From IMG/VR virus record IMGVR_UViG_3300027714_000096, positions 1-27,325 of that record: DNA of 27,325 nucleotides, one strand, 5' to 3'. Under the pieces are notes generated by a model. That model saw only the letters and a program-made list of their open reading frames with translations, was not told the origin of the DNA and did no database searches. The stretch is from a virus. The position numbers and the translations under genes are program-made. This document shows positions 1-27,325 of the stretch, piece by piece. Position 1 is the first letter of the stretch. Every line of letters starts with the position of its first letter.

Positions 1-878
1 CCCGGAATAGTTACGCCAGAACCACTAACCATCTCGTCAAAGAGGGTGTTGTACTTCTTGCCAATTCCAAGTTCGAGAAGCTCATGCAACACGATACCAA
101 AGATTTCTTGCATACCAGAGGCACGGAAGATTTCTTCACGAATGGTGTAGGGAAGAGCAACAGGACCAGCGCTAAGACTACCTGTAGTATTAACAGGGTT
201 GTAAGCGAAGCCGCGTACATATCCCATAATCTCAGGACTCACGAATAGATCCGTCACGCCCTTGCTGTCCCAATCAGAGGGGGTACCGTTAGCAAAAGAG
301 GTATTAATTCTTTTAGCGCGGGTCATCAAGGTAGATAGATCACCGGGTTTAAACGAGCTATTTGCATCAGCGCCAACAACATGTGTTAAACCGTTCGTGC
401 TGGCCTCAGCCAACGCCTTAAGGATAACGGCCCAAGCATTGCGCTCTTGCTTAACAAGAACTTCTTGCGCCATTCTTTCAACAGCCTTGCTAACCACGTC
501 CAAACGACCACGACGAGCGTAGCGTTTGAGGAAGCTAACTGCACTGTCCAAACGATAAGTGGCAATCTTCATTTCTGAGAGACCGCTTACCTGACTAGTG
601 GGAAGACCACCGGCTACCGCTTGGGACCAAACACTGACGTAATCTACGCCCGCGTCATAAAAGAGGTCCAACGGAATGCTGGGGCTATCATCTTCATCAT
701 ACAGACTATCATGATAAATCATGCCAGCTGTACCAGCTTGAGATAGTACCTTCTGAGCGACGGGTGCGATAAAAGCGGCGAACGCTTCAGCAGCCTGTGC
801 TTGCTCCAGCGGGTTCTTGGAACCCAAAGCTTTGATAAGCTCTACCTGTTCTGGTGTTTCTTTTAATTTTAATTTCAT
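1..878 (-). CDS. Major capsid protein (HK97-fold type), C-terminus cut by window edge
   Basis: This open frame starts at ATG 878 and runs off the left edge after about 292 codons with no stop. An AGGAG ribosome site lies about 12 bases upstream. The N-terminus begins MKLKLKETPEQVELIKALGS and is followed by a hydrophilic, then mixed alpha/beta sequence with EIMGYVRGFAYNPVN near the edge. There is no signal peptide or membrane segment. The call rests mainly on position: it is the last visible gene of a portal, protease/scaffold, small virion protein series, where the major capsid gene normally lies in tailed phages, and on a strong ribosome site. It would form the capsomers of the head. No short motif proves the HK97 fold. 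Another abundant virion protein is the main alternative. Confidence 0.7.
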   Translation of the reverse strand, partial: MKLKLKETPEQVELIKALGSKNPLEQAQAAEAFAAFIAPVAQKVLSQAGTAGMIYHDSLYDEDDSPSIPLDLFYDAGVDYVSVWSQAVAGGLPTSQVSGLSEMKIATYRLDSAVSFLKRYARRGRLDVVSKAVERMAQEVLVKQERNAWAVILKALAEASTNGLTHVVGADANSSFKPGDLSTLMTRAKRINTSFANGTPSDWDSKGVTDLFVSPEIMGYVRGFAYNPVNTTGSLSAGPVALPYTIREEIFRASGMQEIFGIVLHELLELGIGKKYNTLFDEMVSGSGVTIP

Positions 879-906
879 TTTAAAATACTCCTATTTATTT
901 AAAGGT

Positions 907-1482
907 TTACAGTTCGAGCTTGAGCATGATAAGACCATCGCTGGAATTACCACCTAATGCCATACCAACCTTTGTTGATTTTGCAATGTGAGCAGCACTC
1001 GTTGAGAGTTCTCCATCACCAGCAGCATAAACTGCAAGCCCGGGGGTAACAGCATCAGCCTTAAGGGTCGCTCCGCTATAAAGCACAATTCCGCGTGTAA
1101 GGACGGGGCAGGCTTGTCCGCTGATTACCCAGTCATTCTCCGCAGCTTTACGGGGATGATAGAGCAGCTTCTCGCCGTTCTCGTCAGTTTCACGCACATC
1201 ATATAAAAGCATACCAAGTGGGATATCTTTCACGCCAGCTGAGCCTGAACCACAAGCAACAACTTGAGCCTGAGTCCGATATCGTTGGGACACTGTGTTT
1301 CCATACGCATTTCCTGCAGCACCAAACATTTCCACTGGATCGGCTGCACCGGCTTGGAAGCCAGTAGCAGTAGCGATTTTTACCATCAACCCTTTGGTTG
1401 CTGGAACCGCTCCGCTCCACGAAAATAAATTGATCACATCATGCGGATCATAATCATGTAATGGTTTTAATGTAGTAGCCAT
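907..1482 (-). CDS. Probable head decoration or minor capsid protein (191 aa)
   Basis: I do not recognise the family by a motif. The 191-residue protein is rich in Gly, Ala, Val and Thr and has no membrane segment. Its middle and C-terminal parts (about 90-185) read like a beta-rich barrel (PVLTRGIVLYSGATLKADAV, GLIMLKLEL end). It starts at ATG 1482 with AGGAG about 10 bases upstream. It lies between the protease/scaffold and the capsid gene, with 28 bases to the capsid start. This is where many tailed phages encode a capsid-stabilising decoration protein. The role is inferred from position and composition only. Confidence 0.45.
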   Translation of the reverse strand: MATTLKPLHDYDPHDVINLFSWSGAVPATKGLMVKIATATGFQAGAADPVEMFGAAGNAYGNTVSQRYRTQAQVVACGSGSAGVKDIPLGMLLYDVRETDENGEKLLYHPRKAAENDWVISGQACPVLTRGIVLYSGATLKADAVTPGLAVYAAGDGELSTSAAHIAKSTKVGMALGGNSSDGLIMLKLEL

Positions 1483-1506
1483 ATTATTTTACTCCTATTC
1501 TTTTAA

Positions 1507-2157
1507 TTATCTTAATTCAAATTGATCCAAATCGAAAGCACTTTTGTACTTTTCAAAAATGGTAGGTTCAGCAGCTTCCATGACATTGGGAATATCAGCC
1601 TCTTGAGGCTCAGAGTTCTCAATAGCCTCTTCGACTACATCTTTAGCAGAAGCTTCAACCGCCTCTTGCGACTCTTGAGCCGCGGCAGCTTCTTCTTCTG
1701 CTTTTTTCTGTTCCTCCATCGCCTCAACGATCTCGCGGCGCTTAGTTTTCATAAGCACGTTAAGTTTGTCTTGGTATGAAGAAAAGTCTTCGTCACCCAT
1801 GTCTTTAATGTCAGCGGCGATAAGCTCGCGCTCTTCATCCTCAAGGACAAACTCCTCATCCATTAGAGACATGCGTTGTGTAAACTGCTCTTCCGATTCC
1901 TTGGCAGCCTTTTCGGCTTCCAATTTGTGGAGGACAGTTTGTACTCTATCGAGGGACTCACGTACTTCGGCGTGTTCCTTTTCCAAGGCTTCGTGCTTTT
2001 CATTGGCTTGTGTTAGCTCAGAGTCGAATCTCTTCTTTTCTGTGCTAAATTGTTCCGAAGCCGATTTAAGCTGCTCTTGAATAAAGTCACTTACGGCAGA
2101 AGCTTCAAGTACCTTGACGCTTTCTTCGGTAATATCTTCAAGTTTTGTAATTTTCAT
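1507..2157 (-). CDS. Possible nested scaffold protein from an internal start
   Basis: Inside the protease/scaffold gene an in-frame ATG at 2157 (Met279) begins MKITKLEDITEES, right after an Asn/Thr/Lys-rich linker and just before the coiled coil. A GAG triplet lies about 8 bases upstream, a modest ribosome site. Starting here would give a 216-residue scaffold lacking the protease domain, the arrangement known from lambda C/Nu3. What is seen is the start codon, the linker and the domain border. Separate translation is inference. Confidence 0.35.
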   Translation of the reverse strand: MKITKLEDITEESVKVLEASAVSDFIQEQLKSASEQFSTEKKRFDSELTQANEKHEALEKEHAEVRESLDRVQTVLHKLEAEKAAKESEEQFTQRMSLMDEEFVLEDEERELIAADIKDMGDEDFSSYQDKLNVLMKTKRREIVEAMEEQKKAEEEAAAAQESQEAVEASAKDVVEEAIENSEPQEADIPNVMEAAEPTIFEKYKSAFDLDQFELR

Positions 2158-2991
2158 AGCTTTACTCGTATTGTTTTTTACATTATTATTTGGGGTTTGT
2201 GAAATACTTTCTTCACTAGTTTTAACTATTTTTTCTGTTTTTGGTGATTTGGTCTTATGAGTGCAAACCCCTTCGACTTCTGCCGCTGGAGCTTCCGTTA
2301 GACCAATGCCTAGCGGGATGACGTCATTGAACACCTGTCGATAGACCTTTCGGCCATCTTCCAGAGCCCCAGAGCCGCCAAGACCCTGTAAATTCTCACT
2401 TAATTCCTCAATTATCTCAGGGTTCTCGATGATTTGGGCGTCTTCAAGGTTTTTATTATTTCCTATTAGAACTGCAAGCTTGTATTCAGAGAATCCCAGT
2501 TCCCAGCTAGCAGAAATCTTATTGTAATTTTCATCTTCAGGATCGCTTGAATTTTCAATTAATTCTGCAAGATCCGTATTTACCACTTTCCAGATAACTC
2601 CACCCAAGGTGACATTAAATGGTCTTTTTATATCTTTTACCTGATCCTCTGTTAGGGGCTTGTCAGTTCCAAATTCACTAAATCCAGCTGTCAAAATCGT
2701 TCCGATTACACGACTACGATTATGTTCAATATTAATTGGTTTATTAATAAAGTTTTTATAAATTTCTAATGCTGTCCCTGTATTAATTACATCCCCATTT
2801 TTATTAACACGATTAGCCACGAAAGCATTGAAGGCCACAGGCAGTAAATCTACGTTAGATGCAGTATCAATCTCAGGGATAAAATCTCCGATATCCACCA
2901 AGCTAGCCATAGCTAGGTACTTGTCTTTCTCCTCCGAAACTAAAGGTTTGACTATCGAACTAAAACTTGTTTTATATTTAAATTCCTTCAT
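1507..2991 (-). CDS. Prohead maturation protease fused to a scaffold-like coiled coil
   Basis: The first ~250 residues look like a prohead serine protease. They include a catalytic-type His in INIEH (His90), a Ser in the segment KISASWELGFSEY (Ser160 or Ser162), and an ending PLGIGLTEAPA similar to the end of that domain in other phages. Residues ~285-400 are highly charged coiled coil, and the tail is Glu/Ala-rich, as in scaffolding proteins. The scaffold would guide prohead assembly, and the protease would cleave scaffold and capsid before packaging. At 494 aa it is long for a protease alone, consistent with a fusion. An AAAGGAA ribosome site precedes ATG 2991. It lies directly upstream of the decoration-like and capsid genes. 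The exact protease family is not determined. Confidence 0.72.
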   Translation of the reverse strand: MKEFKYKTSFSSIVKPLVSEEKDKYLAMASLVDIGDFIPEIDTASNVDLLPVAFNAFVANRVNKNGDVINTGTALEIYKNFINKPINIEHNRSRVIGTILTAGFSEFGTDKPLTEDQVKDIKRPFNVTLGGVIWKVVNTDLAELIENSSDPEDENYNKISASWELGFSEYKLAVLIGNNKNLEDAQIIENPEIIEELSENLQGLGGSGALEDGRKVYRQVFNDVIPLGIGLTEAPAAEVEGVCTHKTKSPKTEKIVKTSEESISQTPNNNVKNNTSKAMKITKLEDITEESVKVLEASAVSDFIQEQLKSASEQFSTEKKRFDSELTQANEKHEALEKEHAEVRESLDRVQTVLHKLEAEKAAKESEEQFTQRMSLMDEEFVLEDEERELIAADIKDMGDEDFSSYQDKLNVLMKTKRREIVEAMEEQKKAEEEAAAAQESQEAVEASAKDVVEEAIENSEPQEADIPNVMEAAEPTIFEKYKSAFDLDQFELR

Positions 2992-3006
2992 AAAAAATTC
3001 CTTTCA

Positions 3007-3279
3007 CTAAGCAGAGTATGGGGATTTAGCTTCGTAATAAACGATGGACATCGCGGCGTGACCGGGCGTGAAGCTAGAACACATAATCGGTGGGTTTAAG
3101 GTAATAGAGCCGACAGGAGCTTCCAAGACTGCCAGATCACCATCGTCCGCAAAAGTTAAAGTGCTTGCGGCGGAATGAGAATTGGTTACGGCGGTAACTA
3201 GAATCTTATAATCGGTGGCAGCCGAGACTTTAGCAACTCCATTATTTGATATTTTATTGGCGAAATATTGTGCGGGCAT
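3007..3279 (-). CDS. Small virion-like protein of the head cluster (90 aa)
   Basis: I do not recognise the family. It starts MPAQYFANKISNNGVAKVSA and is rich in Ala, Ser, Thr and Val with alternating polar and hydrophobic residues, suggesting a small beta-rich domain. There are no membrane segments. An AAGGAAA ribosome site lies about 10 bases before ATG 3279. The stop is 16 bases before the protease gene. A small head decoration or completion protein is likely from context; a trimeric lambda gpD-like stabiliser is possible but not shown. Confidence 0.5.
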   Translation of the reverse strand: MPAQYFANKISNNGVAKVSAATDYKILVTAVTNSHSAASTLTFADDGDLAVLEAPVGSITLNPPIMCSSFTPGHAAMSIVYYEAKSPYSA

Positions 3280-3295
3280 ATTTTATTTTCCTTTT

Positions 3296-3409
3296 TTATT
3301 TACTCTCTTCTTGGTGACAGGCGCATTCGCAACCGACATCTGTGCCATCACAGCATTCACATACTTGGTTGTTACAATTACATTCTTTATTTTCACATCC
3401 ACATTCCAT
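3296..3409 (-). CDS. Cys-rich metallothionein-like micropeptide (37 aa)
   Basis: The frame begins MECGCENKECNCNNQ and ends with CECACHQEESK and TAA. Ten of the 37 residues are Cys (3, 5, 10, 12, 17, 19, 20, 27, 29, 31), mostly in CxC and CxCC pairs, plus one His at 32. This pattern is typical of metallothioneins and of small metal-binding peptides, which hold several Zn, Cu or Cd ions through thiolate clusters. The rest is acidic or polar, and there is no signal peptide. The gene fits neatly between the 207-aa protein (stop at 3421) and the 90-aa protein (start 3279), in the same direction. Only a weak AGAAAG-type ribosome site is visible. It could be a metal-binding virion component, a metal scavenger, or an untranslated chance frame, although so dense a Cys pattern is unlikely by chance. 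Confidence 0.55.
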   Translation of the reverse strand: MECGCENKECNCNNQVCECCDGTDVGCECACHQEESK

Positions 3410-3420
3410 AATTATTCTTT

Positions 3421-4044
3421 CTACCAGACAAAGCCAAGGGGTTTGTAGTCTTCTAAATACAATTCATCTATGTTTTCAAAATCATAATTTAATCCGTGTT
3501 CTTTTATATCCTCGGAAGCTTGTTCAAAGTCTCCATCTCTAGGGGTTAATGCGCCAGTTAAATCAAACTCCTCTTCTTTAGTTGGCAACTCTTTGGAAAG
3601 AACAATATCCATTTGAAAAGTTGGTGATTTTGCTTTGGGGGTAAGCGAAGCTTTCTCTGCATTAATTTTTGATTTGTTACTTTTTATTTCCAAAAACATA
3701 TTCACTCGAGCCAACGCCCATTGTCCCCTCGTTTTACCTAGGGACTCAGAAGGTGAAAAAGCGTTTGCGCCTCCTCGGTAAACCGTTTTTAATTGGGACA
3801 AGGTGACTTTGTTAGAAGGGTATTTTTTATTGTGCCCTTTGAGTTTGCCCTTTAAGAGAAAAACAACCTTTGAAGAAAAAGCGATAGCTAGGTTGGTTTC
3901 ACGAGTGGTCTCTGAAGGCTCAACCTCGGGAGAGACAGAGACAAAAGTAGCCGACGCATTCTTATCGGCTGTAGACTTTTTTTCAGGTGCTCCAAAGTCT
4001 TCAAAGCCGAAATTCTGATTATTTAAGTTTATATCTTTAGCCAT
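3421..4044 (-). CDS. Hypothetical protein of the head gene cluster (207 aa)
   Basis: The family is not recognised. The first ~60 residues are polar and probably disordered. Residues ~60-130 form a basic core (KLKGHNKKYPSNKVTLSQLK, then RGQWALARVNMFLEIK) that could be a helical, nucleic-acid-facing or assembly domain. The last ~50 residues are strongly acidic and end PLGFVW. There is no membrane segment. It is the first gene after the terminator at 4107-4136 and heads the block running to the capsid gene, so a structural or assembly role is likely. No strong ribosome site is seen at ATG 4044, though AAAAGG lies further upstream. Confidence 0.55.
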   Translation of the reverse strand: MAKDINLNNQNFGFEDFGAPEKKSTADKNASATFVSVSPEVEPSETTRETNLAIAFSSKVVFLLKGKLKGHNKKYPSNKVTLSQLKTVYRGGANAFSPSESLGKTRGQWALARVNMFLEIKSNKSKINAEKASLTPKAKSPTFQMDIVLSKELPTKEEEFDLTGALTPRDGDFEQASEDIKEHGLNYDFENIDELYLEDYKPLGFVW

Positions 4045-4106
4045 TATGGATGCGCCGCCTTTTCAGTACTAAATACACAAAAAGGAAAGGGTTTAGAAAA
4101 AAAGAA

Positions 4107-4136
4107 ACAAAAAAGCTCACATTTTTAATGTGAGCT
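4107..4136 (-). terminator. Rho-independent terminator after the lipoprotein gene
   Basis: On the minus strand a perfect 10-bp stem (AGCTCACATT / AATGTGAGCT, 3-nt loop) is followed directly by TTTTTGTTTC. It lies 33 bases past the stop of the lipoprotein gene and before the head cluster, so it should end the lipoprotein transcript. Confidence 0.85.
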
Positions 4137-4168
4137 GTGATCTTAGTAATTTAGATGTATATATCTAA

Positions 4169-4384
4169 TTATTCTTTATCAACCTTTAGAGTAGGCAGTG
4201 GGACATTAATATCCACGAGCGGTACGGTGACCGTAAGGGCCTCCTTGCTAACCGTAGCCCCTAAAACGGACTTATGGTTAGCTGCTCCTCCGACTGTTAC
4301 TGAGGGTAGTTTCTGTGAAATAGCACAACCCATTGTAAAAGTGGTCATAAGTGCTCCGACTGCAATCAACTTAATAGTTTTCAT
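4169..4384 (-). CDS. Small lipoprotein in its own transcription unit (moron-like)
   Basis: The 71-residue protein starts MKTIKLIAVGALMTTFTMGC: a basic start, a hydrophobic stretch and a lipobox-like TMGC with Cys at 20, so it should be lipidated and membrane anchored. The mature part is short, with Val/Thr/Pro-rich beta-like sequence ending LPTLKVDKE. Unlike its neighbours it has a private sigma-70-like promoter (4420-4448) and a strong terminator (4107-4136). Such a layout is typical of morons, genes expressed independently of the lytic programme. Small phage lipoproteins such as T5 Llp and TP-J34 Ltp block superinfection, so that role is a reasonable guess. It is not shown by sequence identity here. 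Confidence 0.72.
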   Translation of the reverse strand: MKTIKLIAVGALMTTFTMGCAISQKLPSVTVGGAANHKSVLGATVSKEALTVTVPLVDINVPLPTLKVDKE

Positions 4385-4419
4385 AGTTTAAAAAGAGCCA
4401 TACTGTGACTCAGAACAAG

Positions 4420-4448
4420 AGTATAGGACAAATCTGAAAATAAGTCAA
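4420..4448 (-). promoter_or_regulatory. Sigma-70-like promoter of the lipoprotein gene
   Basis: Minus-strand TTGACT (4443-4448), a 17-base spacer and TATACT (4420-4425) match the host housekeeping consensus. The expected start is near 4413, leaving a leader of about 30 bases before ATG 4384. It uses the same two hexamers as three of the four strong promoters of the right-hand early region, suggesting expression early or constantly although it sits among late genes. Confidence 0.82.
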
Positions 4449-4455
4449 ATCTTTT

Positions 4456-4959
4456 TTAGTTAGGTTTTATTAAAAAAATAATCTTCACTAAGGTTGAATC
4501 TCCCCAATAAGTAAGAATGTCAGAATCAACAGGGAAACACACCCAGTGGTAATAAATCGTATTTTTCTTTTTTATCAAAATAATAGATATATCGGTCTCT
4601 TTAAGTTGCTTAAAATTTTTAATCTTTTTAATTTGAAAGCCCCGAGACTCAAAATACCTAATAATTTCACTAGGCATTGTTATTTCCCTAGCTTTATAGG
4701 TAAAAACAGAAAGAAGGCTCCTAGCCCAGTTTCCGTGGTCTAATATCTCCTTACTGATGCTCGAACTAAAAACATTTCCCCCAAGGGCGTCGTGGGCTTT
4801 TCGGATAGCTATGGGGCCGCAACTATAAACATGAAGGGGGTCAAAACCGTTGGCCCTTTTTTCGCGCGCGAACTTACTCTCACTAAGGTTATATAGTGTG
4901 CCGCAGCCAACAGAAAAAAACAAAAGATTAAAAATAAGAATGTTAATTACATTCTTCAC
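4456..4959 (-). CDS. Lipoprotein with C39/papain-like cysteine peptidase signature
   Basis: The N-terminus (MKNVINILIFNLLFFSVGC) is a lipoprotein signal with Cys19 as the lipid site. Residues 45-52 read YSCGPIAI, like the nucleophile segment of C39 and papain-like peptidases (Cys47). A later TIYYHWVCF supplies His138, and LTYWGDST supplies an acidic Asp154. The Cys-His-Asp order and the CGP motif fit a bacteriocin-processing-type peptidase fold in a 167-aa lipoprotein. Its start overlaps the preceding membrane gene by 4 bases (ATGA), so they are probably co-translated. It may act in the periplasm on host envelope proteins or during lysis; the substrate is unknown. The alternative is an inactive fold relative. 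Confidence 0.5.
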   Translation of the reverse strand: MKNVINILIFNLLFFSVGCGTLYNLSESKFAREKRANGFDPLHVYSCGPIAIRKAHDALGGNVFSSSISKEILDHGNWARSLLSVFTYKAREITMPSEIIRYFESRGFQIKKIKNFKQLKETDISIILIKKKNTIYYHWVCFPVDSDILTYWGDSTLVKIIFLIKPN

Positions 4960-5258
4960 TTTGGCATGAGGTCAATATATGATTTTAAAAGCACATACTG
5001 GTAAAGATTCAAGGCAACGCTTATTCCCAATAAAAAAGAAAAAGTCATTGCCCACAAGTTTTCCTTGGAAAAGAATGCACTTAAAAAATCAAGCTTTTTC
5101 TTATCTAGGTTCTCAATGGGATTTACACATGAACTCATCGTCTTTTTTTTGTTTCCTTCCGTATCTTTTATTAACCACCAATCTCCGTTTTTATCTTTAT
5201 AAGCCCACTCTTTTTCTGAACTTATCCACCATTTTGTATTTTTATCTATGATTTTCAC
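4956..5258 (-). CDS. Single-pass membrane protein (100 aa)
   Basis: The family is not recognised. The N-terminal half is Trp- and Lys-rich (TKWWISSEKEWAYKDKNGDW) and reads like a small soluble domain. One membrane helix lies near residues 68-90 (LWAMTFSFLLGISVALNLYQ), and the end is short. It begins immediately after the stop of the 127-aa gene and overlaps the C39-like lipoprotein by 4 bases, so the three genes form a tight set. With the adjoining lipoproteins and holin-like gene, an envelope role such as lysis or exclusion is likely but unproven. Confidence 0.5.
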   Translation of the reverse strand: MKIIDKNTKWWISSEKEWAYKDKNGDWWLIKDTEGNKKKTMSSCVNPIENLDKKKLDFLSAFFSKENLWAMTFSFLLGISVALNLYQYVLLKSYIDLMPK

Positions 5259-5642
5259 TCACGCATCACTCCTTGATGGATTCGGGGTCTCGTATCCGTT
5301 AAGCTTATTAAGCTCATCTACCAGTTGTTGAATAATTGCTCTATATCTAAAAATAATTTCACTAGCTCTTTCTATTAGCTGTTTTTGAGAAGCGTTAACT
5401 ATTTCTGTGTTATAGACTCGTCGCTCTAATCCCTCAGTTTGTTTTTTATGGTATTCTCCTTGTGCAGCCATAGCCGCATCAGTGCTTTCTACTAGTTCTA
5501 CTATTTTTTCAGTATACTGAATATCCCGGAGATTGATAAAAATACCTGTACAAGTTATAGATGTAACTAGAACTCCCGCAAAAAAGCTACTAAAAAACAT
5601 TTTTTTTGCGCCATCTTTTATCTTAAGAAGAAAAGCTTTCAT
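5259..5642 (-). CDS. Membrane-anchored coiled-coil protein, possible i-spanin-like (127 aa)
   Basis: A basic start is followed by one membrane helix around residues 16-38 (FFSSFFAGVLVTSITCTGIF), then about 85 residues of charged helical sequence with heptad-like spacing. This N-in anchor plus coiled-coil layout resembles inner-membrane spanins (Rz type), but no sequence identity supports that. It is the first gene after a terminator (5673-5703) and an AGTGTA...ATATACA element (5646-5663) that ends 3 bases before the ATG. The nearest lipoproteins that could serve as an outer-membrane partner are 4456-4959 and 5762-5983. Confidence 0.45.
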   Translation of the reverse strand: MKAFLLKIKDGAKKMFFSSFFAGVLVTSITCTGIFINLRDIQYTEKIVELVESTDAAMAAQGEYHKKQTEGLERRVYNTEIVNASQKQLIERASEIIFRYRAIIQQLVDELNKLNGYETPNPSRSDA

Positions 5643-5645
5643 AGC

Positions 5646-5663
5646 TGTATATTAAATTACACT
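5646..5663 (-). promoter_or_regulatory. AGTGTAATT...ATATACA element, putative phage late promoter
   Basis: The minus strand carries AGTGTAATTTAATATACA ending 3 bases before ATG 5642, right after a terminator. Nearly the same 18 bases occur in front of the PhoH gene (22394-22411), and related forms lie on both sides of 20201-20272. A phage-sigma promoter giving a very short leader is the favoured reading; a translation signal is an alternative. Confidence 0.45.
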
Positions 5664-5672
5664 TATTTTAAT

Positions 5673-5703
5673 AAAAAAAGAGGAGAAACCTTTCGGTTTC
5701 CCC
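5673..5703 (-). terminator. Rho-independent terminator
   Basis: The minus strand forms a GAAACC / GGTTTC stem extended by further GC pairs with one mismatch, closed by a GAAA tetraloop and followed by CTCTTTTTTT. It lies about 60 bases past the stop of the 73-aa lipoprotein and ends that unit before the next promoter-like element. Confidence 0.78.
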
Positions 5704-5761
5704 CCTTAGTGGGTGATATCGCACTAGTTACATATATAAAGTACCAACGCTTTGTGGGTAA

Positions 5762-5983
5762 TTAGTCTTCTTCTCTTGGTATACCTCCAGCATACCAACC
5801 TTCAGGTAGCTTCACTTTATTTTTAGAAAGAACCCATTCTCCGTTTTTTAGTACGTAAACACGAGCCTCAGAATCAGGGCCAATTCTTACTAGGTCTGAC
5901 TGTGTATCCACGAAAACAACCCTAGTTGAACCACACCCAGCTAAAAAGAGTAAACTACTCAGAAGTATTATCATCTTCTTCAT
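5762..5983 (-). CDS. Small phage lipoprotein (73 aa)
   Basis: MKKMIILLSSLLFLAGC is a textbook lipoprotein signal with lipobox LAGC (Cys17). The mature part contains VVFVDTQSDLVRIGPDSEAR and NKVKLPEGWYAGG, a pattern I have seen in small lipoproteins of other phages near lysis genes, though no function is assigned. Its start overlaps the end of the upstream 62-aa gene by 29 bases in another frame, reminiscent of overlapping Rz/Rz1 spanin pairs. An outer-membrane spanin subunit is possible. It is the last gene before the terminator at 5673-5703. Confidence 0.6.
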   Translation of the reverse strand: MKKMIILLSSLLFLAGCGSTRVVFVDTQSDLVRIGPDSEARVYVLKNGEWVLSKNKVKLPEGWYAGGIPREED

Positions 5984-6143
5984 TTTTCTTTACTTTCTTT
6001 ACTTTCTTTTCTTGTTCTTCTATTCTTTTTCGCCATCTGTCCTTTAGGGACTTGGGCATAGAATCTCCGTCACTTGCCTTTGTATCTTCTTTAACAAGTG
6101 CGGTTAACCAATCTAGCAGAGCCTTAATAAAGGCAACCCACAT
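5955..6143 (-). CDS. Small basic helical protein of the lysis-like cassette (62 aa)
   Basis: The first 17 residues (MWVAFIKALLDWLTALV) form an amphipathic or weakly membrane-seeking helix. The rest is a strongly charged helix (KDRWRKRIEEQEKKVKKVKK) with an acidic end. The stop of the holin-like gene is 3 bases from this start, and its 3' end overlaps the lipoprotein start by 29 bases. This order (holin-like, small helical protein, overlapping lipoprotein) resembles compact lysis cassettes, where it could be an inner-membrane spanin partner. It is short for that role. Confidence 0.5.
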   Translation of the reverse strand: MWVAFIKALLDWLTALVKEDTKASDGDSMPKSLKDRWRKRIEEQEKKVKKVKKNEEDDNTSE

Positions 6144-6146
6144 AAA

Positions 6147-6365
6147 TTAGCTACCTTTCTTGGCAAGACCTCTTGAGATAGTATAACCCAGAGCGGCAGC
6201 AGCAGAGCAGACAAATCCAAAGATTTTATCAGCATTCGATGCACCTTCTGGGTCTACGACTCCCGCTCCCCATGCTAGAGAACACACAGTGACGGTAACC
6301 GTAACCCAAAACTCAGTCGTCTTCCAACCGGGTTTTACTTCATTTGTTTTTTTTGTAGTAGCCAT
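6147..6365 (-). CDS. Holin-like two-helix membrane protein (72 aa)
   Basis: The Lys-rich start is followed by GWKTTEFWVTVTVTVCSLAW (helix ~18-36), a short loop with DPEGASNADK, and a second helix (~47-64, FGFVCSAAAALGYTISRGLA) ending in KKGS. Length, two helices and charged ends fit small phage holins, which make timed holes in the inner membrane. GYTISRGLAKK-like ends are familiar from phage proteins of this type. An AAGGAA ribosome site precedes ATG 6365. It sits just downstream of the tubulin-like gene and starts the cassette of small membrane proteins. No endolysin is seen next to it. Confidence 0.6.
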   Translation of the reverse strand: MATTKKTNEVKPGWKTTEFWVTVTVTVCSLAWGAGVVDPEGASNADKIFGFVCSAAAALGYTISRGLAKKGS

Positions 6366-6383
6366 AGCTTTTTTATTTCCTTA

Positions 6384-7574
6384 TTATTCTAAATCGCCAA
6401 GTTTTTTCAATTCTTCTAATTTGGCATGAGGTTTTTGTATTCCCCCAATTGCCGTGTAGACTGTTAGATCGGGTTTGTCCCCGCTATAAATTCCACGATG
6501 GACAACGCTCCCCTTTGTTAGCATGCGGGAGAATTGATCAAAAGCCCTATCAAGATTCTGTTGTGGTAATGTCTCTAAAATTTGTTTTCCGCCAACGATA
6601 ACTACACCAGCAGAGTTACCACTACTTAAATCAACACCACCAGAAAGCATGTTGTTTTTTAAATTATCTCTAACCACTTTGCTAATACTGGAGGGACCAT
6701 CCCAGTCGCTAACGCCAGCGGCACCAAAAACAATTAACCCAGTATCTAACACCTGTTTATAGTCATTGGAATCAAAAGCAGAATAGCTGCTATTTTTAGC
6801 TGCGGTATGATTAAATAGGTGAAATAATCCCGCAATACTCATGTTAGCGGTTTCCCAGAAAGTCCCCACTGGTAACCCCGGATAAAGAGTATTGATTTTT
6901 TCGTTGTCTAGTATTATTAGAGGAGATACTATTCCGCGCTCAACCAGATCCCAAACCTTAACCAAGGTGGCATAAGCATTTGCATTAACCTTTTTTCCTT
7001 CGGAATGTTTTGGTAATGCAAGCACAACGCCTACTTTATCAGTGGGAGCCTTAATGGTCCGTTGCATTTCTTGGGCGGTCTCAACCAATGGACAAACAGT
7101 TCCTGCACCCGAGCCACCGCCAGCCCCAGCACAAACAAAAATTCTATCTACTGACTCCCCAAAAGAATCATACATGAAATCGAGAACATCTTCTCTATGA
7201 TCAGTATATAGTCTTTCAGCAATATCGGGGTTTTTTCCAGCCCCTCCATTACCAATACAGAGTTTATTATCAAGATTAATTGTATTTAAATCCTGCTGAG
7301 CTGTGTTAAGAACGGCAATTTTTCTATAGCCTAATTTATGAAAAGATTCTGCAATTCTAGAGCCTCCCTGCCCCGCACCGATAAAAGCAAAGTTAAAAGC
7401 GACATTGCAATTATCCTTATTTTTATCTTCCTTTTCCGCCACCACTTTAGGCATCGGGATAGGAATTTCAGGCATAGAAATATCGACACTAGAATCTGTA
7501 TTCATATAAGAATCTAGATCATCAACGGGGGGTTGATTATCTGGCGTGGGAGAATTTAGATTTTCAGTATTCAT
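6384..7574 (-). CDS. Tubulin/FtsZ-superfamily GTPase (phage tubulin)
   Basis: After a disordered acidic/Pro-rich N-terminus (~1-55) comes a tubulin/FtsZ GTPase core. It shows a first loop FIGAGQGGSRI (64-74), the nucleotide-binding region IAVLNTAQQDL, and the signature loop AGAGGGSGAGT (149-159, equivalent to GGGTGTG). In the region matching the FtsZ T7 loop, FDSNDYKQVLDTG keeps two Asp (268 and 271) spaced as in the catalytic DxxD, so hydrolysis should be possible. It is 396 aa long. Phage tubulins (PhuZ, TubZ) form filaments that position phage DNA or segregate plasmids; which role applies here is unknown. Its neighbours are a 65-aa acidic protein upstream and the holin-like gene downstream, so it lies in the late block rather than next to a centromere-like repeat. 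Confidence 0.8.
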   Translation of the reverse strand: MNTENLNSPTPDNQPPVDDLDSYMNTDSSVDISMPEIPIPMPKVVAEKEDKNKDNCNVAFNFAFIGAGQGGSRIAESFHKLGYRKIAVLNTAQQDLNTINLDNKLCIGNGGAGKNPDIAERLYTDHREDVLDFMYDSFGESVDRIFVCAGAGGGSGAGTVCPLVETAQEMQRTIKAPTDKVGVVLALPKHSEGKKVNANAYATLVKVWDLVERGIVSPLIILDNEKINTLYPGLPVGTFWETANMSIAGLFHLFNHTAAKNSSYSAFDSNDYKQVLDTGLIVFGAAGVSDWDGPSSISKVVRDNLKNNMLSGGVDLSSGNSAGVVIVGGKQILETLPQQNLDRAFDQFSRMLTKGSVVHRGIYSGDKPDLTVYTAIGGIQKPHAKLEELKKLGDLE

Positions 7575-7587
7575 TAGTGATTACTAA

Positions 7588-7785
7588 TTACACGGGCTTT
7601 TCTTCTTGAGTCTCCTCTTTTTCAGACTCCGCCTTATTTAAGGCTTCTAAGACCGTTTGAACTGACTGCTCCAGAACAAGATGTTCTTTGTGACTTAACT
7701 TCATTTCTCGTGCAATTCCAACCAGATTGTTGAAAGCCGTGTCGATAGTCATTTCGTTTTGATTTGTGGGATTTTCTTCACTCAT
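7588..7785 (-). CDS. Small acidic helical protein upstream of the tubulin-like gene (65 aa)
   Basis: The family is not recognised. It is predicted helical with the core TAFNNLVGIAREMKLSHKEH and an acidic tail rich in Glu and Lys. There is no signal or membrane segment. The stop is 13 bases before the tubulin-like start, so the two are probably co-transcribed and a partner or regulator is conceivable. The DNA-binding helix-turn-helix of TubR is not evident. Confidence 0.5.
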   Translation of the reverse strand: MSEENPTNQNEMTIDTAFNNLVGIAREMKLSHKEHLVLEQSVQTVLEALNKAESEKEETQEEKPV

Positions 7786-7826
7786 AATTAATAACCATTA
7801 TAGTATCATCTAAATAAAAAATCAAA

Positions 7827-8348
7827 TTAATTAATAATGTCTTTTAAAACTAAATGGCTAGAAACCATAAGGACTAGCCATGTTTGACGGTTATTTACTT
7901 TATTAACCCTATGTATTGTTTTGGGAGAAAATTCAATAGCGTGGTACCGAGGTACATATGCCATAAAGTCTTCAAACTCAATAGCTCCATCACTTTCTAA
8001 AGCTATTGAAAAAAACTTCCCTATAATAGCCTTAGATTGTTGCCACATAAAATAGTCCATCCAATCTAAAAAATCTCCGCGCTGAAATCTAAGAATGTAA
8101 TTAACAAGGAGGTGCGGAGTTAAATTCAGGTCATCTGTGAGAGTGTGTAATTCTTTTTTAAGTAGACTATTTTTAAAAACTGAACGAGTATTTATGTATT
8201 CGTATTCTGAAAGATTTTCCCTCTCCATAGAGTTCCCGGTCCGTCTACCAAAGCCAGAAGCTCTCTTAAATTTTTGTCCCTTTATATAAGATGAAAAATT
8301 ATCTATTTCTTCTTTATGAGACGATAGATTATGGGTTTTAAATTGCAT
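7827..8348 (-). CDS. Degenerate 2OG-Fe(II) oxygenase-fold protein (173 aa)
   Basis: The second half has the layout of a 2-oxoglutarate/iron oxygenase jelly roll. RFQRGDFLDWMDYF is followed by a strand region and then AIEFSPKTIHRVNKVNNRQTWLVLM, where His146 and Arg154 match the distal iron ligand and 2OG-binding Arg. The usual HxD pair appears as W96-M-D98, so one iron-binding His is missing. It overlaps the end of the intact oxygenase gene by 11 bases, suggesting coupling. It may be an inactive partner, a differently metallated enzyme, or only a fold look-alike. The N-terminal ~75 residues are basic and unassigned. Confidence 0.4.
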   Translation of the reverse strand: MQFKTHNLSSHKEEIDNFSSYIKGQKFKRASGFGRRTGNSMERENLSEYEYINTRSVFKNSLLKKELHTLTDDLNLTPHLLVNYILRFQRGDFLDWMDYFMWQQSKAIIGKFFSIALESDGAIEFEDFMAYVPRYHAIEFSPKTIHRVNKVNNRQTWLVLMVSSHLVLKDIIN

Positions 8349-8889
8349 ATAAAAAAGTAGCGCTATACCTCTTTGACTTTACAGGAGGAACCCAGTGAAC
8401 TAAGTGAACACCGTCGAACCTGTAACCGTTGCCTTTTATATCGGGAAATGATTTGGTTTTTCCTTCCTTATCAGATTCTTCTACGCTTGTGCCATTATAA
8501 TAACACTCAGGGTCACCAATTACAAGTTTATTTTCGCAATCATCTTGCAGGGGTACGATAATAGTGTGAATGGATCTCTGCATATCTTTGTGGGGCGGAA
8601 TAAAATCCCCAACTTCATATCTATTAAGCTGGACTTCTTTCACCGGAAGTCCATTGAAAGTAATGTCTAGGTGTTCCTTAAAAATATCACTAAAGCAATC
8701 TCTAGAAAATTGACAAGAAAAATACTCTCCTAAATCTTTTTTTAATCCATAGTTCGGAAAAAAAGTTTTTCGTGACTTAAAAATGTCAGGATTATCTTCT
8801 GCAAAAGATACTAAAAAATCACAAGAGAAAGAAGATAAAAAATCCTTTTCTATTTTTATATCACTGAGTATTTCCCTTGTTAGGTCCAC
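8338..8889 (-). CDS. 2-oxoglutarate/Fe(II)-dependent oxygenase
   Basis: Residues ~85-183 carry the prolyl-hydroxylase-like signature. LNRYEVGDFIPPHKD supplies the HxD iron ligands (His100, Asp102), GVHLVHWVPPV supplies the distal His (165), and KRYSATF supplies the 2OG-binding Arg174. The family uses 2OG and O2 to hydroxylate proteins, nucleic acid bases or small molecules. Phage members may modify DNA bases or virion/host proteins; the target here is unknown. The frame begins at ATG 8889 and overlaps the upstream gene by 29 bases, so a later start is possible. It overlaps the degenerate relative downstream by 11 bases. Confidence 0.75.
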   Translation of the reverse strand: MDLTREILSDIKIEKDFLSSFSCDFLVSFAEDNPDIFKSRKTFFPNYGLKKDLGEYFSCQFSRDCFSDIFKEHLDITFNGLPVKEVQLNRYEVGDFIPPHKDMQRSIHTIIVPLQDDCENKLVIGDPECYYNGTSVEESDKEGKTKSFPDIKGNGYRFDGVHLVHWVPPVKSKRYSATFLYAI

Positions 8890-9556
8890 CGAGTCCTTTA
8901 TTTACGAGCCAAACATTACCGGTTGAAACATCCGGAGCTTCGGCTATATCATGGTGGGGCATCTGTTGAGACTTAGGCCCCAGTTCCTCATGTAAGCCAC
9001 CATCAAGCTCCCGCCCAAGTCTTGCCACCATTTCCTCTTTACTTTCATATTCAAAAGAAGGGTTATCCTTATAAGCCTCTTTAAAGTTTTTACCGGACCC
9101 ACGCCGACCCTTTACATAATCTAAAATAGATTTAAAATCATCAACCTCTTCTCCCGAAAGATTATTTTTTTCAATTAATTTTTCTACCACGTCAAAGAGA
9201 ACGTTCACTTGATTATGCCAATCATGTACATCCCTAATTGAATAACCTGTTTGGGTATCTATTTCTTCCTCACTAATTCGAACAGGGGCATTAATAACTT
9301 CCACCAAGGCCCCATTATCAAAGTCTCCACGCCACTCATGAATGGTTGGGTCAAATTTAAGTCTTTTAAATTTATAATGAGTTGAGTCGTGCTCTGTGGA
9401 ACCAACGTTCCCGACGGCTCGCCCCATGTATGCCCCTGATGCTTTATTAAAAATAAGCAAAAAATCAGTAGCGCCGGAGCCCTCCATTAACTCATGAAGC
9501 TTGTCGCCCTGCTCATGAATGTGACTATTTAATTGGACATTGATTGTATCGCTCAT
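8861..9556 (-). CDS. Hypothetical tail-associated protein (231 aa)
   Basis: No family is recognised. Residues ~25-95 contain GATDFLLIFNKASGAYMGRA and WRGDFDNGALVEVINAPVRI, which read as a compact beta domain. The middle (~100-165) is helical and charged, and the end is His/Gly/Pro-rich. There is no signal or membrane segment. The gene follows the tail-fibre gene by 24 bases, so a fibre-assembly, adaptor or small fibre role is plausible. It overlaps the oxygenase gene in another frame. Confidence 0.45.
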   Translation of the reverse strand: MSDTINVQLNSHIHEQGDKLHELMEGSGATDFLLIFNKASGAYMGRAVGNVGSTEHDSTHYKFKRLKFDPTIHEWRGDFDNGALVEVINAPVRISEEEIDTQTGYSIRDVHDWHNQVNVLFDVVEKLIEKNNLSGEEVDDFKSILDYVKGRRGSGKNFKEAYKDNPSFEYESKEEMVARLGRELDGGLHEELGPKSQQMPHHDIAEAPDVSTGNVWLVNKGLGGPNKGNTQ

Positions 9557-9580
9557 AATATTTTTTATTCTATTAACTTA

Positions 9581-11080
9581 TCAACCTGCCGTGAAGTGAA
9601 GCGTCCACGTTCCATTAACTACTTGATAAAAATCCCTTCGGTGAGCAGTCGCGCCACAAGTACCATTACCGCAACCGTAAGTATAATACCAATGATAATA
9701 AACAATTACCATACCATTTTGAATTCCGCCATAGCTAGCATTGACTATGCTTTGCGCTCTAGCGACGATGTTACTGCTCCCGTTACCGATATTAACGGCG
9801 AGAGCCTTCATGCCTACTTGACCCACAGAGCTAAAGCTGGTTCCGTCTGCAAATACAAGAGCGTTACATCTTACGGTTCCGTTTACATCAAGCTTGTACG
9901 CGGGGCTATTGGTGCCAATGCCGACTCGGCCTTGTGAATTAACATATATTCTTTCATTACCACTAGTTCTTACCATCCAAGTATCATTCTGGAATCGCAT
10001 GTATGTATCGGTGTCTCCGTTATGATAAATGTATTCATTTACAGCAACATCACCAGCAATCTCCAAGTCGAAAGATGGTGTCTCCGTCCCGATGCCGACG
10101 TTGCCGTTTTGGGCTACGGTGACTGCGGTTCCTAATGCTGAGTCTATTTTGTACTTATCACTATCATCTCCATCATTATAAATTTGCCATTTGAAAGCGT
10201 CGGCCTCATAAAGTCTGATTCCAGCATTGAGATTAGTTGCAGAATCTAAATCAAGATATGCAGAAGATGTGCTTTTTATATCAAGATTTCCGTGGGGATT
10301 GGTGGTCCCGATGCCGACGTAGCCAGTGTCATTATGAATGATCATATCAGCACTGGCTCTACCACCTGCCATGAGCTCTAAATTTTTACTAGAGTCGCAA
10401 TTTATCCGAGCTCCTAACGATCCACCATCATATAAATCAACGCTACTTGCACCGCCACCTCCTGAGTCAATTCTGATCCTCGTACTTCCACCAGAGGATA
10501 CTTCTAGAAGCTCACCCGGCGCATTCGTTCCGATACCGACTTTGCCACTCTCTTTGATTCTCATGACCTCACCCCCACTGTCAGCGGAGAAGTAAATATC
10601 AGCATCATTAGAACTGTCAACCGTTGCGTCAGTTTGAATTCGAAGCCCAGTATCGGACATACCAAAGTTAGCACTACCATATGATGGTGCAGTAACACGT
10701 ATATAAGCACCTGTACCACCTGCGCTTTGAACATGAAGCAGCTGTGATGGCGCAGTCGTCCCGATGCCGACTTTGCCACCAGCAAGGACAGTAAGACGTG
10801 TTGTATATGTATCGCTACCCGCACTAGCACCAGAAGATTGAGTGCCACTAGATATCTCCAAAGCATCACTAACCGTTTCTTGAGCCGCTATTCTAAAGTT
10901 TGTATGAGAAGCACTACTTGTTCCAAAATATAAATCAGGACTTCCTGTTTCTATTAGTAGATTACCATTTACGTGTAGCTTAGTAGATGGTGAAGCCGTC
11001 CCGATGCCGACATTCGACATCATATAGACATTGTAGTCAAATCTTGCTGGGTTTATGTTTCTTAATGAAATTGATGCCAT
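9581..11080 (-). CDS. Tail fibre / receptor-binding protein with GIGT repeats
   Basis: This 499-aa protein has at least six copies of the fibre repeat VGIGT-x2-P-x4-L-x-V, spaced about 40-100 residues apart and separated by Gly/Ser/Asp-rich beta stretches. Such repeats form trimeric beta-structured shafts in phage tail fibres. The last ~75 residues differ (MKALAVNIGNGSSN, then Tyr/His/Cys-rich YTYGCGNGTCG and an end WTLHFTAG) and are the likely receptor-binding tip. The S74 self-cleaving chaperone often found after such repeats is not seen. AAGGAG lies 7 bases before ATG 11080. It comes after the 476-aa virion-like gene and before the 231-aa gene. Confidence 0.85.
   Translation of the reverse strand: MASISLRNINPARFDYNVYMMSNVGIGTASPSTKLHVNGNLLIETGSPDLYFGTSSASHTNFRIAAQETVSDALEISSGTQSSGASAGSDTYTTRLTVLAGGKVGIGTTAPSQLLHVQSAGGTGAYIRVTAPSYGSANFGMSDTGLRIQTDATVDSSNDADIYFSADSGGEVMRIKESGKVGIGTNAPGELLEVSSGGSTRIRIDSGGGGASSVDLYDGGSLGARINCDSSKNLELMAGGRASADMIIHNDTGYVGIGTTNPHGNLDIKSTSSAYLDLDSATNLNAGIRLYEADAFKWQIYNDGDDSDKYKIDSALGTAVTVAQNGNVGIGTETPSFDLEIAGDVAVNEYIYHNGDTDTYMRFQNDTWMVRTSGNERIYVNSQGRVGIGTNSPAYKLDVNGTVRCNALVFADGTSFSSVGQVGMKALAVNIGNGSSNIVARAQSIVNASYGGIQNGMVIVYYHWYYTYGCGNGTCGATAHRRDFYQVVNGTWTLHFTAG
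10088..11011 (-). repeat. Four exact 12-bp repeats encoding GIGT motifs in the fibre gene
   Basis: The plus-strand 12-mer CCCGATGCCGAC occurs exactly at 10088-10099, 10307-10318, 10760-10771 and 11000-11011, with near copies at about 9913 and 10530. It encodes the VGIGT part of each fibre repeat on the minus strand. Identical codon choice in a 12-base GC-rich block of an AT-rich genome suggests recent duplication or recombination-maintained identity. Confidence 0.75.
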
Positions 11081-11095
11081 ATAGACTCCTTACAC

Positions 11096-12526
11096 TCAAT
11101 ATACCGGAAAAAGATCAAAAGACCTTGATTGTGATATAAAATTACCCGCGTCATCCACCAGCCATCCTGTCGCTGAAGTTGACGAACTAGGATCATATTT
11201 TAGGTACTGGTATTGGTTTTGTTTTACATTTCCACTAACCCAAAAATTTCTATGGGGATTATCAAAATCGATTTCAATTTCAAAATTTAAAGAGGTACTC
11301 TTATTCGCTCCAATGCTAGAGGTGTAATCTGCAGTAAGTAGTCGGGCCCCAGATATTTGGTAACTTAGCACTCTCTCCCTAACCCCTGCGGTGCCCGGAG
11401 CAACGTCGTCGGGGCCCGCATCCACAGGTAAATTAACTTTTCCATTACAATCAATTTTTAAATCATAATCAGAGTCTTTACGTAGAGATTGTAGGAAGTT
11501 GCCCGTAACATTACCGCTAGTAAGAAGACTCATGCTAACAGTTCCTTTCAGGGGTAGTTTGGTGGGTCTGTAAGTATACAGTTTATGACCAAGGTAAGCT
11601 GTGCCGGGATCTCGACTAACATCAAAAGATATCTCACAGCTTTGAACTGTATCAATTAGCCAGTTGATACCAGAGGGAGCCCTTTCAGTGATGGATAAAC
11701 TTATATCCTTGGAGGAAAAAACATTAGAGGGATATTTATTCGCATCCCCGGCACCATCGACCTCCTTGAAGACTTTTGGGAAAAAAATCTGTTCGTCACG
11801 ATCTACAGTTTGTCCATTTTTTGAATTCAGAGTGGGGAGCTTTAAACCGCTAGCCGTGTCATAAAAAATAGCATTATCTCCAATGTAGCTTACATCTACA
11901 GAGGCTATTTCTCCAACAGCAAATTTTACGCCATACTTGTTTAGGTAGCAATTTTGAAAAACTAAAGTATTATAATTAGGACTATTGGGATCAATAACCT
12001 CATCAATATTAATATGTCCACCGGAATCATTATCAATCGTCGGATACCCAGCCTCCTCAATGTCCTGAATTTGGTCTTCCCCTTCCTTGGTGGATATTAG
12101 GTAAACATTTCTAGCATCTGTTCCGCTCTCCATTAGCCCTGAAAAAAATGAAGTATGAGAAGTGGTAAGTTGATTATAGGTAGTTAGCCCCATGCGGGAT
12201 TCATTATTAATACCATCTAACATGTAACTTAATGTTAACTGAACGGACGCGGGGGAGGTTTCTATTTTTTTAGTAAGCGGGGATACCTTTCCTAAGACGA
12301 GAGGTGAAGTCTTCGGGGCATCAAAGGTATAACTAAAGCTTTGAACCTGCTCTAGTCGCTGAAGACAACACAGAGATGCTCCAACCAAATCCCCGTCCCC
12401 CGTAAAGCCTGTAATATTAAAAGCCTTTATGGTATTGAGCGCAGGCCAAGCGGTGTTCGAATTACCAAGGGGAGAGCCTACGAATACATCTTGTACCGCA
12501 TATGTTACCCTGTTCCTGTTGCCCAT
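11096..12526 (-). CDS. Large virion-like structural protein (476 aa)
   Basis: No named family is recognised. The protein begins MGNRNRVTYAVQDVFVGSP and is beta-rich throughout, with many Ser/Thr/Asn/Gly residues, no Cys-rich or enzymatic motif and no membrane segment. Segments such as LSYMLDGINNESRMGL and FWVSGNVKQNQYQYLKYDPS suggest an assembled shell or tube component. It lies 13 bases after the portal gene and 15 bases before the fibre gene, each with AAGGA-type ribosome sites. A tail tube, tail sheath, neck or fibre-connector protein are all possible. Confidence 0.5.
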   Translation of the reverse strand: MGNRNRVTYAVQDVFVGSPLGNSNTAWPALNTIKAFNITGFTGDGDLVGASLCCLQRLEQVQSFSYTFDAPKTSPLVLGKVSPLTKKIETSPASVQLTLSYMLDGINNESRMGLTTYNQLTTSHTSFFSGLMESGTDARNVYLISTKEGEDQIQDIEEAGYPTIDNDSGGHINIDEVIDPNSPNYNTLVFQNCYLNKYGVKFAVGEIASVDVSYIGDNAIFYDTASGLKLPTLNSKNGQTVDRDEQIFFPKVFKEVDGAGDANKYPSNVFSSKDISLSITERAPSGINWLIDTVQSCEISFDVSRDPGTAYLGHKLYTYRPTKLPLKGTVSMSLLTSGNVTGNFLQSLRKDSDYDLKIDCNGKVNLPVDAGPDDVAPGTAGVRERVLSYQISGARLLTADYTSSIGANKSTSLNFEIEIDFDNPHRNFWVSGNVKQNQYQYLKYDPSSSTSATGWLVDDAGNFISQSRSFDLFPVY

Positions 12527-12539
12527 GACATTTTAGTCC

Positions 12540-14534
12540 TTAAACCTTACTTATGTATAAAATACTTGCTAAATACTCATCGACCTGATGACGTGCAGAA
12601 ATTTCCCTAATTTTAGAAATTCTTTCGTCATTCGTATCAACGGGTTTTTTAACATATTTATCTATAGACTTTCTCCAATTTTGTGGTTCTTCATTTGCGA
12701 TGATAACTCCCACGATGTCGTGTGCTATAGATTTTTGTCGTTTACTAAGTCTTTTGATTTTATGATACTTTCTCAAGGAGGCCTCTACGCCTTTAACCAA
12801 GCTATTTGCTGAAACCATATTGGTAGAAATCTTTTGTAAGCTGTACCCCTCCTTCTCAGCCTTGCTTTGCTCCCCCTCTCCAATTGGGCTAACCTTATTG
12901 GTTTCCTTCGGAACTCCTGTTCCCGGTGGACGCCCATTTTCTTGAGGCCCCTTCTGTGGTGAGGGTTGCCCACCCAGATTGGGATTATGTGGGTGCGCCC
13001 CGCCACCGACCAGAGGCTCGTAAAGACCTGATTCCTTAAGCTTTCTAAATCTCTTCTGAGATTCTTCAGATTCTTCCTGAGTCGGCAGCCTGCCAGAGTC
13101 GATAGCCGTCAAGCCCTCTTCCGCTGTCAAGATGCCAAGCTCAATGAGACGATTAATCACTCGAGACTTGGTCGCATCATCACTCAGGCAGATGTGTTCA
13201 AAATAAGGAGTAGGATAATTCTTGAACCCCATAGTTTGAGAAACTCGTTTTATTTCAGGGAGTAAAAATTCATTTATAAAAGATTCCCTTGCCTGTCTTA
13301 ATCGAGCCATGAAGACATCAATTTTAATTGATTGATTAGCAAATTTTTCTCCACTTAACAAAATATTTTGAAGCCCACTTTGGATATCTCTATCTACTAC
13401 TTCATATTTTTCGGGGCCAAGTAAATTGCCAATCTCTGGAATAACAAATTCAGCTTTGGTTGTGTAATCTGCAATTAGCACTCTTCCCACGGATTCATTT
13501 GTAAAAAGGGTTTGCATCGCTGCAAGATTTTTTTGATTTACACCGCCCTTGTCAGGCTCGGTTCCCATAGTAATAAGTAGGATAGCTTGTTGCATGGTTC
13601 TAGCAACAGCCATGTCCATTTTCTTCATTTCTGCTTTCCAGTTTATATCTTCCAATACAGGGTAACCCATTGGAACTGAGAAGGGTTCGTAGTCTTGCTT
13701 TTTATAAAAAACTGCATTAATCTTATCAGAGTCTAAAGGAACTAAAATTAAATTACTTTTTGTATTTTTAATTTGCTCTCTTACACTAGATGGTAAAGTC
13801 GAAAGAACTTCGGCATCTTCTTCAGTTCGTGGATTCCTCAGTCGTGCAAGTTCATAATCAGTAAGAATTTTATAGTAAAGTCCTTTTACAAAATTCAAAC
13901 CGCCTTGAATTTGAATATCTGCAGGATTAAGAATTGTGTATCTTACGGGTAAGTGTTTTTCTGACCTAGAGGATCCAAAGGTTTTTGTTATCTTTTTTAC
14001 ATCGCTGTCTTTGAGAAGAGCGTCGAACCTATATACAAAAACATTTCCGGATCTATAATACTCTCTAAAGAATTTGTCCATTACAGACCACAATCCAATT
14101 TTTCCAAAAAGAGCCTCAAAAAATTCTCGAGACTTTTTGCTCCCTCCTCTATAATAAACATCAGAGGTAGAGAATTCCGTCATCATATCAATAGTGTTTC
14201 TAAATACAGCAAAGTTATAATAAGCCTTCTGACACAGGACAACAGTGTCCCGAATATTTAGGTTGGACTTATTGGAAACACCATACGTGTATTTAAAGGG
14301 AATTACTCCATCAGAAATATTTTTAAATCTATCTGTGCGATGGATATCGGCAGCAGCATTCCTACGGGTTGACGCTCGAGTCTCATTGGCTACAAGCGGG
14401 GAAGCAGAAGAAGCCACAATCTCTTTAATCCCCTTTTCAGGAGCTACTTTTGCAGAAGCAGCCTTTTTAACAGCCGACTTTGGCTTAGCTGTTACAGCTT
14501 TTGTAACTTTTGTTTCTTTTTGCCCTTTTTTCAT
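12540..14534 (-). CDS. Portal protein
   Basis: The 664-aa protein has an Ala/Lys-rich disordered N-terminus (~1-70), then a long mixed helical body with portal-like features. VLCQKAYYNFAVFRNTIDMM is followed by a wing segment YYRSGNVFVYRF and RYTILNPADIQIQG, the familiar portal order of a helical stem approach, FREYY-RSGN and NP-ADI. C-terminal Gly/Pro-rich and charged helical parts (~520-664) may reach into the head. Portals form the 12-subunit ring through which TerL pumps DNA. It directly follows the terminase gene (25 bases apart). Confidence 0.82.
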   Translation of the reverse strand: MKKGQKETKVTKAVTAKPKSAVKKAASAKVAPEKGIKEIVASSASPLVANETRASTRRNAAADIHRTDRFKNISDGVIPFKYTYGVSNKSNLNIRDTVVLCQKAYYNFAVFRNTIDMMTEFSTSDVYYRGGSKKSREFFEALFGKIGLWSVMDKFFREYYRSGNVFVYRFDALLKDSDVKKITKTFGSSRSEKHLPVRYTILNPADIQIQGGLNFVKGLYYKILTDYELARLRNPRTEEDAEVLSTLPSSVREQIKNTKSNLILVPLDSDKINAVFYKKQDYEPFSVPMGYPVLEDINWKAEMKKMDMAVARTMQQAILLITMGTEPDKGGVNQKNLAAMQTLFTNESVGRVLIADYTTKAEFVIPEIGNLLGPEKYEVVDRDIQSGLQNILLSGEKFANQSIKIDVFMARLRQARESFINEFLLPEIKRVSQTMGFKNYPTPYFEHICLSDDATKSRVINRLIELGILTAEEGLTAIDSGRLPTQEESEESQKRFRKLKESGLYEPLVGGGAHPHNPNLGGQPSPQKGPQENGRPPGTGVPKETNKVSPIGEGEQSKAEKEGYSLQKISTNMVSANSLVKGVEASLRKYHKIKRLSKRQKSIAHDIVGVIIANEEPQNWRKSIDKYVKKPVDTNDERISKIREISARHQVDEYLASILYISKV

Positions 14535-14559
14535 AATTTTACACTCATTTTTACACTTT

Positions 14560-16371
14560 TCATATCATTATGGGAGCAAAAGTCTCCTCCGGACCTTCCT
14601 CCTTCGTTAGCATTATATCATAATAGCACTTTAAAGTCCACATGCCCAACATTAAAGTAGTATAGTTATCTCTTCGGGCCCTAGTAGAGGAGGTGTTTCT
14701 TTTTAAATGCTGGGGAAGGTCGAAAGTTTGAGTTCCCTTGGCCGTACTCTTCACCTCAATGAGAGCACACTGCTTTTTTGTTTGGTGTATTAAATTATCC
14801 TGCTCTTCGATAAGGTCTAACACGGTTTCACCTTTTTTAAATTTTAGCTCAATTTTTTGATTGGTCATCCTGTTAAAAGTCTCGTTACTGGCTGTCGCCT
14901 TAGATGCAAACCACAATCTTTTATGATCAATAGATGCCTGTAATTGCTCGTTGGCTTTTCGCAACCAGTTAGATGTAAATACCTGTTTAAAGCAAATTTT
15001 TCCATCTTGTTTATTATACTGTTTGCGAGAGCTCTTAATTTCTTTTTGATAATTAATTCCTTCTGCATCACTATTAAAATCAAAAAAATCTAGCTTCTTA
15101 GTAAAGGCCCCTGATTCATTACAGCTATCAATAAATTGAAACCCTGCATTATCAATACATATCATTTCAAAATCAAAAGCATTACATAAATAATTAAAAT
15201 ATACAATGTGATCTTTTAGATCCCCACCAGCAATCGCATAACCATGGACAAGGGTTCCTGTTTGTGTCTCATTGTCAAGTTCAATTACTGACATTGCAAA
15301 AAAGTCAGAACTGGGGCTATTAGAAAAACTAGGGTCAATTGCACAGATATACTTCGAGTCTGATTCGCCCACTATTTTTGTTGTGGGGTGTTCACCATCG
15401 GGGACAGTACACTCGTGCATTTTTTTTGCACTAAAATAAGAATCACTGCCGTCAGTAAATTGAGCACAATATTCCCGGCGAAAAGAGGCGTTGGAAGTTC
15501 CACCGCTTCTAGCCTCTTCAATAATAGTAGTATCTATCATCTCTTCTGGCAGAGCTTCATACCCTAATTGACCTATAAAATAAGAAGACTCTTTTTTTTC
15601 TTTACTGTAAATATTTTGCATCCACTCTTTGTAAGTTTTATATAAATTTTCAAAAGTATAAGAAGCTGACGATAGTGCTATCATTTTAGAATTGTTTTCA
15701 AAAACCATTCTATCTTTTTCTTTCATTACCCCCTCTTTTATAAGGCTGTCTTCGACCTCTCTGATCTCTAAGCGTTCCTTCATGTTTTGTGGTGCAACCA
15801 AAAAGGGCATTAGAACATTATTGATAATATCCTCCGGTAAAAGAAGGTACTCATCAAGCACTAGTATGTTTGCTCGGAATCCTCGAATTTTTTCACCGTT
15901 AAGTGGAATGGCCGTAATCGAGCCTCCATTAATTTGCCATTCAAATTGGTCATTTCGTTTTGCCTTAGAACCAAACGCTTGAGCAAGAAGTTCAGCCCCT
16001 TTAGATTCAACCATCTTCTCTAAGTTGTTAAAAATAAAACGAGCAGTACGAAAGGTTGGGCCTGCAACAAGAATTTTTGTTCCCGGTTCAAAGATGCACT
16101 GTAGAAAACAAAATACAGCAGCCAAAAAAGTTTTTCCACAACCGCGACCCAAAACAAGCATACTAAAATTATTATTTAGCATACCCTTTAACAGTACCTC
16201 TTGAAAGGGTGCAAGTTTGATTCCTGAAATAAGTTCCGTCGTAAGCCCTAGGTTAGCTCTTAAAAACTTAGCCAAAGTAATCTTGGACTCTTTATTTTCG
16301 AGCTCCCCTTTTAAGGCTCTGAACTGAGCATTAATATCAGTTAGCTTTTTTGTTTCTTGTGCGTACCACAT
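14560..16371 (-). CDS. terL: Terminase large subunit (ATPase plus nuclease)
   Basis: At 603 aa it has the usual length. The ATPase has Walker A GRGCGKT (75-81), Walker B NILVLDE (168-174) and a coupling segment MIALSSASY (~230-238). The RNase H-like nuclease shows ICAIDPSFS (Asp346) and MICIDNAG (Asp407) as metal-binding acidic positions. The enzyme cuts concatemeric DNA and pumps it into proheads through the portal. Its ATG overlaps the stop of the ERCC4 gene by 1 base (TAATG), so translation is probably coupled. The next gene is the portal. Confidence 0.93.
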   Translation of the reverse strand: MWYAQETKKLTDINAQFRALKGELENKESKITLAKFLRANLGLTTELISGIKLAPFQEVLLKGMLNNNFSMLVLGRGCGKTFLAAVFCFLQCIFEPGTKILVAGPTFRTARFIFNNLEKMVESKGAELLAQAFGSKAKRNDQFEWQINGGSITAIPLNGEKIRGFRANILVLDEYLLLPEDIINNVLMPFLVAPQNMKERLEIREVEDSLIKEGVMKEKDRMVFENNSKMIALSSASYTFENLYKTYKEWMQNIYSKEKKESSYFIGQLGYEALPEEMIDTTIIEEARSGGTSNASFRREYCAQFTDGSDSYFSAKKMHECTVPDGEHPTTKIVGESDSKYICAIDPSFSNSPSSDFFAMSVIELDNETQTGTLVHGYAIAGGDLKDHIVYFNYLCNAFDFEMICIDNAGFQFIDSCNESGAFTKKLDFFDFNSDAEGINYQKEIKSSRKQYNKQDGKICFKQVFTSNWLRKANEQLQASIDHKRLWFASKATASNETFNRMTNQKIELKFKKGETVLDLIEEQDNLIHQTKKQCALIEVKSTAKGTQTFDLPQHLKRNTSSTRARRDNYTTLMLGMWTLKCYYDIMLTKEEGPEETFAPIMI

Positions 16372-17324
16372 TATAAAATTTTGTTATCATAACAATATTG
16401 CAGATCAACATGTCCATGATTTGAATCTCCTAAAAATATTTTCTCGATGACCCTAGAAGCATCATCCCTGTTATTAACAAATAAAAATTGAACATGGGGA
16501 TAGGCTTGAATTAAATATCTTACATTATGAAAAACATATTCTGGAGTAGCTTTAATTTTTTTCGACACCTGTGGCAAATGATTAAAAGACCGGCATTTAT
16601 TTATGTTTTCTTCTACCAAGATAATTAAACTTGTACTAGCTTCCCCCGCTCTTTCAATTTCATTTACGAATCTTTTAAAACCCCCGCTCAGAGTTCCAAC
16701 AAAGTCGCTAACAGACTTTCTTTCTATATGACATGCCCCCGAGCAACCGGGGTGGCTAAATGCATAATCTCCAAATTTTAAATTCTTAACCTCAGTGTTC
16801 ACACCAAACTTTAAAGGCTTTTGCTCTCTAGTATCTACATAAATTTTAAATTTCTGTTTAATAGATTTTTTATCTAATTCACGGCCATATTCTCCTTTGG
16901 GATTGCGGAATTTAGGAAGTAAGCCAATCTCCTCGCAAAGGTCATAGTAGTCTCCAAACAGCGCATTGTAGATTTGAATTGCTGGCATCATTAGTGTTCG
17001 AAGCTCAACTTGTGTTGGCGCAAATATTAAATTCTTTTTTTCTTTTCTTATTACGAGCAACTCCCTGCAGTAGCTCTTGGCTGTCTCCTTATCTTGATCT
17101 TTAAGCCAAAGCCTTAAATTAGTTCGTGAATTAAAATCATGTTCAAAGTAATAGTCTTTACTTTTGAACTTAATAATCTTGCCATCATGTTTGTCGTGTC
17201 GTGGGTAATGCGTTTGATAATATTCAGCCATTCTCATCTTGTGGGCTTTAAGGTGACCGTGAAGCTGTCGCTCTGTGTCAAATACCTTTTCGCAAGCAGC
17301 GCACTTCTGTTTTTTAGAATTCAT
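16371..17324 (-). CDS. C2H2 zinc-finger / ERCC4 (XPF-type) nuclease
   Basis: The start is taken at ATG 17324 (MNSKKQKCAACEK), which leaves only an 11-base overlap with the upstream gene; ATG 17345 would add 7 residues. Right at the N-terminus is a classic C2H2 finger (C-x2-C-x12-H-x3-H). The C-terminal half is an ERCC4 domain: KIYVDTREQKPL, a GDY, HIERKSVSDF (ERKxxxD metal centre) and TSLIILVEEN. XPF-type nucleases cut branched or flap DNA next to single strands. It sits immediately before TerL, where a small terminase is often found, so it may help process packaging or recombination intermediates. The middle ~110 residues are unassigned. Confidence 0.8.
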   Translation of the reverse strand: MNSKKQKCAACEKVFDTERQLHGHLKAHKMRMAEYYQTHYPRHDKHDGKIIKFKSKDYYFEHDFNSRTNLRLWLKDQDKETAKSYCRELLVIRKEKKNLIFAPTQVELRTLMMPAIQIYNALFGDYYDLCEEIGLLPKFRNPKGEYGRELDKKSIKQKFKIYVDTREQKPLKFGVNTEVKNLKFGDYAFSHPGCSGACHIERKSVSDFVGTLSGGFKRFVNEIERAGEASTSLIILVEENINKCRSFNHLPQVSKKIKATPEYVFHNVRYLIQAYPHVQFLFVNNRDDASRVIEKIFLGDSNHGHVDLQYCYDNKIL

Positions 17325-17898
17325 AATTAAAGTATTCGATGTCATCTTTATATAATCTTTCTATAGTCTTTATGGAGTTAGTGTTATAAAATTTTGAATA
17401 ATGAGGTTTCCCTTTTAATTTCTTTTCACTACTTAGTTTGACAGTCGGTTTGTTTATTTTTTTACAAAGAGAATTAAAATCTTTTTGCAGGCTCTCGTAG
17501 CGGCCTATGAAATTCATGTTTATATTTCCATCTAAATCCTTTAGCCAATCGACTTGATTTGCTACCCATCTTCCCTTGTCGCAGTTTTCTAACGTGTCTG
17601 GGTATAGTTTAACATCATGGCTGTTTTTTATGTTTTTTATAAATCTATTAAATTTACTTTTGAGTTTTAAATAGGACTCCGATCTACTATCTTTAACGAT
17701 GTCCCTGTTAAACCAAAAAAACCAAGACACCATTCTATCCCAAGGGTTCCTGACAAAAGAAAACTTAAAAGAAGTATACCAATCCCCCTCCCCGTTCGCA
17801 TGATGCTCTTTCATCGTCATATGCAACGTCTTAGAATTAAAAGCCCCCTCTATACTTGTACCTCCAGTTTTATTTATGTGAATAAAAGTTAATTGCAT
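17314..17898 (-). CDS. Sulfotransferase-family protein
   Basis: The 194-aa protein opens with TFIHINKTGGTSIE (5-17), the PAPS 5'-phosphosulfate loop. FSFVRNPWDRMVSWF (46-60) matches the 3'-phosphate binding segment typical of cytosolic and Golgi-type sulfotransferases. Such enzymes move sulfate from PAPS to a sugar, lipid or protein hydroxyl. The target is unknown; modification of host surface sugars or of a virion part is possible. It is an unusual insertion into the sigma-to-terminase gene block, between the 373-aa protein (5 bases upstream) and the ERCC4 nuclease (small overlap). Confidence 0.78.
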   Translation of the reverse strand: MQLTFIHINKTGGTSIEGAFNSKTLHMTMKEHHANGEGDWYTSFKFSFVRNPWDRMVSWFFWFNRDIVKDSRSESYLKLKSKFNRFIKNIKNSHDVKLYPDTLENCDKGRWVANQVDWLKDLDGNINMNFIGRYESLQKDFNSLCKKINKPTVKLSSEKKLKGKPHYSKFYNTNSIKTIERLYKDDIEYFNYEF

Positions 17899-17903
17899 AG
17901 ACG

Positions 17904-19025
17904 CTAACCATTTAGTACCTCGTCCTCACTTATACCGAGTATTCTAGCTTTAACCTCATCCATCGACGAAAGTTTTTCTACTTCACCTTTAATAACTTTT
18001 TTGCGTAGCTCAGCTAGCTTTATAAGTTTTTGTCTAGACTCCTCTTCTTTCCATAGCTGTACTAAATTAATAATACTGGCATTTTCTTTAATTTGGTTTT
18101 TAAGTCTATCTGATCTCTTTTCTTTTAAATCATTAAGCAATTTATTTTGGCGGGTTACAGATTGATGGTAATCAGTTTGAGCTTTACCAATAGCCTCAAC
18201 CAGTGACATTGAAATCCTTCTCCCATCTGTATCTGCAGCTACGTCATCAAGTAGATGTTGGAGATGTTCTACTCGCCTCTGGATGTTCGAAGCAATTACT
18301 ACCTCCGAGGCAAGAACGATATATTGATCTACCTCTTCCTGTGTTAAGTCAGATTTGTCATAAGTGTATCTTACAAAACTAGATTCAAATAAATCACGAT
18401 CTATTTGACTTTCAAAATGATTTATATGATGTAGAAATCTATAAGTATGCAAATAACCTATTAAAGCCTCGACACCCCGACGCTGAAAGGCTGTGATCTT
18501 ATCTTTGTTAATACCATTTAAAACATACTTGTTAATTCGACTGACTATTAAATTTAAAGTTCTAGGGGGCTTATACTCTTCCGAAGGTACCGGGTTAGAA
18601 TCAGCGGGCGATACATTAGATTGTTGAATGTCATTTTCTTTTTTGAACTCGCTTACCAAGCGGGTTTCCTTATGTAGGTTCGTAAGAGTATTGTCTTCAA
18701 AAATCATACGAGCTATATCTTGGTCCGTCATAGCATGTCCATTGTTGACAATGAACTCTTCCATTTCACTGGTCAGGCTTACATCACTACGACCCACATA
18801 TTCATGTGAGGCTTTCGCTTTAATATCCCTAGATACCAAAAAAGCTTTTAAACATTTACCATACTTACTTCTTCCGTCTTGTAGTTTTTCTTCTATGTCT
18901 GGAAAAGCAATTTGAACTAGCTCCTTTAAAGAGGGAGGCGTTTTTGGGCACCTATTCCATTCATTAATGATATCCTTTTGACGTTCGTCAGAAATAGTTA
19001 AATCTCCACTTTTGAAATCACTCAT
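17904..19025 (-). CDS. Helical DNA-binding-like protein between the sigma factor and terminase genes (373 aa)
   Basis: No domain name is certain. The N-terminal ~130 residues look like two consecutive small helical units of HTH size (PSLKELVQIAFPD, KCLKAFLVSRDIKA; then LTSEMEEFIVNNGHAMTDQDIARMIF). Residues ~160-373 are almost entirely helical and charged. Its ATG overlaps the sigma-factor stop by 1 base (TAATG), so the two are likely translated together. A transcription partner of the sigma factor or a small terminase subunit are both plausible, given TerL two genes downstream. Confidence 0.5.
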   Translation of the reverse strand: MSDFKSGDLTISDERQKDIINEWNRCPKTPPSLKELVQIAFPDIEEKLQDGRSKYGKCLKAFLVSRDIKAKASHEYVGRSDVSLTSEMEEFIVNNGHAMTDQDIARMIFEDNTLTNLHKETRLVSEFKKENDIQQSNVSPADSNPVPSEEYKPPRTLNLIVSRINKYVLNGINKDKITAFQRRGVEALIGYLHTYRFLHHINHFESQIDRDLFESSFVRYTYDKSDLTQEEVDQYIVLASEVVIASNIQRRVEHLQHLLDDVAADTDGRRISMSLVEAIGKAQTDYHQSVTRQNKLLNDLKEKRSDRLKNQIKENASIINLVQLWKEEESRQKLIKLAELRKKVIKGEVEKLSSMDEVKARILGISEDEVLNG

Positions 19026-19786
19026 TAATAATCCACCTCCCCTTTATTTAAAACTTTTTTTACTTTTTCGATTATAGATTTTTTTATATTTTTAATTTGT
19101 TTGTAGCCGGGAATCCTGTTCTTTTCAGAAGTTCTATAACCCATTAGCCGTGCAACCTCTTCTTCGCTTTTATATTCTATGTAGAGATGTTTGTATACTT
19201 TCCACTCTATGGGTTTTAGTATCTCTTCCATTTTTATATGTAATTTTTTGGCAAATTTTTCTATATCAGTGTTATCGGAGTTTCTTGAAAATACTTCTTG
19301 GGGGTGATCTTCTAATGAGACAGGGAGCTTCGCGTCGTGTGCTGATTTTTTTGTTTTTTCCCAATGAGCATAAAGAGGGCATGTAGAATCTTGATCGGTG
19401 TAAATGGAGCAGGAGTTACTAGACTCAGCAGCAGCGCATCGTAAACATGGGCGCGCGTAATTGCCGTAGTTGTTTCTAATGAGGTTTTTTATTTGATTGG
19501 AGATTATCCTATTTATCCATGGGCCCAAGGGTTTGTCGGAATCATATAAATCCCATTTTTTATAAATATGAATCCTAAGAATTTGTGACACATCCTCAAA
19601 ATCCATCCACGCCAGAACGGTTAAGTTCCACTTAGGTCTCCGCTTAATTATCTCTGTGTTGATTTGGTCAATTGAGTCTTCAAAAGAAGGCCCCTTTTTC
19701 TTTTTATTTTTTTTTGGTTTTTGTGATTTTTTCGGAGATTTTGTGGAATGGCCGCTCTGGCTATTTTTTGGGCGACCTCTAGGCAT
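19025..19786 (-). CDS. Phage sigma-70-family factor with four-Cys insert
   Basis: A Lys/Ser-rich tail (1-35) precedes a sigma region 2-like segment (52-108) with MDFEDVSQILRIHIYKKWD and PLGPWINRIISNQIKNLIRN. The C-terminal part (190-246) is region 4-like: EWKVYKHLYIEYKSEEEVARLM and then GYKQIKNIKKSIIEK. Between them is an unusual insert with C114-x2-C117-x8-C126-x9-C136, a probable zinc site. By analogy with T4 gp55 it would direct host RNA polymerase to late promoters. AAAGG lies 8 bases before ATG 19786. It is followed by a coupled 373-aa gene and preceded by a zinc-ribbon gene. Confidence 0.75.
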   Translation of the reverse strand: MPRGRPKNSQSGHSTKSPKKSQKPKKNKKKKGPSFEDSIDQINTEIIKRRPKWNLTVLAWMDFEDVSQILRIHIYKKWDLYDSDKPLGPWINRIISNQIKNLIRNNYGNYARPCLRCAAAESSNSCSIYTDQDSTCPLYAHWEKTKKSAHDAKLPVSLEDHPQEVFSRNSDNTDIEKFAKKLHIKMEEILKPIEWKVYKHLYIEYKSEEEVARLMGYRTSEKNRIPGYKQIKNIKKSIIEKVKKVLNKGEVDY

Positions 19787-19813
19787 ATATAAACCTTTAA
19801 TAAAAAATAAAAA

Positions 19814-20200
19814 TTAGACCTTTTTCGAAGGCGGCGTGGAACCGCCACGAGCGGTACTACCCTCCTGACGAAGCTGTCGTAAGACTTCCTCCTTAGGAAT
19901 GTCATCGGATGGACGCGTGTAAACGTCTCCGGCTTTAGTGCCATTATCTTGAGAGGCAATTCCACAGATATCTCCAAACTTTACCCCTCGAGGCTTGGGA
20001 ACCTCAAGATCAACATGGAGTCCCCCTAGACGATCAAAGTCAGAGGGTTCTCTTTCTTCCTCGGCGTACTGCTCATCGGGTACAGGAGCGGTATGTTCTA
20101 CTTGGGCACCAGCAAATTTATATCCACAATTTACGCAGAAATTGGGCTTTTTTGCGGCATATTCAAGTCTATTTCCACAATCGGGGCAATAAATCTTCAT
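19814..20200 (-). CDS. Zinc-ribbon protein (128 aa)
   Basis: The N-terminus MKIYCPDCGNRLEYAAKKPN, followed by FCVNCGYKF, is a C-x2-C...C-x2-C zinc ribbon. The remaining ~95 residues are acidic then polar, low in hydrophobics, and probably flexible. Zinc ribbons of this size often contact nucleic acid or RNA polymerase. The gene heads the sigma-factor block (27 bases to the sigma start) and is divergent from the HEFAH gene. No enzymatic role is visible. Confidence 0.65.
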   Translation of the reverse strand: MKIYCPDCGNRLEYAAKKPNFCVNCGYKFAGAQVEHTAPVPDEQYAEEEREPSDFDRLGGLHVDLEVPKPRGVKFGDICGIASQDNGTKAGDVYTRPSDDIPKEEVLRQLRQEGSTARGGSTPPSKKV

Positions 20201-20272
20201 AATCTATGTATATAATATACACTAAATAATAAAATTCAATTCTTTTTATTTAATAGTGTAATATACAGTAGA
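20201..20272. promoter_or_regulatory. Divergent intergenic control region with AGTGTA...ATACA elements facing both ways
   Basis: On the plus strand AGTGTAATATACA (20255-20267) ends 5 bases before ATG 20273. On the other side a related AGTGTA...TACA on the minus strand precedes ATG 20200. The two halves form an imperfect inverted repeat (ACACTA... / ...TAGTGT) around a very AT-rich centre. This suggests paired divergent promoters for a phage-specific sigma factor, both leaving very short leaders. Confidence 0.4.
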
Positions 20273-20605
20273 ATGAGAAAAGGGGACAAAAGACCGGGCT
20301 TTACCTTTAAAAACTCAAAAGGAGTAGAGTATGAAGTCCTTTTCTATAAGCCCAATAAAAAGATATATGATGGAGCCGTTGGGCTCTGTTACGATCCCAA
20401 CGAAGATTCCCCAAAGATATATATAGACCCATATCAAAGTGATCAGGGGGAGCTTAATACTGCCATCCACGAATTCGCCCATGCCTTCTTCTGGGAAAAG
20501 ACCGAAAAAGAAATTAGAACCTTTGCTGACACCATGAGTAGGTTCCTATACAATGAATGTCATTGGAGAAAAAAGAGAGCCGCCAAAAAGAAAAAAAAGA
20601 AATGA
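20273..20605 (+). CDS. HEFAH zincin-like metallopeptidase domain protein (110 aa)
   Basis: One of only two plus-strand genes. A basic N-terminus is followed by KIYIDPYQSDQGELNTAIHEFAHAFFWEKTEKE. The HEFAH (66-70) is the HExxH zinc site, preceded by a helix and followed by acidic residues (Glu80, Asp86) that could supply the third ligand, as in ImmA/M78 or SprT-like domains. The C-terminus is a run of Lys. ImmA-type peptidases cleave repressors, and SprT-type enzymes act on DNA-protein links. The small size and basic tail suggest a DNA-linked role, but the target is unknown. Its stop overlaps the next start (ATGA). Confidence 0.6.
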   Translation: MRKGDKRPGFTFKNSKGVEYEVLFYKPNKKIYDGAVGLCYDPNEDSPKIYIDPYQSDQGELNTAIHEFAHAFFWEKTEKEIRTFADTMSRFLYNECHWRKKRAAKKKKKK

Positions 20606-20790
20606 AAATGACCGAAATTAATAATATAGACTTATTAATGGATCAAATGGACCAAGTAGGAAAATTAACCCTACCCTTATGTAAGCATCCTGATTCAAAA
20701 GTCGCTGAAGCTGCAGTTCATGTCAATAAAATAGCACACAAGTGCTTTTTAGCTCTAGAAGTGCAAAAAGAACTACTACCCCCCAAATAA
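20602..20790 (+). CDS. Small helical protein coupled to the zincin-like gene (62 aa)
   Basis: The start at 20602 forms a 4-base ATGA overlap with the upstream stop, which decides it over an earlier in-frame ATG at 20557. The sequence begins MKMTEINNIDLLMDQMDQVG and is helical with a few Cys and His residues (LPLCKHPDSK, KIAHKC). No family is recognised. It is likely a partner or accessory of the HEFAH protein. Its 3' end overlaps the opposite-strand micropeptide gene by 15 bases. Confidence 0.55.
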   Translation: MKMTEINNIDLLMDQMDQVGKLTLPLCKHPDSKVAEAAVHVNKIAHKCFLALEVQKELLPPK

Positions 20791-20859
20791 AATAATTAAA
20801 ACAACAATTATTCCGCCAATAAGCAAAATATTTAATCTTTCTTTATCTTTACTGTTCAT
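20776..20859 (-). CDS. Single-helix membrane micropeptide (27 aa)
   Basis: The frame starts 2 bases after the glycosyltransferase stop (TAAAAATG). It begins MNSKDKERLN, then has one long hydrophobic helix (ILLIGGIIVVLIILF) and ends GG and TAG. A charged N-terminus plus one membrane helix matches the other tiny membrane peptides of this genome. It overlaps the end of the plus-strand gene by 15 bases. Position right behind a gene and composition support it; function is unknown. Confidence 0.45.
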   Translation of the reverse strand: MNSKDKERLNILLIGGIIVVLIILFGG

Positions 20860-20861
20860 TT

Positions 20862-21632
20862 TTATTTCCACGAAGATAAATCATCTATAATTGTATCGTC
20901 ATACACAGCCCACTTAGCGAACTCCTCGTCGCCTACCCCGAGACGTCTGGAATGAATTATAGCAACGTTATCTATGAAATGAGCTATTGGATCAATTCCT
21001 ACCCATCTAGGATGTAGAGGTTTAACAACTATACCAAGACGTCCAGCGTACTCCTTGAATGCTCGATTAAATGCAACTTGATCGTTCAGCGGCGTCCAAG
21101 GACGATCTGAGAGTGATTCCCAGTCCTTCATGTTTACATCCTTATGAATTCTCGCATCCGGGTTCTTTTCCAGTTGTAGGTACGTTTCCTTAACCCGTTC
21201 AAAAAATAGATCTGTAACCCGATTCTTATTATACAAAAATGTAGCAGTACCACATATATGCCAGTAACCGTTCCATATACTATTCTTATAGTCACACTTG
21301 GGTGCAGGTGGTGAACGGAAATCATAATCCATACCAAATAACGGCTCAGGGTCTTCCAACACTTCGGTGTCAGCGTCTATGAAGATTGTAGACTCGTATG
21401 GTGTATGCTGCATATAGAACGTTTTATCTTTAGTATAGTCTTTTTCTGTATTGACAGATTCTACTTGCACTACGTTAATGTCATCTCGATCACAAGGAAC
21501 GTTAGTGATTAACGTAACCGGTAGCTTTGACACCTTCTGTAGAGAGTCAATGCTGTGCAGGGCCATCTTCAGGTAGTCGCCACGGTTAAAGTACTTCGAT
21601 TTAGTAGCTATATACAATGCACCACGATTCAT
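20862..21632 (-). CDS. Nucleotide-sugar glycosyltransferase-like protein (256 aa)
   Basis: The protein starts MNRGALYIATKSKYFNRGDY. It contains PVTLITNVPC, then YESTIFIDADTEVLEDPEPLF, where DAD (86-88) is the DxD metal and nucleotide-sugar site of GT-A enzymes such as GT8. SIWNGYWHICGTATFLYNK and RPWTPLNDQVAFNRAF follow the usual acceptor-side layout. It could glycosylate phage DNA, virion proteins or host surface sugars. It follows the PhoH gene by 6 bases and precedes a membrane micropeptide. Confidence 0.72.
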   Translation of the reverse strand: MNRGALYIATKSKYFNRGDYLKMALHSIDSLQKVSKLPVTLITNVPCDRDDINVVQVESVNTEKDYTKDKTFYMQHTPYESTIFIDADTEVLEDPEPLFGMDYDFRSPPAPKCDYKNSIWNGYWHICGTATFLYNKNRVTDLFFERVKETYLQLEKNPDARIHKDVNMKDWESLSDRPWTPLNDQVAFNRAFKEYAGRLGIVVKPLHPRWVGIDPIAHFIDNVAIIHSRRLGVGDEEFAKWAVYDDTIIDDLSSWK

Positions 21633-21638
21633 TTTTAT

Positions 21639-22394
21639 TTATCCCAAGTGTTTTAGTTTTCCAACAAGGAATTTAACTAGCTCAGAGCGCATAATATCTT
21701 CTTCAGTAAATTTAAAAGTATATACTCCATGCTCTAGGCTGTCTTGGTCTTCATGAAAAAGATCATACATTTTACTAAAACCACTTTTCCCCCCATGTAA
21801 ATCAGTTTGCATAGGATCTGCCAGAACAAAGCACTTAGACCCTTCACCCAGACGGGTCAGGATGGTCGTAATTTCCTTTGTAGTGCAGTTTTGAGCTTCA
21901 TCCATGATAATACACTTGTTCGTCCAGTTAACGCCTCTAGCGAAGTTTACGGGGAACATTGAAATACGCTCTTCTTTTTCCAAACGCTCTGTAGTTGTGT
22001 CTGGAAGTAGCTCATCAAGTTTTTCTAAAAGAGGAATTTTATAGTAAGCCAGTTTTTCATCTGCACTTCCCGGTAAAAAACCGATTCTTTGATCAGAAGA
22101 TTCAACAGAAGACCTTAAATACACAAGATCAGAGATACATTTCATATTAAGCATCTGTAATGCACAATATACAGCGAGTAGGGTTTTACTTGTCCCTGCG
22201 GGACCATCAACAAATGTTATTTTTGTATTTCTATCTAAAGCGATACGAAAGAAATCCCTTTGTTTCTCAGTCCATTTGAACTGATTGATTTTTATTTGTC
22301 TTTTAATCGGATCGAAGGCTGTCATTTCTTCTGCGATCTCATCCGCTAACTCGATTCTCTCGCCTCTCTTGGAGGCCTTGTTTCTTTTAGCCAT
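21639..22394 (-). CDS. phoH: PhoH-like P-loop ATPase
   Basis: I place the start at ATG 22394 (MAKRNKASKRGERIEL) rather than ATG 22460, because the upstream stretch is unlike PhoH and overlaps the AGTGTA element and AT-rich repeats. The 251-aa protein has Walker A GPAGTSKT (64-71), Walker B CIIMDEAQ (161-168), LTRLGEGSKCFVLADPMQTD and LHGGKSGF, all as in PhoH ATPases. PhoH-like proteins are common in phages, especially aquatic ones. They may act as RNA helicase or ribonuclease partners or in stress response, but the phage role is not settled. Confidence 0.9.
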   Translation of the reverse strand: MAKRNKASKRGERIELADEIAEEMTAFDPIKRQIKINQFKWTEKQRDFFRIALDRNTKITFVDGPAGTSKTLLAVYCALQMLNMKCISDLVYLRSSVESSDQRIGFLPGSADEKLAYYKIPLLEKLDELLPDTTTERLEKEERISMFPVNFARGVNWTNKCIIMDEAQNCTTKEITTILTRLGEGSKCFVLADPMQTDLHGGKSGFSKMYDLFHEDQDSLEHGVYTFKFTEEDIMRSELVKFLVGKLKHLG

Positions 22395-22411
22395 GTATAT
22401 ATAATTACACT
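22394..22411 (-). promoter_or_regulatory. AGTGTAATT...ATATACA element at the PhoH start
   Basis: Minus-strand AGTGTAATTATATATACA ends on the A of the PhoH start codon, 18 bases like the copy at 5646-5663. If it is a promoter the message would be leaderless or start inside the gene, so an upstream promoter or a translation role must also be considered. Confidence 0.4.
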
Positions 22412-22722
22412 TTAAATTAAAAAAGTGCCCGCCGATTTTTTGACCTTTACCCCCAAGCATATTTAAATGTATTTAAATATATTTGAAAAAGGGGGGGGTG
22501 CCTTTATTTATATGATAAGAGATGTATATTAGAAGACTTTTGGTTTCTCGGGGAGACTCAGGATACCCCCCACGCACCGGAAAGGCAACAAAAAAAGACC
22601 GTTTTTTTTCAAAAAGGGGGTGGGGCTATATTAAAATCGCCTTTAAATATCATTTTAAATACCATTTTAAACAATTACCTTAAACGATTACCTTAAATGA
22701 TTTCACTAAAGAAATCAACGGA
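22412..22722. other. Non-coding AT-rich region with runs and repeats, candidate replication origin
   Basis: No gene is seen here. The left part has three ~10-base TATTTAAAT-type repeats (22460-22485) ending in AAAAAGGGGGGGG. The middle has a short TCTC/GAGA hairpin (about 22546-22556), an A7/T8 snap-back (about 22590-22610) and a second AAAAAGGGGGTGGGG. The right part holds five tandem TTAAA repeats. The end has a weak 7-bp TGATTTC/GAAATCA stem at 22699-22718. AT-rich direct repeats beside G-runs at the border between two gene blocks resemble a duplex-unwinding region. No perfect DnaA box is seen in it. Confidence 0.4.
22643..22704. repeat. Five tandem 12-13 bp TTAAA-type iterons
   Basis: Units start at 22643, 22655, 22667, 22680 and 22693. 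They read TTAAATATCATT, TTAAATACCATT, TTAAACAATTACC, TTAAACGATTACC and then TTAAATGATTTC. The first two and the middle two are near-identical pairs. Regular spacing of about one helical turn suggests protein binding or easy melting, as in replication origins. Confidence 0.6.
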
Positions 22723-22977
22723 TTAAATAGGGTTGTGATTTTCTAGGCCATACATACGGGCGACACTGCCATCTGGTCTGCGGTTATCGTCAAGGTCTAT
22801 CTCCTCGGGTGGTGGCGCGAGTGGGTTACCACACGCAGTAAGGAAACGCTCCGCGTCAAAGCGTGGGTTGTCCTGCTCGAACTTAGCAACGGCAAGCAGT
22901 GCGAGTTTAGAGGCTGGCGCGCCTTGATTGGCTGCGTTAATAAGAGAGGCGATGAATTCGAAATGTTGTTTAGTCAT
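22723..22977 (-). CDS. Small hypothetical early-region protein (84 aa)
   Basis: The start at ATG 22977 (MTKQHFEFIASLINAANQGA) is chosen because the frame upstream overlaps the preceding gene. The first ~55 residues are helical (LALLAVAKFEQDNPRFDAERF). The C-terminus is Pro/Asp/Arg-rich. No family is recognised. It is the last gene before the AT-rich region. Three AGTGTTA-like repeats lie in the leader (22985-23012). Confidence 0.6.
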   Translation of the reverse strand: MTKQHFEFIASLINAANQGAPASKLALLAVAKFEQDNPRFDAERFLTACGNPLAPPPEEIDLDDNRRPDGSVARMYGLENHNPI

Positions 22978-23011
22978 AATATAATAAGTGTTAAGTTTAA
23001 TAGTGTTAGTG

Positions 23012-23374
23012 TTAATCTCTGCATCGGATGTCATTGCCATCATTATCATCGTACCATCCGATAACGGCTGAGCCATCCGAATCACGCACAATCTCCTTGC
23101 CATAAGCGTACTCACGCGCTGGCTTGTGTGATGGTGCTTTAGCATCAGCGGTGAACGTGCGGTGGTCTTCTAAGAAGTCTTGCACTTCATCCTCGGATGC
23201 GTAAAACACATCTTCAAATGCTACCGTGTCACCGTAGCCATCACCAAAGGCATTCTCTAACCATACACCCTCACAGGCTAGGATGGTGAGAAGGCGGCAA
23301 GGCTCGCCTGTGTTTGCATTGATGTAAATTCTGCCACATTGCAGATCCGTTGCTTTTTTGTTTTGTTCTTTCAT
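23012..23374 (-). CDS. Early-region protein with shared VRDSDGSAV...GWYDD tail (120 aa)
   Basis: The start at ATG 23374 (MKEQNKKATDLQ) is favoured over ATG 23380, since it leaves a usable leader of about 12 bases from the promoter at 23393-23430. The N-terminal ~60 residues form a small mixed domain (CGRIYINANTGEPCRLLTIL). The last ~32 residues (YGKEIVRDSDGSAVIGWYDD, then NDIRCRD) are almost the same as the tail of the gene at 26110-26406, while the N-terminal parts differ. The pair therefore share a C-terminal module with different heads. No function is recognised. Confidence 0.65.
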   Translation of the reverse strand: MKEQNKKATDLQCGRIYINANTGEPCRLLTILACEGVWLENAFGDGYGDTVAFEDVFYASEDEVQDFLEDHRTFTADAKAPSHKPAREYAYGKEIVRDSDGSAVIGWYDDNDGNDIRCRD

Positions 23375-23392
23375 AATCATTTAACTGTGTTA

Positions 23393-23430
23393 AGTATATC
23401 ACACGAGGTGAGACATCCGCTGTCCTACCT
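23393..23430 (-). promoter_or_regulatory. Extended -10 promoter with operator-like palindrome (type II, copy 1)
   Basis: Minus-strand TGATATACT gives an extended -10 (hexamer 23393-23398) without a usable -35. The -35 zone is filled by a 25-bp imperfect palindrome (23406-23430; arms AGGTAGGACA / TGTCTCACCT, 8 of 10 paired). The same arrangement recurs at 24705 and 27180, pointing to one regulator controlling all three. Confidence 0.7.
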
Positions 23431-23619
23431 GTTAACTTTCCCAACTTTCTTTACTGTGCGGGTGAATGGCTCACTGCCATCGGAGAAGCTCCGACGCCAA
23501 GCCTTGCCGTCTACGATACGTCGAGCGTGTGCCTCGTCCATCGCTTGGATGAATATCGATCCACCATCGGTGAAGGTTACGTTGAAAATTCTCTCTGGTT
23601 TCTTAGGTGTGTTTATCAT
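23425..23619 (-). CDS. EAHARR-family early protein, copy 1 (64 aa)
   Basis: The start at ATG 23619 (MINTPKKPERIFNVTF) follows the promoter at 23666-23694 with a leader of about 40 bases; an earlier in-frame ATG lies at or before the -10. The core FNVTFTDGGSIFIQAMDEAHARRIVDGKAW is related to the protein at 26462-26632 (EAHARR plus the strand before it). It reads as a beta-beta-alpha fold of small size. Its 3' end overlaps the palindrome of the next promoter by 6 bases. Function is unknown. Confidence 0.65.
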   Translation of the reverse strand: MINTPKKPERIFNVTFTDGGSIFIQAMDEAHARRIVDGKAWRRSFSDGSEPFTRTVKKVGKVNR

Positions 23620-23665
23620 AATCTTTTTAGTTTCTTCTGTTGTGTCTCTCACTTTCAATACGAAT

Positions 23666-23694
23666 AGTATACCTGAAAAAAACGAAAAAGTCAA
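23666..23694 (-). promoter_or_regulatory. Strong sigma-70-like promoter (type I, copy 1)
   Basis: TTGACT (23689-23694), a 17-base spacer and TATACT (23666-23671), preceded by AAAGAAAGTGA and followed by the leader GTATTGAAAGTGAGAGA. Upstream flank, hexamers and leader recur at three other sites in this region with small changes. Confidence 0.88.
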
Positions 23695-23710
23695 TCACTT
23701 TCTTTAAAAA

Positions 23711-23742
23711 CTATTCACAAAATAAATGGCAATTGTGAATAA
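23711..23742. promoter_or_regulatory. DnaA-box-like inverted pair (copy 1)
   Basis: CTATTCACA (23711-23719, plus) faces TTATTCACA (23734-23742, minus). The second matches the TTATNCACA DnaA-box consensus exactly. The pair lies between the type I promoter and the GC-rich hairpin, and the same layout is kept at two other sites in weaker form. Confidence 0.5.
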
Positions 23743-23763
23743 CTTTTGCTTGACAGGGGGCCT

Positions 23764-23822
23764 CGGCGGGGGGACCCTCGCAGATAGTACGTGTACGTAC
23801 TATCTCAGGCGGCCCGCCCCCG
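23764..23822. repeat. GC-rich hairpin with 24-bp palindrome (copy 1)
   Basis: The centre (23782-23805) is AGATAGTACGT, GT, ACGTACTATCT: 11-bp arms and a 2-base spacer. Outer arms of G-runs and C-runs can extend the stem (CGGCGGGGGG / CCCGCCCCCG with mismatches). The centre is identical in all three copies. TATATAAT follows on the plus side. No U-run follows in either direction, so it is not a standard terminator. Confidence 0.85.
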
Positions 23823-23856
23823 ATTATATAATGCAAGCCTTTTAATAGTAAAAGGT

Positions 23857-23925
23857 TTACCAGTCCATCCCGATGCATACGCCAAACATACACACCATAA
23901 TGATAAGTAAAGGATACAATTCCAT
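23857..23925 (-). CDS. Membrane micropeptide with a perfect ribosome site (22 aa)
   Basis: AAGGAGGT lies 8 bases before ATG 23925, the best ribosome site in the early region, and the upstream gene's stop is only 1 base away. The peptide begins MELYPLLIIMVCMFGV and ends MDW: one membrane helix with acidic ends. It resembles the 22-aa peptide at 25222-25290 (MEL start, LLII, MFG). It is the last gene before hairpin copy 1. The function is unknown; small phage membrane peptides can modulate host membrane enzymes or block lysis or superinfection. Confidence 0.55.
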   Translation of the reverse strand: MELYPLLIIMVCMFGVCIGMDW

Positions 23926-23926
23926 A

Positions 23927-24232
23927 CTAGGCTACCTCCTTATATACTGGGCTTGTGCGGTGACCTTCGCCGTAGGAAGGGCACATCGCTGTGACTTTTT
24001 TGTTGCCTGTTTGGGCGAACAGCTTGCCAACCGTATAGTCAACCCAACCGCGAGAGGTTTGCTGCTCACCGATGTACTCAATCGCATCTTGCTGGGCTGC
24101 GTGGAAAGTCAGAGTACCGACCTTGGCGCGAGTGCTGAAGTGAGCGCAAACAGAATCAAATCCGCTGAACTTGTTTGTGTGGCGAAATCCCTTTGCGTGG
24201 ATCTCGGTATAATAATGTTGTATGTCTCTCAT
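23927..24232 (-). CDS. Early-region hypothetical protein (101 aa)
   Basis: The start at ATG 24232 (MRDIQHYYTEIHAKGFRH) is preceded by the AAGATT leader common here; ATG 24262 would overlap the HAD gene. The protein is mixed alpha/beta with HTNKFSGFDSVCAHFSTRAK and QQDAIEYIGEQQTSRGWVDY. Its 3' end contains the AGGAGGT ribosome site of the next micropeptide. No family is recognised. Confidence 0.6.
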   Translation of the reverse strand: MRDIQHYYTEIHAKGFRHTNKFSGFDSVCAHFSTRAKVGTLTFHAAQQDAIEYIGEQQTSRGWVDYTVGKLFAQTGNKKVTAMCPSYGEGHRTSPVYKEVA

Positions 24233-24236
24233 AATC

Positions 24237-24680
24237 TTAATTAAATTCCTTCTGGTCTTCACTTACTAACTCACCCAGTTCACCCAGTCCATCTATGTTG
24301 CGTGGGTCATTGTCTACTAGCTTACGCATCACCCACTTAACGATACGCTGCTTGCGTTCGACTATTCTCTTGCTACTTACCTTTGCCCAATCGGCTGGCT
24401 CGTTAACGTCTACGCCTACAGTGATCACGCGCCCTACATTGAAATTCAATTTCTCAAGTGCCATCCGAATGAACCAAGCACTGTCATTGCCTCGTGCAGT
24501 GAGGATATCAACGTGCTTGCCTGAATCCCTGACCAGCTTGCCTAGTGGGGTGAGATCGCTTTCCTCTAGGTTAAGGATAGCGGCAGGATTAGTGAAATCA
24601 AATAAGCGTTTGGAGTCGCGCATCTCTTTGATGAGTGTGCCGTCTAGGTCAAATAATGGTTGTAAGGTTTCTTCTGTCAT
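24237..24680 (-). CDS. HAD-superfamily phosphatase-like protein
   Basis: The start at ATG 24680 (MTEETLQPLFDLDGTLI) is preferred, because ATG 24698 coincides with the expected transcription start of the promoter at 24705. Motif I is FDLDGTLI (nucleophile Asp11), motif II is HVDILTARGND (Thr in LTARG), a Lys-rich helix (SKRIVERKQRIVKW) follows, and motif IV is VDNDPRN. At 147 aa it matches small capless HAD or 5'(3')-deoxyribonucleotidase-type enzymes, which remove phosphate from nucleotides or from nucleic-acid ends. A role in nucleotide metabolism during takeover is likely; the substrate is not determined. Confidence 0.72.
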   Translation of the reverse strand: MTEETLQPLFDLDGTLIKEMRDSKRLFDFTNPAAILNLEESDLTPLGKLVRDSGKHVDILTARGNDSAWFIRMALEKLNFNVGRVITVGVDVNEPADWAKVSSKRIVERKQRIVKWVMRKLVDNDPRNIDGLGELGELVSEDQKEFN

Positions 24681-24704
24681 ATCGTTTTTAATTATCATAC
24701 GTAT

Positions 24705-24742
24705 AGTATATCACACGAGGTGGGACATTTGCCGTCCTACCC
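24705..24742 (-). promoter_or_regulatory. Extended -10 promoter with operator-like palindrome (type II, copy 2)
   Basis: TGATATACT (hexamer 24705-24710) is preceded by the 25-bp palindrome at 24718-24742 (GGGTAGGACG / TGTCCCACCT arms on the minus strand). It should drive the HAD gene. Confidence 0.68.
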
Positions 24743-24743
24743 T

Positions 24744-24908
24744 CTAACTTTCTTCATCCTCTACAGGGTGGAGGAAAGGGCCAAGGTGGGCGTTATCCCG
24801 TTGCCATTGGCGGTTGCCTTCCCGCACTTGCCGCACGGATTCGTTCCAGCGTTGCACACGGGCATCTGCCTTGCGTTGCTCTTCTTGTACTTCTTCTCTA
24901 GTTCTCAT
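24744..24908 (-). CDS. Small charged early protein (54 aa)
   Basis: ATG 24908 follows the type I promoter with a short leader containing GTATTGAAAGTGAGAGA. The peptide (MRTREEVQEEQRKADARVQR...) is a charged helix rich in Arg, Gln and Glu, with Trp residues and a Pro-containing end. Its stop lies 2 bases before the palindrome of the next promoter. The partial gene at 27212 ends in the same way at the same kind of palindrome. Function is unknown; nucleic-acid or host-protein binding is possible. Confidence 0.6.
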   Translation of the reverse strand: MRTREEVQEEQRKADARVQRWNESVRQVREGNRQWQRDNAHLGPFLHPVEDEES

Positions 24909-24932
24909 AAGTCTCTCACTTTCAATACGGTA

Positions 24933-24961
24933 AGTATATCACAAACATCCGCGAAAGTAAA
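24933..24961 (-). promoter_or_regulatory. Sigma-70-like promoter (type I, copy 2)
   Basis: TTTACT (24956-24961), a 17-base spacer and TATACT (24933-24938), which is also an extended -10 (TGATATACT). It shares the AAAGAAAGT upstream flank and the GTATTGAAAGTGAGAGA leader with the other type I promoters, but its -35 is weaker. Confidence 0.82.
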
Positions 24962-24977
24962 GAACTTTCTTTAAAAA

Positions 24978-24998
24978 CTATTAACAGGCTGTGAATAA
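24978..24998. promoter_or_regulatory. DnaA-box-like inverted pair (copy 2)
   Basis: CTATTAACA (24978-24986) faces TTATTCACA (24990-24998 on the minus strand), the latter an exact TTATNCACA match. The spacing between the two half-sites is much shorter than in copy 1. Confidence 0.45.
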
Positions 24999-25029
24999 CT
25001 TTCTGACCTTTACGCTTGACAAGCAGGCC

Positions 25030-25089
25030 GGCGGGGGGACCCTCGCAGATAGTACGTGTACGTACTATCTCGGCGGGTGGGCCCCCGCC
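25030..25089. repeat. GC-rich hairpin with 24-bp palindrome (copy 2)
   Basis: The central palindrome is 25047-25070, identical to copy 1. The outer stem is GGCGGGGG / CCCCCGCC plus an inner ACCC / GGGT pairing, the best-paired copy. It is preceded by TTGACAAGCAGGCC, shared with copy 3, and followed by TATAAAA. Confidence 0.88.
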
Positions 25090-25121
25090 TATAAAAGTAC
25101 AACTATTAAATACTAATTTCT

Positions 25122-25220
25122 TTATAATGTTTCTATGTAGATTCCTGCTACCAGTATAATCGCGAAGGATACGATACCGATAATAAGAACAAAATAAATA
25201 TCTCTGTAGTCGTCTTTCAT
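25122..25220 (-). CDS. Membrane micropeptide (32 aa)
   Basis: ATG 25220 lies one base after the stop of the 22-aa peptide gene (TGATATG). The sequence begins MKDDYRDIYFVLIIGIVSFA, has one membrane helix and ends YIETL. It is the last gene before hairpin copy 2. Stop-start coupling with its neighbours supports translation. Function is unknown. Confidence 0.5.
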   Translation of the reverse strand: MKDDYRDIYFVLIIGIVSFAIILVAGIYIETL

Positions 25221-25221
25221 A

Positions 25222-25290
25222 TCACTTTATACTTAAGTAAAAGGATCCAAACATAAATACAAAAACACTAATAATTAATAATAATTCCAT
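25222..25290 (-). CDS. Membrane micropeptide (22 aa)
   Basis: ATG 25290 directly follows the TAA of the upstream 55-aa gene (TAAATG). The peptide begins MELLLIISVFVFMFGSF and ends LSIK: a single membrane helix. It resembles the 22-aa peptide at 23857-23925 in its MEL start and MFG motif. It is followed after 1 base by another membrane micropeptide. Confidence 0.5.
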   Translation of the reverse strand: MELLLIISVFVFMFGSFYLSIK

Positions 25291-25458
25291 TTAGGCAAAT
25301 TCCCCCGTGCCGTGAACATACCAAACGGGATAAAGCTTCTCGTTGGCATATTGCGGAAAATGCATCTTAAAGTTTTGAAGCGCACCCGCCTTGTCAAATC
25401 CGCAAGTGTTGAATGTTTGCCCGTTGCGTAAGTTGATAGTAAATTTAAATCCTTTCAT
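25291..25458 (-). CDS. Small early protein (55 aa)
   Basis: The peptide begins MKGFKFTINLRNGQTFNTCG and continues KAGALQNFKMHFPQYANEKL, ending TGEFA. It looks like a small beta-alpha-beta domain. ATG 25458 has the AAGATT leader. The stop touches the next gene's ATG, so the genes to 25122 form a coupled string. No family is recognised. Confidence 0.55.
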   Translation of the reverse strand: MKGFKFTINLRNGQTFNTCGFDKAGALQNFKMHFPQYANEKLYPVWYVHGTGEFA

Positions 25459-25462
25459 AATC

Positions 25463-25651
25463 TTAAAAAGTTAAAATGTCAATTGCCTCAATAAGTTGAA
25501 ATCCAAAGTCTAAAATCACAGCAACAAATAAAATTGTCACAACGAACTTAATCATTGGCATAAACACTTCATCACGAAATGCTTGATTGAATGCTTCGTT
25601 TATGTCTTGCAATGTCCCGACTATGGGTAGTTTGTTTTTGTTTTTCATCAT
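25463..25651 (-). CDS. Small membrane protein (62 aa)
   Basis: The start at 25651 overlaps the upstream stop by 4 bases (ATGA); a second ATG follows at 25648. The N-terminal half is soluble and amphipathic (LQDINEAFNQAFRDEVFMP). A membrane helix follows (~35-53, FVVTILFVAVILDFGF). The end is acidic and hydrophobic. It is larger than the micropeptides nearby but has the same single-helix plan. Function is unknown. Confidence 0.6.
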   Translation of the reverse strand: MMKNKNKLPIVGTLQDINEAFNQAFRDEVFMPMIKFVVTILFVAVILDFGFQLIEAIDILTF

Positions 25652-25830
25652 AATTCAATTGGTCTTGCGCCCGTGAGGATGCCTTTAATGGCGGGTTGCA
25701 TATGCCCCACAACGTCCAGCCTTGCGAGAGCCTTGGCTTGTGGGGTTGGGTTGTTAGCTGCCCACTCATTCCACAATGGGGATGATGGGAGGGGTTTCGG
25801 TGCGCCTGTGGCGGTCAGTAGTTTTTTCAT
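25648..25830 (-). CDS. Small hypothetical early protein (60 aa)
   Basis: It begins MKKLLTATGAPKPLPSSPLW and is Pro/Ala-rich with a helical middle (AKALARLDVVGHMQPAIKGI), ending ARPIEL. It has no membrane segment. The AAGATT leader is present at ATG 25830, and it is coupled by ATGA to the membrane protein gene. The family is not recognised. Confidence 0.5.
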   Translation of the reverse strand: MKKLLTATGAPKPLPSSPLWNEWAANNPTPQAKALARLDVVGHMQPAIKGILTGARPIEL

Positions 25831-25835
25831 AATCT

Positions 25836-26102
25836 TTACGCCTCCGCCGTATCAAATGTGAATGTCTCGCCTTCGTCGCTTGAGTAAATCTCAAACAGTC
25901 GTTTAGTGATGGGGTTCCACACTTGCACAGTTTCAAGACCCGCGCCTTCACCATCAAATGTGTGCCAATTCATAATATGATATGTCCCCATTTTAATAGG
26001 ATGTTTCACCCGCGCATCGGTGCTGCGCCTGTGCAGAGTCACCTTGCCTTGGTTCAAGTCGTTGGGGTTGGTATCTTCGTAGGTTGCTTCGTACTGTTTC
26101 AT
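25836..26102 (-). CDS. Small hypothetical early protein (88 aa)
   Basis: The start at ATG 26102 (MKQYEATYEDTNPNDLNQGK) avoids overlap with the upstream gene; the frame open further upstream is a shadow of that gene. The protein is beta-rich with VKHPIKMGTYHIMNW and VWNPITKRLFEIYSSDEG. No family is recognised. It lies 7 bases past the GWYDD-tail gene and 5 bases before the next gene. Confidence 0.55.
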   Translation of the reverse strand: MKQYEATYEDTNPNDLNQGKVTLHRRSTDARVKHPIKMGTYHIMNWHTFDGEGAGLETVQVWNPITKRLFEIYSSDEGETFTFDTAEA

Positions 26103-26109
26103 AATCGTT

Positions 26110-26406
26110 TTAATCTCTGCAACGAATATCGTTGCCATTTTCATCATCGTACCATCCGACAACAGCCGAACCATCAGAGTCCCGCACAACTTCTTTGCCG
26201 TGCCAAAACTCGCGAGGTGACCAAGGTTTTTCTACCTTCGCCGCAATCTCTTCAATGGAGGTTACAAATGCACCGTTTGGGAGGTTGTCCCGCTTGTCGG
26301 CGATTAAGGTTGCGAGTTCCAAATTTTCGGTTTGGATCTCATACTCTCCGAATTGACCATAGCGGTCTTCGGTTTCTACTCTGAATTTTTTCATTTTGTC
26401 TTTCAT
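26110..26406 (-). CDS. Early-region protein with shared VRDSDGSAV...GWYDD tail, copy 2 (98 aa)
   Basis: ATG 26406 (MKDKMKKFRVETEDRYGQFG) follows the promoter at 26437-26465 with a leader of about 25 bases; the longer upstream frame is spurious. The head (~1-65) differs from that of the gene at 23012-23374. The tail HGKEVVRDSDGSAVVGWYDD, then NDIRCRD, is nearly identical to that gene. The head contains an ELATLIADKRDNLPNGAFVT segment similar in plan to the EAHARR proteins. Function is unknown. Confidence 0.65.
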   Translation of the reverse strand: MKDKMKKFRVETEDRYGQFGEYEIQTENLELATLIADKRDNLPNGAFVTSIEEIAAKVEKPWSPREFWHGKEVVRDSDGSAVVGWYDDENGNDIRCRD

Positions 26407-26436
26407 AATCTTGTTTCTCTCACTCTCAATACGTAA

Positions 26437-26465
26437 AGTATACCTGAAATTCTTTAAAAAGTCAA
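26437..26465 (-). promoter_or_regulatory. Strong sigma-70-like promoter (type I, copy 3)
   Basis: TTGACT (26460-26465), 17 bases, TATACT (26437-26442), with the GTATTGAGAGTGAGAGA leader. It overlaps the 3' end of the EAHARR copy 2 gene, so it gives an internal start for the second gene of the unit. Confidence 0.87.
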
Positions 26466-26632
26466 GCACTTTCTTTAACTTTTTCTGTGGGCAATACCCA
26501 CAGCACCTTACCAAGGGCCAATGCCCGACCCATACCCACCGCAACGCGGCGAGCGTGTGCCTCATTGTGGGCGTTGATAAAAGTGGTTTCGCCGTAGGCC
26601 CAACTGACTTCAAATGTTTGTTCTTTTTTCAT
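26462..26632 (-). CDS. EAHARR-family early protein, copy 2 (56 aa)
   Basis: ATG 26632 (MKKEQTFEVSWAYGETTFIN) follows the type I promoter at 26663-26691. The core FEVSWAYGETTFINAHNEAHARRVAVGMGR is related to the protein at 23425-23619 (FNVTF...EAHARRIVDG). It reads as a small beta-alpha domain ending in a hydrophobic stretch and KVKESA. In both units this family is the first gene after a type I promoter and is followed by a VRDSDGSAV-tail gene. Confidence 0.65.
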   Translation of the reverse strand: MKKEQTFEVSWAYGETTFINAHNEAHARRVAVGMGRALALGKVLWVLPTEKVKESA

Positions 26633-26662
26633 AATCTTTAATCTCTCACTTTCGATACGTAA

Positions 26663-26691
26663 AGTATACCTGAAAATTCTGGAAAAGTCAA
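26663..26691 (-). promoter_or_regulatory. Strong sigma-70-like promoter (type I, copy 4)
   Basis: TTGACT (26686-26691), 17 bases, TATACT (26663-26668), upstream flank AAAGAAAGTGA, leader GTATCGAAAGTGAGAGA. Very close in sequence to copy 1. Confidence 0.88.
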
Positions 26692-26707
26692 TCACTTTCT
26701 TTAAAAA

Positions 26708-26738
26708 GTATTAACAAAAAAGTTGCAAATGTTGATAA
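26708..26738. promoter_or_regulatory. DnaA-box-like inverted pair (copy 3, degenerate)
   Basis: GTATTAACA (26708-26716) faces TTATCAACA (26730-26738 on the minus strand), the latter one mismatch from TTATCCACA. It keeps the position between promoter and hairpin. Confidence 0.35.
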
Positions 26739-26759
26739 AAAAGACTTGACAAGCAGGCC

Positions 26760-26820
26760 GGCGGGGGGGGCCCGTGCAGATAGTACGTGTACGTACTATC
26801 TCGAGAGGTGGGCCCCCGCC
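26760..26820. repeat. GC-rich hairpin with 24-bp palindrome (copy 3)
   Basis: The central palindrome (26778-26801) is identical to copies 1 and 2. Outer arms are GGCGGGGG / CCCCCGCC, with the G-run lengthened to eight. TTGACAAGCAGGCC precedes it and TATAAAA follows. Confidence 0.88.
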
Positions 26821-26854
26821 TATAAAAAGGCAAGTATTAAATACTAGTTTTTTT

Positions 26855-26926
26855 CTAGTCGCTCCAAATATAATCGTCGGCGTTCCAACCTAGTATAATA
26901 ATCGCGATAATAAATATAATAATCAT
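26855..26926 (-). CDS. Membrane micropeptide (23 aa)
   Basis: ATG 26926 lies one base after the stop of the 75-aa gene, whose end supplies an AAAGG ribosome site. The peptide begins MIIIFIIAIIILGWNADDY and ends WSD: one very hydrophobic helix with an acidic C-terminus. It is the last gene before hairpin copy 3, as in the two other units. Function is unknown. Confidence 0.5.
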   Translation of the reverse strand: MIIIFIIAIIILGWNADDYIWSD

Positions 26927-26927
26927 T

Positions 26928-27155
26928 TTACCTTTCCATACTTTCTTCGTAGGTAAGCACTCGCGTGCCTTGGCTACCGATAATTTTCGAACGGTCAACG
27001 TAAACGTCAATCTCGTTTTCTGTTAGCTCTAACTCTTCACCGTCTTGATCGATCACGATCACGGTGTCAAATTCTGTGATTTCGTCAACTGTCATCAGTT
27101 GCATTCCTACGCGAACTTCGTCGCCTACTTTTACTTGTTGGTTTTCTATTGTCAT
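26928..27155 (-). CDS. Small acidic beta-rich protein (75 aa)
   Basis: It begins MTIENQQVKVGDEVRVGMQL and continues with short strands (VDEITEFDTVIVIDQDGEEL). It reads as an SH3-like or KOW-like small barrel and is acidic. ATG 27155 follows the type II promoter at 27180-27217 with a leader of about 20 bases. It is coupled to the membrane micropeptide. A binding role is possible; no family is certain. Confidence 0.6.
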   Translation of the reverse strand: MTIENQQVKVGDEVRVGMQLMTVDEITEFDTVIVIDQDGEELELTENEIDVYVDRSKIIGSQGTRVLTYEESMER

Positions 27156-27179
27156 AATCTTTAATCTTTAACTGCGTCT

Positions 27180-27217
27180 ATTATAGCACGGGAGGTGAGA
27201 CATCCGTAGTCCTACCT
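27180..27217 (-). promoter_or_regulatory. Extended -10 promoter with operator-like palindrome (type II, copy 3)
   Basis: TGCTATAAT (hexamer 27180-27185) is a near-perfect extended -10. The 25-bp palindrome at 27193-27217 fills the -35 zone. It should drive the 75-aa gene and its micropeptide. Confidence 0.72.
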
Positions 27218-27325
27218 GCATCTTTCTTCATCTTTTTCTCTGTTCAATTGTTGCTCCTCCTCATCGGTGAAAAGCTTGCCTCTCTCAATGGACTGGATCT
27301 CCATGCCTTTCATGCCTTTGCCAAA
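27212..27325 (-). CDS. C-terminal fragment of a small early protein, cut by window edge
   Basis: Thirty-seven codons are open from the right edge to TAG at 27212-27214, ending ...REKDEERCR. The visible part is charged (SIERGKLFTDEEEQQLNRE), similar in character to the 54-aa protein at 24744-24908, and both end beside or inside a type II palindrome. The start lies outside the window. Confidence 0.5.
   Translation of the reverse strand, partial: FGKGMKGMEIQSIERGKLFTDEEEQQLNREKDEERCR

Follow-up and report, generated by a model that had tools for sequence, protein, structure and literature searches.

Three repeated intergenic cassettes

The window analysed here, a 27,325-nt stretch of viral DNA, contains three intergenic sites that share a common order of GC-armed hairpin, DnaA-box-like pair, sigma-70-like promoter and leader, with the functional parts of all three reading on the minus strand (Table 1). 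This order, first proposed in a sequence-only reading, was borne out by two direct-repeat families of 94 nt each, one comprising the promoter and leader and the other the hairpin and its flank. The promoters are predicted from matches to the consensus, and the sigma-70-like promoter claimed for each site was found in all three as TTGACT or TTTACT-17-TATACT. A fourth site consists of leader and promoter alone. A TTGACA beside the GC arm was considered as a second promoter and rejected, as the window has no -10 element at the right distance from it. A search of Rfam with positions 22000–27325 of the window returned no match up to E = 1, and comparison of the cassette DNA with a phage collection gave none. 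The terminase matches the Pfam T4likevirus-type N-terminal model; its best phage hits are ~24% identical and come from Bacillus and Lactococcus phages.

Table 1 Features of the cassettes in the window.
Feature	Positions	Strand	Basis or remark
Leader CGTATTGAAAGTGAGAGA, copy 1	23645–23662	-	direct repeats
Promoter TTGACT-17-TATACT, copy 1	23666–23694	-	consensus match
Near box TGTGAATAG, copy 1	23711–23719	-	25 nt from -35 box
Far inverted box TTATTCACA, copy 1	23734–23742	-	48 nt from -35 box
GC-armed hairpin, copy 1	23757–23822	-	RNA folding, z -3.2
Palindromic core (PAL), copy 1	23782–23805	.	
22-aa hydrophobic micropeptide gene ahead of hairpin 1	23857–23925	-	translation
Small gene, predicted to be driven by cassette 1	23425–23619	-	EAHARRI-type paralogue
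Leader, copy 2	24912–24929	-	direct repeats
Promoter TTTACT-17-TATACT, copy 2	24933–24961	-	consensus match
Near box TGTTAATAG, copy 2	24978–24986	-	25 nt from -35 box
Far inverted box TTATTCACA, copy 2	24990–24998	-	
GC-armed hairpin, copy 2	25022–25089	-	RNA folding, z -4.1
Palindromic core (PAL), copy 2	25047–25070	.	
32-aa hydrophobic micropeptide gene ahead of hairpin 2	25122–25220	-	
Small gene, predicted to be driven by cassette 2	24744–24908	-	
Leader, copy 3, one change	26642–26659	-	direct repeats
Promoter TTGACT-17-TATACT, copy 3	26663–26691	-	consensus match
Near box TGTTAATAC, copy 3	26708–26716	-	25 nt from -35 box
Far inverted box TTATCAACA, copy 3	26730–26738	-	
GC-armed hairpin, copy 3	26753–26820	-	RNA folding, z -3.6
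Palindromic core (PAL), copy 3	26778–26801	.	
23-aa hydrophobic micropeptide gene ahead of hairpin 3	26855–26926	-	
Small gene, predicted to be driven by cassette 3	26462–26632	-	EAHARRV-type paralogue of cassette-1 gene
Fourth leader and promoter TTGACT-17-TATACT	26416–26465	-	no hairpin or box; ahead of gene 26110–26406

Helical phasing of the DnaA-like box

The DnaA-like box is TGTGAATAA or TTATTCACA, and TTATTCACA matches the DnaA consensus TTATCCACA at 8/9 positions; the fifth position in the cassette family is mostly T, unlike the C of the DnaA box. The inverted pair described in the earlier reading is present at all three sites, but its far member is exact in copies 1 and 2 only and is replaced by TTATCAACA in copy 3. 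The near box is degenerate in each copy, yet its distance from the -35 element is exactly the same in 3/3.

A scan of IMG/VR for box and promoter, with the spacing left free, placed 81 of 98 distinct sites at a box-to--35 distance of 16–17 nt (27 sites), 26–27 nt (43) or 36–37 nt (11). After removal of near-duplicates, the remaining 74 sites gave R = 0.81 at a 10.1-bp period, whereas 2000 uniform simulations reached 0.42 at most. Similarly, when promoters were picked irrespective of the box, 14 boxes with no more than one mismatch were found ahead of them, 13 of which lay at 17, 25–27 or 36 nt. With a letter-shuffled box there were 18 sites, or 9 once deduplicated, and no significant phasing; the canonical box TGTGGATAA was only weakly phased (R = 0.32). 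These one-helix-turn steps between a DnaA-like site and the promoter in the relatives of the window suggest a shared, undescribed mode of early-gene activation.

Class I activator sites lie upstream of the -35 element of sigma-70 promoters at whole-turn steps of ~10 bp, as in CRP-type phasing. The box resembles such sites in its position and ~10-bp steps, and thus shows the helical phasing to the promoter that is a class I activator feature; unlike CRP-type sites, its motif is a DnaA-type 9-mer. An upstream 9-mer of this type is also found at DnaA-regulated bacterial promoters, and Escherichia coli DnaA prefers two boxes 2–3 bp apart (PMC11317965). The window sites differ from these promoters in having one phased box and a farther inverted box; pairs spaced by 2–3 bp are absent from the three sites and present in contig L027. 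Because the window lacks such pairs and TGTGGATAA is weakly phased, the protein that binds the box may not be DnaA.

The same boxes bear on an earlier suggestion that the sites serve in replication or partition. In such a reading, DnaA boxes and iteron-like palindromes would together form an origin or a partition site. DnaA-type 9-mers do adjoin 15-nt iterated palindromes, and the double boxes of L027 would fit such a role. However, the sites are scattered, 3 to 9 of them per phage, and every one has a promoter and a gene of its own; the boxes are phased to those promoters at helical-turn distances, and relatives without PAL retain box and promoter. We therefore regard an origin or partition site as very improbable.

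The palindrome and the hairpin

The 24-nt core AGATAGTACGTGTACGTACTATCT is identical in 3/3 window copies, as had been claimed, with 0 copies expected; 100 dinucleotide shuffles gave 0 matches to it even when 3 mismatches were allowed. Its description as a palindrome holds for the 11-bp arms but not for the core as a whole, which is imperfect in having a GT/AC centre between them. The earlier argument that an exact core between varying flanks must be under selection is weak when drawn from a single genome, given that 94-nt stretches of copies 2 and 3 are 86% alike; it is properly supported by the copies found in a phage whose packaging gene is different.

The general form of the palindrome is TACG-YRYR-CGTA, with a YRYR centre in 57/57 copies and invariant arms. 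PAL occurs singly, in pairs or as 15-nt arrays, and other palindromes can replace it; in L027 a 15-nt tandem array is preceded by a GC hairpin with a T-run. The constant centres, invariant arms and tandem arrays favour the proposed protein-binding palindrome, although no such protein was identified: among the BLAST families no PAL-binding gene is common to all PAL-bearing contigs, most of which are fragments, and a literature search for the palindrome turned up no relevant paper. The distance from PAL to the -35 element is about 97 nt in a long form of the cassette and 51 nt in a short one, and both forms are found in phages with different packaging genes. Helical phasing was looked for in these PAL-to--35 distances and was not seen, which argues that PAL makes no direct contact with the polymerase. 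Matches to TAGTACGTNNACGTACTA in genome contigs were mostly lone sites without boxes and resembled chance occurrences. As a separate observation, inverted pairs of TTGGCACGNNNNTTGCT in contigs L024 and L028 face each other, so that a sigma-54 promoter reading, though considered for them, was not adopted.

As RNA, the three window hairpins fold far better than shuffles (Table 1), and each follows the stop codon of a 22–32-aa hydrophobic micropeptide gene. The earlier expectation that PAL always lies between a membrane micropeptide gene and a promoter holds in the window only and, by appearance, is not a general rule. A GC-rich stem is present as in Rho-independent terminators, but the following U-run is absent, and a terminator scan of the three sites found none, in agreement with the earlier statement that the hairpin is not a normal terminator.

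These hairpins raise the alternative that palindrome and GC arms act at the RNA level, ending or protecting the 3' end of each short message as a terminator without a U-run or as an RNase barrier, with an ordinary promoter following. Stable hairpins in all three window copies (z -3.2 to -4.1) and at most sites of L052 and L092 are consistent with this, as is their position in the window, invariably after the end of one gene and before the following promoter. The PAL centre is also biased on the coding strand, reading AC in 29 of the 35 informative copies and GT in 6, which a symmetric operator would leave unexplained. Against an RNA element, the topology differs entirely among phages, with PAL at the hairpin tip in the window, beside a GC hairpin in L052, as a nested pair in L092 and as a tandem array in L027. 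Moreover, the stems conserve sequence and not pairing alone, since the arms are invariant while GT and AC are both common as flanking pairs; the window sites have no U-run, and the L027 array follows a GC hairpin that has its own T-run. On this evidence a purely RNA-level boundary appears rather unlikely.

Cassettes among shuffled small genes

When the palindrome was sought in related phages it was found, and hence it is not absent from all relatives. Cassettes are carried by a 91%-identical relative, by further, more distantly related phages of this uncultured lineage and by the L052 phage, which has a different packaging gene; most of the contigs compared are fragments. In these phages the cassettes sit between shuffled small genes whose order differs from phage to phage, which upholds the description of a modular regulatory element. 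A comparison of window cassette 2 with G002 revealed that in G002 another hairpin arm and other boxes stand ahead of the same promoter, with the box still in register at 26 nt; the swap ends just upstream of the promoter.

This mosaicism raises the possibility that the repeats serve mainly as homology for the shuffling of small genes, with regulation as a passenger, a reading that is compatible with an early-promoter cassette. The reordered gene sets around the cassettes, the boundary of the G002 swap and the sharing of cassettes by phages with different packaging genes all point this way. The tight box-to-promoter register over many contigs nevertheless calls for a functional reason, and the conserved PAL cores span 12–18 bp, a length generally too short for efficient homologous exchange. 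A role mainly in recombination is thus conceivable but doubtful.

A phage repressor had also been proposed to bind the site. In a temperate phage this would give an operator array comparable to cluster A mycobacteriophage stoperators, which are asymmetric 13-bp sites accompanied by a repressor gene (PMC6550527). The cassette sites share with stoperators the form of conserved short sites dispersed between genes, here associated with small genes; unlike them they are near-palindromic and tied to promoters, and no repressor or lysogeny module was found. The gene set of the PAL-bearing phage G003 is of lytic type, with nucleotide metabolism, rIIB-like proteins and three sigma factors among the encoded functions; its listed gene families included neither a repressor nor an integrase. 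A repressor operator array is accordingly highly unlikely. A widespread host regulon was likewise rejected: searches for PAL pairs in 141 genomes from the class to which the Verrucomicrobiia MAG G011 belongs, and for the box-promoter pattern in 388 genomes of its phylum, matched G011 alone.

Proposed working of the cassette

Computation established the architecture common to the sites, the presence of the cassette in other phages and the mosaic of small genes around it, together with the exchange of the upstream module ahead of a retained promoter and the spacing of the box by whole helical turns (about 16, 26 or 36 nt) from the -35 element. The three sites are probably, though far from certainly, early-promoter cassettes of modular build, in which an activator-type site is helically phased and a palindromic module bounds short transcription units; 'early' is taken from gene position. 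Within its uncultured phage lineage, such a cassette would separate transcription units that are very short. On the coding strand it would run from the palindrome or hairpin after the upstream gene through one or two 9-bp DnaA-type boxes and the promoter to a short leader and the next small gene. An activator on the box may touch RNA polymerase from one helix face, like a class I activator, and host DnaA or a protein of similar specificity would be the leading candidate. TACGYRYRCGTA could be recognised as DNA by a dimeric protein, which would mark or insulate the border between units, with the GC arms perhaps adding a hairpin in the RNA to limit read-through. Of all steps in the model, the role we infer for the palindrome is the weakest. 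A bolder version, which we think fairly improbable, places the small early genes of a large uncultured phage lineage on interchangeable cassettes with the host replication initiator DnaA or a look-alike as the helically phased activator and TACGYRYRCGTA as the operator of an undescribed regulator that moves between phages with the cassette.

The closest known kind is the PeSL (promoter early stem-loop) cassette of T4-type phages, reportedly described by Arbiol et al. in 2010 with a proposed role in gene shuffling, and the window cassette may be regarded as a variant of it. PeSLs are said to combine an early promoter and a stem-loop between small early genes, to be repeated in each genome and to be linked to shuffling. 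Both traits recur here, in that promoter and stem-loop occur together in several intergenic copies per genome and shuffling is evident from the reordered genes and the G002 module swap. The cassettes belong to a lineage with no near T4-type match when its terminase was compared with the phage collection (best ~24% identity), and their family has a helically phased DnaA-type box and interchangeable palindromes, neither of which, to our knowledge, is part of the PeSL.

The cassettes would thus exemplify, beyond close T4 relatives, regulatory modules that travel with shuffled small genes. A rule by which the box lies 16, 26 or 36 nt away from the -35 element may locate transcription starts and small accessory genes in unculturable phages, and it suggests that they have an activator in common. 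Were this activator DnaA, early phage expression would be coupled to the replication state of the host. The leader CGTATTGAAAGTGAGAGA was also found in other contigs, including L166, L181, L202 and L230.

Architecture of the cassette

The cassette has a defined architecture, recurs, holds a box in helical register with its promoter and exchanges modules. Its 24-nt palindromic core AGATAGTACGTGTACGTACTATCT occurs in three exact copies in the window (0 expected), all at the right end, where very small genes follow one another. The order at each site, read along the coding (−) strand, is micropeptide gene, hairpin, far box, near box, promoter, leader and small gene, the two DnaA-type boxes being named by their distance to the -35 hexamer. 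The micropeptides are hydrophobic (22, 32 and 23 aa), and the GC-armed hairpins, each containing the core, fold well below shuffles and lack a U-run at all three sites. The far box is TTATTCACA or TTATCAACA, while the near box lies 25 nt from the -35 hexamer of a predicted, consensus-matching promoter (TT(G/T)ACT-17-TATACT), followed by the leader CGTAT(T/C)GAAAGTGAGAGA and the small gene. Tiny paralogous proteins with an EAHARRI-like motif, also present in relatives (L166, L108), are encoded immediately after cassettes.

Coordinates of features in the window and in compared contigs
Feature	Location	Strand	Details
Tubulin/FtsZ-family GTPase	window 6384-7574	-	PF00091, E 9e-11
Sigma-70 region 2 protein	window 19025-19786	-	Pfam, above cut-off
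Conserved stretch immediately upstream of phoH	window 22460-22640	-	common to G002, G010, G003, G008
EAHARRI-like tiny proteins	window 23425-23619, 26462-26632		
Verrucomicrobiia MAG intergenic region, chromosomal	L048 7560-7830		two boxes, TTGACA, three palindrome-like sites TACGTTTGCGTA, TACGTGAACGTA, TACGTTCACGTA
Facing TTGGCACGAAACTTGCTG-type sequences	L024 13870-14020, L028 3760-3920		flank palindrome arrays
Repeated TTCGACCCT/AGGGTCGAA motif	L027 2600-2780, L023 11800-11920, L021 290-390		interspersed with palindrome arrays

Helical phasing of the box

In the initial cassette set, the box TGTGAATAA stood at one of three distances from the -35 hexamer: 16-17, 25-27 or 35-36 nt. A scan of viral contigs with spacing left free from 14 to 44 nt gave 98 distinct sites, with 27 at 16-17 nt, 43 at 26-27 nt, 11 at 36-37 nt and few others. 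After removal of near-duplicates, the remaining 74 sites, some of which may still be redundant, gave a 10.1-bp period with a vector strength of 0.81, against a maximum of 0.42 in 2000 uniform simulations with a period search. Strong promoters in the fetched loci gave a period of 10.0-10.25 and R = 0.90 (69 exact boxes), and identical distance classes appeared at promoters selected independently of the box. The scrambled-box control yielded few sites and no significant phasing, and the canonical DnaA box TGTGGATAA yielded many sites with weak phasing (R = 0.32). The terminase (packaging gene) and sigma-like protein of the window lineage were found in 13 of 20 tested contigs from the box scan.

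The box probably acts as an activator site contacted from one face of the helix. DnaA is a candidate binder because the 9-mer agrees with the DnaA consensus at 8 of 9 positions; however, E. coli DnaA prefers boxes paired 2-3 bp apart (PMC11317965), whereas the window cassettes have no such pairs, which weakens the DnaA reading.

The palindrome and its possible recognition

The four free bases of TACGNNNNCGTA are pyrimidine-purine-pyrimidine-purine in 57/57 copies in these elements, the centre alone being an independent test as the arms were set by the search pattern. Within the elements, near-variants of the arms are uncommon. Some copies of the palindrome stand alone, while others are paired at a distance of 44 nt (L028) or form 15-nt arrays (L024, L027, L029). 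Recognition as DNA is favoured because the predicted RNA shapes differ from phage to phage and because in L027 a GC hairpin and its T-run precede an array. An exception to this reading is the orientation bias of the centre, with coding-strand counts of 29 AC, 6 GT and 9 AT. Distances from the palindrome to the -35 hexamer cluster near 97 and 51 nt and show no helical phasing. The palindrome would be a DNA site for a putative dimeric protein at the unit boundary, and the GC arms could lower read-through.

Palindromes upstream of phased boxes include TGAGA-N5-TCTCA (12 sites), GGACCGGTCC (8) and TACGT-N2-ACGTA (4), the first two exceeding shuffles (highest count, 3). The facing inverted sequences that flank arrays could be read either as matches to the sigma-54 -24/-12 consensus or as terminal inverted repeats.

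Lineage, possible host and module exchange

Almost every gene of the 27.3-kb record lies on the − strand, including those for terminase, PhoH, the sigma-70 region 2 protein and a tubulin-like protein that is retained across the lineage. The stretch upstream of phoH, which has an GGTGCGTGGGGGGTATCCTGAGTCTCCCCG hairpin and CACCCCC...CTTTTTGAAAAAA blocks, had no match in an Rfam search and is a possible leader or RNA element. Because G001, G002 and G005 to G010 share the structural gene order of the window, they form one lineage with it; no near relative was present among 50,697 phage records. The phage has no cultured near relative. An alignment search with the sigma-like protein found relatives in >500 viral contigs; the TACGT palindrome is in just a few of the best 80, and the contigs compared are mostly fragments. 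Relatives that lack this palindrome, L166 and L108 among them, keep the remaining cassette downstream of other GC-rich hairpins.

A single contig of a Verrucomicrobiia MAG (L048), which has chromosomal genes, carries two boxes, at 36 and about 25 nt from a TTGACA, and a copy of the palindrome over the -10 position. A Verrucomicrobiia-type host is only hinted at, because the sole match to the box-promoter pattern among 388 genomes of the phylum was this contig's own MAG.

Other carriers of the core are L004, a near-identical but longer contig; the 91% relative L005; and the 67.6-kb phage L006 (also L052, G003). Looser patterns recovered more contigs. G003 matches neither the terminase nor the sigma-like protein of the window; nonetheless, it has homologues of the PhoH region and small genes, and eight core-palindrome sites within about 10 kb, located between small genes. 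Homologues of the cassette-adjacent small genes occur in other phages, where they are ordered differently. When the window is compared with G002, the second cassette has an identical promoter but a swapped upstream hairpin arm and boxes, the G002 box lying 26 nt from -35. Phages with different packaging genes carry both long and short cassette forms.
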